Positions 1 through 64,000 of a stretch of DNA of 64,000 nucleotides are shown here, piece by piece. The notes beneath the pieces were generated by a model, which worked only from the letters and a program-made list of their open reading frames with translations, had not been told where the DNA came from and ran no database searches. Every line of letters starts with the position of its first letter. The stretch's first letter is position 1. The position numbers and the translations under genes are program-made. The stretch spans positions 4,234,501-4,298,500 of the forward strand of contig NC_019676.1 of NCBI RefSeq assembly GCF_000316625.1. Reading direction: 5' to 3'. The DNA is from Nostoc sp. PCC 7107 (lineage in GTDB: Bacteria; Cyanobacteriota; Cyanobacteriia; Cyanobacteriales; Nostocaceae).

Positions 1-1185
1 GACATTCAACCAGGGTTAATTGACCAAATTATGGATCGCATGGTCAACCGTGGCTATAACCAAATTTATATAGAAACCTTTTATGATGGGCAGGTATTAC
101 TTCCAGCAGCCGATAACCCCACAGCTTGGCCTTCTGTAGTGCGTACACCTGGAACAGAAAAGATAGATTTACTCTCCATCGCCATTCAAAAAGGGCGGGA
201 AAGGGGATTAAAGGTTTATTCTTGGATGTTTACTACCAATTTTGGCTATACCTACGCCCAACGTGCCGATCGGGAAAGAGCGATCGCCCGGAATGGCAAG
301 GGGCAAACTAGCTTATATGTTGTAGATAACAGTTCGCAAGTATTTATTGACCCCTACAACATGCAGGCCAAGCGCGATTACTTCCAGATGGTGCAGCAAG
401 TACTACGTCGTCGCCCAGATGGTTTGCTATTTGATTATGTGCGTTATCCCAGACAAGCCGGTACTGATTCAATTGCGACCAAAGTCACTGATTTATGGCT
501 ATTTACCCCAGCCACCCAAGAAGCTTTATTTCGTCGGGCGTTGAATTCTAAAGGGTTGGATTTAATTCGACGCTTTCTCACTAAGGGATACGTCACCGTA
601 GCAGATATTGATCAAGTCGATAAACTTTATCCCCAAGAAGGTGAACCGATGTGGCAAGGTAGGACTCCGCCATCACAGCAAAAGTCACTTTTACCAGCCG
701 CCGACAGACAACCAACTTTGCAAGTTGAACTCTGGCAATTGATGGTTGCCCACGCTATGCAAGGCATCTTAGATTTTGTTGCTTTAGCCAGTTATCCAGC
801 ACAGCAAGTAGGCATTCCAGCAGGAGTGGTGTTTTTCCCAGATGGCAATCAAATGGTGGGACAAGGTTATGATTCCCGCTTGCAACCTTGGGATAGATTT
901 CCTAGTAACTTGCAGTGGCACGCTATGGCCTATGCAGTTTGTAGTGATGTTAGTTGTATTGCCGACCAAGTGCAACGGGTGATCAGTGTTGCTAAACCAG
1001 GAACAAAAATTATTCCCGCCTTAGCCGGGGCTTGGGGACAATCAACCACCACTCGCCCATCACTAGAAGCCCAAATGCAAGCATTACGCAAATTTGCGCC
1101 CCAACTAGCGGGAGTGAGTCATTTTGCGTATTCTTGGCAGTATCCTGAAAATGATCGCGATCGCAAATTCTGCCGCCTGCGTTAA
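1..1185 (+). CDS. Family 10-like glycosylhydrolase, 5' end outside window
   Basis: The reading frame is open from the first base of the window, so the gene begins upstream and only its C-terminal part (about 394 codons) is present. The visible protein has the TIM-barrel style of the cyanobacterial GHL10/DUF187-like family: an early strand with YNQIYIETFYDG, then GLKVYSWMFTTNFGY, then the diagnostic RRPDGLLFDYVRYPR segment and a late SHFAYSWQYPE segment. Members are thought to act on carbohydrate polymers, often in the envelope, but the substrate is unknown. The secretion signal, if any, lies outside the window. The stop is 15 bp from the convergent end of the next gene. The family call is fairly firm; the activity is inferred. 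Confidence 0.8.
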   Translation, partial: DIQPGLIDQIMDRMVNRGYNQIYIETFYDGQVLLPAADNPTAWPSVVRTPGTEKIDLLSIAIQKGRERGLKVYSWMFTTNFGYTYAQRADRERAIARNGKGQTSLYVVDNSSQVFIDPYNMQAKRDYFQMVQQVLRRRPDGLLFDYVRYPRQAGTDSIATKVTDLWLFTPATQEALFRRALNSKGLDLIRRFLTKGYVTVADIDQVDKLYPQEGEPMWQGRTPPSQQKSLLPAADRQPTLQVELWQLMVAHAMQGILDFVALASYPAQQVGIPAGVVFFPDGNQMVGQGYDSRLQPWDRFPSNLQWHAMAYAVCSDVSCIADQVQRVISVAKPGTKIIPALAGAWGQSTTTRPSLEAQMQALRKFAPQLAGVSHFAYSWQYPENDRDRKFCRLR

Positions 1186-1200
1186 TCGGTTAATCGTTTT

Positions 1201-2172
1201 CTATCTTTGCCAGTCGTCTAATTGGGTAGCGAGGAAATAACGCACATGATCAACAAATGCTAGTCCTTGTTGTCTGGTTCCGTGTCCCATACCCGGAACC
1301 ACATAATAAGCACCATCGGGGAACTTTTGAGCGCAAGCACGAGTATCTTTAATACTCACAATCGGATCGTTAGCCCCAACCAAAAAGCGCACCCGTCGGG
1401 GAAACTTAACTTGTTCGACATAGTTCATCGGGTTGCATTCCCAAGCAGATTCATCTTGGTATTTGAGATGTTTGGCTAACTGTAAAAGCTTGATCACCGG
1501 TTGCAAATCAGGCTGTACTTTTTTTAACAATGCTTCTGCTAATCCACCTAAAGGAGAAGCTGCTAAATCTGGCAAGAATCCATAGCCCCAACTTTTAGCA
1601 AATGACTGAAGATCAGCATGACCAATAGTTCCCAATAGTCTATCTCCCACACCATTGGCTGTAAAGGCGTAAGCAGATAGCAGAACTCCCATACTAACTC
1701 CGAATAGTGCCAGCTTTGTCTGACTTAGATGATAGCGATCGCCGCAAAAGTCTCCTATTCTCGCAATATCTTGAGCCGTACTCCGAAATATACGTAAAAA
1801 TAGTGCCGTATCAAAGTCAATACCACTGTCAATTAATGGTTTAATTTCGTTCTGAACTACAGATGTAAATGTCCGTACTAAGCTACGTTCGCCGGCAAAA
1901 GGCGTATCGAATAAAGCTACAGCTATACCCATTTGCGTCAATGTTGGCACAATAAAAGCATTCCAGCCGAATGGCGCACACATTCCTTGCAAAGCAATTA
2001 CCAACGGCGTATCTTTTGCAGGCTGATGCTGTGGTAAAAAGACAGCTACAGGAAAACCACTTAATCGTTCATCAATATCAGCTACCCCAGTGTAAGTAAA
2101 ATGGTCATAGAACCAGTAGCGATGGCCAGTTACACCGTCAAAATTAATGATATCCGGCCCGTAAATTGGCAT
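1201..2172 (-). CDS. Alpha/beta hydrolase family protein
   Basis: This is an alpha/beta-hydrolase fold protein. It has a nucleophile elbow (FGVSMGVLLS, of the G-x-S-x-G type), an earlier oxyanion-type strand (LVIALQGMC), an acid region VGANDPIVS and a C-terminal PGMGHGTR histidine. The substrate is not evident. The frame stays open upstream to an ATG at 2241, which would overlap the polA 3' end by 19 bp. I prefer the internal ATG at 2172 (MPIYGPDI) because the extension looks unlike the rest of the protein, but neither start has a good ribosome binding site. The gene follows polA on the same strand and may be cotranscribed with it. Confidence 0.75.
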   Translation of the reverse strand: MPIYGPDIINFDGVTGHRYWFYDHFTYTGVADIDERLSGFPVAVFLPQHQPAKDTPLVIALQGMCAPFGWNAFIVPTLTQMGIAVALFDTPFAGERSLVRTFTSVVQNEIKPLIDSGIDFDTALFLRIFRSTAQDIARIGDFCGDRYHLSQTKLALFGVSMGVLLSAYAFTANGVGDRLLGTIGHADLQSFAKSWGYGFLPDLAASPLGGLAEALLKKVQPDLQPVIKLLQLAKHLKYQDESAWECNPMNYVEQVKFPRRVRFLVGANDPIVSIKDTRACAQKFPDGAYYVVPGMGHGTRQQGLAFVDHVRYFLATQLDDWQR

Positions 2173-2222
2173 ATTTAAAATATGAAGTATGAAAAAATTT
2201 ATCATACTTCCTGAAAATCTAC

Positions 2223-5141
2223 TTACTTTGTCTCCATCCAATTATCGCCTGCACGCACATCCACCAGTAACGGCACACTCAAAGACACTGCACCTTCCAT
2301 CACTGATTTAATTTGCGGTTGCAATTCTGACCATTCTTGAGGCGGAACTTCAAACACTAATTCATCGTGAACTTGCAACAATAAACGTGCTTGATAATGT
2401 TTTAAAATTTCATGCAATTTCACCATTGCAATTTTAATAATATCGGCACTTGAGCCTTGAATGGGTGCATTGGCAGCAGAACGGAGTAACCCCGCATCGA
2501 AAGCACCTAAATTTTTTAATTTACTTAAGTCAATCTCTTCAGGATTGCTATTTTTTAACCTGCGTAAACTGTTATGAGTAAAATCAAAATAACGCCGACG
2601 ACCGAGAATTGTTTCGACATAACCTTGTGCGATCGCTTGTTTTTTTACTCCCTCTAAATAGGCAAAAACTTGAGAATATCGTTCGTTAAATCGCTTAATA
2701 AATTCGTTAGCCACGTTTTTATCTATCCCCGTTGAGCGGGAGAAACGCAGTGAACCCATCCCATAAATTACACCAAAGTTAATCGTTTTCGCTACTCTTC
2801 TTTCATCTGCGGAAATATCATCTTTTTCAAACACTAATCGAGCCGTAACTGTGTGAATATCTTCATTTTGTTGATATGCTTGCACTAACAAGGGTTCTTG
2901 ACTCAAATGTGCCAAAATTCTTAACTCAATTTGTGAGTAATCAGCAGCTACCATTAAGTAATTTTTATCTGGTAAAAATGCTTTGCGAATTTGCCGACTA
3001 AAAGCAGTTCTAATGGGGATATTTTGTAAATTTGGATTAGAAGAAGATAAGCGCCCCGTTGATGTTGCCGTTTGGTTAAAATCAGTATGTACTCTTTGAG
3101 TATCTGAACGCACCAATGCAGGTAGCGCATCTACATAAGTAGACTTTAATTTTGCTAAAGTACGATACTCAATTATCGCCTCTACAAACCCAGTATTATC
3201 AACTTCTAATAGCTTTTCTAAAGTCGCTGCATCGGTAGAATAGCCAGTTTGAATCTTGCGGGAATATTTAGTACTTAATCCTAACTTTTCAAATAATATT
3301 TGACTCAACTGTTTGGGAGAGCCTAAATTAAATTTTTCCCCAGCTATTTCCGTTGCTTGTGCTTCTAACTTGGCTAAATCTATTTCTAGTTGTTGTGATA
3401 GTTCTCCCAGATAAGCGGAATTAATGCAAACACCTGTGTATTCCATCTCTGCGAGAACTGCTTCTAATGGCTGTTCTACTTCGAGTAATAGTTGCGATAA
3501 AGCTGGAAATTTATCGAGTTCTTCGCGCAATTTCTCTACTAATTGCCATGTAGCATAAACCTGGAAACAACAATAATTTGCTACAACCGAGATATCTATG
3601 TCAGCAATGGTTTTACCTTTGGGAACTAATTCGGCATAATTTTGAATAGACAACCCTAAATAACGTAAAGCCAAATCAGTTAAATTATGGCTGGTATCAG
3701 GATTTAAAACATAACTAGCCAGCATGGTGTCAAAGACAATTCCCGCTAAGTTAATTCCTTGACAGCGAAATACTAAGCGGTCAAATTTACCATTTTGAAA
3801 TGTTTTTGGATAATCAACACTTTCTAAAATTGGGCGTAGTGCTGCAAGTGCTATTTCTTTATCTAAATTTTCACCGTTTTTATGCGCTATGGGAATATAA
3901 GCTGATTCATCTGGTTGGGTTCCCCAACAACAACCAATTCCGACTAAAGCTGCATCTCGTGGTTCTAAATCGCTGGTTTCCGTATCCCACGCCACTGGTT
4001 TTGCCGGGTCAGTAAATTGTTTTAATAAATTTACAAATTCGGTAAGTTTGGCTGGATTATTGATGATTCTTGGTTGAATTTCCGCAACTGGTTGCTGTTG
4101 GAAATCGGCTGTTTCAGCAGCAGTAAAAAATGATAAATCACTATCATCTTCATCAGTGATTCTTTCTGCTGATGTTGCAGGAGTTTCTGGAACTAAACCA
4201 CCAAACTTCTGTTGAATTTCGTTGATTTTCTTTAAAAAAGTACTGAATTCTAGTTTCTCTAAAATAGGCGTGAGAGTACTTGTGTCAAATCCTGTGAGTT
4301 TGCAGTTTTCTAAATCAACTTCCAGCGGAACTTCGGTGACTATTTGGGCTAAATATTGAGACTTTTTAGCATCCTCTTGACCTTCTGTAAGTTTTTTCTG
4401 AGTTGCGCCTTTAATTTCAGCGAGTGCAGCGTAAATGTTTTCCAAAGAACCATAAGTACTCAGCAACTGAACTGCGGTTTTTTCGCCTATGCCCCTTACC
4501 CCAGGAATATTATCTGATTTATCACCACACAGAGCTTTAAAATCGACAATTTGTGTAGGTAATACGCCTAATTTTTCTTTAACTTGTTCAGTACTAAATT
4601 CTGTGATGCTATTTGTAGCTCGCTTTAGCGCATCGGGACTAAAGTTTAAAACTGTAATTTCTTTGTCTGGGTCAATTAGTTGAAATAAATCGCGATCGCC
4701 TGTTAAAATTTTCACCTTGTATCCGGCAGCCGTCGCCTTTTGTGATAACGTTCCCAACACATCATCAGCTTCGTAACCAGGCGCAGTAAAAATCTTCAGG
4801 TTCAACCCAGTGAGTAACTCTTGCAGATTTTTCAAATCAGGCACAAAATCTTCTGGTGTACCTGGACGGTCGGCTTTGTAGGTATCATCAACTTCATGGC
4901 GGAAAGTTGGTAAACCCAAATCAAAGGCCACAGCCATTGCTTGTGGCTGTTGTGTCGCCATGACTTCCAACAAAGATTTGAGAAAACCAAAGCAGACACT
5001 CGTCGGTATCCCTGTTTTAGTTCGTAGTCCGCCATCTCGTCCTTTGGCGAAAGCGAAGTAAGAACGAAATGCTAAAGAATGTCCATCGACTAAGATGAAC
5101 GTCGGGCGTGTTGTGCTTAGAGAAGTAGAAGTTTCAGACAT
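2223..5141 (-). CDS. polA: DNA polymerase I
   Basis: The 972-aa protein is full-length DNA polymerase I, used for Okazaki fragment processing and repair synthesis. Residues 1-300 are the 5'-nuclease/flap domain (FILVDGHSLAFRSYFA; EADDVLGTL; LTGDRDLFQL; GDKSDNIPGV). A 3'-5' exonuclease domain follows and keeps an apparently active DTETSDLE motif. The C-terminal third is the family A polymerase: motif A VAADYSQIELRILAHL, motif B RRVAKTINFGVIYG and motif C LLLQVHDELVFEV. The ATG at 5141 gives the expected N-terminus. The upstream region contains a CheB-like gene stub, so the promoter probably lies within or beyond that remnant. Confidence 0.98.
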   Translation of the reverse strand: MSETSTSLSTTRPTFILVDGHSLAFRSYFAFAKGRDGGLRTKTGIPTSVCFGFLKSLLEVMATQQPQAMAVAFDLGLPTFRHEVDDTYKADRPGTPEDFVPDLKNLQELLTGLNLKIFTAPGYEADDVLGTLSQKATAAGYKVKILTGDRDLFQLIDPDKEITVLNFSPDALKRATNSITEFSTEQVKEKLGVLPTQIVDFKALCGDKSDNIPGVRGIGEKTAVQLLSTYGSLENIYAALAEIKGATQKKLTEGQEDAKKSQYLAQIVTEVPLEVDLENCKLTGFDTSTLTPILEKLEFSTFLKKINEIQQKFGGLVPETPATSAERITDEDDSDLSFFTAAETADFQQQPVAEIQPRIINNPAKLTEFVNLLKQFTDPAKPVAWDTETSDLEPRDAALVGIGCCWGTQPDESAYIPIAHKNGENLDKEIALAALRPILESVDYPKTFQNGKFDRLVFRCQGINLAGIVFDTMLASYVLNPDTSHNLTDLALRYLGLSIQNYAELVPKGKTIADIDISVVANYCCFQVYATWQLVEKLREELDKFPALSQLLLEVEQPLEAVLAEMEYTGVCINSAYLGELSQQLEIDLAKLEAQATEIAGEKFNLGSPKQLSQILFEKLGLSTKYSRKIQTGYSTDAATLEKLLEVDNTGFVEAIIEYRTLAKLKSTYVDALPALVRSDTQRVHTDFNQTATSTGRLSSSNPNLQNIPIRTAFSRQIRKAFLPDKNYLMVAADYSQIELRILAHLSQEPLLVQAYQQNEDIHTVTARLVFEKDDISADERRVAKTINFGVIYGMGSLRFSRSTGIDKNVANEFIKRFNERYSQVFAYLEGVKKQAIAQGYVETILGRRRYFDFTHNSLRRLKNSNPEEIDLSKLKNLGAFDAGLLRSAANAPIQGSSADIIKIAMVKLHEILKHYQARLLLQVHDELVFEVPPQEWSELQPQIKSVMEGAVSLSVPLLVDVRAGDNWMETK

Positions 5142-5160
5142 AGATATAATATATGGTTAA

Positions 5161-5293
5161 GTAATTGGATAAATGCTTCTAAACCTCCGGCAGATGCACC
5201 AATCCCCACAATCGGAAATAATTGATTTTGATTCCCCTGATGCTGTTGGTCAGGAGTAGAAGACTGAGATTTCTTTGATCGCCTAAAGTTCAT
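5161..5293 (-). pseudogene. CheB-type methylesterase N-terminal remnant
   Basis: Reading the minus strand from an ATG at 5293 gives MNFRRSKKSQSS, a Gln-rich linker and then LFPIVGIGASAGGLEAF, after which similarity stops; the frame continues to a TAA at 5117 inside polA. The IVGIGASAGGLEA motif with its catalytic Ser is the hallmark of the N-terminus of CheB methylesterases, including CheB-CheR hybrids. Only about 45 codons survive, so this is a truncated gene stub. It was probably left by a deletion that joined its start to the polA upstream region. It overlaps polA in another frame and is unlikely to make a functional protein. Confidence 0.7.
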
Positions 5294-5583
5294 TATCTAT
5301 AAACGATTATGGGGTTGTTGTATGACCGTAAATAAAATACGCTCTTGGTTGGCTTGACTTTAGCCTGCTAGAGATAGATATTATGTCGCTAATCTAGGAC
5401 TTACGCACAAAGATTTTCTGGGTGTAAGGGTTTTAGATACATATACTCCTAGACCCCTTCACTCTCTTCTTTTAACGTGATTTGCCAAAATTCATCTCGG
5501 AGAATCTTCGATCCCCCCTTATCAGAGGCTACATACAGTCATAAACTGGGAGTGAGAGTTGAAAGGCAGTCGGGAGAAATTTT

Positions 5584-6873
5584 GTGAAAAAAGTTTTAGC
5601 AATCATTCTCGGTGGTGGCGCAGGCACCCGCCTTTACCCTTTAACCAAACTCCGGGCCAAACCAGCAGTACCCGTGGCGGGGAAGTATCGCTTAATCGAT
5701 ATCCCTGTCAGTAACTGTATTAACTCGGAAATTTTTAAAATCTACGTCCTGACACAATTCAACTCAGCTTCTCTGAATCGTCACATTGCCCGTACCTACA
5801 ATTTTAGTGGATTCAGTGAAGGGTTTGTGGAAGTGTTAGCTGCACAGCAAACACCAGAAAACCCAAACTGGTTCCAAGGTACAGCCGATGCGGTGCGTCA
5901 GTATCTATGGATGTTGGAGGAATGGGATGTAGATGAGTATCTGATTCTTTCTGGTGATCATCTTTACCGGATGGATTACCGCCAATTTATTCAGCGCCAT
6001 CGAGACACCAATGCTGATATTACCCTTTCTGTAATACCCATTGACGATCGCCGGGCTTCTGATTTTGGTTTGATGAAAATTGATCAAGCTGGTAGAGTGA
6101 TTGATTTTAGTGAAAAGCCCAAAGGTGAGGCTCTAACTAAAATGCAGGTCGATACTACTGTCTTGGGTTTAAATAAAGAGCAAGCCCAACAACAACCATA
6201 CATCGCCTCTATGGGGATTTATGTTTTCAAAAGAGAAGTTTTGATCAAGTTGTTGCGCGAAAAATTAGAAAGGACTGATTTTGGGAAAGAAATTATTCCT
6301 GATGCAGCCCAAGATTTCAACATTCAAGCGTATTTATTTGATGATTACTGGGAAGATATTGGGACGATTGAAGCATTTTATAATGCCAATTTAGCCTTGA
6401 CCCAGCAACCGCAACCGCCTTTTAGCTTCTACGATGAAGAAGCACCGATTTACACTCGCCCGCGTTATCTACCACCAACCAAATTATTAGAGTGTCATGT
6501 CACTGAATCAATTATTGGTGAAGGCTGTATTTTGAAAAACTGTCGCATTCAACATTCAGTTTTAGGTGTGCGATCGCGGATTGAATCGGGCTGTACCATC
6601 GAAGAATCTTTGCTCATGGGTGCAGACTTTTATCAACCTTCCGTCGAACGTCAATGCAGCATCGAAAAAAATGACATCCCCGTAGGTATTGGTACAGATA
6701 CCATTATTCGTCGGGCAATCATTGATAAAAATGCTCGCATCGGTCACGATGTAAAAATCATCAACAAAGATAATGTGCAAGAAGCTGACCGTGAAGGTCA
6801 AGGCTTTTACATCCGTAGCGGTATTGTAGTAGTCCTCAAAAACGCTGTGATTCCTGATGGGACAATTATTTAA
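5584..6873 (+). CDS. glgC: Glucose-1-phosphate adenylyltransferase (ADP-glucose pyrophosphorylase)
   Basis: The enzyme makes ADP-glucose from glucose-1-phosphate and ATP, the committed step of glycogen synthesis. The 429-aa length matches cyanobacterial GlgC. The N-terminus has the nucleotidyltransferase signature [23 protein letters not shown]. Further landmarks are [14 protein letters not shown], the [10 protein letters not shown] metal/sugar region, FSEKPKG (the sugar-phosphate binding Lys) and [16 protein letters not shown] left-handed beta-helix C-terminus ends in [16 protein letters not shown], which includes the allosteric lysine region. The start codon is GTG, chosen because it begins exactly at the conserved [12 protein letters not shown]; a GGGAG sequence lies a few bases upstream. 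Confidence 0.98.
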
Positions 6874-6906
6874 AAGTTCTGAGTGCTGAGTTTTAAACTT
6901 TGAGTT

Positions 6907-7494
6907 ATGAGTATAACTGATTACCACTGTTCTCTGTTAGCTTCTGACTCAGCAACGCCACTTGCTTCAAGTCGGGGAACCCGCCCAATGCAGTGGCTCC
7001 TCAGCATTCAGCACGGGCTGAACGCCCCGCTACCGCTAACAGCACTTATACTACTCATTGGCCTTCCGGGTAGCGGTAAGTCAACTGTGGCAAAACAATT
7101 AATTGCTGAATGCCCCCAGATGCAGCTGATTTCTACAGATGCTATCCGGGGGCAATTGTTTGGAGATGAAATAATTCAAGGGCCTTGGTTTCTGGTTTGG
7201 CAAGAAGTTGAACGGCAACTCCAACAAACTGTCGCCGCTAATCAATCAGCGGTTTTTGATGCTACCAATGCCCAAAGAAGCCACCGCCGCGAACTTATCG
7301 CCTGTACCCGCGACTTGGGCTTTACTCAAATTGTCGGAATTTGGATGACTACACCAGTATGGCTGTGTTTAGCCCGAAATAAACGCCGCGATCGCCGAGT
7401 TCCCGAAGAAGTTATCTTGCGGATGCACCGCCAACTCCGGGACGCGCCACCTAGTGTAGAAGAAGGATTAGACGACTTGATTAAAATAGGGTGA
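6907..7494 (+). CDS. P-loop ATP-binding kinase-like protein (polynucleotide kinase/zeta-like)
   Basis: Residues 48-195 form a compact P-loop kinase: Walker A GLPGSGKST at 52-60, a STDAIRGQLFGDE segment, FDATNAQRSHRREL (Walker-B-like Asp with lid residues) and a C-terminal RNKRRDRRVPEEV stretch. This resembles the bacterial T4-PNK/zeta-type AAA_33 kinases, whose substrates range from nucleic acid 5' ends to metabolites. The first ~47 residues look non-native. They are encoded partly by a dispersed repeat (7011-7045) that gives the peptide GLNAPLPLTAL, so the original start may have been replaced. Nothing around it identifies a substrate. Confidence 0.7.
   Translation: MSITDYHCSLLASDSATPLASSRGTRPMQWLLSIQHGLNAPLPLTALILLIGLPGSGKSTVAKQLIAECPQMQLISTDAIRGQLFGDEIIQGPWFLVWQEVERQLQQTVAANQSAVFDATNAQRSHRRELIACTRDLGFTQIVGIWMTTPVWLCLARNKRRDRRVPEEVILRMHRQLRDAPPSVEEGLDDLIKIG
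7011..7045 (+). repeat. Dispersed GC-rich repeat, copy 1 (inside a coding sequence)
   Basis: This is a ~35-bp element (core CGGGCTGAACGCCCCGCTAC) with related copies at 17817-17851 and 20336-20362. Here it lies in frame in the 5' part of the P-loop kinase gene and contributes residues 37-47. Its flanks are also low-complexity intergenic-type sequence (CTGACTCAGCA, CAGCATTCAGCAC). Confidence 0.75.
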
Positions 7495-7842
7495 AGAGTT
7501 AATAGTCAAAAGGCAGGAGGCAGAAGGCAGGAGGATAAAGCATGAAATTTCAGACTTCAGACTTCAGACTTCACTCCCTTTTTGCCAAAGTACGGAAATT
7601 GCGCTGGTGCAGTGAGCAAGAACCCCACTTGATTTGGTGTATTGTTTGTTAATTTAAAATCAGAATCTCATTGCTGGGCATTATATAGCAGTAGTCAGAT
7701 ATGTTAGGACAATTTGAAAGCTTGAATGCCAGGAAAAATAAGACTTTTCCTCCTGCCTTCTGCCTTCTGCTATACCTAGCAAAATATAAATCTCCCATCT
7801 TACAAAAAAAACTTAAAGAAAATTTCTACAGGAGGCTGGTAG
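7495..7842. other. Intergenic region with short repeats
   Basis: This 348-bp gap precedes the DnaJ-like gene. It contains AGGCAGGAGGCAGAAGGCAGG near 7510, a triple heptamer (CAGACTT)3 at 7551-7571, and a matching CTCCTGCCTTCTGCCTTCTG near 7750 that is complementary to the first motif. The two could pair at long range. I see no convincing gene. A strong Shine-Dalgarno sequence (AGGAGG) stands just before the downstream ATG at 7843. Confidence 0.55.
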
Positions 7843-8850
7843 ATGGCTGCAACCGACTTCAAAGATTATTATTCACTTTTGGGAGTTAGTAAGACTGCCA
7901 CTCCAGAGGAAATTAAGCAAGCTTTTCGGAAACTAGCCCGCAAGTTTCACCCTGATGTTAACCCAGGTAACAAACAAGCAGAAGCCCGTTTTAAAGAAGT
8001 AAACGAAGCCTACGAAGTATTGTCTGACGTAGATAAGCGCAAAAAATACGACCAATTTGGTCAATATTGGAAACAAGTTGGTGAAGGTTTCCCTGGCGGT
8101 GGTGCTGGGGTTGATATGAATGGTTTCGATTTCAGCCAATACGGCAGTTTTGATGAATTTATTAATGAGTTGTTAGGCCGTTTTGGTGGTGCGCCTGGTA
8201 CGCGCTCGACTGGCAGACAAAACTACTCTTATCGCACTGCCACAGGTACGCCAGGTGGCGGTTTTGGCAGTGGTTTTAACGATTTTGGGTTCCAAGATGC
8301 TGGCGTTGGTGCTGCTCCCGATGCGGAAGCGACAATTAGCTTGACTTTTTCGGAAGCCTTTGCTGGTGTGCAGAAGCGTTTTAGTTTGGGCAATGAGACA
8401 ATTGACGTTCGCATTCCGGCTGGTGCTAAACCCGGTACTCGTTTGCGGGTGCGGGGTAAAGGTCAAATCAACCCGATGACGCAACAACGGGGAGATTTGT
8501 ATTTAAAAGTTGAACTGCAACCCCACTCGTTCTTCCAAATTGAAGGCGATAATTTGGTTTGTGAAGTGCCAATTACACCCGATGAAGCGACTTTAGGTGC
8601 ATCTATTGATGTGCCTACACCCGATGGCAATGTCAATGTTAAATTACCTGCGGGAGTGCGTTCCGGTCAATCGTTGCGTTTACGGGGTAAAGGCTGGCCT
8701 TTACCTAAAGGTGGACGCGGTGATCAAATGGTGAAAGTGGCGATCGCACCACCAAAAGACCTCAGCCCACAAGAACGGGAGTATTATGAAAATATTCGGG
8801 CTATACGTACATATAATCCCCGCAGTCATTTACAACAAATTAAGTTGTAG
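7843..8850 (+). CDS. DnaJ-like (class B/CbpA-type) co-chaperone
   Basis: This is an Hsp40 co-chaperone that would stimulate a DnaK ATPase. The N-terminal J domain (about residues 6-70) contains the invariant HPD motif in [12 protein letters not shown] Gly/Phe-rich linker follows ([13 protein letters not shown]) and then two beta-barrel C-terminal substrate-binding domains ([38 protein letters not shown]). The four CxxCxGxG zinc-finger motifs of classical DnaJ are absent, so it is class B. The ATG at 7843 is supported by a near-perfect AGGAGG eight bases upstream, which suggests strong translation. It appears monocistronic. Confidence 0.95.
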
Positions 8851-8874
8851 CAGGTAACAGGTAACAGGTAACAG
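8851..8874. repeat. Heptamer tandem repeat (CAGGTAA)3
   Basis: Three perfect CAGGTAA units start immediately after the stop codon of the DnaJ-like gene. This is one of several different 7-bp tandem arrays in the window, the STRR class known from heterocystous cyanobacteria. Confidence 0.85.
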
Positions 8875-8929
8875 AGTTCAAGTTTTATCCTTTACCCATA
8901 TCTTAATTACCTTGGCTATTACTATATAA

Positions 8930-8976
8930 TTCGTAATTCGTAATTTTTAGTTCAATATTTAATTACGAATTACGAA
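8930..8976. terminator. Perfect 16-bp hairpin between convergent genes
   Basis: The arms TTCGTAATTCGTAATT (8930-8945) and AATTACGAATTACGAA (8961-8976) are exact complements with a 15-nt loop. The hairpin lies between the 3' ends of the DnaJ-like and GST genes and could end transcription from both sides. It is AT-rich and itself built from a TAATTCG-type heptamer, so it may equally be a structured repeat. Confidence 0.5.
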
Positions 8977-8983
8977 GTCACTA

Positions 8984-9652
8984 TCAATTAGTCTCGCGTT
9001 GTGCCATCAAAGCTTGCATCCGAGATTTAAAAGCTTCTATTAATTCTGGGGTGGGTTGGGTAGTTTGCCAAGACGGACGCTGCATCAACCGTTCAGCCCA
9101 AACATTCAATTTTTGGTAGTCCGTTAAAGGAAAGTCCATCATAGGTAACAAAGGTATTGCACATCCAGCCACAATATCGGCTAGGGTTAATTGCTCACTC
9201 CCAAAATATGGGCTATCTCCTAATAATTTTTCCAAAAATTCTAGCCCTGTAGATATTTTGTACTTTGCCTGTTCTATTGTCTGGGAATCTTCACCACCAT
9301 GAAAACCCATCATTCGATAAATTAACGGATTCATCGCAGAGACTAATTCATTGACTGTCGCCATTTCTACCATCCGCACAATTGCTAAATCTTTGGCATT
9401 GGTAGGCAACAAGCTAGGGATAGGATATTTTGCCTCTAAATAATCTAAAATAGCCAATGATTCCACTACGTTCAAGCCGTCATCCACTAAAACTGGAATG
9501 TGGTGAAAAGGATTCATCGCTAAAAATTCTGGTTGCAGTTGGTCGCCATCCAGTTTTATATCTACTAAGTTAAACTCTAGTTTTTTTTCTAGCAGCGCAA
9601 TCCATACTCTTCGAGAGTTCATCGAGAGGTGATTGTGATAAAGAGTCAGCAT
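8984..9652 (-). CDS. Glutathione S-transferase family protein
   Basis: This 222-aa cytosolic GST has an N-terminal thioredoxin-like domain (MLTLYHNHLSMNSRRVWIAL) that includes the cis-proline FHHIPVLVD and the glutathione-binding VVESLAILDYLEAKYP. An all-helical C-terminal domain follows, with the LTLADIVAGC N-capping motif. It would conjugate glutathione to electrophiles or act in redox handling; the actual substrate cannot be told. A serine in the SMNSRRV segment is a candidate catalytic residue. It is transcribed convergently to the DnaJ-like gene and stands alone. Confidence 0.9.
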   Translation of the reverse strand: MLTLYHNHLSMNSRRVWIALLEKKLEFNLVDIKLDGDQLQPEFLAMNPFHHIPVLVDDGLNVVESLAILDYLEAKYPIPSLLPTNAKDLAIVRMVEMATVNELVSAMNPLIYRMMGFHGGEDSQTIEQAKYKISTGLEFLEKLLGDSPYFGSEQLTLADIVAGCAIPLLPMMDFPLTDYQKLNVWAERLMQRPSWQTTQPTPELIEAFKSRMQALMAQRETN

Positions 9653-9710
9653 GAGACAACCTCAAACTTTATGAGTAAGTTAGCATTGCTGGGTTAATAC
9701 CAATTTGTAA

Positions 9711-11297
9711 TTAGATTGGCATTTCCATAACTCTTGATAAATATTGTGTCAATGTAAACGCATCTACACCTAATTCTGTCCGCTCTTGGGCTGCGAGAAT
9801 TCCGGCTTGAGAATGCCACCAAGAAGCAGTAGCTACAATATCTTCTACCGGATGTTTTGTCGTTGCTTGTGCCAATAAACCCCCAAGTAACCCTGTCAGA
9901 ACATCACCGCTACCACCACGGGCTAAGGCTGGGGTACTTTCGGGAATAATCCAAACTGCACCTTGAGAATTGGCGATCGCAGTTCTCGCCCCTTTTAATA
10001 ATACTACTGCGCCAGTTTGGGCGGCTGCTTCCCTGACAGCTTTGATTTTGTCATGTTTGGCATCAGACACATCAGGAAATAATCTTTGAAATTCCCCTGT
10101 ATGGGGTGTCAGTACAGTTACCGCTTGGCGTTTTTGTAAGGTGGGGATAGTTCCCATTTGTGCCAAAATATTTAAACCATCGGCATCGAGAATTAAAGTG
10201 CGATCGCTCTCAATAATTTCTCTGACAATGGGAGTCGCTTCACGGGTTAAACCAGGGCCACAGGCGATCGCATTAAAAGAACTTAAATCTGTATTTTCTG
10301 GTAATTGTAGTTGTAAAATTGCCCCATTCTCTGTTTCTGGGCAGCCAATAATTAATGCTTCTGGTAAATGTGACACCAAAATTGATTTCAACGATTCAGG
10401 AACCGCCACTGAAAGCATCCCCACTCCACTAGCCCGCGCCCCCAAAGCCGTTAAAATTGCCCCACCCGCATAACGCCGCGAACCACAAACTAATAATAAA
10501 TGTCCCGCTTTATACTTATGTGTCAATGCTGGACGCGGCAAAGGTAAAGTAGCAAGTGCGGTTTTTCTAGTAAGCCGTCTAAATCGTGGTGTATTTCCCA
10601 ATATTGCTTCTACATCTGCAAACGGAATATCAAAATCAATTAATTCTGCTTTGCCAACATACTCTAAAGCATGATCCTGCAATAAACCCAACTTCCACAA
10701 GCCCAAGCATAAGGTGTAAGTAGCGCAAATCGCTGTCCCCAAAACTTCGCCCGTCTCGGTATGCAAACCGGACGGGATATCAATACTAATAATCGGTTGA
10801 TCCCATTCATTAAATTGATTAATTGCTGAAGCAATGAGATCAGTCAGATGTCTTTCTAATCCAAAACCAAATAAACCATCAATTAAAAAATCATAATCAG
10901 GCAATTGATCAACATTTTCATAACAAGAAATACCTAAACTTTGGGCGTATTGTAAATGTTGTGCAGTTAATTCTTTTAACTTAGAAAACGGCGAATATAG
11001 CCAAACTTCATACCCACGAAAATGTAATTCACGGGCGACAACCAAAGCATCACCACCATTATGACCAGGGCCAACTAGAATACCCACACGATACATATTC
11101 CCAGACAACGGAAACAACTCTTGAATGCGAAGAGCAATCAGTCTCGCCACCTTTTCCATCAAAGCAGCTACAGGCATTCCAGCGGCAAATACTCGCCCTT
11201 CAATATCCCGCATTTGTGCAGCGGTAACGACAACTTGAGAAATATATTCTTGCCTATTTTGAGAGTGCTTGATATTAATAGGAGATGCGTTTTCCAT
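9711..11297 (-). CDS. nnrD: Bifunctional NAD(P)H-hydrate epimerase / ADP-dependent dehydratase
   Basis: The protein repairs damaged NAD(P)H hydrates. The N-terminal ~220 residues are the YjeF_N epimerase, with ILVGPGHNGGDALVVARELH and the catalytic-region sequence FLIDGLFGFGL. The C-terminal ~290 residues are the ribokinase-like dehydratase, with HKYKAGHLLLVCGS, ACGPGLTRE, LTPHTGEFQRLF, the KGARTAIA strand and ARGGSGDVLTGLLGG. The fused arrangement and 528-aa length are normal for bacteria. The ATG at 11297 begins just before the conserved QVVVTAAQMRDIE. It is followed on the same strand by intergenic sequence and then the GST gene. Confidence 0.95.
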   Translation of the reverse strand: MENASPINIKHSQNRQEYISQVVVTAAQMRDIEGRVFAAGMPVAALMEKVARLIALRIQELFPLSGNMYRVGILVGPGHNGGDALVVARELHFRGYEVWLYSPFSKLKELTAQHLQYAQSLGISCYENVDQLPDYDFLIDGLFGFGLERHLTDLIASAINQFNEWDQPIISIDIPSGLHTETGEVLGTAICATYTLCLGLWKLGLLQDHALEYVGKAELIDFDIPFADVEAILGNTPRFRRLTRKTALATLPLPRPALTHKYKAGHLLLVCGSRRYAGGAILTALGARASGVGMLSVAVPESLKSILVSHLPEALIIGCPETENGAILQLQLPENTDLSSFNAIACGPGLTREATPIVREIIESDRTLILDADGLNILAQMGTIPTLQKRQAVTVLTPHTGEFQRLFPDVSDAKHDKIKAVREAAAQTGAVVLLKGARTAIANSQGAVWIIPESTPALARGGSGDVLTGLLGGLLAQATTKHPVEDIVATASWWHSQAGILAAQERTELGVDAFTLTQYLSRVMEMPI

Positions 11298-11406
11298 TAT
11301 TCTAAATTTCCCAGTTCACTTGCTGATAGGAGTTGAGTTAAAAGTTATAAAATTTGCAGAACCTCTTTCACTCTTTACTTTTAACTCAGAACTCATTACT
11401 CAGCAC

Positions 11407-12231
11407 TCACCTACTGTAATAAACCCTGGAATCACCAAATCCTAAATCCCGAACATATTTATTCCATCTGTCTGCATCACCGCGTTCTGCAAACGGCCCC
11501 ACAGCTACATGAGGGCCGAACGGCTTTTGTCTTTCTTGAACTAAACTCGAATATCCACTTTTACGGATAATTGTGTCAGCAATTACAGGTAAATCTTGGG
11601 TTTTCCCTGGAATTACAACATAATATCTGTTATTTCTAATTTCCGAAGCTCCTCTGGGGTTATTGCTAAAAGTCTGTATTTCCTGTCCATTCGCAAAGCT
11701 GACAACCTGTGCGCCACGGATACCGAATGATTCCAATTGTCTGACACGTTCTTGGGCATTAGATGGTCTGCTAAAAACCCCTGATTGGATAATAGAACGT
11801 CCTTGATATTGCCGGATATAAGCCCCTGGTTCAATTTGGCGAACTCGTTGCAGGGTTTGGTAATTATCACTATTAACATAGACAAAGTAGCGTTCAAAGT
11901 TCTGGCTGTATTGATTTGGCTGACTTGGTTGCACAAGTACAGGCTGCGGTTGAGATTGATTGTCTTTGGATGGGTAAATCAGCGGATTTGGCTCATATTG
12001 CTGAATTTGCCCTGGTTGCAATTGGGGTAAAGTTTGTTGATTATCAGGAGTGACTAAAGTATCTGGCGGTGGTGGTAATGTCTCAATTACTGTTTGTTGT
12101 GACAGCAAAATATGATGACTGTTGATTTGTGCTTGGGCTGGATAAATCTGGGAAATTATCGCCAAGGAACTTCCCAAAAATAAGGGTATTATTGGCAATG
12201 CCATAAACTGACCTGATAACTGTCTGGACAT
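11407..12231 (-). CDS. SPOR-domain-type exported protein
   Basis: The N-terminus is a signal peptide (hydrophobic ALPIIPLFLGSSLAIIS, then YPAQAQ as a likely cleavage site). A Pro/Gln-rich linker comes next (TLPPPPDTLVTPDNQQTLPQ). The C-terminal part has two SPOR-like stretches: IIQSGVFSRPSNAQERVRQL with the following RGAQVVSF, and HVAVGPFAERGDADRW ending at DSRVYYSR. SPOR modules bind denuded peptidoglycan glycan strands, so an envelope or septal role is plausible. I chose the ATG at 12231; a TTG at 12243 in the same frame is a less likely start. Confidence 0.8.
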   Translation of the reverse strand: MSRQLSGQFMALPIIPLFLGSSLAIISQIYPAQAQINSHHILLSQQTVIETLPPPPDTLVTPDNQQTLPQLQPGQIQQYEPNPLIYPSKDNQSQPQPVLVQPSQPNQYSQNFERYFVYVNSDNYQTLQRVRQIEPGAYIRQYQGRSIIQSGVFSRPSNAQERVRQLESFGIRGAQVVSFANGQEIQTFSNNPRGASEIRNNRYYVVIPGKTQDLPVIADTIIRKSGYSSLVQERQKPFGPHVAVGPFAERGDADRWNKYVRDLGFGDSRVYYSR

Positions 12232-12243
12232 ATTTAGTAACAA

Positions 12244-12592
12244 AATTTTTCAAGCTATATAGTCTAAGCATAAAATCAGTAGAGACAGGTGGCAATGGAT
12301 ACCTATTAAGGAACAGGTTTGAAAGCCGTTGAGTATCCATGCTTGATGATTAGTTTTCGCCTTAACTTATCTAGCGATCGCTATAATGACAAATTATTTA
12401 TTTATTAACTCAAGTGCTTAACCAGCAAGGGTTTGAGATATATATGCTACAATTGAGCAGTCGCGCGGCTGCCGTGTTGTGCTTGTGTGAAAAGCCTCTA
12501 CTCGCACTCAGAGTACTGTTTTAGTGCTGAATCAAGTGAAAGTTTTGGACAATTTTATCGTCAGCAGCTGCTAGTCTAAAAAAATTAGAGAT
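12244..12592. other. Divergent intergenic region upstream of mnmA
   Basis: This 349-bp region separates the divergent SPOR-protein and mnmA genes and should hold both promoters. It contains a HIP1-like AGCGATCGCT near 12373, a TATGCTACAAT segment near 12443 that resembles an extended -10 element, and an imperfect GC-rich palindrome GCAGTCGCGCGGCTGC near 12459. The last two could belong to a structured mnmA leader. I see no gene. Confidence 0.4.
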
Positions 12593-13648
12593 ATGAAAAA
12601 AGTTGTCGTAGGTCTTTCCGGTGGCGTTGACAGTTCGGTTGCTGCTGCTATTCTACATAATCAGGGCTATGAAGTGATTGGTCTAACCCTTTGGCTGATG
12701 AAAGGCAAAGGGCAATGTTGCTCTGAAGGAATGATCGACGCGGCTGATATTTGCGAACAACTGGGGATTCCCCATGAAGTTGTCGATATTCGGGATGTCT
12801 TTCAGACAAACATTGTTGATTATTTAGTATCTGGTTACAGTATTGGCATTACGCCGTTACCTTGTTCGCAGTGTAATAAAACGGTGAAGTTTGGCCCAAT
12901 GGTGGAATATGCCCGTGAACAATTGGGATGCGATCTCATTGCCACTGGTCATTATGCCCGAATTGGCTACGATGAAGCAACTGGGCGTTATCAATTATTA
13001 AGAGCAGTTGACCGCAACAAAGACCAGTCGTACTTTTTGTATGATTTGTCTCAAGATTTACTCGCGGCTTCTGTATTTCCTCTAGGGGAAATGGAAAAAG
13101 CCGATACCCGCCGGATTGCTAATGAATACGGTTTGAAAACTGCCGACAAGCCAGAAAGCCAAGATTTGTGCTTAGTCGAAAGCAACGGTTCCATGCGGGC
13201 ATTTTTAGATAAATATCTCGCTCCTAAACAAGGCGAAATTGTGGATACCACAGGCAAAGTTTTGGGACAGCATGATGGTGTGCATCATTACACCATTGGT
13301 CAGCGTAAGGGTTTGGGAATTGCGGCGGCTGAACCATTGTATGTGGTGGAATTGGATGCTGTAAATAATCGTGTCGTGGTAGGCGATCGCACCCAAGTAA
13401 CTCAACCAGAATGTACCGTAGGGCGCGTCAACTGGGTTTCCATTGCTGAACCAACTACACCCATTCACGCCGAAGTCCAAGTCCGCTATCGTTCTCACCC
13501 TGTACCAGTAACAGTAATTCCTTTGGAAAATTCCCGTGTCCGCTTGGTATTTGATGAACCACAGTTCAGCATTACCCCAGGACAAGCGGCGGTTTGGTAC
13601 GACGGGGAAAAAGTGTTAGGTGGCGGTATTATTGAGCAGTTTGGTTAA
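12593..13648 (+). CDS. mnmA: tRNA-specific 2-thiouridylase MnmA
   Basis: The enzyme thiolates U34 in the wobble position of Lys, Glu and Gln tRNAs, using sulfur relayed as a persulfide. The N-terminal PP-loop [14 protein letters not shown] binds ATP. The two catalytic cysteines are present: Cys94 in [12 protein letters not shown] and Cys193 in SQDLCLVE. A central GHYARI and a C-terminal beta-barrel ([25 protein letters not shown]) complete the family pattern. The 351-aa length is usual. The gene appears monocistronic and is followed by a hairpin at 13700-13735. Confidence 0.98.
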
Positions 13649-13699
13649 GTCAACTTTTCTGCTGAGAGAACATCGCTTCAACTTCCGAACTCGACATTT

Positions 13700-13735
13700 G
13701 AGCCTCGGAACTCGACATTCCGAGTTCTGAGGCTC
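13700..13735 (+). terminator. Hairpin downstream of mnmA
   Basis: The arms GAGCCTCGGAACTCG (13700-13714) and CGAGTTCTGAGGCTC (13721-13735) pair over 15 bp with one mismatch and a 6-nt loop, 50 bp after the mnmA stop. A short T-run (GTTTTA) follows at about 13739. It could terminate mnmA transcription. It also merges into the 21-bp repeat tract, so it may have arisen from the same repeat family. Confidence 0.5.
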
Positions 13736-13738
13736 AAG

Positions 13739-13927
13739 TTTTATGTTCAAAGGGTGAAAGGTGAGCCTTTGAGGGTGAAGCTTCAGCCTTTTTGCTCGAA
13801 CGTTGAGGTTCAAAGGGTGAAGTTTCAGCCTTTTTACTCGAACGTTGAGGTTCAAAGGGTGAACATTGAGCCTTTGAGGTTGAAGTTTCAGCCTTTTTGC
13901 TTGAACGTTGAGGCTTGGAGGGTGAAG
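13739..13927. repeat. Nine-unit degenerate 21-bp tandem repeat
   Basis: Nine consecutive 21-bp units fill exactly 189 bp. Well-matched units are GTTGAGGTTCAAAGGGTGAA (plus one base, at 13802 and 13844) and TTTCAGCCTTTTTACTCGAA (plus one base, at 13823; a close relative at 13886). Two unit types intermix. Because the period is seven codons, reading frames stay open on both strands and show heptad peptides (minus strand LNVRVKR, LKLHPLN and so on). I see no start signals or family match for these frames and treat the tract as a minisatellite, not as a gene. Confidence 0.85.
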
Positions 13928-14128
13928 TGTGAGGAAATTTTCTGCGTTGGGTGTTGTTGTGGGATGTTGGGTTACGTCACGCAAAGGCGCATTCGCCGCA
14001 AGGCGTTCCCGCAGGGTAGACGCAAAGAATAAGAGGAGAGTTTTGGAGTTTTTTCACAAGTGCTTTGCGAAAATTGCTGAGTCCGGTATGATTTATTTCA
14101 TACGCCACTCTGAGTGTGCAACTAGCTG

Positions 14129-14593
14129 TTAAGCATGAGTGCCAGTGCTTCTACGTGGTTGATAAGTGGGATACTTTTGATTGAATTCTTCAATAAGTGT
14201 CTGTATCTCATTTTTTAGTTTCTTTGATTGGTTTCGATATAACCAAGGTAGCCAGTATAGAGTTTTATACACACACAATGGTGCAATATCTATATGAGCT
14301 TTGATAATCTCAAGTACTCGCTTGTAGCCTAAATTGGGCAAAACAGCTTTGATATACCATTCAACAGTGCTTGCATCACCGTAAACTAAACCATTTGCAA
14401 GGATCACTTCTAAAAAAATTGGCTTGAGTTGCGATCTCTTGGCTAACTTACATCCCTGCCAAGGATTTGCGTTTAATACGCGCCAAACAAAAGTAAATTT
14501 TTCCTCGTCATTCAGTTGACGCAGCCACTTTAGTAACTCATTTTCCTGTTTTGAGTCAATGAGTTCATCAACATACTTTAAAGGGTCAAACAT
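14129..14593 (-). CDS. Hypothetical protein (154 aa)
   Basis: I do not recognise a family. The protein is soluble, rich in helix-forming and aromatic residues (WLRQLNDEEKFTFVWRVL; YKTLYWLPWLYRNQSKKLK), with no signal peptide or membrane segment. The basic C-terminus (YPTYQPRRSTGTHA) looks unstructured. There is no clear Shine-Dalgarno before the ATG at 14593. It lies alone between the minisatellite tract and the divergent sat gene, a setting typical of small accessory genes. The coding call rests on frame length and sensible composition only. Confidence 0.6.
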   Translation of the reverse strand: MFDPLKYVDELIDSKQENELLKWLRQLNDEEKFTFVWRVLNANPWQGCKLAKRSQLKPIFLEVILANGLVYGDASTVEWYIKAVLPNLGYKRVLEIIKAHIDIAPLCVYKTLYWLPWLYRNQSKKLKNEIQTLIEEFNQKYPTYQPRRSTGTHA

Positions 14594-14853
14594 ACTTGAT
14601 TTGCAAGAACTACTCTTGCCATCTTTCTTTCAAACTCTTCTATAGCCTGTAGATTTCCTATTTGCAAGCTTGTTTGAATTTAACAATCATAATTTGAGCT
14701 AAAAAAATATTTGGATTAATTCGCTTTTGGTGCGTTGTTTGTCTAAATTCATGCCAAAATCATCAAACTATTTTTTCTCTCCGTACCAGCATTTGATAAG
14801 TTAGTTAATACATAGTTTGCAACAATTACAGTTATCGCTAAGAGGGGATTACG

Positions 14854-16044
14854 TTGAGTCACCATCAAGATGCTATTGCGCCGCACGGTGGAGAGTTAGT
14901 TAATCGCATCGCCACACCGGAACAAAGAGAAGAATTCCTGTCTCAGGCGGATTTTTTGCCTCGCGTACAACTAGATGAGCGTGCGGTTTCTGATGTAGAA
15001 ATGATTGCGATCGGTGCTTTTAGTCCACTCACTGGTTTTATGAATCAGTCAGACTACGATCGCGTTGTCACCCAAATGCGTCTGGCTAACGGTCTGGTAT
15101 GGTCAATTCCAATTACGCTTTCGGTAGCAGAAGAGATCGCTTCACCTCTAAAAGAAGGTGACTTGATTCGCTTAGATAACCCCGCAGGTCGGTTTATTGG
15201 GGTTTTACAGCTTACACAAAAATATACTTACGACAAACTCCGCGAAGCTGTCAATGTCTACCGCACCGATGACGCAAATCATCCTGGTGTGCAGGTAGTT
15301 TATAACCAAGGTTCTGTACATCTTGCTGGTGATATCTGGCTGTTGCAACGCGCTCCCCATCCTCAGTTTCCCACTTATCAAATTGATCCTGCTGCTTCAC
15401 GGCAAATGTTTCGGGAAAATGGTTGGAAAACCATTGTGGGTTTCCAAACCCGTAACCCCATCCACCGCGCTCATGAATATATCCAAAAGTGCGCCTTAGA
15501 AACTGTAGACGCTCTATTTTTGCACCCATTGGTGGGCGCAACTAAAGATGATGACATCGCGGCTGATGTGCGGATGCGCTGCTATGAAATTTTGCTGGAG
15601 CATTATTATCCTGGCGATCGCGTAGTTTTAGCCATCAACCCCGCCGCAATGCGTTATGCTGGCCCCCGTGAGGCAATCTTCCATGCTTTAGTTCGCAAAA
15701 ACTACGGTTGTACTCACTTCATTGTCGGCCGAGATCATGCAGGTGTGGGCAATTATTACGGTACTTATGATGCTCAATACATTTTTGATGAATTTGAGCC
15801 AAGTGAAATCGGAATTGTCCCCATGAAGTTTGAACACGCGTTCTACTGCACACGTACCAAGCAAATGGCGACGACTAAAACTAGTCCTAGCAAACCAGAA
15901 GAACGTATTCACCTCTCAGGAACAAAAGTGAGAGAAATGCTCCGTCGGGGTGAATTACCACCACCAGAATTCTCCCGCCCGGAAGTTGCAGCCGAGTTGG
16001 CGCGGGCGATGCGAGTTCCCATTCCGATTCCAGCTTTGACTTAA
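14854..16044 (+). CDS. sat: Sulfate adenylyltransferase (ATP sulfurylase)
   Basis: The enzyme activates sulfate to adenosine 5'-phosphosulfate, the first step of sulfate assimilation. The single-subunit, 396-aa form has an N-terminal PUA-like domain ([17 protein letters not shown]) and a catalytic domain with the signature [12 protein letters not shown], the [12 protein letters not shown] loop and the [14 protein letters not shown] segment. No APS-kinase domain is fused. The start is TTG at 14854, supported by an AGAGGGG Shine-Dalgarno-like sequence about six bases upstream and by alignment of the N-terminus. A palindrome at 16062-16083 follows the stop. Confidence 0.97.
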
Positions 16045-16061
16045 TCAGCAAATTAGCAGCA

Positions 16062-16083
16062 GAGACGTTGTAGACAACGTCTC
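16062..16083 (+). terminator. Short palindrome downstream of sat
   Basis: GAGACGTTG and CAACGTCTC pair over nine bases around a TAGA loop, 17 bp after the sat stop. There is no clear T-run after it. Similar GAGACGTTG palindromes are common in Nostoc-type intergenic DNA, so this may be a repeat that can act as a terminator. Confidence 0.45.
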
Positions 16084-16212
16084 CACAAAATTTAATAAAA
16101 TTGGTATGAGTCCTAAACTTGTCCAGGGATAAATAGTAAAACTTTAACTTTACAGTCACGACTTCAGCCCCTTAAGCTGTTAGCTGACAGGCTGAGAACT
16201 GATAGCTAATTT

Positions 16213-18369
16213 ATGAAGCGTCGGACTTTTTTACAACGGATTGGTTCAATACTTGCGGTGTTGGGTGTTACTGAGGCTGAATGGTTGACTTTGAGCGATA
16301 GCTATTCCCAGGCTTTAGCACAACCCACTCCCCGCAAACTAGCTTTATTAATCGGCATCAATCAATACCGCAAAAGTCCCTCACTTAGTGGCTGTCTCAC
16401 TGATGTCGAACTGCAAAAAGAACTGTTGATTAATCGGTTTGGCTTTTTAGCTGCCAATATTTTGACGTTAACGGATGAACAAGCCAGCCGCGAATTTATT
16501 GAAGCAGCTTTTTTAGATCATTTTGGTAAACAAGTTAAATCTGATGATGTCGTCGTTTTTCACTTTAGCGGTTACGGGACTCGCATCAAATTAAATGAGT
16601 CGGAGGATACGCTACAAAACGCGTTAGTGCCAACGAACGAAAATTTAGAAATTCAAAATGAAAATATAGCCACTTATCTGTTAGAAGAAACTCTTTTATT
16701 ATTACTGCGATCGCTCCCTACAGAACGCGTTACCGCAGTCTTAGATACTAGTTATGATACGCCTAGTACAATCCAACAGACAGGGTGGCGCATTCGTACC
16801 CATCAAGAGTTACCAACAGCACAGTTAGCAACCGCAGAAATCGAATTTCTCCAACAACTCAAAACTAAAACTTCATTTAGCCCTGCTGTTATCTTATCTG
16901 CCACATCTGATCCCAAACAAGTTGCAAAGGAAGGACTATTTTCTGGGTTTAGTGCTGGCTTATTTACTTATGCTTTAACTCAATATCTTTGGGAAACTAA
17001 TCCAGCCACATCGCTGCAATTCAGCCTCTCCCATACGGAGAATACAATGTTTAAATGGGGTAGTAAACAGCAGCCCAGTTTAGTCAATGGGAAAAAGGCC
17101 TTAACTAGCGAGAATTTGCTTTTAGACCAAAATATTGGCGCAGAAGGAGCAATTATTGCTACAGAGGAAGACGGTAAAAATGCCCAAATCTGGTTAGGTG
17201 GACTCCCCCCACAAGTATTAGAAAACTACGGTGTGAATTCTCGGTTTTCATCTGCCAATGGCGAACAGTTAATATTGCGATCACGCACAGGGTTAACAGC
17301 AAAAGCTCAAATTTCTGGGGGAGATGTTGCAAATCCTCTCCAAGTTGGGCAACTTGTCCAAGAAGTAATTAGGGTTTTACCCCGCAATATCAGTTTAAAT
17401 ATTGTCTTAGATTCAGCACTAGAAAGAATTGAACGAGTTGATGCTACCAGCGCCTTTGCCGCATTGGCATCTATGGTTAGCGTTGTCACAGGAGAACAAC
17501 CACCAGATTACGTTTTTGGTAAACTTTCGCAAACTCCCAGCCGCTATGCTTTATTCACTCCGGCTGGACAGTTAATTGCTAACAGTGCAGGTGAAGTCGG
17601 GGAAGCTGTGAAAGTAGCAGTAACCCGATTAGCGGCGAAATTACCGCATCTATTAGCCGCTAAGTTCTGGCGACTCACAGAAAATGAGGGTTCTTCCCGC
17701 CTACCAATCAAGGGCAGTTTAGAACTTGTCAATGGTATATCACCAAAGGCAATTTTACAACGGGGAACCTTACGCACTCTTGACCCAAAAATCCCCAAAA
17801 AACCACTCAGCACTCAGTACGGGCTAAACGCCGCGCTACCACTAACAGCACTCAGCACTCCCATTGTACCGATTGGTAGTCGCATTCAATACCGAATCCA
17901 AAATCAAGGCGATCGCTCAGTATATTTAATGCTACTAGGTTTAAAAAATCATAGGACGGCGATCGCTTTCTATCCTTGGCAAACTGTTGAAGAACCAAAC
18001 ACTTCGGAAACTAAACCGGTACTCCAACAAGTGATGATCCCGGCTGGTGAAACTGTCACCTTGCCACAAAATACTGCTACATCTGGATGGACAATTTCGG
18101 GGCCAGCTTACGAATGCGAACACCAATTAATTCTGAGTATTGCACCTTTCACCACCACCCTCAAAGCTTTAGAAACGCCTAAGTCTCCTGCGGGAGATCA
18201 ACAACCCATTGGTGCATTAGTCAATCCTTGGGAAATCGCCCAAGCGGTATTACAAGATTTACATAATGCCAGCATTCCCGCAGCCGAAATAAATGGTACA
18301 GCTAATGATGCCTATATATTAAATGTCAATCATTGGGCTAGTTTTAACTTTAGTTTTCTAGCGAACTGA
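16213..18369 (+). CDS. Exported caspase-family protein with altered catalytic dyad
   Basis: Residues 1-36 look like a twin-arginine signal (MKRRTFLQRIGSILAVLG). The following ~230 residues have the caspase/metacaspase p20 fold (KLALLIGINQY; the FHFSGYGT strand; VTAVLDTSYD). The canonical catalytic His of SGHG is Tyr121, and the Cys of DxC is Ser180, so ordinary cysteine-protease activity is not expected. Such Tyr/Ser variants are known among cyanobacterial pseudo-orthocaspases. The C-terminal ~400 residues include a DUF4384-like beta domain (IPIGSRIQYRIQNQGDRSVYLMLLG). A dispersed repeat is inserted in frame at residues ~536-547. Confidence 0.85.
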   Translation: MKRRTFLQRIGSILAVLGVTEAEWLTLSDSYSQALAQPTPRKLALLIGINQYRKSPSLSGCLTDVELQKELLINRFGFLAANILTLTDEQASREFIEAAFLDHFGKQVKSDDVVVFHFSGYGTRIKLNESEDTLQNALVPTNENLEIQNENIATYLLEETLLLLLRSLPTERVTAVLDTSYDTPSTIQQTGWRIRTHQELPTAQLATAEIEFLQQLKTKTSFSPAVILSATSDPKQVAKEGLFSGFSAGLFTYALTQYLWETNPATSLQFSLSHTENTMFKWGSKQQPSLVNGKKALTSENLLLDQNIGAEGAIIATEEDGKNAQIWLGGLPPQVLENYGVNSRFSSANGEQLILRSRTGLTAKAQISGGDVANPLQVGQLVQEVIRVLPRNISLNIVLDSALERIERVDATSAFAALASMVSVVTGEQPPDYVFGKLSQTPSRYALFTPAGQLIANSAGEVGEAVKVAVTRLAAKLPHLLAAKFWRLTENEGSSRLPIKGSLELVNGISPKAILQRGTLRTLDPKIPKKPLSTQYGLNAALPLTALSTPIVPIGSRIQYRIQNQGDRSVYLMLLGLKNHRTAIAFYPWQTVEEPNTSETKPVLQQVMIPAGETVTLPQNTATSGWTISGPAYECEHQLILSIAPFTTTLKALETPKSPAGDQQPIGALVNPWEIAQAVLQDLHNASIPAAEINGTANDAYILNVNHWASFNFSFLAN
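17817..17851 (+). repeat. Dispersed GC-rich repeat, copy 2 (inside a coding sequence)
   Basis: This copy (CGGGCTAAACGCCGCGCTAC core) differs at few positions from copy 1 (7011-7045). It is in the same reading phase, giving GLNAALPLTAL in the pseudo-caspase between its middle region and the DUF4384-like domain. Flanking CACTCAGCACTCAG-type sequence is also repeat-like. Confidence 0.75.
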
Positions 18370-18526
18370 AGTCTGAAGTATGTAGACGCGTAGCGGCTAG
18401 ACACTTTTAGCCAAAATTAGGCAATCACAAGTGGTCAGTTTCATTTACATAAAACGAAGATATAGCTATAGCCATCAAAGTGAGGACGTAAACTAGAAGA
18501 GTTGGCATTGCATCTACCCAATTTCA

Positions 18527-18718
18527 ATGGCGAAAGCATATAGTGAAGATTTCCGGCGAAAAGTCATAGGAGCGATTGAATTGGACGGACTCAAGAAGTG
18601 TGAGGCAAGTGTTCTGTTCAATATCAGTCGCAACACAATCAACTTGTGGTTGCAGCGCCGAGCCGAAACGGGTGAAGTCAAACCCAAAGCAAGGAAAGGA
18701 TTGATTGCAGCAGAATAA
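18527..18718 (+). CDS. IS630 transposase, N-terminal frame (orfA)
   Basis: The 63-aa product is a helix-turn-helix DNA-binding domain (AYSEDFRRKVIGAIELDG; CEASVLFNISRNTINLWLQR), as at the N-terminus of IS630-type transposases. It stops at TAA at 18716, and the catalytic part continues in the +1 frame. The junction may be a programmed frameshift or a mutation. Confidence 0.85.
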   Translation: MAKAYSEDFRRKVIGAIELDGLKKCEASVLFNISRNTINLWLQRRAETGEVKPKARKGLIAAE

Positions 18719-19409
18719 CAAAATCAGCGACTGGGATAAGTTTCGCACCTTTGTCAAAGAACATGGGGATAAAACCCAAAGCGAAATGGCACAGCTATGG
18801 GAAGGAGAGATAAGCCAGCGCACGATTTCCAGGGCATTAATCAAAATAGGACATTCGCGTAAAAAAAAAACATACGGATATAGTCAACGCTCGGAAGACA
18901 AAAGAGTGGCATTTTTAGCACAACTCGAAAACCCGAAAGCATCGCATCTAGTGTACGTTGATGAGTCTGGCATGGATGAACGCGACAACTACGGCTACGG
19001 ATACTCTGAAGTTGGGGAACGCTTCTACGAACTCAAATCGGGTCGGCGGCAAGGCCGTATTAATATGATTGCTGGGTATCGAGAGGGGCAATTGATTGCA
19101 CCATTTACGGTCGAAGGGGCGTGTAACCGAACTGTGTTTGAGACCTGGCTAGAAACTTGTTTGATTCCGGTCTTGCGTCCGGGTGAGTGGGTGATTATAG
19201 ATAATGCGACATTTCATCATGGTGGCCGCATTGCTTCATTAATTGAAGCCGCAGGATGCCAGGTCGTTTATCTTCCCCCTTACTCACCCGACCTCAATCG
19301 GATTGAAAAGTGTTGGGCATGGCTCAAAAGTAGGGTTCGTAAGTTGTTACCCACATCCGATAATCTACGTGATGCAATAGAAACCGTTCTCAAGCAAGCA
19401 GCCTCCTAA
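18705..19409 (+). CDS. IS630 transposase, catalytic frame (orfB)
   Basis: The frame overlaps the end of orfA by 14 bp and begins with a TTG. It carries a second HTH (EMAQLWEGEISQRTISRAL) and the DDE/D catalytic core: VYVDESGMDERDNYGYG (first Asp), VIIDNATFHHGGRI (second Asp) and YSPDLNRIEKCWAWLKSR (final acidic residue). The core residues look intact, so the element could be active if the frames are joined by frameshifting. Confidence 0.9.
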   Translation: MQQNNKISDWDKFRTFVKEHGDKTQSEMAQLWEGEISQRTISRALIKIGHSRKKKTYGYSQRSEDKRVAFLAQLENPKASHLVYVDESGMDERDNYGYGYSEVGERFYELKSGRRQGRINMIAGYREGQLIAPFTVEGACNRTVFETWLETCLIPVLRPGEWVIIDNATFHHGGRIASLIEAAGCQVVYLPPYSPDLNRIEKCWAWLKSRVRKLLPTSDNLRDAIETVLKQAAS

Positions 19410-19504
19410 CTAATATGGCTACGGCTATAACAGGAGAATTTAGCCGCAGTATAGATTAGATTTTTGGCGTAATTTTATATCGAATTTCAGGTACTTAAAT
19501 TCCC

Positions 19505-20020
19505 ATGTTCAAAGTAAAGTTACAATTTTCAAGGTTTCTCGGATTGTTGCTTATCGTCTGCTTTACCTTCTTCACGGTGTATGTAGCAAATTCTCAACAA
19601 CTCCCTTTAGTTGAATACCAAGCGAAAACATCTGCCAGAGAAACCTCCAAGTATAAATTGGCAACTGAGTTACTACTAAAGACAGGAATCGCAAAAAGAT
19701 ACGATACACATTTCGACCACTTGATGGGTATGCTAATAGGTCAGGGCAACGATTCTAAGCTTTATACAAGGTTTAGGAAGATGTTTGTACGAGAAATTGG
19801 TTGGAGACACTTCAAAGATGCCTATGCAGCAAGACTAGAAGCCGATTTTTCGGAAGATGAATTAAAGAAATTGTTAAATTTATCAAAGCAACCTGTGATG
19901 AAAAAGTTGTTGCAGTCTGAAGTCAAAGCATATATGGATACGTCTAAACAAAGGTTTCAAATGGGATTTGAATTGTGGGAGAACTATAATAACGGCAAAA
20001 TTAGTTTACCACCAGACTAG
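19505..20020 (+). CDS. Secreted or membrane-anchored DUF2059-like protein
   Basis: The 171-aa protein starts with a signal or anchor (FSRFLGLLLIVCFTFFTVYVA). The mature part has the helical pattern of DUF2059: a long helix, then WRHFKDAYAARLEADFSEDELKKLLNLSKQPVMKKLLQ, resembling the family's F-s-x-E-E-L plus P-x-x-x-K-l segment. The function of the family is not known to me. It lies just downstream of the IS630 element with its own putative leader, so the insertion may have separated it from an earlier promoter. Confidence 0.6.
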   Translation: MFKVKLQFSRFLGLLLIVCFTFFTVYVANSQQLPLVEYQAKTSARETSKYKLATELLLKTGIAKRYDTHFDHLMGMLIGQGNDSKLYTRFRKMFVREIGWRHFKDAYAARLEADFSEDELKKLLNLSKQPVMKKLLQSEVKAYMDTSKQRFQMGFELWENYNNGKISLPPD

Positions 20021-20458
20021 ACTTCCAGCAGCATTCAGAAAGGCCATAACAAATCATTGGATCGGCCAATATTGTGATATTTCGGTGTTGATTTGGAGGA
20101 GTTCAATTACCGCTCAATTAAGCCGTTAATCAATTATTTAAGCTTACCTCATTGTGGGAAATCGCCCTTTAAAAAATGCGATCGCCCGAACTCAAAACTA
20201 GCATTGGCGATCTCAATTAGCTCTCACACAAATCTTGAGTTACAAGTGCGGCAATAGGGAAGCGTTTGTCTAAAACTTACTCCACGTATTACTAAAAGAA
20301 TCGCACCCAAATTAATTATGCTTAGTTCCTACTCAGCACGGGCTAAACGCCCCGCTACCGCTCTAAGCGCAGCCATGCCCGCAGGGCTTTACAGCACTTT
20401 GCTATATTAATCATTCTGGATTCTGACTTCTGAATTCTTACAATCAATCTCAAATTAC
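20021..20458. other. Intergenic region with dispersed repeat
   Basis: This 438-bp gap lies between the DUF2059-like and alpha/beta-hydrolase genes. It holds HIP1-like GCGATCGCCC near 20178, the third copy of the dispersed GC-rich repeat (20336-20362), and a GCCCGCAGGGC palindrome near 20377. I see no gene and no clear promoter. Confidence 0.5.
20336..20362 (+). repeat. Dispersed GC-rich repeat, copy 3 (intergenic)
   Basis: The sequence matches copies 1 and 2 over CGGGCTAAACGCCCCGCTAC and then diverges into a CCCGCAGGGC palindrome. This non-coding copy shows that the element is a dispersed repeat, not a conserved protein motif. Confidence 0.75.
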
Positions 20459-21298
20459 ATGGTTTCAACTGTGGGTACTGTCAGCCTTAACACCTACGTT
20501 CAAGGTCAAGGATTTCCAATTTTAGCGATACATGGTCATCCTGGTTCTGGTCGTAGTCTTTCTGTATTTACCAACCACTTATCAAAACGCTTTCAAACTT
20601 TCGCCCCAGATTTGCGTGGTTACGGCAAAAGTTGCTATCGAGGTGATTTTGCCATGACAGATCATTTAACTGATCTAGAGGCGCTCTTAGACCGTTTAAA
20701 AATTGAAAAATGCTTGATATTAGGTTGGTCGCTGGGCGGTATTTTGGCAATGGAATTAGCGTTCAGGATGCCACAGCGTATTACTGGGCTAATTTTGGTG
20801 GCCACAGCTGCTAGACCTTATGGCAACCATCCCCCCATAACTTGGCAAGATAACCTTTATACAGGGATAGCTGGGATATTGAATTTAATCAAGCCTAGTT
20901 GGCAATGGAATATTGATACATTTGGCAAACGATCGCTGTTTCGTTACCTGATTCAGCAACATACAGCTACTGCCTATAAATACATTGCTCAAGAAGCTGT
21001 ACCAGCTTATTTGCAAACTTCGGCTGGTGCCACACGTGCCTTGTCCACTGCCCTACGATCTAGATACAATCGTTTAACAGAACTAGAGCAGATTAATTGC
21101 CCTAGTCTGGTACTAGCAGGCGCACAAGACCGCCACATCACAGCCGAATCTAGTTTAGAAACCGCCAGACACCTTAAGAACGGCCAGTGGCAATGTTATC
21201 CCCATACTGCACATCTTTTCCCGTGGGAAATTCCGCATCAGGTACTGAGTGACATTGACCAATGGTTAGAAGCACACCAAGAAAATTTTAGATTTTAG
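20459..21298 (+). CDS. Alpha/beta hydrolase
   Basis: The 279-aa protein has a clear alpha/beta-hydrolase fold: the oxyanion strand with HGHPGSGRS, the FAPDLRGYGKS turn, the nucleophile elbow ILGWSLGGILAME (Ser in GWSLGG), a cap region, the acid strand VLAGAQDRHI and the catalytic His in PHTAHLFPWE. The pattern fits the esterase/haloperoxidase-like group, but the substrate is not determined. The ATG at 20459 starts directly on the conserved beta-strand. It has no same-strand partner nearby. Confidence 0.85.
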   Translation: MVSTVGTVSLNTYVQGQGFPILAIHGHPGSGRSLSVFTNHLSKRFQTFAPDLRGYGKSCYRGDFAMTDHLTDLEALLDRLKIEKCLILGWSLGGILAMELAFRMPQRITGLILVATAARPYGNHPPITWQDNLYTGIAGILNLIKPSWQWNIDTFGKRSLFRYLIQQHTATAYKYIAQEAVPAYLQTSAGATRALSTALRSRYNRLTELEQINCPSLVLAGAQDRHITAESSLETARHLKNGQWQCYPHTAHLFPWEIPHQVLSDIDQWLEAHQENFRF

Positions 21299-21361
21299 AT
21301 TTGCAATTTTGGATGGAAAGTTCATCTAAAATCCCAAATTAATTGATTTTTTGCCTAAAAA

Positions 21362-21664
21362 TTACATCTGACCGCTAAAGGCAGGCTTTACTTTGCGGTC
21401 AATCCGTTCCCCCAAGTCTTCGGCAATTGTCAAATTATCTGGTTTACAGCGTTTTACATTCACCTGTATTCCTTGCGCCCCTTCAAGTTCTAAATCTTCC
21501 ACATAGCCTTTTAAGGCTATTTTGGCATCAGCTGAAGTCAGAAATGGCCCAAAGTAGTAGGTGCAACGGGGGCTTTGTGTTAAAATCTCCACCCACCACG
21601 CTAATCCAAGACTATTAAATGTGTTGATTAAAGCTTCTTTCATGTCGTACCCGATGGTTTTCAT
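21362..21664 (-). CDS. DUF1816 domain protein
   Basis: This 100-aa cyanobacterial protein has the DUF1816 signature AWWVEILTQSPRCTYYFGPF followed by a helix (TSADAKIALKGYVEDLE) and a beta strand (QGIQVNVKRCKP). The family is largely confined to cyanobacteria; related domains occur beside CpcD-like phycobilisome linker segments. It may start at the ATG at 21664 or at the in-frame ATG seven codons later. It has no obvious operon partner. Confidence 0.85.
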   Translation of the reverse strand: MKTIGYDMKEALINTFNSLGLAWWVEILTQSPRCTYYFGPFLTSADAKIALKGYVEDLELEGAQGIQVNVKRCKPDNLTIAEDLGERIDRKVKPAFSGQM

Positions 21665-21760
21665 GGTAGTTGCTGATTGATCAATCTGGTAGTAGTTGTT
21701 AGATACTACGCTGCTATTTTGTATGCTTTACATTTCTTTATACTCTTTTGCTCTTGTTTT

Positions 21761-22744
21761 TCAAAGAGGTTTTTGTAACTTATTCAGATACAAAGTGTTC
21801 AAAGAACGTTGGCGATAAACCTCATAAAGTGCCATCCCAGCGGCAACAGAGGCGTTCAAACTAGGGGTTTTTCCTTGTAGGGAAATTGACACCAAAACAT
21901 CACATGCACGTTGGGTTAACATGTTTAAGCCTTCGCCTTCAGAACCAATCACCAAAACTACAGGCCCAGTGAAGCGCACTGTATGTATGGGTTCGCTACC
22001 TGTGGCGGCGGTGCCGTAAATCCAAAAGCCAGCTTCTTTGAGTTCTTCTAAAGCTCGGCCAAGGTTAACAACTCTAGCTACAGCAAATTTTTCTAAAGCA
22101 CCTGCGGCTACTTTTACTACTGTTGAGGTGATCCCCACAGCCCTTCTTTGGGGAATGACTAAGCCTTGAGCGCCGATTGCTTCAGCAGTACGGATAATGG
22201 CTCCCAAGTTATGGGGGTCAGTGATGCCCTCTGCTACTACAATGACGGGATCGTTGGCGACAGATTTAGCTTTAGCAATTAAGTCTGGTAATTCTAGGTA
22301 TGAGTAGGGGGCAATTTGGGCTGCTATACCTTGGTGATTAGCACCTTCAGTAATTTGGTCTAGACGCTTAGGTTCTACTTCATCGATAACTGAGCCATTA
22401 TCTTTCGCTTGAAGTAGCAAATTGTGAAATCGGGGATCGTAGCGTAACCGAGTTGTTACCCAAATCCGATTTAATTCACGTTGATTTTCTAAAGCACTCA
22501 AAACTGGATGGCGACCGTAGATCAAATCACTTTCGTTATCTTTATCTTCTGTATTTTTGAGAACAGGAGATGGATGAGATAAGTGGCGATTTGGGTGGGA
22601 ATTGCTGGGAGTGGGATGATTATCTCGCTCGCCTGGTTTGGCTTTCCGAATAGGATTACCAATAAAACGTTTGCTTTTAATTTTCACAGTTCGCCCACGA
22701 TTGGGTTCGCCAGAGGTCTGGAGTTTTTTGGGTTTGCTAGTCAT
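21761..22744 (-). CDS. rlmB: 23S rRNA (guanosine-2'-O-)-methyltransferase, RlmB-like
   Basis: This is a SpoU/TrmH-class 2'-O-ribose methyltransferase. The N-terminal ~70 residues are a basic, disordered extension ([16 protein letters not shown]). A substrate-binding domain ([15 protein letters not shown]) follows, then the SPOUT knot with motif 1 [20 protein letters not shown], motif 2 [12 protein letters not shown] and motif 3 [22 protein letters not shown]. The expected activity is methylation of G2251 in 23S rRNA. The basic extension is common in cyanobacterial homologues. Confidence 0.93.
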
Positions 22745-22839
22745 AATGAGTTTGAATGTATAGCTTATAAGTAGGCATCCTGAAGCCTTAAAGGTGCTAA
22801 ACCGAACACACCAATTTTTTACTAATCAGGTTAGATTTC

Positions 22840-23322
22840 TCACTCTTGGTCGAGATGAAGTTTCTGCAACAATTCAGTTAAGCGTGGGATGTCAGTTAGA
22901 TACAAGTAACCAATCAAAGTTTCTAAACTAGTTGCTTGTTGATAAATTTCGGGAGCAAGGCGTTTAGGTCGTCCTGTAGAGGCATTACGCCCCCGACGGA
23001 CAATTTCTAGTTCGGCTTCCCTCAGATGAGGAATCAGCGATCGCAAATGTAGGGCTTGTGTTTCCGCTCTCACCTGGGCCACTACCAAACGGTGGTAAGT
23101 TTCTAGTCGCTGTAATGGCAATAGATAGGATATTCTAGCATAAAGCTCATAAATTGCGTCTCCTATATATGCTAAAGCAGCAGGAGAAATTTGCTGCACT
23201 TGTGTTGGGGAAATTGCTTGGCGTAATTGCACGGTGTTCGCTAAACAGGCTTGCACCCAAGATAAATCAGCTATAGGAGGTTCATCTTGTCTATCTATTG
23301 GCTCTTCCTCGTGGGACTTCAC
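22840..23322 (-). CDS. mrnC: Mini-ribonuclease III
   Basis: The 160-aa protein is an RNase III catalytic domain without a dsRNA-binding domain, typical of Mini-III, which matures 23S rRNA. The signature LAYIGDAIYELYARI carries the acidic catalytic residues. The downstream RRGRNASTGRPKR basic loop and YQQATSLETLIGYLYLTD with its second acidic pair complete the site. The start is a GTG at 23322. It lies 95 bp upstream of rlmB on the same strand; both would act on 23S rRNA and may be cotranscribed. Confidence 0.93.
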   Translation of the reverse strand: MKSHEEEPIDRQDEPPIADLSWVQACLANTVQLRQAISPTQVQQISPAALAYIGDAIYELYARISYLLPLQRLETYHRLVVAQVRAETQALHLRSLIPHLREAELEIVRRGRNASTGRPKRLAPEIYQQATSLETLIGYLYLTDIPRLTELLQKLHLDQE

Positions 23323-23674
23323 AAATTCATCATTTCTTGACAGAATACTTTTGAGGTAATTAATTTTTCTTGAGTATATTTAAAGTATATTACTTAGCAC
23401 AATCTATACTATCAGGATTACCCAATTAATTCTATCTTTTTATCAGAGATTTTGGATTCCAGAAATTAGATATAAGTCAGCATGGAAGAGGAATTAGACT
23501 AATTCTTCTTCGCCATCTGGAAGGGCTTTTAAATATTTAAGTTTTTGGTATATGAATATGGCTGGCTTTTTTACCTCTCTCGCAAGGAGAGAGGTAAAAA
23601 AGCCAGCTTTTATAAAAATTAAGCTATCCAGATAAACTATCGGATAGCTGAATTTAACCCTCAAGTCAAACTAA
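23323..23674. other. Intergenic region between STAS and mrnC genes
   Basis: This 352-bp gap holds a perfect 21-bp hairpin (23561-23607) and an AT-rich stretch upstream of mrnC (TTGAGGTAATTAATTTTTC around 23350). I see no gene. The mrnC promoter is probably in the 23330-23450 part. Confidence 0.45.
23561..23607. terminator. Perfect 21-bp hairpin
   Basis: The arms 23561-23581 and 23587-23607 (GCTGGCTTTTTTACCTCTCT plus C, and its complement) pair without mismatch around GCAAG. It lies 68 bp after the STAS gene stop on the minus strand. The usual T-run is inside the stem instead of after it, so it may be a terminator or a structured RNA processing site. Confidence 0.55.
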
Positions 23675-24061
23675 TCAAGACTCCTTGATGTTTTCTAGAG
23701 CCACGTCCACTGTAGTTTGCAGAGAGAGAAACTTCTCTAAGCGAACAAGTTTGACCGTTTGGGTAACGCGGGGATTGGAGACAATTTGCAAGGTGCCTTC
23801 AGCCAATTGAGCCTGCTTGGCCAGCTTTACCAAGGCTCCCAAGCCAGAGCTATCAACAAAGTCAATTTTTGAGAGATCCAGAATAATATGCTTTGGCCCC
23901 TCTTCAATTTTACTACCCAGTACCTTGCTAAATGTCGGTTCAGAAAAGGCATCTAACAAACCTGTGAGGCGGAATAGCTGATAGTTATCCCGGGCTTCAC
24001 GAGTGCCTCTCAGGCTTACGGTTAGATTAAGTGGTTCAGCAATAATTCCCTCCTCAATCAT
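23675..24061 (-). CDS. STAS-domain anti-anti-sigma-type protein
   Basis: The 128-aa protein is a single STAS domain (FRLTGLLDAF; HIILDLSKIDFVDSSGLGALVKLAKQ; LQIVSNPRVTQTVKLVRL). The conserved VDSSGLGAL loop contains the serine that partner-switching kinases phosphorylate in the SpoIIAA/RsbV family. It would thus take part in a phosphorylation-controlled switch. No partner kinase or phosphatase is in the window. The ATG at 24061 follows a GGAGG-poor leader. The downstream hairpin suggests a monocistronic message. Confidence 0.9.
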   Translation of the reverse strand: MIEEGIIAEPLNLTVSLRGTREARDNYQLFRLTGLLDAFSEPTFSKVLGSKIEEGPKHIILDLSKIDFVDSSGLGALVKLAKQAQLAEGTLQIVSNPRVTQTVKLVRLEKFLSLQTTVDVALENIKES

Positions 24062-24135
24062 TAAAAGTGAACGCTCAAGTATAGATGGTTTTTATGCACA
24101 TTGTCTACAACCTGCTAGGGTAGCAGAATCGAGGC

Positions 24136-24161
24136 AAAGTAAAAAGTAAAAAGTAAAAAGT
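24136..24161. repeat. Heptamer tandem repeat (AAAAAGT)n
   Basis: Nearly four AAAAAGT units lie between the carA stop and the STAS gene. A partly complementary CTTTTGCCTTTTAACTTTTG follows at about 24176, so the tract can fold back. Confidence 0.8.
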
Positions 24162-24230
24162 AAAAAATCCTTTGACTTTTGCCTTTTAACTTTTGATTTT
24201 GGCAGTCTCCATCTAGCACTTTTTATATTT

Positions 24231-25397
24231 TTACTTAACCTCAGCGTTAGTAACTGTGCTTAGTGATCGCATTGCTTGGACAAATTGCTCAAACAAGTAA
24301 TCAGCATCATGGGGGCCGGGGCTGGCTTCGGGGTGATACTGTACCGAGAAGATGGGCAAAGACTTATGACGGACACCAGCAACAGTGCGATCATTCAAGT
24401 TCAGGTGGCTGATCTCGACAACTGCTTGAGGTAAAGTATCTGGGTTAATGGCAAAACTGTGGTTTTGGCTGGTAATTTCGATCCGCCGTTCTAAACCCGC
24501 AGGCTGATTTAAACCTCGATGGCCGAATTTGAGCTTAAAAGTTTCTGCGCCTAGAGCGTGACCCAAAATTTGGTGTCCCATACAGATACCAAACATGGGT
24601 TTTTCACTTTCTAACAGTGTTTTGACTGTTGCGATACCTTCGGTCACGGCAGCTGGATCGCCAGGGCCGTTGGAGAGAAAGATGCCATCTGGATTGTAGC
24701 TGAGAATTTCTGCTGCTGTTGTGTTTACCGGAACAACAATGACGCGACAACCGTAACTAGCCAAACGGCGCAATATATTCCGCTTCACACCAAAATCAAG
24801 GGCGACAACGGTAAAAGATTCTCCGCCAGGAGTAACATTTTCTGCGTTGAATTCCCATTCAGCGATGGTTGGTTCTGACCATTCATAAACTTGAGGTGTG
24901 CTGACTTCCTTGACTAGATTTAAGCCAGCCATATTGGGAAAGCCTTGCACTTGTTCTAGCAATTCTGCTTCGTCGAGAATTTCTGTAGAAATCCCCCCAT
25001 TCATTGCGCCGAACGTCCGAATTTTGCGGGTGAGGGCGCGGGTATCAATGCCATAGATACCGGGAACCTGGTGCTGTTTGAGGTATTCAGGTAAGGATTG
25101 AGTCGATCGCCAGTTACTTGGTTTGTGACAAATATTGCGAGCGATCGCTCCTCTCGCTTGCGGCCGCGCCGATTCTTCATCTTCAGAATTAACGCCTGTG
25201 TTCCCTAATTCAGGATAGGTAAAAATCACAATTTGACCGCAGTAACTGGGGTCGGTTAATACTTCTTGATATCCGGTCATACCAGTGTTAAACACCACTT
25301 CCCCGATTGTGGTTCCCGTCGCACCGAAAGACCAACCACGGTAAGCAGTGCCATCTGCCAAAACAAGTAAAGCAGGTATTGCGTCAGACAGGGACAT
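24231..25397 (-). CDS. carA: Carbamoyl-phosphate synthase small (glutaminase) subunit
   Basis: The subunit hydrolyses glutamine and passes ammonia to CarB for carbamoyl phosphate, the precursor of arginine and pyrimidines. The N-terminal domain has [16 protein letters not shown] and [16 protein letters not shown]. The C-terminal class I amidotransferase has the nucleophile Cys in [11 protein letters not shown] and the His/Glu of [10 protein letters not shown]. The frame is open to 25535, but that extension is encoded by heptamer repeat DNA. I therefore place the start at the ATG at 25397 ([16 protein letters not shown]). carB is not nearby. Confidence 0.97.
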
Positions 25398-25425
25398 AAG
25401 CGATAGATTAGGAATTGGGTAAGTA

Positions 25426-25446
25426 TGAAGTCTGAAGTCTGAAGTC
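25426..25446. repeat. Heptamer tandem repeat (TGAAGTC)3
   Basis: Three perfect TGAAGTC units lie just upstream of the carA start. A related, diverged run (CTTCATACTTCATAATTCAT) lies at about 25529. Both belong to the same heptamer family as the tracts near 7551 and 62801. Confidence 0.85.
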
Positions 25447-25619
25447 TGAAATATGAGATTTTTACTTCGGCACTGCTTCTTCATCCTAAAAAAGTGTAAA
25501 TCATCAAATGCAAAGTCTGACACTTCATACTTCATAATTCATACTTCATAATTTTTCCAGGGTAATCGGTGGCAGAAGTGGTTTTGCAGTTGTTTGGGTA
25601 GGTAAAATAGATATCAATT

Positions 25620-26663
25620 ATGCTTCAGTCTTTTTTATCTCGTGCAGCCCTGATTTTGATCTCAAGCGCTTTAGCCGTTTTGGGTGTTGCTTGTAGTGAA
25701 GACAAACAGACTACTGAGAATATTGGTAATCAACAATCTGTAGTTACTGACAATTCATTAGTACAGCCTTCTGTCGAATCAGCAGCCCCAGTAAACCGCC
25801 CAGAACCTAAAGCACTGCCGCCGTCGGAACTTGAGCCAAATTCGTTTGAATTGGGACTAGACAAAGCCACAGGAGCCGTGAGTATTAGTCAATCGGCACA
25901 ATCGGTTGAGGATTGGAACTTAGTGGCAAATCAATTTCAAGAGGCGATCGCCCTCATGGAAAAAGTCAACCGCCAAAGTCCAGATTTTGTCTCGGCTCAA
26001 GGAAAAATAGTCGAATACCAACGTAAGGTGAAGTACGCCCTGCAAAAGGCCAATCCTAATTTGCAGCAGGCCTCAACTGACAATCAAAAAATAGTGGTGG
26101 CCGTTCCTCAGCCCAAAACTGTGGCTAAATTTATGCCACAACCGACTGTTACAATCAGACAGCAGCCAGAACAGCGGGTTTTTTCCGCGGTAGAAGTTCC
26201 GCTTCCTGAAAAAAATGTGTTTGTTGCCCCAATCAAACGCCGCGTTGGCGGTACGCCAATTGTGGAAGTTACCTTTAACGGTCAGCAGAAATTCGACATG
26301 ATTGTCGATACAGGGGCAAGTGGGACTGTAATTACTCAGCAGATGGCTAATGAGTTAGGGATTGTCGCTGTAGGTAAAGCCAAAGCAAATACTGCCAGTT
26401 CCAGAGCCGTAGAATTTCCTGTTGGTTATGTGGATTCAATGGCGATTAGTGGGGTAAGAGTGAATCGTGTACCAGTGGCGATCGCTGGAACAGAACTAGA
26501 AACTGGGTTATTAGGACATGACTTTTTTGGTAATTACGATGTCACCATTAAACGCAATGTTGTTGAGTTCCGTCCCCAATCGCATTCAGAAGTCAATTCC
26601 GTAGAAATTGAACTAGATCCTCCAACTTCGTCCACGAACTCCCGTTCTGTAGAATTTCCTTAG
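25620..26663 (+). CDS. Retropepsin-like aspartic protease, probable lipoprotein
   Basis: The N-terminus is a signal peptide with a lipobox-like end ([12 protein letters not shown]), so the mature protein is probably lipid-anchored at Cys25. A low-complexity linker and a short helical repeat-like region ([18 protein letters not shown]) follow. The C-terminal ~120 residues are a clan AA retropepsin-like domain with the catalytic [15 protein letters not shown], the flap [10 protein letters not shown] and the [13 protein letters not shown] strand. Bacterial members act as dimers in the periplasm. Its 3' end overlaps the convergent trpD gene by 71 bp. Confidence 0.85.
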
Positions 26664-27648
26664 CTATACTCACGCCTTGAGCATGATCTAACAATGGTAT
26701 CGCCCCCGCAACTTGTAGGGCTAATGAAGCATTTAACGCTACGGCATCTTGTTGTGCTGTTGTTCCCTTGCCTTGCAGCACAGCTTTGAGAATTTCAGAA
26801 TTTTCCTGCACATCTCCACCCCGTAGCGCCTGTATCGAAACAGGTGTAACACCCACCTCTTGGGGATTGATAGTTGTTAACTGCACGTTGCCATCAGCTA
26901 ACACGGCTATGTCAGTTAAATCTCCAAGACTGGCTTCGTCAATTCTTTCGCGCCCATGTAGAACGATCGCTTTTTGTTTGCCAAGATTATGTAACGCTTG
27001 AGCCACAGTTTCTAAAAGTTTGGGCGTAAATAACCCCACCACTTGCCCAGTCGGACGCAAGGGATTGACTAACGGCCCCAGTAAGTTGAAAACCGTGCGA
27101 ATTCTCAGATTTCGGCGTAATTGAGCCACTGCTTTGAGGGCTGGATGCCAACCAGGGGCAAACAAAAAGGTGATCCCAACTTCGTGTAAGGCTGCTTGGA
27201 CTTTTTCCCCAGGAGCGCTTAAGTTGACACCCAATGCTTCTAAAACATCGGCGCTACCTGTCAAACTAGAGGCGGAACGATTACCGTGTTTCGCTACGGG
27301 TACACCATAAGCCGCCACAACAAAAGCCACCGCCGTAGAAATATTGAAAGTCGATGAGCCATCGCCACCAGTTCCGCAGGTATCGATTACAGTGCTGAGG
27401 GTTGAGTTGTGAGTGCTGAGTGCTTTAGATTGAGATTGTAGTACCTCAGCCATACCCGTTAATTCTTCAGCGGAAACACCTTTAAAATTGAGGGCTGTTA
27501 AAATTGCCCCTGATAACTCTGGGGAAACGGCTTCACTCAGCCACCCTTGCATCAATTCCGCAGCTTGGGGGCGTGTCAAAGATTGACCATCGATTAATTG
27601 CTGTAGCAGAATATACCAGCTTGTAGAAATTTCTGGGGAAGTTGTCAT
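26593..27648 (-). CDS. trpD: Anthranilate phosphoribosyltransferase
   Basis: The enzyme transfers a phosphoribosyl group to anthranilate in tryptophan synthesis. Landmarks are the PRPP loop [57 protein letters not shown] and [13 protein letters not shown], and the acidic metal-binding region [14 protein letters not shown]. The 351-aa length is normal. It stands apart from other trp genes, as usual in cyanobacteria. The last 71 bp overlap the convergent protease gene. Confidence 0.97.
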
Positions 27649-27749
27649 AGCTAGGGTTGTAAGTGATGAAATGCGATCGCCAAGGCTTCCTAAAAAGGAT
27701 ATATGGCAGATATCGTACCGGAAAATGAGCAGCTATCAAAGTGAATTAT

Positions 27750-28571
27750 TTATCGAAATTTCTCTATTTGATAGTTAGTAATAAATAATTCTTTCCCTTT
27801 AGCTGCACTATTCTTTTTGTAATTATTCATGCCATACTGCAATTCCCACTCATAGATATTCGCCCATTGGAAATTTTGTCGAATATTCGGAGAATCATCG
27901 TAAGTAATCAGCCAAGGATGAGGACATTGTTTTAAGTTATCAGCAAATCTTGGATGTTCAAAAGAGGTATGCAAGTCACCATCTTTGCCATATAGTCTAG
28001 ATTTAGTCGCACTAAAATATGGGGGGTCTAAAAATAGAAATACATTTTTACCTTGTTCTTTTAGAAGATAACTATAATCTAAGTTAGTTATTTGTATATC
28101 TTTTGTTAAAATTGACTCTAATTTTTCTAGTCTTTCTATTGATGAATCTGTGAATCTTTTATCAAAAGCTTCCTGAGAAAATCCACCTGATTCGATAGTT
28201 CCCGAAAAAGTAATTCTGTTGAGTACGAAAAAGCGCACTGCCCTTTCTAAATCAGACAAAGTTTTTACGTCTATATTAGTTAATTGTGTAAATAATAATT
28301 TACCATCTGTAGATTTATGTTTAATTTGACGTATTTCTTGAACTAATAGAGTTATATCAGATTGAGCGATTTTCCAAAATAAGAATAGTTCAGGGTTTAA
28401 ATCATTAATCCAAATTTTTAAATGAGGATATGTTTGCTTTAAATAAATAAATACAGAACCACCACCAACAAAAGGTTCTCGAAATTCCGAGAAATTATCT
28501 GGAATATATTCAGCAATTTGTTTTATCGCTTTAGATTTACCGCCAGGATAGCGAAGCGGACTTTTGAGCAT
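27750..28571 (-). CDS. Dam-type (D12 class) DNA adenine methyltransferase
   Basis: The 273-aa protein is a class D12 N6-adenine methyltransferase. It has the SAM-binding motif SPLRYPGGKSKAI with FREPFVGGGSVFIYL, a central recognition region, and the catalytic FLFLDPPYFSATKS (DPPY). A GATC-like target is common in the family but cannot be read from sequence. No restriction endonuclease lies beside it, so it appears to be an orphan methylase. The local DNA is more AT-rich than flanking housekeeping genes, and the gene borders the unusual GTPase/Hsp70 cluster, so acquisition by transfer is plausible. Confidence 0.9.
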   Translation of the reverse strand: MLKSPLRYPGGKSKAIKQIAEYIPDNFSEFREPFVGGGSVFIYLKQTYPHLKIWINDLNPELFLFWKIAQSDITLLVQEIRQIKHKSTDGKLLFTQLTNIDVKTLSDLERAVRFFVLNRITFSGTIESGGFSQEAFDKRFTDSSIERLEKLESILTKDIQITNLDYSYLLKEQGKNVFLFLDPPYFSATKSRLYGKDGDLHTSFEHPRFADNLKQCPHPWLITYDDSPNIRQNFQWANIYEWELQYGMNNYKKNSAAKGKELFITNYQIEKFR

Positions 28572-28637
28572 AAATAAAAAATAATCACACTGTATCTTAA
28601 AATATTTTTATATTTGTTGTGCAGAATAAATATTTTT

Positions 28638-29357
28638 ATGCCTCGTTCTGTTCCCTATCAACCGTTGTTGTTGCGACTACTGCATGGCGTGAGTGGAATT
28701 CTAGCGATCGCAGCAATCATTACTGGATTCCTAGTTTACAATACCTACGATGGGCGATTTGGTAAAATTCCCTTGCCCCAACTTGGTGATATTCAAGGGA
28801 TTCATGGCACTTTTGCCTTATTTTTCTTGATTTTGCTACCAGCATTTGCCCTCTACAGCTTTCATGCTGGGAATAGGCGACTTATCCAAACTAATTCATG
28901 GGAACAACTCAGCCAAGTTGGTAAACCGATTTGGTGGGTGAGCCTGCAAAGACTAGCTAACACTCTGATGCTGATTGCTTCTGTATTATCTGTCATTTCT
29001 GGCAGAATGATGAAAGAAGAATGGCTTCCTAGAGGAGAAATTGATCATATTTGGTATACGCTACACTTCACAGCTTGGTGTGTGATAGTTGGCTGTTTAG
29101 CTATTCACCTTTTAATGTCTATTAAAGTGGGTGATGTGCCGTTATTATTATCTATGTTTTCGTGGCAAGTTCGACCACAAGATAGTCCTAATCATTGGGT
29201 TACTCGTTACCGTGCTTGGTGGAGTAGTTTGCAAACTAACTTTAGTGCAACAATTAATCAATTACTAGTTAATAATTTAACCCTGAGAATTATTGAGGTG
29301 TTTGTGTTGATTAGCGTTATTGTTGCATTTCTCCTACCTCTATTTTTCTCGGAATAA
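28638..29357 (+). CDS. Cytochrome b/b561-like membrane protein
   Basis: The protein has about four hydrophobic helices with paired histidines suited to bind heme: LLLRLLHGVSGILAIAAIITGF, GIHGTFALFFLILL, then LQRLANTLMLIASVLSVISG and DHIWYTLHFTAWCVIVGCLAIHLLM. A fifth hydrophobic stretch ends the protein (VFVLISVIVAFLLPLFF). This is the layout of bacterial cytochrome b561/DsrM-like electron carriers. I place the start at the ATG at 28638 (MPRSVPYQPLL); TTG codons from 28614 are in frame but less likely. Redox partners are not encoded nearby. Confidence 0.8.
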   Translation: MPRSVPYQPLLLRLLHGVSGILAIAAIITGFLVYNTYDGRFGKIPLPQLGDIQGIHGTFALFFLILLPAFALYSFHAGNRRLIQTNSWEQLSQVGKPIWWVSLQRLANTLMLIASVLSVISGRMMKEEWLPRGEIDHIWYTLHFTAWCVIVGCLAIHLLMSIKVGDVPLLLSMFSWQVRPQDSPNHWVTRYRAWWSSLQTNFSATINQLLVNNLTLRIIEVFVLISVIVAFLLPLFFSE

Positions 29358-29400
29358 ATATCTACTAAGTAGAACTATGATTAATTTTAAATTATAGACC

Positions 29401-29423
29401 AAAAAAGTCCTCAATAAGGACTT
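29401..29423 (-). terminator. Rho-independent-type terminator for the minus-strand cluster
   Basis: On the minus strand AAGTCCT and AGGACTT form a 7-bp stem around a 5-nt loop and are followed directly by a T-run (TTTT). It lies ~30 bp after the stop of the membrane-protein frame (29452) and so marks the 3' end of the dynamin/Hsp70 cluster. Confidence 0.65.
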
Positions 29424-29451
29424 GAAATTAGGATTTAGTTTTGTAGATAAA

Positions 29452-30240
29452 TCAACACTGGCAATTGAGATTGACCCAAGGAAGTCTGCTGAAAAAATCT
29501 TGGCATAATTTTAAGATTTTCAAAATTCCTTCAATACGCTCTTTTGATTCTGTTGTAGAGGCAGTTATTTCATCCATATGTTCAAGATGTTTCTTCCAAT
29601 CACCTTCTACCACATCAGCAACTTTTTCAAAACCATTAGCAGTGTCCTCCCAGAATTTATCAATTCCTTTAAAAAACTGTTCACACACAGGCTGTTTTCC
29701 AAAATCTTTAACCACTTGTTTAGCTAATCGCTTTTGCCATGATTCTGTCAAGGAACTCCATAAGTTTGCAACTGCCAAACCTAATGTAACAGACAGACCT
29801 ATTCCAAGCACGATTGGCCCACCTATAGCAGCTACGATGGTCATTATTCCAGCCGTACCACCACTGAAACCAAAACCAATACCAATTGCTGATAAAAAAC
29901 TAACGAACTTTGCAACTAATATGTAACCACCAAGATTACCTAACGAAATTGCCCAAGCAGCCAAAGCACCGAAGCTACCTAAGCCTGCAATTGCACCCAT
30001 CACAGATGCTTCCCAATCAAAACGAAAAGTTTTAGAATTTGTATATTCTTCTGCTTGATATCCATGAAATTGTGCTTCAGCGTAACTTAAAAAGAAAGTA
30101 TCAATTTCCAGCTTAAATTTGTCTGAATTATCTTTAATAATGTTCTCTAGCTCATTTTGTAGTTTCTCTGATAAGTAACCTGCTAGATATTCCTGTGCAT
30201 CTTTTTTGTTATCATATTTTGCACAAATAATACTTTCCAC
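29452..30240 (-). CDS. Hydrophobic membrane protein, possible detached C-terminus of the HTH-GTPase
   Basis: The frame encodes a helical N-terminal part (YLSEKLQNELENIIKDN), a long glycine-rich hydrophobic core (about residues 78-165; SVMGAIAGLGSFGALAAWAI and GTAGIMTIVAAIGGPIVLGI) and a helical C-terminus (FWEDTANGFEKVADVVEGDW). The core could insert in or reshape a membrane, like the hydrophobic paddle or transmembrane parts of bacterial dynamins. The frame is the same as that of the upstream GTPase and remains open to the GTPase stop at 30346, with a coding-like sequence of ~35 residues before the GTG at 30240. It may be a second gene or the tail of one 757-aa protein cut by a single TAA. 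Confidence 0.65.
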   Translation of the reverse strand: MESIICAKYDNKKDAQEYLAGYLSEKLQNELENIIKDNSDKFKLEIDTFFLSYAEAQFHGYQAEEYTNSKTFRFDWEASVMGAIAGLGSFGALAAWAISLGNLGGYILVAKFVSFLSAIGIGFGFSGGTAGIMTIVAAIGGPIVLGIGLSVTLGLAVANLWSSLTESWQKRLAKQVVKDFGKQPVCEQFFKGIDKFWEDTANGFEKVADVVEGDWKKHLEHMDEITASTTESKERIEGILKILKLCQDFFSRLPWVNLNCQC

Positions 30241-30345
30241 AGTATTAACAGTTAGAAGCTGTTCTGCATATTTTTGAAACTCGGTTTTTGTAATTGTTTT
30301 TAACTCATGTATTCTCTTTAAAAGATTGTGCCTTTTCAGGTGATT

Positions 30346-31728
30346 TTATTCTTGCCGAATATGATCATTTTCTACCAATAAATTTAACTGTGATCGCTGG
30401 GCAGTTTTGACTTCTTCATCAGCAATATCTCTTTCATATTTGTTAATTAAATCAATATACTTTTTTATAGTATTCTCCTTAATATTTATAATTTCTCGGT
30501 TAATTTGACATATACGTGCTTCAGGGAAAAATTTACCTAATATATTAGTTAGTTGATCAAATAAGTGTTGACATCTGTTAGGTTTTTCTGACCAGAAAGT
30601 GAAAAACCTTTGTCTTAATTCTGTTTCTGAAATAGTACGGTTGGTGTTTTGTCTACGACGCTCTATCACAGTTTCAGTGAGATGATTGTAGAGTCTTTTT
30701 GAGGCTTTATCTGAAATTTCCTTGAGTTGATAGTCCGAGATACTTGGATCGGCATGGGTAGCCACAATAAAGAGATTACCTAGTGTAGGAAAATTACTAC
30801 ATTCATTCTCTGGTGTAGGAAGTAAACGTAACAAGCTGCCAAGACGTATCATATCTTGACCATTAATGTGACCCTTAGCTGGTGAAGCATATATCAGTAT
30901 ATCAGCTATCTGTGCAGCACTATTAGCTTTCTCAACATCTTTTGAAACTTCATCAGGTTGATCTGAATAACCAGGTAGATCTATTAAGTTGCAGGCTCGT
31001 AGTAAAGCAGAATCCAGATAAACTACAGCTGCATGAGCTAATACATCGTCATTGCTACCATGTACTCCATATTCTTGCAAAATATGAAAGCTTCCTGCTT
31101 TTAAGCAATACTGCTCACAACGTTCCTTGTCATCAAAAAGTAATAAGTCAATGACTTGCTTACCGCCTTCATCCTTTAACCAAAAGTCCTCTTCAAAAAT
31201 CAAAACATCTTCTTTAAACCATTCAGGACGGTCTTCTATATGACGAACAAATGTAATTACTCTTGTGGCAGGTTGATAACCAACTGGTAGATTTTTGCTA
31301 CCTAATAGAGCATTTGCTAAGTGTGATTTACCAGCATCAAATCCTCCTGTTAATGCTAGATTAGGTTTTTGCTTGTAGGACTTTACTAGCTTTTTAAAAT
31401 CATTGGGTATCGTTGGTGGTGTTGGTATGTCTATTCGCTCTACAGTTGGAGCCGCATTGATATACTGATTTAATAAATTTATATTGTGATAAAGTTCAGC
31501 GTAAGGATTACCTGGGTCAATTCCTTTCAATGCTTGTGTTGGTGGTGACATAACACTAGCAATATCAAGATTAAATATTGCTAACCATTGCACTAAAAGC
31601 CCCATTGGAACTGTTTCAGGCTTCTGTTCATAAAGACAAACTTCTTCGTTAGAAATACCCAATATCTTAGCAACCTGTACTTGACCTATACCTAATTTTT
31701 GACGATAGCTAAGTAAGTCAATATTCAT
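30346..31728 (-). CDS. XRE-type HTH fused to a dynamin-like GTPase
   Basis: Residues 5-55 are an XRE-like helix-turn-helix (YRQKLGIGQVQVAKILGISN; VQWLAIFNLDI). A GTPase domain follows: P-loop GGFDAGKS at 128-135, a switch-I-like threonine in PATRVITFV, G3 DLPG at 250-253 and G4-like ATHAD at 323-327. A helical region with ERRRQNTNRTISE and a C-terminal coiled-coil-like part end the protein. The domain arrangement is that of dynamin-superfamily or large GTPases, but the N-terminal DNA-binding domain is unusual. It ends with TAA at 30346, and the same frame continues into the hydrophobic protein. An IS4 element lies in its upstream region. Confidence 0.75.
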   Translation of the reverse strand: MNIDLLSYRQKLGIGQVQVAKILGISNEEVCLYEQKPETVPMGLLVQWLAIFNLDIASVMSPPTQALKGIDPGNPYAELYHNINLLNQYINAAPTVERIDIPTPPTIPNDFKKLVKSYKQKPNLALTGGFDAGKSHLANALLGSKNLPVGYQPATRVITFVRHIEDRPEWFKEDVLIFEEDFWLKDEGGKQVIDLLLFDDKERCEQYCLKAGSFHILQEYGVHGSNDDVLAHAAVVYLDSALLRACNLIDLPGYSDQPDEVSKDVEKANSAAQIADILIYASPAKGHINGQDMIRLGSLLRLLPTPENECSNFPTLGNLFIVATHADPSISDYQLKEISDKASKRLYNHLTETVIERRRQNTNRTISETELRQRFFTFWSEKPNRCQHLFDQLTNILGKFFPEARICQINREIINIKENTIKKYIDLINKYERDIADEEVKTAQRSQLNLLVENDHIRQE

Positions 31729-31825
31729 TACTGTATCTCCAAACCTAAATACTATTACTTATTCAGTTTTGGTATAAAAAATAAATTTAAACGAGTAGAG
31801 ATAACCGTCCATTAAAAAGGGTGCG

Positions 31826-33097
31826 CTGAAGGGGTGACAAAAAAGTTATAAAGCAGACTGGATAAGAGTCATAGCCCGTAGACCTTGTTGAAAATATGGC
31901 AGTTTACTGGGCTTGAGGCGCATCAATTCATGAGCTAAATCAGCCCAAAATTCCATTGCCCCTACCCATAACTGACCATACAAACCAATCCAAAAAGCAC
32001 TATGTCGGCGGTGCAATCGTTGTAACTCCTTCAGACGACCAACATATTTTTGTAGTCCAGAGGAGCGAGAATTACGACCAACTAAAATAGCACAAGTATA
32101 GGCAATAGCAATTAATAAAATCAGTGCTATCAAACGTTGACCATCAGCATAAGTAGATTCGAGATTATACCCCCCAGTTTTACAATCTTTAAACATGGCT
32201 TCGATACCACTCCGCAACTTAAATGCTTTAATGGCATCTTTGAGACTATCAAGGTTAGTTAATAAAAACCAGCCAGCAGGCTCAACAACTCCACGATATT
32301 TGCGCTTGTAATATCCGGCGAGATTAAAATTGGCAAACCCTTTCTGTTTAGTTGCTTGAATCCCTGTCAAAAAAAACGAGATGCCAGGAGTTAATCCCAA
32401 AGATTGTAAGCGTTGGTGTGATTGGTTTTCTTGCCGAATATAAGTACCTTGTTTCTGACGCAATACAAAGTCAATGCCCTTGCTATGTAACCAATTTGCT
32501 AGTTTTATACTGTGGAATTCTCTATCTCCCAGTACCAGCATTTGATATCCCTTAAATAACTGCAATAGTGGACGAATTAATTTTTTCTGCTCTCCCAAAT
32601 TGCTACATCCTTTTTTAGGTAACAATAGCCAGTACACAGGTATTGCTCTTTTTTGTTCTATTAAACTAATTACAAATACATTTTGTGAACGCCATTGTGT
32701 TCTATCAATCGCAAATATTAGCCGTTTCTCTCCTCTTTTCAGACTATTTTTCACCCATCGTTTGAGCAGGGGAAACCACAGATATGGAATCGACAACTGA
32801 GGTAGTAGTAAAAATCTTTGTATACTCCGCCTCCGACTTTCAAATTTTATCGGTTGTGGAAATACTGTTGCTAGTTTCTCAATTGTCACAGTTTTATGAA
32901 ATTGCAATAGCATTAGTAAGATTTCTAGCATCTTGTACTGTGCGGGTGTCAGTACATTTTGAAAGCAGTTTTGGTAGAATTTAGGTAACATTATCATTTG
33001 ATAGGTCTTGTTGAGAATACCTGACCTATCTTTTTTTACCCCAAAACGGTCACGCTCCTCTATTTTCTTGGCTTCAGCCGCTTTGTCACCCCTTCAG
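31826..33097 (-). mobile_element. IS4-family insertion sequence with 9-bp target duplication
   Basis: The terminal inverted repeats are CTGAAGGGGTGACAAA (31826-31841) and its complement (33082-33097). The 9-bp direct repeat AAGGGTGCG flanks both ends (31817-31825 and 33098-33106), marking a precise insertion of 1272 bp. It lies between two minus-strand genes of the dynamin/Hsp70 cluster, 88 bp upstream of the HTH-GTPase start. Perfect ends and an intact transposase suggest a recent insertion. Confidence 0.95.
31846..32997 (-). CDS. IS4-family transposase
   Basis: The 383-aa DDE transposase has the first Asp in FAIDRTQWRSQN, the second in MLVLGDREFHSIKL and the C-terminal IS4 signature FKLRSGIEAMFKDCKTGGYN (R..E......K). 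A beta-strand-rich insertion lies between the second Asp and Glu, as in IS4-type enzymes. All three acidic residues are present and the frame is undamaged. The start may be the ATG at 32997 or the one two codons downstream. Confidence 0.93.
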   Translation of the reverse strand: MIMLPKFYQNCFQNVLTPAQYKMLEILLMLLQFHKTVTIEKLATVFPQPIKFESRRRSIQRFLLLPQLSIPYLWFPLLKRWVKNSLKRGEKRLIFAIDRTQWRSQNVFVISLIEQKRAIPVYWLLLPKKGCSNLGEQKKLIRPLLQLFKGYQMLVLGDREFHSIKLANWLHSKGIDFVLRQKQGTYIRQENQSHQRLQSLGLTPGISFFLTGIQATKQKGFANFNLAGYYKRKYRGVVEPAGWFLLTNLDSLKDAIKAFKLRSGIEAMFKDCKTGGYNLESTYADGQRLIALILLIAIAYTCAILVGRNSRSSGLQKYVGRLKELQRLHRRHSAFWIGLYGQLWVGAMEFWADLAHELMRLKPSKLPYFQQGLRAMTLIQSAL

Positions 33098-33143
33098 AAG
33101 GGTGCGTTTGTTAAAGAAAATTGTAGGCAACAACCAGTCAAAA

Positions 33144-34241
33144 CTAACGTAACGAGCGAAATATTACTCGGCCTGGAGATTCTTCTTGATTAATGCGTGC
33201 GTAAACTCGCAGACAAGTTAAAACTTCTCCCGGAATACCACCACAATTGAGTTGCAAATCGTCTTTTGAGAAAGCACAAACATCAGCATAGAGTCCTGAT
33301 AGTTGGCGAATTCTAATATTGTGTCCTGATTTATTTGCTTTATCAGCAACTTTTTTTAGGGTTCGTCGTGATTCTTGTTGTAATTTTCCCCACCATGAAT
33401 AACGTTCAACAGGTGGTATAAAGACTAAAGAATGTATAGCTTCATCTATATCAATCCAAGCACGTACAATAGCTATATCTTCGCTATTCTCTTCAGCTTT
33501 TTGAATGCGGTGAAATCGGTCTTTTAAAGCTTCTATATATTGATTTTTTTGTTCTGGCTTGGAGTGCAAAGAAATAATATCAAAACTAAAAATACTTTTT
33601 AATGCGTGATGTATATCTGCTTCTATTTCAATAAAATTTTGATATAAACTCAAGAAACCAGCTAATAATTGTAAATCTTCTGAGTCACTATGTTGAATAA
33701 ATTTTGAATTTAAAAGTGCTTTTTGTGATAAACATAAACCCTGAACATTCACACTACCTCTGAGTCCAGAGTAAACAATATCATCTCTGATGAAGGGCAG
33801 TTGATAGAGATGAGAATTATCTTCGATTGCACCAATTTCTTGAGCAAAATCTAAAGCGCGTTGTTGCCAAAATGCAGCTAAATCATCGGGAATGCGTAAT
33901 ATTTTCCGGTGAATTTCGTTCCATAAATCTGCATCAGTTTGGCTTTGTAATTGTGCATCTCCTAAATATAAACTGAGTTCTGGGTCAGCATTCCAAGCAT
34001 CGCGGAGATGATGTAGGTTTAACTCATCTGAAGATTGGCTGAGAATGGTTTCTTGTTTATATACAGGTTGCAATAAACTTTGGATTTCTTGCAATAATTC
34101 TGCACAAATTTCCGCACCAGGATCATGGGGTAATTCTGTATAGGCTTGGTTTAATGCAGACTCTAGTCCATGCAGGCTACAGCGGAGTAACCTGGCTAAT
34201 TCGGAATTTTCTGTTTCTAATAGCTGACGTAGATGCTGCAT
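33144..34241 (-). CDS. Unrecognised protein of the dynamin/Hsp70 cluster (365 aa)
   Basis: I do not recognise a family. The protein is acidic and mostly helical. It begins with RQLLETENSELARLLRCSLH and carries Glu-rich segments (IEIEADIHHALKSIF; DIAIVRAWIDIDEAIHSL). A C-terminal small domain with NIRIRQLSGLYADVCAFSK and CGGIPGEVLTCLRVYARINQ looks beta-rich. There is no signal peptide or membrane segment. It follows the Hsp70-like gene by 115 bp on the same strand, so it is likely the third gene of that operon. A role as an adaptor or regulator is only a guess. Confidence 0.75.
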   Translation of the reverse strand: MQHLRQLLETENSELARLLRCSLHGLESALNQAYTELPHDPGAEICAELLQEIQSLLQPVYKQETILSQSSDELNLHHLRDAWNADPELSLYLGDAQLQSQTDADLWNEIHRKILRIPDDLAAFWQQRALDFAQEIGAIEDNSHLYQLPFIRDDIVYSGLRGSVNVQGLCLSQKALLNSKFIQHSDSEDLQLLAGFLSLYQNFIEIEADIHHALKSIFSFDIISLHSKPEQKNQYIEALKDRFHRIQKAEENSEDIAIVRAWIDIDEAIHSLVFIPPVERYSWWGKLQQESRRTLKKVADKANKSGHNIRIRQLSGLYADVCAFSKDDLQLNCGGIPGEVLTCLRVYARINQEESPGRVIFRSLR

Positions 34242-34356
34242 GATGAGTGGGGGTTTGCATTATTTTAAACGCAGAGGGCGCAAGGTTAAGCGCAGAGTTA
34301 CGCGGAGAAAATTCATTACTTTGCACCTTTGCGCCTTTGCGCGAAACAATTCATTA

Positions 34357-37300
34357 TTAATGTATTCCACAGAAGGGATCGCGTTCTTTATCTACTTCGT
34401 TAGGTTGCAATTCTAACTCGGCACGATAAACACAACCTTCTTGTTTTAAACATTCTTGACTTGTGGATGTCCAGTAGGGAACTTCGCCGGGGTGCATCCG
34501 CAGAATACCTTTGTTGTCGAGGGTGACGCGATATTGACAAGGGTAGTCTGTGGTGACATCTGGCTTACTGAGTGAACCGATGCGTATCCATTTTTTTCTA
34601 TTAGTTTCTGTGTCGGTTTGATAAACGTAAAATGTGTGTTGTCTAGTGTAAGGAAATGGTGGTAAGGAATTACTAATTAAACCCTGTCCTGGTTGGGGTG
34701 AACCATCGCGGAGGTAATGGAATTCGTGGAGGGATTTGTGATCATTTGAGTCGATTTCAAAGACTAAATGATAGGCATTTGGTTGATCAACGGTTGCTGA
34801 TTCGATGACGTTGACGGCTATATCACCATCAGTTAAATCTTTATTTGTTCTTTCCACGGCGATATTCCATTTTAATTTACCGTCAGCAAATAAGGTGGCT
34901 TCGGAAGCTGCTGATATTGCTGAACCGACATCAATACCGGGAACATCTATTAAGTAATGGGGGTTGCCTTGACATAGCAAGACATTAAATTGTAATGTCT
35001 GGTCAATTTCAAATTGCACTTTGATTTTTCTGAGAAACTCTGCTTCTTCCATCCCCAATTTTTCCATGAGATGTTTACCGTCAAAGCTTCCCCAAAGTCT
35101 TAAATCACCGTCTTCGTAATCTTGGCGATAAATAATATTAGTTAACTGTATCCCTTGCCAACCGGTACGTACTTTGGCGACTGTTTCCCAAGGTGCAATT
35201 TGATAAAGTTCTTGTCCGGCTTTGAATACTGTTAATAGTTCGTTACTTTGGGTTTTGCGTTTGAAGTTGCAAGGTAAGTAATAAAATAAGTTTTTAACGT
35301 CAATTTCTAATTGATTTGCGCCTTTTTGAAGCAATGTTTTAGATTCTTCAGGGTCAAATCTGAGTCGGCGTAATTTCTCGGCATAACACGCGCCTGCGGA
35401 GGTGGCGAGTTTGGTAAATTCTAAAACAAAGGTAATGCGTTCAGGGTTCCAAACGAAGTAGGGAGACTTACTAAATTCTTGATAAATATGGCGTTGTACT
35501 AAGTCTAGATTGCAAGTTTTTCCTGAGAGAATTAACCAGTCAACTTTGTGGGTGTTCCAAGCATCAATGGTGTTATCTTCTGAACGCAAGCGGCTTTCCA
35601 TTAAGCCTTTAGCAATACCAATTGCTTCTTTAATGGCAGATGTGGCGACGCGTTCAAATTGTTGATTATCTAAGGTGACAGAAATAGTATCTGGGTTAAG
35701 AATTTGATATTTAATGGCGCTTTGAGTGAGGAGTTCAGCTATTTGTTGCTCAGAGATTGTAAAGGTTAAAAGTGAATTTTCTATTGGTGATTTTTGTCCG
35801 AGTTTAAGTTTAGCTGCTTCTGCATAATCCCAAAGTGTGTAAAAGGTTTGTAGGCGTTGGGGTGCTTGTTGCCAACGAGTTGGTAAGACTTTTTCGGCTG
35901 TATCTAAGGCATCTTTATAAGCTGCGTCGCCTTCGGGATTTTCTCTATCTAGGCATTTTAATAAACTGCCTGTTTTGAATTTACCTTGGTCTAGAAAACG
36001 CTCGTTTAATTCGGCACTAATTAAGTCTTCGAGTTTTTCGCTGTCGATATCGCCACGGGTGACTGCTGTTAGAAGAAAATCTGCGATCGCAACTTTTAAT
36101 AACCGGAATACTCGCAGGGTAATTAGTTCACCACCCAACTGTAAATGTCCTGATGAACCTAATAGTTTGGGAGTCAGTTTATAATACCTTCCACCTAAGC
36201 CTCGGTCTTCATTATTGGCAAAGAAGGGGGTTTTATCTTCTAAGGTTAATTCAATTAAAGCTAAGTCTGTTGTGCCGCCACCAATATCTAAAACTAAGAC
36301 GTTTTGTGACCATTTATTGCCATCGCGGCGACAACGGGTTTTAAACGATTCAATGCCAATATTGAGATTACCGCCAAATTCTCGCCATAGGAAAAATATC
36401 GCTACGGAAACAGCTTCATCATAAGCAGTTTGGACATCATCAATGCCTAATTGTTCGACTAATTGCCTAACTTCTTTGCGAACTACTGGCGGTGCGACTG
36501 TGGGATAGGTAACGACTGCGGTTAAAAATTCACCTTCGGAAAATCTGCGTCTAGCGCGTTGGCGATAATCTTCTGTTAATTCTATTAAATGCGCCCAAGC
36601 TGCTTGAATTAATTGATTAACATTAATGTTAGCTTCCGTCTCATTTAAGATGACTGGAAATAATCTATTTTGTCCAAAATAACGCTTGGGTGAGTGGTGA
36701 AACCGGCTGATAATTTCTTTTAAAGAACTACTGGTTCCTTGAGCAATTGCTTTTTTTCTGTTGTCTCTTGCTTCCCGTCCCATTTTCAAGTTTAATACTT
36801 CCAAGTTAGAAATTTCTAACTCGCTGGGAATTTCAGTATCACGGCGGTCAATATCAAGAACGACGGGAATTAAATTTTGGGATTCTAATGTGGGAACGCG
36901 AAAGACTTCATGATATATTTGATATAGTTTTTTGCTGGCTGCCCGTTGAAATTTTTCGCTATTACCTAAACATAATTCGATTTGACGGATTGCTTCTAAG
37001 AATTTTTCTTTGTTATCACTTTCAAAAATTTCATTTAATCGGCTGGGTTCAATTTCTAAGTTTTTACTAATATCAATAATAAATTTCTGCCACTCAATTT
37101 CGCTGATATCGGGTAATGCTTCGGAAGCGGGAGAATTGAGCCATTGGGCTAGGCGATCGCGCAATCTTAATTCCTGTTCTCGTGGTAAAATTTCAGCGAT
37201 GGGGATTTCTATCGGGTCGAACAGAGTGACGGTAGAATTCGACGTACCAAAATCTAAAGCAAACCATCCGGGAAATCTTTTTTGGGGTTGGCTATGCAGT

Positions 37301-37758
37301 TCTTTTTCAGGCGGATTTGGTAGTTGAAAAGGATTCATAGAAATATCTGGTTTGATTATTTGCTCTTCAGGATTTGTTGGTGTCCATAAATAGCAAGCTG
37401 CTTTAATTTGCTTTGGTTCAGATAATACTGGTTCTCCTGAAAAATCGGAATCAAAATACTCAACAATTACCTGTAATGTACAGTTAATTGGCTCTGTTAA
37501 AGGTTTTTCGAGTTTACAAGGATATTGTTCTAATTGCCCGATTTGGGAAATTTTTGGTGTGACAGCATCAAATGGTTTATATGCTTTTTGAATTTGTGAT
37601 GGTAATTCGTGAGGAGTACCTTTGACAGAGAAATTAATCCGTGCAATGTGGGGGACGTTGTTCCCTATAGCTACTAGTTGAATGGTGGGAAGTTCTAAAT
37701 ATTCGTTGTCGTTAATTTGGATTTGGAAGCGTGGTGGAAGGCGAATTTCTACTGGCAT
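34357..37758 (-). CDS. Large Hsp70/actin-fold ATPase (SrfB-like)
   Basis: Residues ~165-800 contain the Hsp70/actin ATPase core: phosphate-1 ALDFGTSNSTVTLF (169-175 region), a helical insertion, phosphate-2 VLVLDIGGGTTDLALIEL (~residue 490) and an adenosine-motif-like WLILSGKTCNLDLVQ (~737). A ~160-residue beta-rich N-terminal domain precedes it, and a beta-rich C-terminus of ~250 residues replaces the usual DnaK substrate domain. At 1133 aa it is far longer than DnaK. The size and motif layout resemble the SrfB virulence-factor family, judged by eye only. It follows the dynamin-like gene by 95 bp and is probably cotranscribed with it. Confidence 0.8.
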   Translation of the reverse strand: MPVEIRLPPRFQIQINDNEYLELPTIQLVAIGNNVPHIARINFSVKGTPHELPSQIQKAYKPFDAVTPKISQIGQLEQYPCKLEKPLTEPINCTLQVIVEYFDSDFSGEPVLSEPKQIKAACYLWTPTNPEEQIIKPDISMNPFQLPNPPEKELHSQPQKRFPGWFALDFGTSNSTVTLFDPIEIPIAEILPREQELRLRDRLAQWLNSPASEALPDISEIEWQKFIIDISKNLEIEPSRLNEIFESDNKEKFLEAIRQIELCLGNSEKFQRAASKKLYQIYHEVFRVPTLESQNLIPVVLDIDRRDTEIPSELEISNLEVLNLKMGREARDNRKKAIAQGTSSSLKEIISRFHHSPKRYFGQNRLFPVILNETEANINVNQLIQAAWAHLIELTEDYRQRARRRFSEGEFLTAVVTYPTVAPPVVRKEVRQLVEQLGIDDVQTAYDEAVSVAIFFLWREFGGNLNIGIESFKTRCRRDGNKWSQNVLVLDIGGGTTDLALIELTLEDKTPFFANNEDRGLGGRYYKLTPKLLGSSGHLQLGGELITLRVFRLLKVAIADFLLTAVTRGDIDSEKLEDLISAELNERFLDQGKFKTGSLLKCLDRENPEGDAAYKDALDTAEKVLPTRWQQAPQRLQTFYTLWDYAEAAKLKLGQKSPIENSLLTFTISEQQIAELLTQSAIKYQILNPDTISVTLDNQQFERVATSAIKEAIGIAKGLMESRLRSEDNTIDAWNTHKVDWLILSGKTCNLDLVQRHIYQEFSKSPYFVWNPERITFVLEFTKLATSAGACYAEKLRRLRFDPEESKTLLQKGANQLEIDVKNLFYYLPCNFKRKTQSNELLTVFKAGQELYQIAPWETVAKVRTGWQGIQLTNIIYRQDYEDGDLRLWGSFDGKHLMEKLGMEEAEFLRKIKVQFEIDQTLQFNVLLCQGNPHYLIDVPGIDVGSAISAASEATLFADGKLKWNIAVERTNKDLTDGDIAVNVIESATVDQPNAYHLVFEIDSNDHKSLHEFHYLRDGSPQPGQGLISNSLPPFPYTRQHTFYVYQTDTETNRKKWIRIGSLSKPDVTTDYPCQYRVTLDNKGILRMHPGEVPYWTSTSQECLKQEGCVYRAELELQPNEVDKERDPFCGIH

Positions 37759-37853
37759 TTTTTAGTTCCTTGAATTTCTGAATAAACCGCAGATGAACAC
37801 AGATGTTTTACATTTCTCTTCTCTCTGTGTTCTCTGTGTCTCTGTGGTTCAAT

Positions 37854-40403
37854 TTAAACAATATCTAAATAAGAATTAGTGGCGATTTCTGAGAGAATAT
37901 TTAACCAAGTGGGAATCGCAAGTTTCGGTGGTGAATCGCCAGCGGCTAGGTATCTCAGCAATGCTTCTTTTTTGGAAATATTTTGTAGTGTGGGAATAAT
38001 TTGGTCTAAGATACCTTCTATTTCTGAGTTGACTTGTTGATTAACTTCGCTGACATACTGCACCAGATGTAAACTGGCACTAGCAGTAATTTCATCTCGC
38101 AAACGCAAGACTAACATTTGATGATGGCTGGCTCTGGGTGAATTTTGGTTTCTTTCGGGCGACCAATCAAATATTTGACCAATGTTGTGTTTTTCGTCTT
38201 GACGTGCTAACGGAAACATAATTTCAGGGGCAATTTCTTTATCTTTGCTATTAATTTCTGCGAGAATAGCTTCTTTCCATTGATTAGGGTCACAACCTAA
38301 CAGTAATTTATAAAATAAATCTGCTTCTTCACCACCAAATCCCAGTTCGATTTCTTGTTCCATTTCGGGAGTAAGAATTGTTTTGAGATAGTCCCTGGAT
38401 TCGGCTATTTGATTGGATAGTTTACTTAATAAATCTACCACTGCTTGGCGAATGCGATCGCGGGCAAATATTTCGACTTCTTGCACAGTTTTTTCAAAGG
38501 TGGGATAAAAATCATCACTCTTTGTCGGCAAGGTATTATTGACTTTACTTCCTCTGTCGAATAACTTCCCGGCTGCGCCTTTGGTTTCGGCAATGGTAAT
38601 AGCGCCATTGTTGGCTTTGTTAAATAATAAAGTCCACTGGTTCCAGTTGAGAATTTGAAACGTAATTTCGTCTTTTACTACCTCACTAACACCTATTCCT
38701 CGGCGGTCTTTGAGTGGTTCTTTACCTAATTCTTTTTGGAAGTTGCGGTAAGTTTTATCTAAACTATCAATGGCACTCCGCAAGTCAACTAATGTGGGAC
38801 TATCGAGAGTTGGGATACCTTGTTCGTGAATTTCTTCAATAATATTTTTCAGGTTTTCTTGTTGTTGACGCACACTTTCAGCAGCGCGGCGAGTATCTTC
38901 ATATAGTTGCTTGAGTCCGTGCGCCGCAACGTGACTTTGAATTAATTCGCGCAGTTTGGCAATACCGCCATCTTGAGCAAAGTAACCTAGTTTTCTACCA
39001 AGTTGGCTGCGTGCATCAGATTCTAGCAACCTTTCGCTTAAACTTGACCATTTTTGTTGTAATCGTTTTGAGCGTTCAAGGTAATTAGGATAATCTAAGT
39101 TACTTAAAAATTCTGCTGAACCTGCTTTAACACTACTGGAACGTTTAGATAATTCCGCTAGTCCTAGCAGGGGTGATAACAACACAATGCGGTCTTTTTG
39201 AGTGGTGAATGCACTTGCACCATCAATAGTTGTTTGCAGAACTTTGAGTTTTTGGACAACTTTGTCCTCATATAAAGGAGTGTTGGCTGTGCTGTCTTGG
39301 ATGAGTTGGTCGAGTTCTCTTTCGCCGCCTTCACTTTCTAGGGGTAGCTGGTCAAAACGACCGACACCGACAAGAATTAAATCTTTCAGGTCTTGTCCTG
39401 GTCGCTGTTGCTGCATCATGGTGAAAATTTTATTGGCGCGATCGCTCCCTGGCGATTTACCATTGAGCAAGATTAAAATTGTCTGAACTTCCGCCAATTC
39501 TCGCAGCGATAAAAACGTATCTCGCGCGCCGGAATTCGCCGCACCCAACCCCGGAAAATCTAACAAAATAAATTCAGAAGCATCTGTTACATCCCAAATT
39601 TCCCGCGAGATTTTCACTTCAATATCAACTCGCCGAATTAAGGGGAAGCTGTTTTGTAATAACTTTGTGGCTAACTTTTGGGGTGGACTGGGTAAACGGA
39701 TATGCGCTGGCGGTAAGTCTGCAAACCTGAGAGTTTGGATAGCCATTGGTTGTTCTGCCAGCTGTAAACCCTCCCGTGCTGTGGCATGATCAATCTGATA
39801 GCGCCCGCTACACATCGCCTCGCCATAGGAACTATAAGCACGCACAAATAACACCAACTCTCGCAGCAAATAGCGTAACTCTAAATTATTACTCTGATTC
39901 CATGCTTGCTCACACCAAGCCAGAATATCTTTGCCAGAGTTTAACTGCGATAGTTGTATAGGCACAAGTCCCGCTGCTGCTGACCTGCGGCTGGCTTCTG
40001 CTAACATATACCGCAGGCACTCTTTCACCCCTTCATGAGAAAGATACTCAACAGTAAAATTTCCCACTTGGGTAGTAACAAATTCATCTTGTGGGATTAA
40101 GTGAATCGCTGTAACGTTCCCTGTCGTGGGGTTTTCATTGACTGGTAACGCATCTGCATATCCGATTAAGCTACCTAATAATAGAGTTTTGCCACTACTA
40201 AATTCTCCCATCACACCGATTTTCACAGGCGAAGTCGCAAGTTCTACGGTTTTCTCAGCAGTTTCTCGCAAACGTTCCAGACATTCATCCAAACTGGCTG
40301 GAACCCAGTCTTCTTGTTTAGAAGGATACTGTGGTACAGAGTTAATTTTCTGGAGTATAAATTCGCCATACTCTTTAAAATTTGCTAACTTTTCAGATTC
40401 CAT
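37854..40403 (-). CDS. Large dynamin-like GTPase
   Basis: The 849-aa protein has an N-terminal GTPase domain: P-loop GEFSSGKT at 66-73, the NPTTGNVT switch-I region near 91-98, G3 DFPG at 282-285 and a degenerate G4 (GRFDQ, 349-353). Long helical segments follow (AESVRQQQENLKNIIEEIHE; VDLLSKLSNQIAESRDYLKT), as in the stalk of dynamin-superfamily proteins. I see no strongly hydrophobic transmembrane segment, so any membrane contact would be peripheral. A long insertion lies between G1 and G3. It is the first gene of the minus-strand cluster, and the following Hsp70-like gene suggests a GTPase-plus-ATPase machine. Confidence 0.8.
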   Translation of the reverse strand: MESEKLANFKEYGEFILQKINSVPQYPSKQEDWVPASLDECLERLRETAEKTVELATSPVKIGVMGEFSSGKTLLLGSLIGYADALPVNENPTTGNVTAIHLIPQDEFVTTQVGNFTVEYLSHEGVKECLRYMLAEASRRSAAAGLVPIQLSQLNSGKDILAWCEQAWNQSNNLELRYLLRELVLFVRAYSSYGEAMCSGRYQIDHATAREGLQLAEQPMAIQTLRFADLPPAHIRLPSPPQKLATKLLQNSFPLIRRVDIEVKISREIWDVTDASEFILLDFPGLGAANSGARDTFLSLRELAEVQTILILLNGKSPGSDRANKIFTMMQQQRPGQDLKDLILVGVGRFDQLPLESEGGERELDQLIQDSTANTPLYEDKVVQKLKVLQTTIDGASAFTTQKDRIVLLSPLLGLAELSKRSSSVKAGSAEFLSNLDYPNYLERSKRLQQKWSSLSERLLESDARSQLGRKLGYFAQDGGIAKLRELIQSHVAAHGLKQLYEDTRRAAESVRQQQENLKNIIEEIHEQGIPTLDSPTLVDLRSAIDSLDKTYRNFQKELGKEPLKDRRGIGVSEVVKDEITFQILNWNQWTLLFNKANNGAITIAETKGAAGKLFDRGSKVNNTLPTKSDDFYPTFEKTVQEVEIFARDRIRQAVVDLLSKLSNQIAESRDYLKTILTPEMEQEIELGFGGEEADLFYKLLLGCDPNQWKEAILAEINSKDKEIAPEIMFPLARQDEKHNIGQIFDWSPERNQNSPRASHHQMLVLRLRDEITASASLHLVQYVSEVNQQVNSEIEGILDQIIPTLQNISKKEALLRYLAAGDSPPKLAIPTWLNILSEIATNSYLDIV

Positions 40404-41469
40404 ACAATAGTTACCGTTAAAAATAAAATTTATGTGAGTTTTATAACATAAAAGTTGCCAGCAGATGTGATGGTGTTCCGCATTTAAGTGAGGTACATCT
40501 TGCTGGTATCAAAGACTACAATGTCCCTGATGTAATGGTGAACTGTGATATCTATTTATTGGGAATTGGTTAGCATCTGGGTATATCTGTTCTCAAGCAA
40601 ATAGCTATTTATTCTGTACGAAAACTGAATAACAGTCATTTTTAACCAAAATTTAACTTTATTACCCAGAATCTCATAGCGATGAGTATAGATGCACAAA
40701 TCTGCACTGCTGTACAATTATTTTTTGATAATTTTTATGTTTGAAAAACTCTCCTGTGAGCAATGTCTACAGCTTAAAAATTAGGATTTAAGCTAATTTT
40801 TAACATTACCCACCTGAACTTAATATAGCAATCCTAAATGAGTCGTGAAAAACATAGATATGGAAACGAACCGCCAAGAACACCTTCGCGTAGCGTCTCG
40901 TAGAGAAGGACGCAAAGGTAAGAAAGAAGGAAAAGATATAAAAAATTTACAAATGATTTAGGACTGCTATGGCAATCCAGTTGCTGATGTAAAATTTAAT
41001 ATAAAGAATTATGGCAGAAATAAAGCTGTAATTTATCGTTGCTAATCCCATTCCGCAGCTTTTTTTTGGATAAAATCTACCATTTTAAGATGACGGCTAA
41101 ATCTTAAGTCGAAATATTAAAATAACTTAATCAAGTCAAAGTTTACGCTATATCAATACCAATTTTGTAGTATTTTAAAATATTTTAATTTACAAAAAAT
41201 TCAATATTAGTACTTAAAAATTTAAGCATAATTGATTTTGTAGCTGCAAATTTATGTTACATTTCTATTTACGCGAAACATTATTTACCCATTAATCCGA
41301 CCCACTCTTAAGATAGATGTCTTACTACAGTGATAGTATTAAAATCACAATAGTAACTATTTATTTGTTGGTGTAATTTCGCAAGATGAAAAATAAATAG
41401 TTTTTAAAATTTAAGTTAGTTTTTCAGATTTTATATCATATTCTTCTCCTTAGAAGTAGGTAGGTAAAA
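40404..41469. other. Long intergenic region with a MITE-like repeat
   Basis: This 1066-bp gap lies between divergent genes: the dynamin-like cluster to the left, the histidine kinase to the right. It is AT-rich and should hold both promoters. It contains the MITE-like element at 40825-40970. A short open stretch at 40433-40573 lacks a start and is not called. GGTAGGTAAAA just before 41470 may serve as ribosome binding site for the kinase. Confidence 0.5.
40825..40970. mobile_element. MITE-like non-coding element
   Basis: The ends are inverted repeats: ATAGCAATCCTAAATGAG (from 40825) pairs with TGATTTAGGACTGCTAT (to 40970) with few mismatches. The 146-bp body has no gene and holds an internal palindromic stretch (CTTCGCGTAGCGTCTCGTAG). 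The TA-rich edges and small size fit a non-autonomous element. No matching transposase end was seen in the window. Confidence 0.65.
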
Positions 41470-43284
41470 GTGTTCTCTGAAAGGGTGCAAAACTTAAATC
41501 ATAAAATTGATAAAAGCACAAAAATAGTGCAGAAACGCAGTAAAAAAAATCCAAGCGATCGCAAGTTAATAAACATAGCATTAGCAGATGCTAATCACGA
41601 ACTAGAAACAAAAGTTGATTCCCAGGTAGCAACAGAATCAAACTCATTTCCGAAAACTTCTCAAATGCAAGCAATTTGGCAGATGCTTGCAGATATATAC
41701 TTTCGGATTGATCCCCAAGGTATTATTTTAGAATATCAATCAAGCAAAACATATAATTTAATTAACCCATCAAGCATAGTTCCTGGTAAGCAATTACTAG
41801 AGTGTTTACCAAAATCTCTTGTCATCCGCTTTCATCAAGCAATCAATCAAGTTTTGCAAACTCAAGCTGTAGTCAGTTTTACATATAGTTTAGATTTAGG
41901 AGAAAGTAAGGCACATTTTGAAGCCCGATTATTACCCTCAGAATCACAAGAAATTATCGTACTTGTGCGTGATATCACCCAAACAGTACAAGCAGCTTTT
42001 ATTGAGTGTGGTGATAATTTTCGGACTATTGTTGAAAATGCCAACAATATTATTTTTTCGCTCACCCCTGATGGTTGCTTTTCTTATGTATCTTCCAACT
42101 GGACTGAGATTTTAGGCCATGAAGTAGCAGAAGTTGAAGGTCAGCCTTTTGCGGGCTTTGTACATCCAGAACATTTATCAACTTGTGTAGATTATTTCAC
42201 CACAGTTTTCACCACAGGTCAACAGCAAGACGCAATTGAATATCGTGTGAAACATAAAAATGGTAATTGGCAATGGCATAGTTGCTACTTATCAGCCATC
42301 AAAGATGCCACTGGTAATATTATTTACTTTGTTGGTATTTGCCACGATATTACAGTTCGCAAACAAGAAGAACTACGGCGACAGCGTACAGAAAAAGCTT
42401 TAAGAAAATCAGAAGCCAAGTTTCGCGCTAAAACTCAACAACTAGAAGAAGCGCTGCGACAATTGCAACAAACTCAGGCTCAACTGATTCAGTCAGAAAA
42501 AATGTCCAGTTTGGGACAATTGGTAGCAGGTATTGCTCACGAAATCAATAACCCTGTAAATTTCATTTATGGCAATGTGAAATATGCCAACGATTATGTC
42601 CAAGATTTATTACATTTAATTGAACTTTATCAGCAATACTTTTACCCGCCAGCACCAGAAATTCACCAGCAAATTTATGCAGTTGATTTAGATTTTATCC
42701 GCCAAGATTTGCCTAAAGTCTTAGATTCAATGAATAGTGGAGCAGAACGCATTCGTCAGATTGTTTTGTCTTTACGCAATTTCTCACGGGTTGATGAAGA
42801 GGGCATGAAACTAGCGAATATCCACGAAGGTATAGATAATGCGCTGCTACTATTGCAAAATCGCCTGAAATTTCAACCACAATCTCCAGAAATTGAGGTG
42901 ATTAAAGAGTATGGTGATTTACCACAGGTGATGTGCAATCCTGGACAGATAAATCAGGTATTTATGAGCTTGTTAACAAATGCCATTGATGCTCTAGAAG
43001 AAGTCACCATTTCCAATCCACAAATTCAGATTCGCACCTACTTGCAAGTAGACGATCGCATCACTATTAGTATTACTGACAACGGGCCAGGAATCAATGA
43101 AAAAATCCGCGATCGCATCTTTGACCCCTTCTTTACCACTAAAGCTGTAGGTAAAGGTACAGGTATGGGATTATCAATTAGCTATCAAATTATCGTTAAA
43201 AAGCACCGTGGGGAATTACATTGTATTTCCACAATAGGAGCAGGAACTGAGTTTTTAATTAGCATACCCACACTAGTAGAATAA
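41470..43284 (+). CDS. PAS-domain sensor histidine kinase
   Basis: The 604-aa protein has no transmembrane segment. It contains a PAS-like domain (~70-170), a second PAS/PAC domain ([20 protein letters not shown] to [15 protein letters not shown]), a coiled coil ([20 protein letters not shown]), a HisKA dimerisation domain with the phosphoacceptor in [14 protein letters not shown], and an HATPase domain: N box [17 protein letters not shown]1 DNGPGI, G2 GKGTGMGLS. It would sense a cytoplasmic signal and phosphorylate an unlinked response regulator. The start is GTG at 41470. No regulator gene is adjacent. Confidence 0.93.
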
Positions 43285-43346
43285 GGCAAAAGGAATAATA
43301 TTTAGTTGATTAAGCTTTTACCTATTTTAAGATTGTAGCTTTACGC

Positions 43347-43772
43347 TTATTGTTGTGCTTGGGCGATCGTCAAAGTCAAACTAACTTCCTGACCATAGGC
43401 AACCTCAAGTTGATAACCATCAGGATCACGGATAAAAGCCCAGTAACCAACGGGAGAACCCCAATCATGCGGGCCTTCTTGCAATAAACCTTCTGATTTC
43501 GCCTCATTACAAAGATAATCTACTTCCTCACGGCTTTGACAGGCTACACCAAGATGAAACCCAGATGAAGGTTGACATTGTGATTGATCTAATTGCAGTA
43601 ACACAATCACAAATGGTCGAGTTAAATCGCTAATCCAAGCAACTTCAAATTGATTAGTTTCATCGGTGCGACGATGTACCACTTTCATTCCAGCATACTT
43701 CTGATAAAAAGCGATGCTTTTATCGATGTCGGTGACTCCCAGCGCAATATGAGTAAAGCCAATATCTGCCAT
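43347..43772 (-). CDS. VOC-family (glyoxalase/dioxygenase-like) protein
   Basis: This 141-aa single-domain vicinal-oxygen-chelate protein has a first module GFTHIALGVTDIDKSIAFYQ containing a metal-type His, a middle strand GFHLGVACQS with a second His, and a final module FIRDPDGYQLEVAYG whose Glu would complete the metal site. The fold serves glyoxalases, dioxygenases and resistance proteins; the reaction here is unknown. gloB lies 1.3 kb further on the same strand, but the intervening peptidase gene makes a shared pathway uncertain. Confidence 0.85.
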   Translation of the reverse strand: MADIGFTHIALGVTDIDKSIAFYQKYAGMKVVHRRTDETNQFEVAWISDLTRPFVIVLLQLDQSQCQPSSGFHLGVACQSREEVDYLCNEAKSEGLLQEGPHDWGSPVGYWAFIRDPDGYQLEVAYGQEVSLTLTIAQAQQ

Positions 43773-43890
43773 TATTTGTTTCCTGAACGCATCAAAAATA
43801 TAACTTTGGGGCTAACTTATCAATTCTCTCTGTGCTTCTGCGACTCTGCGTGAACCTGAAACATTTTTCAATGCAAAGGTAAACAGAGTT

Positions 43891-44988
43891 TTAAATAACT
43901 TCTGTAGGAAAGCAAACCTCGATCGCTTTTTCGACTAAATCAAGACCTCTACACACCACCATATTCCGCCAAGTCATATCTGCTGGTGCAAACACTTCTG
44001 CCAATCTTTGGCGCGTCCATTTTTTAGAAGGGTGTTCTGGCAAAGAATAGAAATGGGCGCGATTTTCTGCCCGTAAGGCTTCTACTACTTGAATAACTGG
44101 GTAAGTACCAAACTCAGCCGTGAGAAACTTGTAATTACATTGGGGAAACATCGCCTGACACCAAGTTCCTAAACCCCCACGAAATTTATACATCTTCCCG
44201 TCTGGTTGATAAGGTTCGACGACATCAGCACCAAACTTTTCGATTAACCATTGGGCTGATGCTGAATCTGAAAGGTCATTAATAAACAGTTTATAAGTCG
44301 CTTTTTTACCTAAACCAGTGTGTAAATCAATATGCAGAACATTTTTGGCATTACCAATCCATCGAGGAAGATGAGCCGCTAATATTTGATATGTTTTTGA
44401 TGGTCTGTTTCCACCAAAAAATAGCCCTTGAGGAAAGTCGTATTGACCTACAGGTAAGGTATTGATTAAAGAATTAATGCCGTGACGGAAAATAGTAGCG
44501 ATCGCTTTCATCAAAAACGGTTCAAAAGGCGATGGCGGTGAAGTAGGGTTAAAGAACGTATCCAAGTCCCCGTACTTTTCAGGACTACCTGTATATTCCT
44601 CATGGGGTAGTAGGAAATTACGGTTAAGATCAATATTTTCCTCATTCCCACGCCTTCCCCAGGCAAAACCATAGGGATTTAAAGCGTGTAACAACACCAA
44701 AGCTGTTCTTGGGCTGGGACTCCAACCAATCAAACGTTCTTCTAACAACGCACATTGAACAGCAGAACCAAAAAAACCCTCAACCCCATGCAAGCCACTA
44801 GAAACAACCAAAATTTGCTCAGGTTGGGAGGTTCCTAATATTGCCACATCAATAGTTAAATCCTCTTCATCGGGGCCTGTTTGGTCAATAGAATATGTTT
44901 CTAATTGGCAACCCAATGCTTGTGCTGCTGCACAGAAACGGTATCTTGCAGTAGCGTAGTTTGGACTGAAGCCAGAAGCGTAAGACAT
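43891..44988 (-). CDS. DUF2817 / M14-like metallopeptidase
   Basis: The protein belongs to the carboxypeptidase-like DUF2817 family. The zinc site can be traced as SSGLHGVEGFFGSAVQ (His and Glu), with LHALNPYGFAWGRRGNEENIDLNRNF as the following substrate-binding Arg/Asn region and HIDLHTGLGKKATYKL carrying the third metal-binding His. There is no signal peptide, so it is probably cytoplasmic. The natural substrate is unknown. It is followed on the same strand by the VOC gene and preceded by gloB, with short gaps. Confidence 0.88.
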   Translation of the reverse strand: MSYASGFSPNYATARYRFCAAAQALGCQLETYSIDQTGPDEEDLTIDVAILGTSQPEQILVVSSGLHGVEGFFGSAVQCALLEERLIGWSPSPRTALVLLHALNPYGFAWGRRGNEENIDLNRNFLLPHEEYTGSPEKYGDLDTFFNPTSPPSPFEPFLMKAIATIFRHGINSLINTLPVGQYDFPQGLFFGGNRPSKTYQILAAHLPRWIGNAKNVLHIDLHTGLGKKATYKLFINDLSDSASAQWLIEKFGADVVEPYQPDGKMYKFRGGLGTWCQAMFPQCNYKFLTAEFGTYPVIQVVEALRAENRAHFYSLPEHPSKKWTRQRLAEVFAPADMTWRNMVVCRGLDLVEKAIEVCFPTEVI

Positions 44989-45032
44989 GGGAAATAGGGG
45001 CAGCGAGGTGAATAACTAATGATCAATGGTCA

Positions 45033-45806
45033 TTAAAACCTGTCTTTCATTCCCCGAATGCGGGCGAATGTTTGCACTGCATCATTACTGTTGGCGGCTA
45101 ATTGTAGGGATGGTTGTTCCCAACGCAAAAATGGATTGGTACGCTTTTCCACTCCCAATAAAGAAGGGACGGTGGCTTTTCCCTGAGTGCGAAAAGTCTT
45201 GACTTCTGCATAGCGCTGTTGTAAGTCAGTATTCTCACCATCAACAGTGAGGGCAAATTGTAAATTCTTTAAGGTATATTCGTGGGCGCACCAGACATGG
45301 GTATTATCTGGCAGGGAACGAAGTTTTTCTAAAGATGACACCATTTGTGTAGGTGTACCTTCAAATAAGCGACCACAACCACCTGCGAATAAAGTATCGC
45401 CACAAAATAATTCTCCTGGTTCGTCTGCTGTGTGGGGTGGGAAGTAGTAAGCAATATGGGCGCGGGTATGGCCGGGAACGAAGATGACCTCAGCCGGGCG
45501 ATCGCCAAAAGAAATGCGATCGCCTTGTTGCAGAAACACCTGCTGTCCGGGAATTCTCCCTTTATCTTCAGCACCACCATACACAGTCAGTTTAGGAAAG
45601 CGTTGCATTAACTGCTGATTACCACCTACATGGTCATGATGATGGTGAGTGTTGAAAATCGCTACTAACACGGCATTGAGTTCTGCAAGTTTGCTGAACA
45701 CTGGGTCTGCTTCTGCTGGATCGACAACGGCGGCAATATTTTGTTGCGTATTGTGTAGTAAGAATATGTAGTTATCTGAGAGTGCCTCAAGACGGAGTAC
45801 CCGCAT
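45033..45806 (-). CDS. gloB: Hydroxyacylglutathione hydrolase (glyoxalase II)
   Basis: This metallo-beta-lactamase-fold enzyme hydrolyses S-lactoylglutathione in methylglyoxal detoxification. The metal-binding motif [16 protein letters not shown] is complete, and [32 protein letters not shown] and [14 protein letters not shown] supply the remaining ligands and the glutathione-binding region. The 257-aa length is standard. It lies 44 bp upstream of the DUF2817 gene on the same strand. Confidence 0.96.
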
Positions 45807-46174
45807 TTCCCCTTAACTCCCTTATATTAATGAATTCTTGGTATTTTTGAGATACCGTAAACTTTTGGTTTTATTTATTCTAGCGGGTAAACTGCATCAA
45901 GCATGTTAATCTACAACCGTGTTAATACTGAAAGCAACATAAAAATTCATCAAAAACAGTTATTTTTATCAGTAAAAATCCTCTGGGAGTATATATAAAT
46001 CCGCAGTTAGATTTATTGTGTTCTTTTTAGTTCTAAAAATAGCTAAAAAAACTGTTACAACGGGTGTAAATATTTGCTGGTAGCTACCAAAACTTATCTT
46101 GAGCTTGGGTGCATTTATCTATAACTTTAGTAAGCAAATATTACTGTGATTTGTTACATTCTTCAGGAGAGATA
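45807..46174. other. Divergent intergenic region
   Basis: This 368-bp AT-rich region separates gloB and the small plus-strand gene and should hold promoters for both. I see no gene or strong repeat. A Shine-Dalgarno-like AGGAGA lies seven bases before the ATG at 46175. Confidence 0.4.
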
Positions 46175-46402
46175 ATGAGCGATCGCCCGTCTATCTACAT
46201 CAGTGTTGATAGTCAATCAGAAATTGCTATTAAAAAAATAGTAGATAAAATAATTTCATCAGGAAAGCTGAGTCGTCAAGACCATGCGTTACTACTTTCT
46301 CAAGTATTTGCTGATGATCTCATCAACGATAGAGTTCGTCGCCAGCTTAACCGCATCCTCGATCAGATTCAAACCGGGCAGTTAAAATTAATCGACTGGT
46401 AA
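46175..46402 (+). CDS. Small conserved-looking hypothetical protein (75 aa)
   Basis: The protein reads MSDRPSIYISVDSQSEIAIK, then a helical part (SGKLSRQDHALLLSQVFADD) and RVRRQLNRILDQIQTGQLKL. It resembles small cyanobacterial proteins ending in an RRQ-N-RI-D-x-I-Q-x-G motif, but I cannot name the family with certainty. The frame is open upstream to 46109; I choose the ATG at 46175 because AGGAGA precedes it at correct spacing. There is no signal or membrane segment. The function is unknown. Confidence 0.7.
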   Translation: MSDRPSIYISVDSQSEIAIKKIVDKIISSGKLSRQDHALLLSQVFADDLINDRVRRQLNRILDQIQTGQLKLIDW

Positions 46403-46746
46403 GGCGTGATTTCCTATTTAATTTATCATCAATAGTATCACTCATTCCTATCTTGTGTATTATGATGATCTAGATAGCAAGATTCATCATCTATAAGCGT
46501 ATCTATGTTTTTTCAAAAAAATAGAACCTCTACAATAACATCAAGTACACCCATATAATATTGCCCAAACATCTATCTGGCATAATCTATATAATTCATG
46601 TCAAAGAAGCATTTTATAGATATTCAAAAATATGAATAAAAGTTTAACTTGACAATATTTTGTAAATTTCAACCAATCTTCAAGGCTTTTGATCGCCGCG
46701 AACAGCCGATTAACAATGTTTATGAATATATACTAATAATTATTTT
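46403..46746. other. Intergenic region before the glycosyltransferase cluster
   Basis: This 344-bp AT-rich region probably contains the promoter of the polysaccharide cluster. No gene and no distinct repeat is visible. There is no convincing Shine-Dalgarno sequence before the ATG at 46747. Confidence 0.4.
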
Positions 46747-47586
46747 ATGAAAGAAACTAGAGGATTTATTACCATCTTAACTGGATTGTATTCTTTTCAA
46801 GACTGCATTCATTTTTTAGCAGCAATCCGCAAATTTCATCACGAACCAATAATTGTTTTAATTGATCAGGTTCCGCCAATTTTATATCCTTTTTTAAAAG
46901 CATTTAAAAATGTGATTCTCAAGCCAGCACCAAAGCAGGAAAATCCAGTATTAGCTTCAAGACTGGCTAAAGTCTCTTTATATAATGCGTCAGAATTTGA
47001 TAAAACAATTTTTTTAGATTCAGATATTTGCTTATTAACCAATATTAATGATGTCTTTGAATCTTTAGATGAATTTGACTTATTGTTAACTGAAGATGTC
47101 CAACCAGATATATCAAAAGCTACTAATTTACTGCGTGGTAGTCAACAAGAAAACTTAGATAAAGTTTTACAAACGCTTCAATCTGTAGGCTTCCCACTCC
47201 AAGAAAACGATATTCAATATAATAGCGGTTTAATTGCCTTTCGGAAAACTGAAGAAACCAAGAAATTATTTAGTGAATTTCAAAGATATTTTGAAATTAT
47301 CACTGAACATCAAGATAAATTATTATTACGAGATCAAGGAGCTTTTGCTACTGCGATCGCCACAGTTAAACCTAAAATGAAAGTCTTACCACCTACGTAT
47401 AATTTTTTGAGTAAGTGGAAAGATACTTACAAAATTGATCAAGAAATTAAAGTATTACACTGTACCTATCCTTACCGACCTCAGTATGCTAAAAATATTA
47501 CTCGTTCCTTGTACACGAGAATATTTGATAAACTCGCTCATTTCTTTTTGCCTGATCAAGTAACAAATCCCTGGCGACAGAAATAA
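46747..47586 (+). CDS. Glycosyltransferase, GT8-like
   Basis: The 279-aa protein has the GT-A pattern of GT8/glycogenin-like enzymes. The DxD motif is in FDKTIFLDSDICLLTNI, followed by an acceptor-region NSGLIAFRKTE and late HCTYPYRP, where the His can complete the metal site. It would transfer a sugar from a nucleotide donor; sugar and acceptor are unknown. It is the first gene of a plus-strand run of seven and is 26 bp upstream of the next glycosyltransferase. Confidence 0.82.
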   Translation: MKETRGFITILTGLYSFQDCIHFLAAIRKFHHEPIIVLIDQVPPILYPFLKAFKNVILKPAPKQENPVLASRLAKVSLYNASEFDKTIFLDSDICLLTNINDVFESLDEFDLLLTEDVQPDISKATNLLRGSQQENLDKVLQTLQSVGFPLQENDIQYNSGLIAFRKTEETKKLFSEFQRYFEIITEHQDKLLLRDQGAFATAIATVKPKMKVLPPTYNFLSKWKDTYKIDQEIKVLHCTYPYRPQYAKNITRSLYTRIFDKLAHFFLPDQVTNPWRQK

Positions 47587-47612
47587 TTTATCTTCAAGGA
47601 ATATGATTAATA

Positions 47613-48779
47613 ATGAAAGATAAACCCAAAATATCCATACTGGTTTGGAACTTATCAACTAATGATGGTTTTATTCGAGCTTCACTTTTAGAAAAAGCCT
47701 TACATAAATTAGATTGTGAAGTAGAAATTATCGGTTTTTTATTTGACAAAGAATTATATCGAGCGATTCCTTCAGAGGCTCAATTAAAAACTGTTGAAGG
47801 TGGTAACTATCCTGGATTTTTTAAATCCATCAACAAAATTTTAAAATTAATTGATGGCGATATCATTTACGCAATTAAGCCACAAGTAGCCAGCTTTGGA
47901 ATTGCACTAATCAAGAAATTATCTAATAAAAAACCAGTAATTGTAGACATAGATGATTGGGAACTTAGCTGGTATGGTGGCGATGCTTGGCAATATAAAC
48001 CATCACTTAAGCAATTAGCCAAAGACATACTCAAAAAAGACGGTGTTTTAAGAATTCCCCACCATCCTTTATATATTAAATGGATGGAAAATTTGATTAA
48101 ACATGCCGATGCTATCACAACACATACTAGCTTTTTGCAAAAGCGGTTTGGGGGAATTTCTGTGCCTAACGGCAAAGATACCGCTTTATTTGATCCAGCT
48201 AAATATCAGCCTGAAGAAAGTAGAAATCGTTATGGTTTATCTGAATATCGCATCTTAATGTTTCCTGGCGCACCTAGACCTTATAAAGGGCTAGAAGATG
48301 TTTTGATTGCTTTAGATAAACTGAATCAACCAGACCTAAAACTCGTAATTGTCGGTGGCAGTCCCTACGATAATTATGATGAAGAACTCCGGCAAAAATG
48401 GGGACAGTGGATTATCAAATTGCCCAACTATCCCGCTGATGTGATGCCTGATGTGGTGGCTGCGGCTCATGTTATAGTTGTTCCCCAGCGAGACACTCCC
48501 GAAACGCGGGCGCAATTCCCGCTGAAACTGACAGATGGTATGTCAATGGCTAAACCTGTATTATCCACAAAAGTTGGTGATATTCCTGAAATTTTAGGTG
48601 ACACAGGTTATTTAGTTGAACCTAGTTGTCCTGAGCAAATTGCCGAGCAAATTCAACTCATTTTTCAAGATTTAGATGCTGCCAATGAACGCGGCAGAAA
48701 ATCAAGAGAAAGGTGTGTGGAAAAATATAGTATCGAAGCGATGGCAGCCACTCTCAAGTCAGTAATTGCGCGGTTGTAA
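47613..48779 (+). CDS. Glycosyltransferase family 4 (GT-B)
   Basis: The 388-aa protein has two Rossmann-like halves typical of GT4. The C-terminal donor-binding half includes RILMFPGAPRPYKGLEDVL, LVIVGGSPYDNY and the E-x7-E-type region VVPQRDTPETRAQFPLKLTDGMSMAKPVLSTKVGD (quoted in parts: PETRAQFPLKLTDGMSMAKP). There is no membrane anchor. It likely adds a sugar to a growing cell-surface glycan before export by the adjacent ABC transporter, which begins 154 bp downstream. Confidence 0.88.
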   Translation: MKDKPKISILVWNLSTNDGFIRASLLEKALHKLDCEVEIIGFLFDKELYRAIPSEAQLKTVEGGNYPGFFKSINKILKLIDGDIIYAIKPQVASFGIALIKKLSNKKPVIVDIDDWELSWYGGDAWQYKPSLKQLAKDILKKDGVLRIPHHPLYIKWMENLIKHADAITTHTSFLQKRFGGISVPNGKDTALFDPAKYQPEESRNRYGLSEYRILMFPGAPRPYKGLEDVLIALDKLNQPDLKLVIVGGSPYDNYDEELRQKWGQWIIKLPNYPADVMPDVVAAAHVIVVPQRDTPETRAQFPLKLTDGMSMAKPVLSTKVGDIPEILGDTGYLVEPSCPEQIAEQIQLIFQDLDAANERGRKSRERCVEKYSIEAMAATLKSVIARL

Positions 48780-48933
48780 ACTGGATTTTTAAATGATAGG
48801 CTAATGCCCGTCTCATGATAATTTTTCATGAAAAAAAGCCAATTTAAAAATATTTGTTTGAGGATTAGCTGGTTTGGTAATTAATTGGTGAATAATATTG
48901 TATTGAGCATATAGAAAATTTGATAAATCCGCA

Positions 48934-51174
48934 ATGTCTACCAAGCAGCTACTAGTAAGATTTGCCAAACCCTATCCAGGTTTAATTCTGCTGACTATAG
49001 TCTTGGGATTTTCTGGAGCCTTGTTTAATGGTGTCAGCACAGCTTTAATTGTGCCGGTTATTTTAAAAATTGTCGGGCAAGATGTTGATTTAACTAAAGC
49101 TCCAGCAATTCTCAAAAAAATCATGACTCCCTTTGATGGGGTACCAGATAATTACCGCATATTAGTCATGGCTGGGGTAATTATATTAGTAATTATTTTA
49201 AAGAATTTAGCTACCTATTCTAGCTCATTAGTATCTAATTCTTTGACGCGTATGTTGATGTCAGATATGCGCGAAGCCGGATTAAAATTATTACTAGAAA
49301 TTGACATAGATTATTACGCCAAGATGAAAGTTGGTGATTTAATCAACCGTCTTGGAGGAGAAATTGGGCGCTCCGCTACAGCGATTGGTAACACATTTAA
49401 ATTAGCTATTTTAGGGATTACAATTTTAGTCTTTATTGGTTTATTGCTATCAATTTCTTGGCAGTTAACCCTGGCTTCTACCGCTTTATTATCTTTAGTG
49501 ACATTGGTAAATCAGTATGCCATTGCCCGTGCCAAAAAATTTGGTAAGCAGCTAACCGAAATGTCGAAAGCTTATTCGATTTCTATGTTAGAGACGCTCA
49601 ATGGTATTCGGTTAGTTAAATCAACAGGTAATGAAGGCACAGAATATCACAGAATTCAAAAATTAATTCGGGAACGGGAAAAAGCCGATTTCCAATCTCA
49701 GGCTAATTCAGAAATCATCGCACCTTTGAGTGAGATTATGGGAATTAGCGCTTTAATTGTGATTGTATTTTTAAGTAAAACTTTCTTTGCAAATCAAATT
49801 GCTTCTCTTTCGGCAGTATTACTCACATATTTATTAATTTTGTTGCGACTGCTACCATTAATTTCCCAGTTAAATGGACTACGGAGTAGTTTTGCCAGTA
49901 CCAGCGCTAGTGTCGAAGCAGTCACAGATTTTTTAAGGTTAGATGATAAGCCTTTTATGTCCAAAGGTGAAATTATCTATACCCAATTAAAAGAAGGAGT
50001 GCATTTTAATTGCATTTCCTTTGCTTATCCTGGCCATGAAAAATTAGTTCTCAGAGATGTGGATTTATTTTTACCCCGTGGTACGACTTTAGCGCTAGTT
50101 GGTGGTTCTGGCGCGGGTAAATCAACTGTTGCTGACCTTTTACCGCGATTTTATGACCCCATCGCCGGCAGTATTCACCTAGATGGTACAGATTTGCGGA
50201 AATTTGATATCACATCTGTACGTAAGAGAATGGGAATTGTTAGTCAAGATACCTTTCTCTTTAATAATTCTGTTAAGAATAACATCGCCTACGGACGACC
50301 AGAAGCAACGGAAGATGAAATCATTAGCGCCGCCAAGCGGGCGAATGCCTACGAGTTTATCAGCAAATTACCTCAAGGATTTGAAACCTTAATTGGCGAT
50401 CGCGGCGTAATGTTATCGGGGGGACAAAGACAAAGATTAGCGATCGCCCGCGCCTTGCTGCAAAATCCCGAAATTCTGATTTTAGATGAAGCAACCAGCG
50501 CCTTAGATACGGTTTCCGAACGTTTAGTCCAAGAAGCATTGGATGATTTAAGCCGCGATCGCACCACCCTAGTCATCGCCCACCGTCTTTCCACAGTCCA
50601 AAAAGCCGATCAAATCGCCGTCCTCGATCAAGGACGAGTGGTGGAAGTTGGAACCCACGTAGAACTGTTACAAAAAGGTGGTTATTATTCTCGCCTGTAT
50701 ACGATGCAGTTTGGCGATCGCCCAGATGATAGCGCTCAACAACATCAAAGTTTAACTCGCATTTCCCACGAAATTCGCACCCGTCTCAACTCAATGATTG
50801 GTGTGTTGGGGTTACTCATAGATGATTTAATCGATAATTCCCAAGAACAGCAAGAATTAATCGAAGAATCTTATAAATCTGCTTTGAGAATTATCACCAC
50901 AATTGATATTTTTCAAGACATTTTGAAAATGCAAATTCAAGAGCGATTTCTCTCTTCCACAGAAGCCAATCAAAACCTCAATCATCGATATCAACGCTTT
51001 AATTTGATGTTTTCTGAGTTTCGTGACTGTTTAAACATTAGCTTGAACAATCTGCGTTCCCTTTCAGAAACTGCCATTTACACTCCTGAAGAACAACATC
51101 AATTGATTACAAATGCTTATAATTCTGCCATTGAACTGATCGATAAATTAGAAAAATTTGAAGACAAAATATAA
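48934..51174 (+). CDS. ABC exporter with HisKA-like C-terminal extension
   Basis: Residues 1-330 are a type 1 ABC exporter membrane domain with six hydrophobic helices (LILLTIVLGFSGALFNG; LAILGITILVFIGLLLSIS). The nucleotide-binding domain (~350-600) has Walker A LVGGSGAGKSTV, the signature LSGGQRQRLAIARAL, Walker B ILILDEATSALD and the H-loop IAHRLST. Beyond the usual end, residues ~605-746 form a helical extension with RISHEIRTRLNSMIGVLGLL, which strongly resembles a HisKA phosphoacceptor helix (candidate His612), but no HATPase follows. The half-transporter resembles HepA-type heterocyst envelope polysaccharide exporters. It overlaps no gene and is 5 bp from the next glycosyltransferase. 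Confidence 0.85.
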   Translation: MSTKQLLVRFAKPYPGLILLTIVLGFSGALFNGVSTALIVPVILKIVGQDVDLTKAPAILKKIMTPFDGVPDNYRILVMAGVIILVIILKNLATYSSSLVSNSLTRMLMSDMREAGLKLLLEIDIDYYAKMKVGDLINRLGGEIGRSATAIGNTFKLAILGITILVFIGLLLSISWQLTLASTALLSLVTLVNQYAIARAKKFGKQLTEMSKAYSISMLETLNGIRLVKSTGNEGTEYHRIQKLIREREKADFQSQANSEIIAPLSEIMGISALIVIVFLSKTFFANQIASLSAVLLTYLLILLRLLPLISQLNGLRSSFASTSASVEAVTDFLRLDDKPFMSKGEIIYTQLKEGVHFNCISFAYPGHEKLVLRDVDLFLPRGTTLALVGGSGAGKSTVADLLPRFYDPIAGSIHLDGTDLRKFDITSVRKRMGIVSQDTFLFNNSVKNNIAYGRPEATEDEIISAAKRANAYEFISKLPQGFETLIGDRGVMLSGGQRQRLAIARALLQNPEILILDEATSALDTVSERLVQEALDDLSRDRTTLVIAHRLSTVQKADQIAVLDQGRVVEVGTHVELLQKGGYYSRLYTMQFGDRPDDSAQQHQSLTRISHEIRTRLNSMIGVLGLLIDDLIDNSQEQQELIEESYKSALRIITTIDIFQDILKMQIQERFLSSTEANQNLNHRYQRFNLMFSEFRDCLNISLNNLRSLSETAIYTPEEQHQLITNAYNSAIELIDKLEKFEDKI

Positions 51175-51179
51175 TTTTT

Positions 51180-52391
51180 ATGAAAAACCCTAGTTTACAA
51201 AAAAACTATAGCTTCTTTCTCACCGAAGAATTACCCAAACCAGACGCTTATTACGTCCAGGCGGCTAACGCTGCCAATGGAGCCGCAAACTTAGGTTGTC
51301 CTACAGTTTTGATTTACCCCCAAAAAGGTTGGGAAGCAATGAACCCAATTCATTTATTACAGCCTTTTCAACCAGAAAAGCCGCCAGAAAGCGTTATTAA
51401 ATATTACAACCTCCAAGATAAATTACAAGTCGCTCGGCTACCAATGCCTTGGCCTATTGATTATTTTAAAAATAAATTTACTAATTCTAAAACCATCGCT
51501 ACAAAGTATTATTTTCCCTTTTATATTCGGTCAACTACCAAAATTGTCCATGCCTGGAATTGGAATTTTATCAAAGCAGCAATTCAAAATGGTGTACCCG
51601 CAATTTATGAGCATCACCACCATGAAGATAAGCAATTTGAACCAGCAATAGTCAATCATCCATTATTTCAAGTGGCTGTGACAGTGGCAGATACCGTCCG
51701 CGAAAGCATGATTAAACATGGAATGCCACCTGAAAAACTAATTAAAATCCACAATGGCTTCAATCGCTTATTTATGCAGAGACAGCCCGAACAAGCAGCA
51801 GCATGGCGAGAAAAACTTTTACAAAATCAACGATCGCATTTAGTAGTTTATGCCGGAGCATTACAACAATTTAAAGGCATTGATATATTAATTGATGTCG
51901 CCCAACAAATGCCCCATGTGCAGTTTGCCTGTGCTGGTGGTAAACAAACGGAAGTCGCACATTATCAAAAATTAGCCCAAGCCAAACAAACTGATAATAT
52001 TTGTTTCTTGGGTCATGTTTTACATGATGAATTAGCACCTTTATTACAAGCAGCCGATATTTTGGCTCATCCCCATTGTTCGGGACAAGCTGCTACTTTT
52101 ACTTCACCCTTAAAACTATTTGATTATTTAGCTTCGGGAAATCCAATTGTGGCAACAGAAATTCCCTCATTAATAGACTTTAAAGATACTGTAGCGATCG
52201 CAGCTTGGTGTGAACCAGATAACCCTGTTAAATTTGCCGCAGCCCTCCAACAAGTTTTAGCAACTCATCCCAAAAAAATTGATGGTTATCCCGAAACAAT
52301 AGAATTTGTCAAACAATTTTCTTGGGAGAATCGCGCTGCCAAAATTCTTAGTTATGTTGATGAATCTTATCGCCCTCAACTTGTAGCTTAA
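51180..52391 (+). CDS. Glycosyltransferase family 4 (GT-B)
   Basis: The 403-aa protein is a GT-B fold transferase. It has an N-terminal acceptor domain with HAWNWNFIKAAIQNGVPAIY and EHHHHED, and a C-terminal domain with HLVVYAGALQQFKGIDILID, VQFACAGG, ICFLGHV, LAPLLQAADILAHPH and a late FTSPLKLFDYLASGNPIVAT with the conserved Glu-type donor-binding position replaced by the SPLK segment. It starts 5 bp after the ABC exporter stop, so it is very likely cotranscribed. Donor and acceptor sugars are unknown. Confidence 0.88.
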   Translation: MKNPSLQKNYSFFLTEELPKPDAYYVQAANAANGAANLGCPTVLIYPQKGWEAMNPIHLLQPFQPEKPPESVIKYYNLQDKLQVARLPMPWPIDYFKNKFTNSKTIATKYYFPFYIRSTTKIVHAWNWNFIKAAIQNGVPAIYEHHHHEDKQFEPAIVNHPLFQVAVTVADTVRESMIKHGMPPEKLIKIHNGFNRLFMQRQPEQAAAWREKLLQNQRSHLVVYAGALQQFKGIDILIDVAQQMPHVQFACAGGKQTEVAHYQKLAQAKQTDNICFLGHVLHDELAPLLQAADILAHPHCSGQAATFTSPLKLFDYLASGNPIVATEIPSLIDFKDTVAIAAWCEPDNPVKFAAALQQVLATHPKKIDGYPETIEFVKQFSWENRAAKILSYVDESYRPQLVA

Positions 52392-52431
52392 TCCAGCAAT
52401 TGTAATAAATCACCCAAAATTAAGAAATCAA

Positions 52432-53397
52432 ATGCAAATCACAAAAGTTGGTATGATTAGCAGCTATAAAGCCTTAAAGACTCAAGGCGATTGGCTGTGG
52501 CAACAAACACCTCATCCTTTTGGAGTTTGGCAAAACATCCAAATTCAGGCATTAGCTAGTAAGCCTGAGTTTTTATTAATGTATCAGTTTGATTTTCCCC
52601 ACATACTGAAAAAGCCCAAAGAAACCTGGTTAAGTCGTTTACAAAAAAAACAGCGATCGCCAGAAGTAGATATTAACTCTTTACTCCGGGGAGTTAGCAA
52701 AGAAAAAATCATTTACCTCATGCGAGAACCGCCTTTAGATGAGGTAGTAGGAAAACATAAAAAAGTTTATCAAACAGCACAAGAATATTGTGGCTATGTT
52801 TCTGGCCCCGATGATTTTGCACCAATTCCTGAATATATGCCAGCTATTTGGTATCACAGCAACTCATTTAAAGATTTAAACGAAATGCCGCCTCCAGAAA
52901 AAGTTGCTCCCTGTAGTTGGATTACTTCAGGAATTAATCGTACCGCCAATCATCGCCAACGGTTAAGTTTTTTGCAATCGATGCAATCAAGCAACATTAA
53001 ATTTGATTTGTATGGGCGGGACTTACCTGCATCAGCAAAATCCCAGGGTGAGCTTGGTAATAAATGGTATGGCATGGCTCCGTATTATTACAATCTGGCA
53101 ATTGAAAACTATGCAGATAATAATTGGTATGTGAGTGAAAAACTTTGGGATGCTCTACTAGCGTGGTGTTTGCCAATATACTATGGTGGACCAGCTGCGG
53201 ATAAATTATTACCACCTGGGAGCTTTTTAAGATTACCCAGCTTGGATGAAAAAGGCATCGCTTATATTCAAGAAGTAACTGCTACTCCTGATGCTTGGTA
53301 TGCAGCTAAAGATGCGATCGCGGAAGCTCGTCAAATAATTCTGCACAAATTAAATCTGCTTAATTGGTTGGCAAATTTTGTGAAAAATAATGGATAA
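52432..53397 (+). CDS. GT10-like (fucosyltransferase-type) glycosyltransferase
   Basis: The 321-aa protein shows the C-terminal signature of GT10 alpha-1,3-fucosyltransferases: LAIENYADNNWYVSEKLWDA followed by WCLPIYYGGPAADKLLPPGSF. An upstream GINRTANHRQRLSFLQSM segment and KFDLYGRDLP fit the donor-binding half. A fucose-containing or similarly branched surface glycan is implied, but the donor is not proven. It is 40 bp from the preceding gene and 6 bp from the next. Confidence 0.82.
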   Translation: MQITKVGMISSYKALKTQGDWLWQQTPHPFGVWQNIQIQALASKPEFLLMYQFDFPHILKKPKETWLSRLQKKQRSPEVDINSLLRGVSKEKIIYLMREPPLDEVVGKHKKVYQTAQEYCGYVSGPDDFAPIPEYMPAIWYHSNSFKDLNEMPPPEKVAPCSWITSGINRTANHRQRLSFLQSMQSSNIKFDLYGRDLPASAKSQGELGNKWYGMAPYYYNLAIENYADNNWYVSEKLWDALLAWCLPIYYGGPAADKLLPPGSFLRLPSLDEKGIAYIQEVTATPDAWYAAKDAIAEARQIILHKLNLLNWLANFVKNNG

Positions 53398-53403
53398 AAC
53401 TGT

Positions 53404-54414
53404 ATGACAAATGGCATCTATACTTTGGCTAATGATTATGTCTACAACCAACTTGTAGCCTTACTCAATAGCATCGAAGTTAATGCCGGCGATGTGCCGG
53501 TATGCGTGATTGCTTATAACGATCAAATAGATTTAGTCCGTGCCGAAGTTGCATCCCGAAAAAATGTCACGCTTTTAGAAGATCCAGAAATTTTCGCGCG
53601 ATGGGAAGAATTTTCTCATCGTGTTTGGCAATCTCATCCCACAGCGATTGAAACTTGGCAAGCTAAAGGCATTCAAAAATTTTATCGAGTTGGTGAAAAT
53701 CGTCGTTACTGTGCATTTGATCCAGGGAGTTATTTTGAAAAATTCATCTATTTGGATGCTGATACATTAGTCATGCAGCCCTTAGATTTTGTCTTTGACA
53801 AGTTAGATGAATATGATTTTGTCGCCTACGATTTTCAATATAAAGACCCTGCTCATATCTTTAAAGTGTCATCGCCAAAGCTGTATGAAGTATTTAGCCA
53901 AGAGCGGATTGAATCAGAAATTTTCTGCTCTGGTTTTTATGCTTCTAAACGAGGTGTATTTCCCCCAGAACAAAGAGAATGGTTACTCACGCAATTAAAT
54001 AACGGCGACTCAGAAATTTTATATATGGGCGCTCCTAACCAGTCTGTACTGAATTATATGCGAATGAAGAGTAATGTATCTTATTACAACTTTGCTCTGA
54101 ATTTACCAGAAAATAAATTAACTGGTTGTTGTGCTAATTCACCGCATTTCGTCAATCAAGCTGATGTTCTCTATGATAAAGGGAATAAATTAACATTTCT
54201 GCATTATATTGGCTTATCTTCTAAACTATTTAATCGCCTTTGTGCTGGAGAAAATGTTGATTTTCCCTATAGAGATATTTTCTTGCACTATCGTTATCTA
54301 AAAGCACCAGAACAGCGACCAAAATTTACCACTAAACCCAAAGCTTATAATGCTCCTCCGAGTTTAGGTAAACGAATTCTCAAAAAATTAGGCTTGGCAG
54401 TAGGAGGTAAATAA
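53404..54414 (+). CDS. GT8-like protein, tandem paralogue 1
   Basis: The 336-aa protein starts with NGIYTLANDYVYNQLVALLN and carries a DxD motif in FEKFIYLDADTLVMQPLDFV, then ESEIFCSGFYASKRGVFP and a late LTFLHYIGLSSKLF. This fits a GT-A sugar transferase of the GT8-like kind. It and the next gene are clear paralogues. From memory, similar tandem pairs are annotated in RefSeq after Nostoc punctiforme loci Npun_R2821/R2822. The activity is inferred from the fold only. It lies 6 bp after the GT10-like gene. Confidence 0.78.
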   Translation: MTNGIYTLANDYVYNQLVALLNSIEVNAGDVPVCVIAYNDQIDLVRAEVASRKNVTLLEDPEIFARWEEFSHRVWQSHPTAIETWQAKGIQKFYRVGENRRYCAFDPGSYFEKFIYLDADTLVMQPLDFVFDKLDEYDFVAYDFQYKDPAHIFKVSSPKLYEVFSQERIESEIFCSGFYASKRGVFPPEQREWLLTQLNNGDSEILYMGAPNQSVLNYMRMKSNVSYYNFALNLPENKLTGCCANSPHFVNQADVLYDKGNKLTFLHYIGLSSKLFNRLCAGENVDFPYRDIFLHYRYLKAPEQRPKFTTKPKAYNAPPSLGKRILKKLGLAVGGK

Positions 54415-54415
54415 G

Positions 54416-55342
54416 ATGAGTCAGGGAATTTATATTTTTGCGAATGATAAAGTTACAGATCATGCGATCGCTCTGTTGAATAGTATCCGCTTAACAGATC
54501 CGGATATCCCTATTGTCATGATTCCATATAATGAAAACTATCACAATATAGCTGCAATACTTAATCAACATTATGGCGTGCAGCTATATGAAGATTTAGA
54601 GTTCATTAATCATCTTTCCCAAAAGTTATTTGACATTTTTGGCGGACAATTTTTTGCCAGTCCGAATAAACTCCGTAAACCAGCTTGTTGGTTTGGGCCT
54701 TTTGATGAATTTTTGTACATTGATACCGATGTTGTAGTTTTTGAAAAACTCAGTAATAACTTTAATTATTTAGCAGAATACGACTTTATTTGTTGCGATT
54801 ATCAACATTTGGGCGGAATAAAAAATGTGTTTAGTCCTCATGTGGTAGAAGCACAAATATTTACTCAAGCTGAAACCAAAGATATTTTTAATAGTGGTTT
54901 TTGGGGTTCCAAGAAAAATATTTTTTCTGAACAAGATTTATACGACACCTTTGCAGAGTGTGCCGCCCATCCAGAATATTTTGACTTTAGCGAAAAAGTT
55001 TCTGATCAACCAATTCTCAACTATCTCCTGCTGAGAAGAATTCCGCGTCGCTTTAACATTGTACGTCGCCCTGAGAAAGCCCCAGGAAATTGGGCTGGTA
55101 GCCCCCAGTTCCAACAACAAGGTCAAATTCTCATTGACCCAACAGTTAATCAACCTCTACAATTTCTGCACTGGGCTGGGATTCACATTCAACCAGGCTG
55201 TCCTTATTGGGAAATTTGGGAACATTACCGCAATTTGAATCTAGCTATCCCACCAGCCGCAATTCCCGCCCTGCCAAAACAGAGTCAATGGGAAACAACA
55301 TTTAAGACAGTCAAAAAACAAGTTCGCAAAATCTTCACTTAA
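54416..55342 (+). CDS. GT8-like protein, tandem paralogue 2
   Basis: The 308-aa protein parallels its upstream neighbour: QGIYIFANDKVTDHAIALLN, DxD in FDEFLYIDTDVVVFEKLSN, then KDIFNSGFWGSKKNIFSEQD and LQFLHWAGIHIQPGCPYWEI. The last 20 residues are basic (QWETTFKTVKKQVRKIFT). It starts one base after the previous stop, so the two are translationally linked. The pair probably arose by tandem duplication; whether each has its own substrate is unknown. It ends the polysaccharide cluster. Confidence 0.78.
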   Translation: MSQGIYIFANDKVTDHAIALLNSIRLTDPDIPIVMIPYNENYHNIAAILNQHYGVQLYEDLEFINHLSQKLFDIFGGQFFASPNKLRKPACWFGPFDEFLYIDTDVVVFEKLSNNFNYLAEYDFICCDYQHLGGIKNVFSPHVVEAQIFTQAETKDIFNSGFWGSKKNIFSEQDLYDTFAECAAHPEYFDFSEKVSDQPILNYLLLRRIPRRFNIVRRPEKAPGNWAGSPQFQQQGQILIDPTVNQPLQFLHWAGIHIQPGCPYWEIWEHYRNLNLAIPPAAIPALPKQSQWETTFKTVKKQVRKIFT

Positions 55343-55384
55343 ACCAACAAAGTCAAAAACCCTTGCTAATCTCAATTTTTATTC

Positions 55385-55412
55385 TTTTGACTTTTGACTT
55401 TTGACTTTTGAC
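55385..55412. repeat. Heptamer tandem repeat (TTTTGAC)4
   Basis: Four perfect TTTTGAC units lie between the glycosyltransferase cluster and rplI, 40 bp after the last glycosyltransferase stop. This is another heptamer type from those seen elsewhere in the window. Confidence 0.88.
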
Positions 55413-55561
55413 TTACTAAACAGTTGCGATCGCCCCCCACCTTTCGCTAGGATCTGTAAGCTTTAGGGTATAGACAAAGCTGCTTGGGATACAGTTACAC
55501 TCATGTAGGCTGTCCTGCTGCAACCCAAGTTATTGAGATTTTACAGGAAAAACAGAAAAAA

Positions 55562-56020
55562 ATGGCGAAACGCGTACAGTTAGTTTTGACTCAAGATGTC
55601 AGCAAGTTAGGCAAATTAGGCGACTTAGTAGAAGTAGCTCCTGGCTATGCTCGAAATTACCTCGTTCCCAAGAGTTTGGCAACCCGTGCTACTCCTGGTA
55701 TTCTCAAGCAAGTAGAACGCCGTCGGGAACAAGAGCGTCAACGGCAATTAGAACTCAAGCAACAAGCCTTAGAACAAAAAGCTGCTTTAGAAAAAGTTGG
55801 CAGCTTGAAAATTGCCAAGCAAGTTGGTGAAAACGAAGCAATCTTCGGTACTGTTACCAGCCAAGATGTCGCAGATGCAATTCAAGCAGCTACCAACCAA
55901 GAAGTTGACCGTCGTGGAATCACCATCCCCGATATTGGCAAACTGGGTACTTACAAAGCAGAAATTAAGTTGTTCTCAGACGTAACAGCGCAAATTGACG
56001 TTGAAGTCGTTGCTAGTTAG
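55562..56020 (+). CDS. rplI: 50S ribosomal protein L9
   Basis: The 152-aa protein begins at [20 protein letters not shown] and has the L9 signature [21 protein letters not shown], a central charged helix ([20 protein letters not shown]) and a C-terminal domain with [14 protein letters not shown]. The frame is open from 55484, but I choose the ATG at 55562, since it matches the bacterial L9 N-terminus and the upstream part shows no homology. dnaB lies downstream, as often seen in cyanobacteria, but here a repeat/CRISPR block separates them. Confidence 0.97.
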
Positions 56021-56068
56021 TGTGTTTTGAGGTTTTGACCTAAGTAGCTCAAAGTTATTGTAGTTATT

Positions 56069-56251
56069 GTAGGTTGGGTACAGGCGCACAAGGGTATTTG
56101 TAGAGACACACTAAATCTATGTTGCGCCGTAACCCAACACCAAATCATCATATTTTGAAAGAATATTTCAATAAGTAAAATAATTACAAAATTTTGCGGT
56201 TTTTTTCATAGCAATTGTTGGGTTCCACTACCCTACATTAAGCCACCCAAT
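56069..56251. repeat. REP-like flanking repeat, left copy
   Basis: The stretch starts with GTAGGTTGGGTACAGGCGCA, has an internal GCGCCGTAACCCAACACCAA and ends near TTGTTGGGTTCCACTACC. TTGGGTT and AACCCAA segments occur in opposite orientation, so it can fold as a BIME-like hairpin pair. It matches the right copy at 56865-57086 and lies immediately upstream of the RAYT gene. Confidence 0.8.
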
Positions 56252-56316
56252 CTATGGAAGAAACTATGCAAGGGGCGATCGCATTGCTATCAAACTTACT
56301 CGCTAGAAATTATTGC

Positions 56317-56859
56317 ATGGAATACCGCAGAGTAAAAGTAGAAGGAGGTACTTTTTTCTTCACTGTTGTTACTCATAATCGCCGGGAATTTCTCTGCGAA
56401 CTAGAGAACATTATTTTGTTACGACAAGCATTCAAAAAAGTGATTGCACAATATCCATTGATTGTAGATGCGATCGCTATTTTACCAAACCATATCCATT
56501 GTCTTTGGAGTTTACCACCAGGAGATAGTGATTTTTCCAATCGTTGGCGATTAATTAAAAACTATTTTAGTCATCGTTGCGATGTTAAATATCATGGAAA
56601 AATATCAGCATCGCGTCACAATAAAGGCGAATTAGCAGTTTGGCAACGCCGATTTTGGGAACATCAAATTAAAGATGAAGTTGATTTTATTCGCCATTGT
56701 GATTACATCCATTACAACCCCGTTAAACATGGATATGTCAAAGCACCTAAAGATTGGCAATATTCCAGTTTTATGTTGTATGTACAGCGAGGAATATATC
56801 ATATTGATTGGGGTGCAGAAGAAGATATAGAATTTCCACAAGACATAGGAAATGAATAA
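56317..56859 (+). CDS. REP-associated tyrosine transposase (RAYT, IS200-like)
   Basis: The ~180-aa protein has the single-domain HUH-Y1 transposase fold of RAYT enzymes. FFFTVVTHNRREFLC opens the domain, the HUH metal motif is in ILPNHIHCLWSLPPGD, WRLIKNYFSHRC follows, and the C-terminal FIRHCDYIHYNPVKHGYVK contains the candidate catalytic Tyr. The best start is the ATG at 56317 (MEYRRVKVEGG); the frame is open to 56254. RAYTs excise and insert REP-type hairpins, and two copies of a REP-like sequence flank this gene. Confidence 0.9.
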   Translation: MEYRRVKVEGGTFFFTVVTHNRREFLCELENIILLRQAFKKVIAQYPLIVDAIAILPNHIHCLWSLPPGDSDFSNRWRLIKNYFSHRCDVKYHGKISASRHNKGELAVWQRRFWEHQIKDEVDFIRHCDYIHYNPVKHGYVKAPKDWQYSSFMLYVQRGIYHIDWGAEEDIEFPQDIGNE

Positions 56860-56864
56860 TATTC

Positions 56865-57086
56865 GTAGGTTGGGTGCAGGCGCACAAAAAATATTGAAAA
56901 CACACAGCAAATTTATATTGCGCCGTAACCCAACACCAAATCATCATAATTTTGAGAGAATATTGCCACAGATAAAATAATTGCAGCGTGGATTTTAGCG
57001 TTTGAATTAAGATATTTTGGTAGTTGAAAATTTTGCCTTTTTCTTCATAGCATTTGTTGGGTTCCACTTCGTTCCACCCAACCTAC
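56865..57086. repeat. REP-like flanking repeat, right copy
   Basis: It repeats the left copy: GTAGGTTGGGTGCAGGCGCA at the start, GCGCCGTAACCCAACACCAA in the middle and TTGTTGGGTTCCACTTCG at the end, followed by CCCAACCTAC, which is complementary to the opening motif. A ~40-bp insertion around 56985-57025 is absent from the left copy. The element is adjacent to the end of the CRISPR array. Confidence 0.8.
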
Positions 57087-57140
57087 AAGATCTACAAGAT
57101 CAGGCGATCGTACTTAGATATTTTACATCGCCTAAGCGGT

Positions 57141-58200
57141 GTTTCCATCCCCGTGAGGGGTAATTAATTGAAAACCGTATGAAGTTCATCTGCCACAAAC
57201 AGACGAACAGAGTTTTCATCCCCGTGAGGGGTAATTAATTGAAAACTCAAAATACACCAAAGTGTTTTCCCTGGCGGTTTAGCGTTTCCATCCCCGTGAG
57301 GGGTAATTAATTGAAAACGTTTTAGATTCAGAACGGGTTAGAGAAATCAATGCTCGTGTTTCCATCCCCGTGAGGGGTAATTAATTGAAAACGAACATTC
57401 TCAACAACATGTTGTTGAAGCAGTTGATACTGTTTCCATCCCCGTGAGGGGTAATTAATTGAAAACGGTTATGCTGATAAAATGTCCACGAACTTTAACA
57501 CCGCGTTTCCATCCCCGTGAGGGGTAATTAATTGAAAACTATTGCGTTTCCGAAGTGGAGATAGACAAAAAATTACCGTTTCCATCCCCGTGAGGGGTAA
57601 TTAATTGAAAACTCCATGTCGCTTTCTTTTGTGACAATAAGAGGATAATGGTTTCCATCCCCGTGAGGGGTAATTAATTGAAAACTTGGGTGAAAGCTCA
57701 ACTGGCTCGTCTAATACTCTACCGTTTCCATCCCCGTGAGGGGTAATTAATTGAAAACCCTCGCGGAAGCCCCCGCGCTTCCCGAAGAAGTTCCAGTGTT
57801 TCCATCCCCGTGAGGGGTAATTAATTGAAAACGAAGTAGTTGATAGCAGTAAATTACTATCAGGGCATATTGTTTCCATCCCCGTGAGGGGTAATTAATT
57901 GAAAACGCTTCACTTCGTATTCTGGAGCAGTTTGAGGAGGCGCTAGTTTCCATCCCCGTGAGGGGTAATTAATTGAAAACAGAATACTCACTTCAACTAA
58001 ATATTCCTCAAGAAAAGTTTCCATCCCCGTGAGGGGTAATTAATTGAAAACAATTCGGAAAAGTGGGGTCAACATTGATCCTCAGCACGTTTCCATCCCC
58101 GTGAGGGGTAATTAATTGAAAACCCGGTGTTGCTGCCCAGACCACACCCCCTCCCAGGGGGGAGCGTTTCCATCCCCGTGAGGGGTAATTAATTGAAAAC
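57141..58200 (-). CRISPR. CRISPR array, 15 repeats and 14 spacers
   Basis: Fifteen 35-bp repeats (plus-strand start GTTTCCATCCCCGTGAGGGG, end TAATTAATTGAAAAC) alternate with spacers of 36-42 bp. All repeats are identical except the second (57212-57246), which has T for C at position 5. The GTGA-looped stem CCCC/GGGG is eight bases from the plus-strand start, so on the minus strand the stem is followed by ATGGAAAC, the usual 8-nt crRNA tag of Cas6-processed systems. Together with the variant at the low-coordinate end, this suggests minus-strand transcription with a leader beyond 58200. No cas gene is in the window. Confidence 0.97.
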
Positions 58201-58400
58201 CCTACTCTTTTAGAAGCCTTATCCAGAGAGGGTTAGAAATACCAATTTCTGAGGGGGTCTAATTTACCTGTCAATAAGCTCAGACTATTGAGAATAGAAG
58301 GTCATTAGACCATACTCAAAAGCTTACACAGTCAGCTATCTGAGGGGGTCAACGAAAGAATCAGGTTTTGAGCGATCGCCCGACCCCCTCAGATCACAAA
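58201..58400 (-). promoter_or_regulatory. Probable CRISPR leader with repeated CTGAGGGGGTC motif
   Basis: If the array is read on the minus strand, this is its leader. It holds three copies of a 12-13-mer: 58248-58260 and 58338-58350 (TCTGAGGGGGTC on the plus strand) and an inverted copy at 58382-58394. The second and third form a perfect 13-bp stem with a 31-nt loop. Such repeats are candidates for integration or transcription signals. The assignment depends on the inferred array direction. Confidence 0.5.
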
Positions 58401-58671
58401 ACTTTACATTTATTTTTAGCTATTTAATTGTCATGGTGCAGATGATTTTGAATGCGCTTAAATTATGTTATTTGAAGTGGTTATGTGTCAAACTTTTGAT
58501 ACAAAATTTTAGATGTGATTTTGGCGATCGCATTTTATGATATCTTGAGTCGACTGATTTAGATTTTGCCAGGCACCAAAGATGAAAAGAAATAGGATAC
58601 AAAGGCAATTAGCTATGTTTTAGCTAAGGTTAACTTAAGTGATATCCTAAATTACTCATCCAAAATTATAT

Positions 58672-61600
58672 ATGGCGGAAGAATTAAATTTTCAAGGCGA
58701 TGGTAGCGATCGCCTACCACCCCAAAATATTGAAGCAGAAGAAGCGATTTTGGGGGGAATTTTATTAGATCCAGAAGCGATTGGCCGAGTTAGCGATCGC
58801 CTAGTGGCCGAAGCATTTTATATTAGCGCCCACAGAGAAATCTATCAAGCCGCCCTGCGCCTCCACGCCCAAGGTAAACCTACAGATTTACTTTCAATTA
58901 CCAGCTGGTTAACAGATAATGATTTACTAGCGCGGATTGGCGGTAGAAATAAATTAGCCACCCTCGTAGACCGCACAGTCTCAGCGGTTAACATTGACGC
59001 TTTAGCAGGCTTAGTCATGGAAAAATACCTGCGGCGACAGTTAATTAAAGCTGGCAACGAAATTGTCCATCTTGGTTATGAAACAGAAACCGAATTACCA
59101 CTAGTTTTAGACAAAGCAGAACAGAAAGTTTTTGGTGTCACCCAAGAACGGCCTCAATCGGGTTTAGTACATATTTCTGATACTTTAGTCAATACCTTTC
59201 AAGATATTGAAACACGCCATCAAGGTATTGCTTTACCTGGGATTCCTTGTGGGTTTTATGATTTAGATGCTATGACTAGCGGTTTCCAGCGTTCTGATTT
59301 AATTATCGTCGCTGGCAGGCCGTCAATGGGGAAATGCCTCAGCTTTGATTCAGAAATCGTCTTGGCAGATGGAAAAATTACCACTATTGAACAATTGTAC
59401 AAACAGCGTCAAGGCTCGTTATTGACGTTAAATGATAATTGGAAATTTAGCTTCACCCAACCATCAGCATTTGTAGATGATGGGATAAAACCCGTTTTTC
59501 GAGTAACAACTCGCTTGGGGAGAACTATTGAAACCACAATCACCCATCCATATTTAACTATTAAAGGCTGGCAAAGATTAGAAAATCTTCAAGTTGGAGA
59601 GCGAATTGCTGTACCGCGCAAAATAGATGTATTTGGGACAAAAACCCTGCGTGAATGTGAGGTGAAATTACTAGCCTATTTAATCGGTGATGGTGGTTTG
59701 ACTAATAGCAATCCACGATTTACAAATAGTAATCCGTTACTCCAAACAGAATTTTCCCAAGCTGTGGCTGATTTTGGCGGTTTGGCTGTGCGCTGGGAGA
59801 CTTCCCAAGAACAATGCACACCATCACTTTGTGTTCGAGGTGATTTAGAATTTATTGCTAGTCAAAGACAATTGTTTGCTCAACGCTTAAAAACTTTAGT
59901 TCAGTCTCAAAGTTTAACTGCTAGACAATTGAGTTGTGAGTTAGATGTTAGTCCATCTTTGTTAACTATTTGGCAGCAAGGGCAATGTGTACCAAATGCT
60001 AATAAGTTTAAAAAACTGTGTACACTGCTCAAAACTGAAGCAGAAGAATTTGCACCTTATGGATTTACTAGCATCAGCAAGACTAGCCGCAATTCCCTCA
60101 CAGTTTGGTTAGAAAAATTAGGGTTATGGGGTAAAGATGCTCATACCAAAACAGTACCAACAATTGTTTTTCAGTTAGAGCGATCGCAAATAGCTATGTT
60201 TCTCAATCGTCTGTTTGCTACAGATGGATGGGCAACTTTACTTACAAGCGGTCAATCACAATTAGGTTACTGTTCTGTCAGCGAAAAATTAGCAAGACAA
60301 ATACAACATTTATTATTGCGATTTGGCATTATTGCCAGACTGAAAAAACGTTTAGTGAAATATCAAGACACTCGCAGACAAGCTTGGCAATTAGATATCA
60401 CTGATGCCCAAAGTATCAAAACATTTATCTCTGAAATTGGGATTGTTGGTAAAGAAGCAGCCTTAGAAAAAGTCGCAGAAGCAATATCACAAAAGCGATA
60501 TCAAACTAATTGTGACCTCATTCCCGTTGAAATTTGGGAACAGATAGCGATCGCTAAAGGTAACGAATCTTGGGCAAGTTTAGCCAAACGTGCTGGTATT
60601 CAAAACTATACAAATATGCGCGTCGGTAAACGTGCTTTAAAAAGAGAACGGCTGTGGAATTTAGCCACTGCTTTAGAAAATTTACAACTACAACAGTTAG
60701 CGACTAGTGATATCTACTGGGATGAAATTGTAGCAATTGAGCTAGTAGGTTTCAAGCAAGTCTATGACTTAACAATTTCTAAAACACACAATTTTGTGGC
60801 TAATGATATCTGTGTTCACAATACAGCCTTTTGCTTGAACCTAGCTCATAATATTGCTGCTGGTTATAAATTACCAGTCGCGGTTTTTAGCTTAGAAATG
60901 TCCAAAGAACAGCTAGTACAGCGACTTTTAGCGAGTGAAGCGGGAATTGAATCGGGTTATCTGCGGAGTGGACGCATCAGTCAAACCCAGTGGGAACCCT
61001 TAAGTCGGGCGATTGGTATGCTTTCCGAAATGCCGATTTACATTGATGATACGCCAAATATGACCGTTAACGAAATGCGGAGTCAAGCTAGGCGACTGCA
61101 AGCCGAACAAGGCGCAGACTTAGGGTTGATTGTCATAGATTACCTGCAATTAATGGAAGGCGCAGGCGATAACCGCGTACAAGAATTATCTCGGATTACG
61201 CGCAGTCTCAAAGGTTTAGCCCGTGAATTATCTGTGCCTGTAATTGCTTTATCCCAGTTAAGCCGCGGCGTAGAAGCACGTACAAACAAGCGTCCCATGC
61301 TTTCTGATTTGAGAGAATCAGGTTGTTTAACAGGTGATACTTTAATTACATTGGCAGATAGTGGATTACAAGTACCAATTAAAGAATTAGTTGGTAAATC
61401 TGGTTTTGCCATTTGGGCATTGAACGAATCCACAATGCAATTAGAAAAGGCAAATGTTAGCCATACCTTTTCTACAGGAATCAAGCCTGTATTTACCCTA
61501 ACAACTCGATTAGGACGAAAAATTCGTGCTACAGTTAATCACAAGTTTCTAACAATTAATGGCTGGAAAAGACTGGATGAATTAAATCTTAAACAACATC

Positions 61601-62799
61601 TATGTTTACCAAGACATATTCCCAGTTCTGGTAAACCAACAATGACCTATACCGAGGTTGCATTATTAGGACATTTAATTGGGGACGGCTGTACACTACC
61701 ACGTCATGCGATACAGTACACAACCAGAGAGATAGATTTAGCAGAGAATGTTGCTTTCTTAGCCAGAGAAGTTTTTGGAGATTCAATCATTCCTAGAATC
61801 TCGCCTGAGCGAGACTGGTATCAAGTATATTTATCCGCAACAAAACGTCTCACTCATAGTGTGAGAAATCCTATTGCTAAATGGCTAGATTCCCTCGGTA
61901 TTTTTGGTTTAAGGTCTTACGAAAAATTTGTACCTCAAGAATTATTCTCACAACCACAGGAGTTAATAGCCTGCTTTTTAAGACACCTTTGGAGTACAGA
62001 TGGCTGTATTAAATTAGTTGCTGGTAAAAGACCAAGACCTATTGCGTATTATGCCAGCAGTAGCGAGAGACTAGCCTTTGATGTACAAACCCTTTTGTTA
62101 AGGCTTGGAATTAATGCCAAGCTCAAGATAATTCCTCAAATTGGCAAAGGTAGAAACCAATATCATGTGACCATTACTGGTAAGCCTGATCTTGAGTTAT
62201 TTATTCAAAAAGTTAGAGCAGTAGGAGAATATAAGCTAGGTTCATTGCAACAAATTGCTCAACACTTGGAAAACTCAATTCATAACCCTAACAGAGATGT
62301 CATTCCCAAAGATGTTTGGAAAACACTAGTTATACCCGCAATGCCAAGTGTTAGTTTAACCACAAGGCTATTACATTCTTCTTTAGGAACATCTTATTGT
62401 GGCTCTACGCTTTACAAAGCGAATTTAAGTAGAGAAAGAGCATTAAAAGTAGCCAAGCTTGTTCAATCAAATGAACTTTTGTCCTTGGCTAATAGCGATG
62501 TTTATTGGGATGAAATAGTTTCAATTGAATTGAGTGGAGAGGAAGAAGTTTTTGACCTAACTGTTCCTGGTTTACACAACTTTGTAGCCAATAATATTAT
62601 TGTTCACAACTCTATCGAACAAGACGCAGATTTAGTTATTATGCTATACCGCGATGAATATTATTCACCAGATACCCCTGATCGCGGCATTGCTGAAGTC
62701 ATAGTAGCAAAGCACCGCAACGGCCCAACAGGCACAGTAAAACTATTATTCGACCCGCAATATACCAAGTTTAAAAATCTAGCAAGACCAAATTATTAA
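58672..62799 (+). CDS. dnaB: Replicative DNA helicase DnaB with two inteins
   Basis: The 1375-aa precursor is DnaB, the hexameric helicase at the replication fork. The host segments total 450 aa, the usual length: residues 1-221 (N-terminal domain to Walker A), 718-884 (helicase core, VFSLEMSKEQLVQRLL, LGLIVIDYLQLM) and 1314-1375 (SIEQDADLVIMLYRDEYY to the end). Intein 1 splits the Walker A motif (GRPSMGK|T); intein 2 splits SDLRESG|SIEQ. Both must splice for active DnaB. The region upstream carries the CRISPR array; a promoter is likely within 58400-58671. Confidence 0.97.
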   Translation: MAEELNFQGDGSDRLPPQNIEAEEAILGGILLDPEAIGRVSDRLVAEAFYISAHREIYQAALRLHAQGKPTDLLSITSWLTDNDLLARIGGRNKLATLVDRTVSAVNIDALAGLVMEKYLRRQLIKAGNEIVHLGYETETELPLVLDKAEQKVFGVTQERPQSGLVHISDTLVNTFQDIETRHQGIALPGIPCGFYDLDAMTSGFQRSDLIIVAGRPSMGKCLSFDSEIVLADGKITTIEQLYKQRQGSLLTLNDNWKFSFTQPSAFVDDGIKPVFRVTTRLGRTIETTITHPYLTIKGWQRLENLQVGERIAVPRKIDVFGTKTLRECEVKLLAYLIGDGGLTNSNPRFTNSNPLLQTEFSQAVADFGGLAVRWETSQEQCTPSLCVRGDLEFIASQRQLFAQRLKTLVQSQSLTARQLSCELDVSPSLLTIWQQGQCVPNANKFKKLCTLLKTEAEEFAPYGFTSISKTSRNSLTVWLEKLGLWGKDAHTKTVPTIVFQLERSQIAMFLNRLFATDGWATLLTSGQSQLGYCSVSEKLARQIQHLLLRFGIIARLKKRLVKYQDTRRQAWQLDITDAQSIKTFISEIGIVGKEAALEKVAEAISQKRYQTNCDLIPVEIWEQIAIAKGNESWASLAKRAGIQNYTNMRVGKRALKRERLWNLATALENLQLQQLATSDIYWDEIVAIELVGFKQVYDLTISKTHNFVANDICVHNTAFCLNLAHNIAAGYKLPVAVFSLEMSKEQLVQRLLASEAGIESGYLRSGRISQTQWEPLSRAIGMLSEMPIYIDDTPNMTVNEMRSQARRLQAEQGADLGLIVIDYLQLMEGAGDNRVQELSRITRSLKGLARELSVPVIALSQLSRGVEARTNKRPMLSDLRESGCLTGDTLITLADSGLQVPIKELVGKSGFAIWALNESTMQLEKANVSHTFSTGIKPVFTLTTRLGRKIRATVNHKFLTINGWKRLDELNLKQHLCLPRHIPSSGKPTMTYTEVALLGHLIGDGCTLPRHAIQYTTREIDLAENVAFLAREVFGDSIIPRISPERDWYQVYLSATKRLTHSVRNPIAKWLDSLGIFGLRSYEKFVPQELFSQPQELIACFLRHLWSTDGCIKLVAGKRPRPIAYYASSSERLAFDVQTLLLRLGINAKLKIIPQIGKGRNQYHVTITGKPDLELFIQKVRAVGEYKLGSLQQIAQHLENSIHNPNRDVIPKDVWKTLVIPAMPSVSLTTRLLHSSLGTSYCGSTLYKANLSRERALKVAKLVQSNELLSLANSDVYWDEIVSIELSGEEEVFDLTVPGLHNFVANNIIVHNSIEQDADLVIMLYRDEYYSPDTPDRGIAEVIVAKHRNGPTGTVKLLFDPQYTKFKNLARPNY
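59335..60822 (+). other. DnaB intein 1 (P-loop site, 496 aa)
   Basis: The intein begins with Cys222 (CLSFDSEIV) and ends with VHN, followed by Thr as +1 nucleophile. The splicing block with ETTITHPYLTI supplies the TxxH-type motif. Two LAGLIDADG homing-endonuclease blocks are visible (LLAYLIGDGG and MFLNRLFATDGW). Between them lies a ~60-aa insertion with the sequence LTARQLSCELDVSPSLLTIW, which reads as an XRE-type HTH. It is 67 aa longer than intein 2. Confidence 0.93.
61324..62610 (+). other. DnaB intein 2 (RESG/SIEQ site, 429 aa)
   Basis: The intein begins with Cys885 (CLTGDTLITLA) and ends with VHN before Ser +1, the site used by cyanobacterial DnaB inteins such as that of Synechocystis. 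Splicing block B is RATVNHKFLTI. The endonuclease blocks are ALLGHLIGDGC and CFLRHLWSTDGC. The C-terminal part (YWDEIVSIELSGEEEVFDLT) is closely similar to that of intein 1, so the two inteins are related. No HTH insertion is present. Confidence 0.93.
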
Positions 62800-62800
62800 A

Positions 62801-62851
62801 GTGTGAAGTATGAAGTCTAAAATTTCAGACTTCATACTTCATACTTCACAC
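62801..62851. terminator. Heptamer-based hairpin between dnaB and the FKBP gene
   Basis: GTGTGAAGTATGAAGTCT (62801-62818) pairs with AGACTTCATACTTC...TTCACAC (62827-62851), with one extra 7-nt unit in the right arm. T-rich sequence (TTTATTT) follows on the plus strand. It lies between convergent genes and could terminate both. The arms are built from TGAAGTA/TGAAGTC heptamers. Confidence 0.6.
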
Positions 62852-62852
62852 T

Positions 62853-63374
62853 TTATTTAACATCAAGCAATTCCACATCAAAAATTAGGGTAGCGTTAGG
62901 TGGAATTACGCCACCAGCGCCACGGGAACCATAGCCTAAATCTGCGGGGATAATCAACTCACGCTGACCCCCAACCTTCATTGTGCTGAGTCCTTCGTCC
63001 CAACCTTTGATCACTTGTCCTACGCCGATTTGAAAGCTAAAAGGACGGCCGCGATCGCGGGAACTATCAAACTGAGTACCATCTTCTAAAGTGCCAGTGT
63101 AGTGAACTACAACTGTTTGGCCAGACTGAGGAGTTGTCCCTGTTCCCTCTTTGATTTCAACGTATTTTAGCCCAGAGGAAGTAGTGACAACATTTTTATC
63201 AGACATAGTGTTGTTCGCTATTAGAGTATCGTTTTTTGTAATGGTAGTGGGCGATGATTGCGATTGGGTCAAATTAGCAGCAATGGCAGTATCTTGTTTA
63301 TTGCCTAATTGCCCTAACACTAAAACCACAACACAAACCAGCATGACACCCACGCTGAGTAAAATTGCTTTCAA
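62853..63374 (-). CDS. FKBP-type peptidyl-prolyl isomerase, exported or anchored
   Basis: The N-terminus is a hydrophobic signal/anchor ([20 protein letters not shown]), followed by a Thr/Ser-rich linker. Residues ~65-173 are a complete FKBP domain: [59 protein letters not shown] and a final [19 protein letters not shown]. The active-site Tyr, Phe and Trp are present. It would speed proline isomerisation during folding in the thylakoid lumen or periplasm. It is convergent to dnaB. Confidence 0.95.
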
Positions 63375-63453
63375 AATTATTCCTCCCTACTGAGGTCGTT
63401 TGGAAAAAGCAATACTAACAGAACACATTTAGTTTAAATCACAAAGGACAGAT

Positions 63454-63777
63454 TTAACGCCAAAGCTTATTTTCTAAATCACGAACTTGACGTTCCAAAC
63501 GGTCAATTCTTCCCCGTAGTTCATCAACCTCAGACTGACGCGCCACCCCTAAGTCCTGCATCATATTCCGCATTTGTCTTTGCATTTGGACATCCCAGTT
63601 TCCTTGCTCTGACTTTAACTGCTCTACAATATCATCCATTACCGCCTTAGCTTGCTCAGGATTTAGCTTGCCGTCTTTGACTAATTCATCACTGACTTCT
63701 CGCAACTTTTCTGCGACCAAAGACGTTGTACCAATTCCTACCATCATTAGCTGTTGCAACCAGTTGTTGCTATCCAT
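63454..63777 (-). CDS. Phasin-like coiled-coil protein
   Basis: The 107-aa protein is almost all helix. An N-terminal hydrophobic helix (WLQQLMMVGIGTTSLVAEKL) leads to a charged helical middle and a coiled-coil C-terminus (VDELRGRIDRLERQVRDLEN). This matches the cyanobacterial proteins annotated as phasin family, which may coat polyhydroxyalkanoate granules, although many hosts lack confirmed PHA. No PHA synthase is in the window, so a granule role is only inferred. Confidence 0.75.
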   Translation of the reverse strand: MDSNNWLQQLMMVGIGTTSLVAEKLREVSDELVKDGKLNPEQAKAVMDDIVEQLKSEQGNWDVQMQRQMRNMMQDLGVARQSEVDELRGRIDRLERQVRDLENKLWR

Positions 63778-63906
63778 ACGTCCTTCCTGTTATTTATTTC
63801 AAACCAGCCTCCTTGCTCTTGAGTGTATGCAATCAAGCTATGCTGGAAGCGGAGTTAATTCTAGCCTACATCTCTATTTTGGCAAATTAGCAAACAGAAG
63901 GAATGA

Positions 63907-64000
63907 ATGAGTGTGGTTATAGAACTGCTGAAATTTCAGGTTGACCCAAATCGGCGAGAAAGTTTTATCCAACAAGATGCAGAAATTTGGACAACAGCCT
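63907..64000 (+). CDS. TIGR03792-like protein, 3' end outside window
   Basis: The first 31 codons are visible: MSVVIELLKFQVDPNRRESF followed by IQQDAEIWTTA. From memory this matches the start of TIGR03792, a small cyanobacterial family related to antibiotic-biosynthesis-monooxygenase-like dimeric barrels. The ATG at 63907 is preceded by AGAAGGAATGA with a GAAGGA ribosome binding site. The function is unknown. Confidence 0.65.
   Translation, partial: MSVVIELLKFQVDPNRRESFIQQDAEIWTTA

Follow-up and report, generated by a model that had tools for sequence, protein, structure and literature searches.

Among bacterial dynamins, the BDLP of Nostoc punctiforme (PDB 2J68/2J69) combines a GTPase, a trunk and a hydrophobic paddle, and the B. 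subtilis dynamin DynA limits the spread of phage (PMC8844932). Enterotoxigenic E. coli encodes a conserved split dynamin, LeoC/LeoB (PMC4159319), and a similar division into two proteins therefore deserved testing at the locus described here, although the LeoC/LeoB break is located within the GTPase domain and the break at our locus lies elsewhere. The window, a stretch of 64,000 nucleotides from Nostoc sp. PCC 7107, contains a minus-strand dynamin gene (31728 to 29452) that is interrupted by a single TAA. Our analysis indicates that this is very probably one gene for a 757-residue XRE-HTH bacterial dynamin-like protein, in which codon 461 has undergone an apparently recent nonsense substitution that is specific to the lineage (GAA to TAA, a G-to-T change).

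The TAA (30346-30348, minus strand) is the sole in-frame stop before the TGA at 29452-29454, and reading past it gives the 757 residues with no second interruption. The sequence thus reads as a sequence-only reading had described it, with one in-frame TAA dividing an HTH-dynamin GTPase from a hydrophobic part in the same phase; that reading did not give the strand. The N-terminal open reading frame of 460 amino acids (30346-31728, minus strand) comprises the HTH (residues ~5-57), the GTPase (~120-330) and the first trunk helices, and closes at the TAA. The orphaned C-terminal part (29452-30345, minus strand) holds the remainder of the trunk, the hydrophobic paddle (~575-655), the C-terminal helices and the original TGA, beyond which lies a terminator-like hairpin followed by a T run (29405-29423, minus strand); a similar hairpin follows the gene in the homologues L032 and L047. 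As both sides of the TAA align end to end with homologues that form a single open reading frame, the split frame is far beyond chance.

The domain content is that of a dynamin. Pfam Dynamin_N matches residues ~124-290 above the cut-off (8.7e-12), and the window copy has both the P-loop (GGFDAGKS) and the DxxG motif (DLPG), which are invariant or nearly so in the alignment of homologues. The N-terminal XRE/HipB-like HTH falls below the Pfam cut-off in the window copy; HTH_3 passes it in the homologue L047 (5e-6), and a profile built from 16 homologues matches HipB structures across positions 5-59. The structure of the intact Nostoc spongiaeforme protein was modelled with a mean pLDDT of 70, falling below 50 in the paddle. 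The model contains the HTH, the GTPase and helices at 383-436, 438-491 and 508-555, followed by a helical, hydrophobic paddle at ~572-654 and by C-terminal helices. Its top Foldseek match in the PDB is the Nostoc BDLP, with an alignment that spans almost all of the protein (E 7e-13). Trunk and paddle are thus joined in one polypeptide in the intact homologues, subject to the low confidence of the modelled paddle; the first open reading frame of the window lacks this combination, as the TAA, which maps within the long trunk helix 438-491, removes the paddle.

The search for homologues covered 293 genomes from the order and 218 from the family, with one additional scan of genome contigs. An uninterrupted full-length frame was found in 20 other cyanobacterial genomes at 44-91% identity, as well as in two more distant ones at ~30%, and no stop interrupts the junction in any of them. 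When 16 homologues were aligned by codon, position 461 read GAA in 13, GAT in two and TTG in one, and TAA occurred only in the window; GAA and TAA differ by a single base. In the closest relative, N. spongiaeforme (91% amino acid identity), the gene at this locus is intact and codon 461 reads GAA. Lesion-free orthologues, including the nearest relative, are thus available, as would be expected for a nonsense pseudogene. The earlier suggestion that the two parts together have the layout of one full bacterial dynamin is borne out, since all full-length homologues are single contiguous proteins and the fold matches that of the Nostoc BDLP.

Nonsense mutation, readthrough and a true division into two genes had been left side by side by the sequence-only reading, and only the first of these found positive evidence. 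Were the HTH-GTPase and the membrane part made separately, to assemble like LeoC and LeoB, the published leoC/leoB precedent (PMC4159319) and a C-terminal frame that is still open and conserved would be accounted for, but we consider such a two-gene arrangement very unlikely. No homologue is divided at this point, and no conserved split in which the downstream half has its own start was found. The GTG at codon 497 (30238-30240, minus strand) is indeed the first standard start (ATG, GTG or TTG) beyond the TAA, as had been stated, and the only one near the beginning of the second part; however, it lies 105 nt past the TAA, and no Shine-Dalgarno-like sequence precedes it. Rather than always occurring as two proteins with the start at 30240 conserved, the orthologues are one protein each, in which codon 497 is variously GTG, GTA, GTC, GTT, ATT or ATA, so that the GTG is an ordinary internal valine/isoleucine codon. 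The single ATG between the TAA and this GTG is out of frame and stops immediately, and the earliest in-frame ATG past the TAA is at 30000; non-standard in-frame starts are present at 30339 (CTG), 30312 (ATA) and 30294 (ATT).

Programmed or frequent readthrough of the TAA, yielding the full protein, would be in line with a frame that is open after the stop and has not decayed, yet we regard it as extremely unlikely, because no relative has an in-frame stop at the same position and near relatives encode Glu directly, so that no regulation needs explaining. The base that follows the TAA is an A, a context that, to our knowledge, is not among the known leaky ones. An intact gene with a base-calling error in the deposited genome would likewise fit the undecayed surrounding frame, and the TAA is one substitution away from the GAA of the relatives. 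This, too, is most improbable: the genome is a single finished contig (6,329,823 bp) with 99.99% completeness, and disruption is common in the HTH-dynamin family. What might have been taken for recoding or a split protein thereby turns out to be a nonsense mutation of the usual kind, and it would be misleading to annotate the halves as separate genes.

The nonsense substitution appears to be recent. Relative to N. spongiaeforme, dN/dS is 0.20 before the stop and 0.26 after it, and the sequence after the TAA contains no indel and no further stop; a long-dead pseudogene was rejected on these grounds. At columns within residues 462-757 whose conservation among the other homologues reaches 80% or more, the window branch carries no changes and the other branch three. 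The frame after the stop thus still looks constrained, a counterpoint to loss of function, and its undecayed state is what one would expect either of a very young lesion, in a gene that was under selection until a short time ago, or of a recent exchange of its 3' end. Such an exchange is plausible, as a block of ~600 bp (29426-30025) is 97-99% identical to N. spongiaeforme and may be a sign of recombination between lineages. The preceding gene segment has 81-91% identity and the sequence that follows about 85-87%, with a sharp end of the block just past the gene. Four-fold sites differ from N. spongiaeforme at 6 of 83 positions in codons 568-758, compared to 16 of 52 in codons 318-567 (Fisher p = 6e-4).

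Upstream of the gene, 97 bp from its start codon, an IS4-family insertion sequence (31826-33097, minus strand) is present that is absent at the same spot in N. spongiaeforme. It has 16-bp terminal inverted repeats (CTGAAGGGGTGACAAA) and a transposase gene at 31846-32997 (NCBIfam IS4 family, 3e-75), and is flanked by a 9-bp target-site duplication (AAGGGTGCG), of which one copy adjoins the dynamin gene (31817-31825) and the other lies at 33098-33106. About 20 near-identical full copies of the element occur in the genome. One of these (G000:C1:5461579-5462851) is directly adjoined by a partial copy (5462852-5463372), an arrangement indicative of recent expansion. Between the insertion sequence and the gene, a block at 31729-31816 (minus strand; GGTTATCTCTACTCG... 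and TTTTTATACCAAAACTGAATAAGTAATAGT...) resembles, by eye, the upstream regions of L032, L033, L036, L034 and L037, which mostly reside in genomic settings other than that of the window. A block common to homologues in other settings suggests that the gene carries its own promoter, and we consider it a probable promoter/operator. As the insertion sequence leaves this block intact, it need not have silenced the gene, and we do not claim the insertion as a sure cause of silencing.

Beyond the insertion sequence, a minus-strand run of three genes (33144-40403) encodes a dynamin-like GTPase (849 aa), an SrfB-like protein with an actin/Hsp70 fold (1133 aa) and an unknown protein of 365 aa. The last of these is present in 210 of the 218 genomes of the family, making this neighboring dynamin operon nearly universal. 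Membership of the HTH-dynamin in this operon was considered and rejected: only two of the 11 genomes of the genus have it at this locus, and the other nine, including G438, the closest by locus, lack it in the interval that separates the 365-aa gene from the conserved genes that come next. Homologues of the HTH-dynamin are mostly solitary genes and are located elsewhere in most genomes. At the dynamin site, G438 has ~1.2 kb of other sequence (L101 7723-8968), seemingly another small gene that an insertion has split.

Loss is the common fate of the family: nine of 11 congeners lack the gene here, and at least nine other homologues look disrupted by unrelated lesions. Errors may account for some of the frameshifts in draft assemblies, but not for lesions such as the insertion, the deletions and the remnants. 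G266 contains an insertion with a transposase-like open reading frame, G048 and Iningainema have frameshifts, in G406 and G415 nothing but remnants is left at the locus that the gene occupies in the window, and G328, G349 and G326 give C-terminal matches only; in G413 and G420, contig ends truncate the homologues. In G108 (L119 1329-2522), an in-frame deletion of ~350 codons leaves a 411-residue open frame that joins the HTH-GTPase straight to the C-terminal helices, without the trunk and most of the paddle. A literature search for pseudogenes in Nostoc returned nothing specific. Together with the low occupancy of the locus, the unrelated lesions indicate that the family has been gained and lost repeatedly, and a patchy distribution of intact members and many wrecks is what would be expected of a gene that is costly or useful only under certain conditions, for instance in phage defense. 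Members are also found on mobilizable plasmids of Carboxydocella, Acinetobacter, Lactiplantibacillus and Lactococcus (23-31% identity). Tentatively, and with less than even confidence, we propose that the XRE-HTH dynamins form a single-gene device for membrane attack or membrane repair, possibly anti-phage, that spreads horizontally and regulates itself; it would be shared by cyanobacteria and mobilizable plasmids of other phyla, and hosts would repeatedly have acquired and then broken it.

The intact protein probably acts like other bacterial dynamins, with GTP-driven assembly of the GTPase and trunk, and with a paddle that would enter and remodel the membrane. The HTH probably represses the gene's own promoter, which seems to travel with it. 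By analogy with DynA (PMC8844932) or Eleos, this HTH-controlled membrane remodeling may possibly serve in phage defense. In Nostoc sp. PCC 7107, the cell would make at most an HTH-GTPase stub with an incomplete trunk and with neither the membrane paddle nor the C-terminal helices; as the stop falls midway along the long trunk helix and only this stub would be produced, dynamin function has most likely been lost.

Compared to the described systems, the protein shows partial likeness to several. The Eleos anti-phage system (LeoABC of ETEC) is matched in part by PADLOC profiles for LeoA (2e-13) and LeoBC (3e-8), but we reject an assignment to Eleos, as LeoA and LeoBC are not found side by side, the homologues are contiguous and the break point differs; in place of a Leo pair, the neighbors in the window are the second, conserved dynamin, the SrfB-like protein and the unknown protein. 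DynA is likewise a bacterial dynamin GTPase, with a weak NCBIfam match to the protein studied here, but consists of two fused dynamins and, unlike this family, has no HTH. The N-terminal ~55 residues match structures of the antitoxin HipB and the XRE-type domain HTH_3, although the HTH is fused to a dynamin here and no HipA toxin adjoins it. The nearest counterpart is the BDLP of N. punctiforme, which has its GTPase, trunk and paddle in the same order and is also the best PDB profile match in the GTPase; it differs in sequence (about 13-15% identity) and in the domain angles of the model (TM about 0.4), and the family described here adds an N-terminal XRE/HipB-like HTH, with a premature stop in the window copy.
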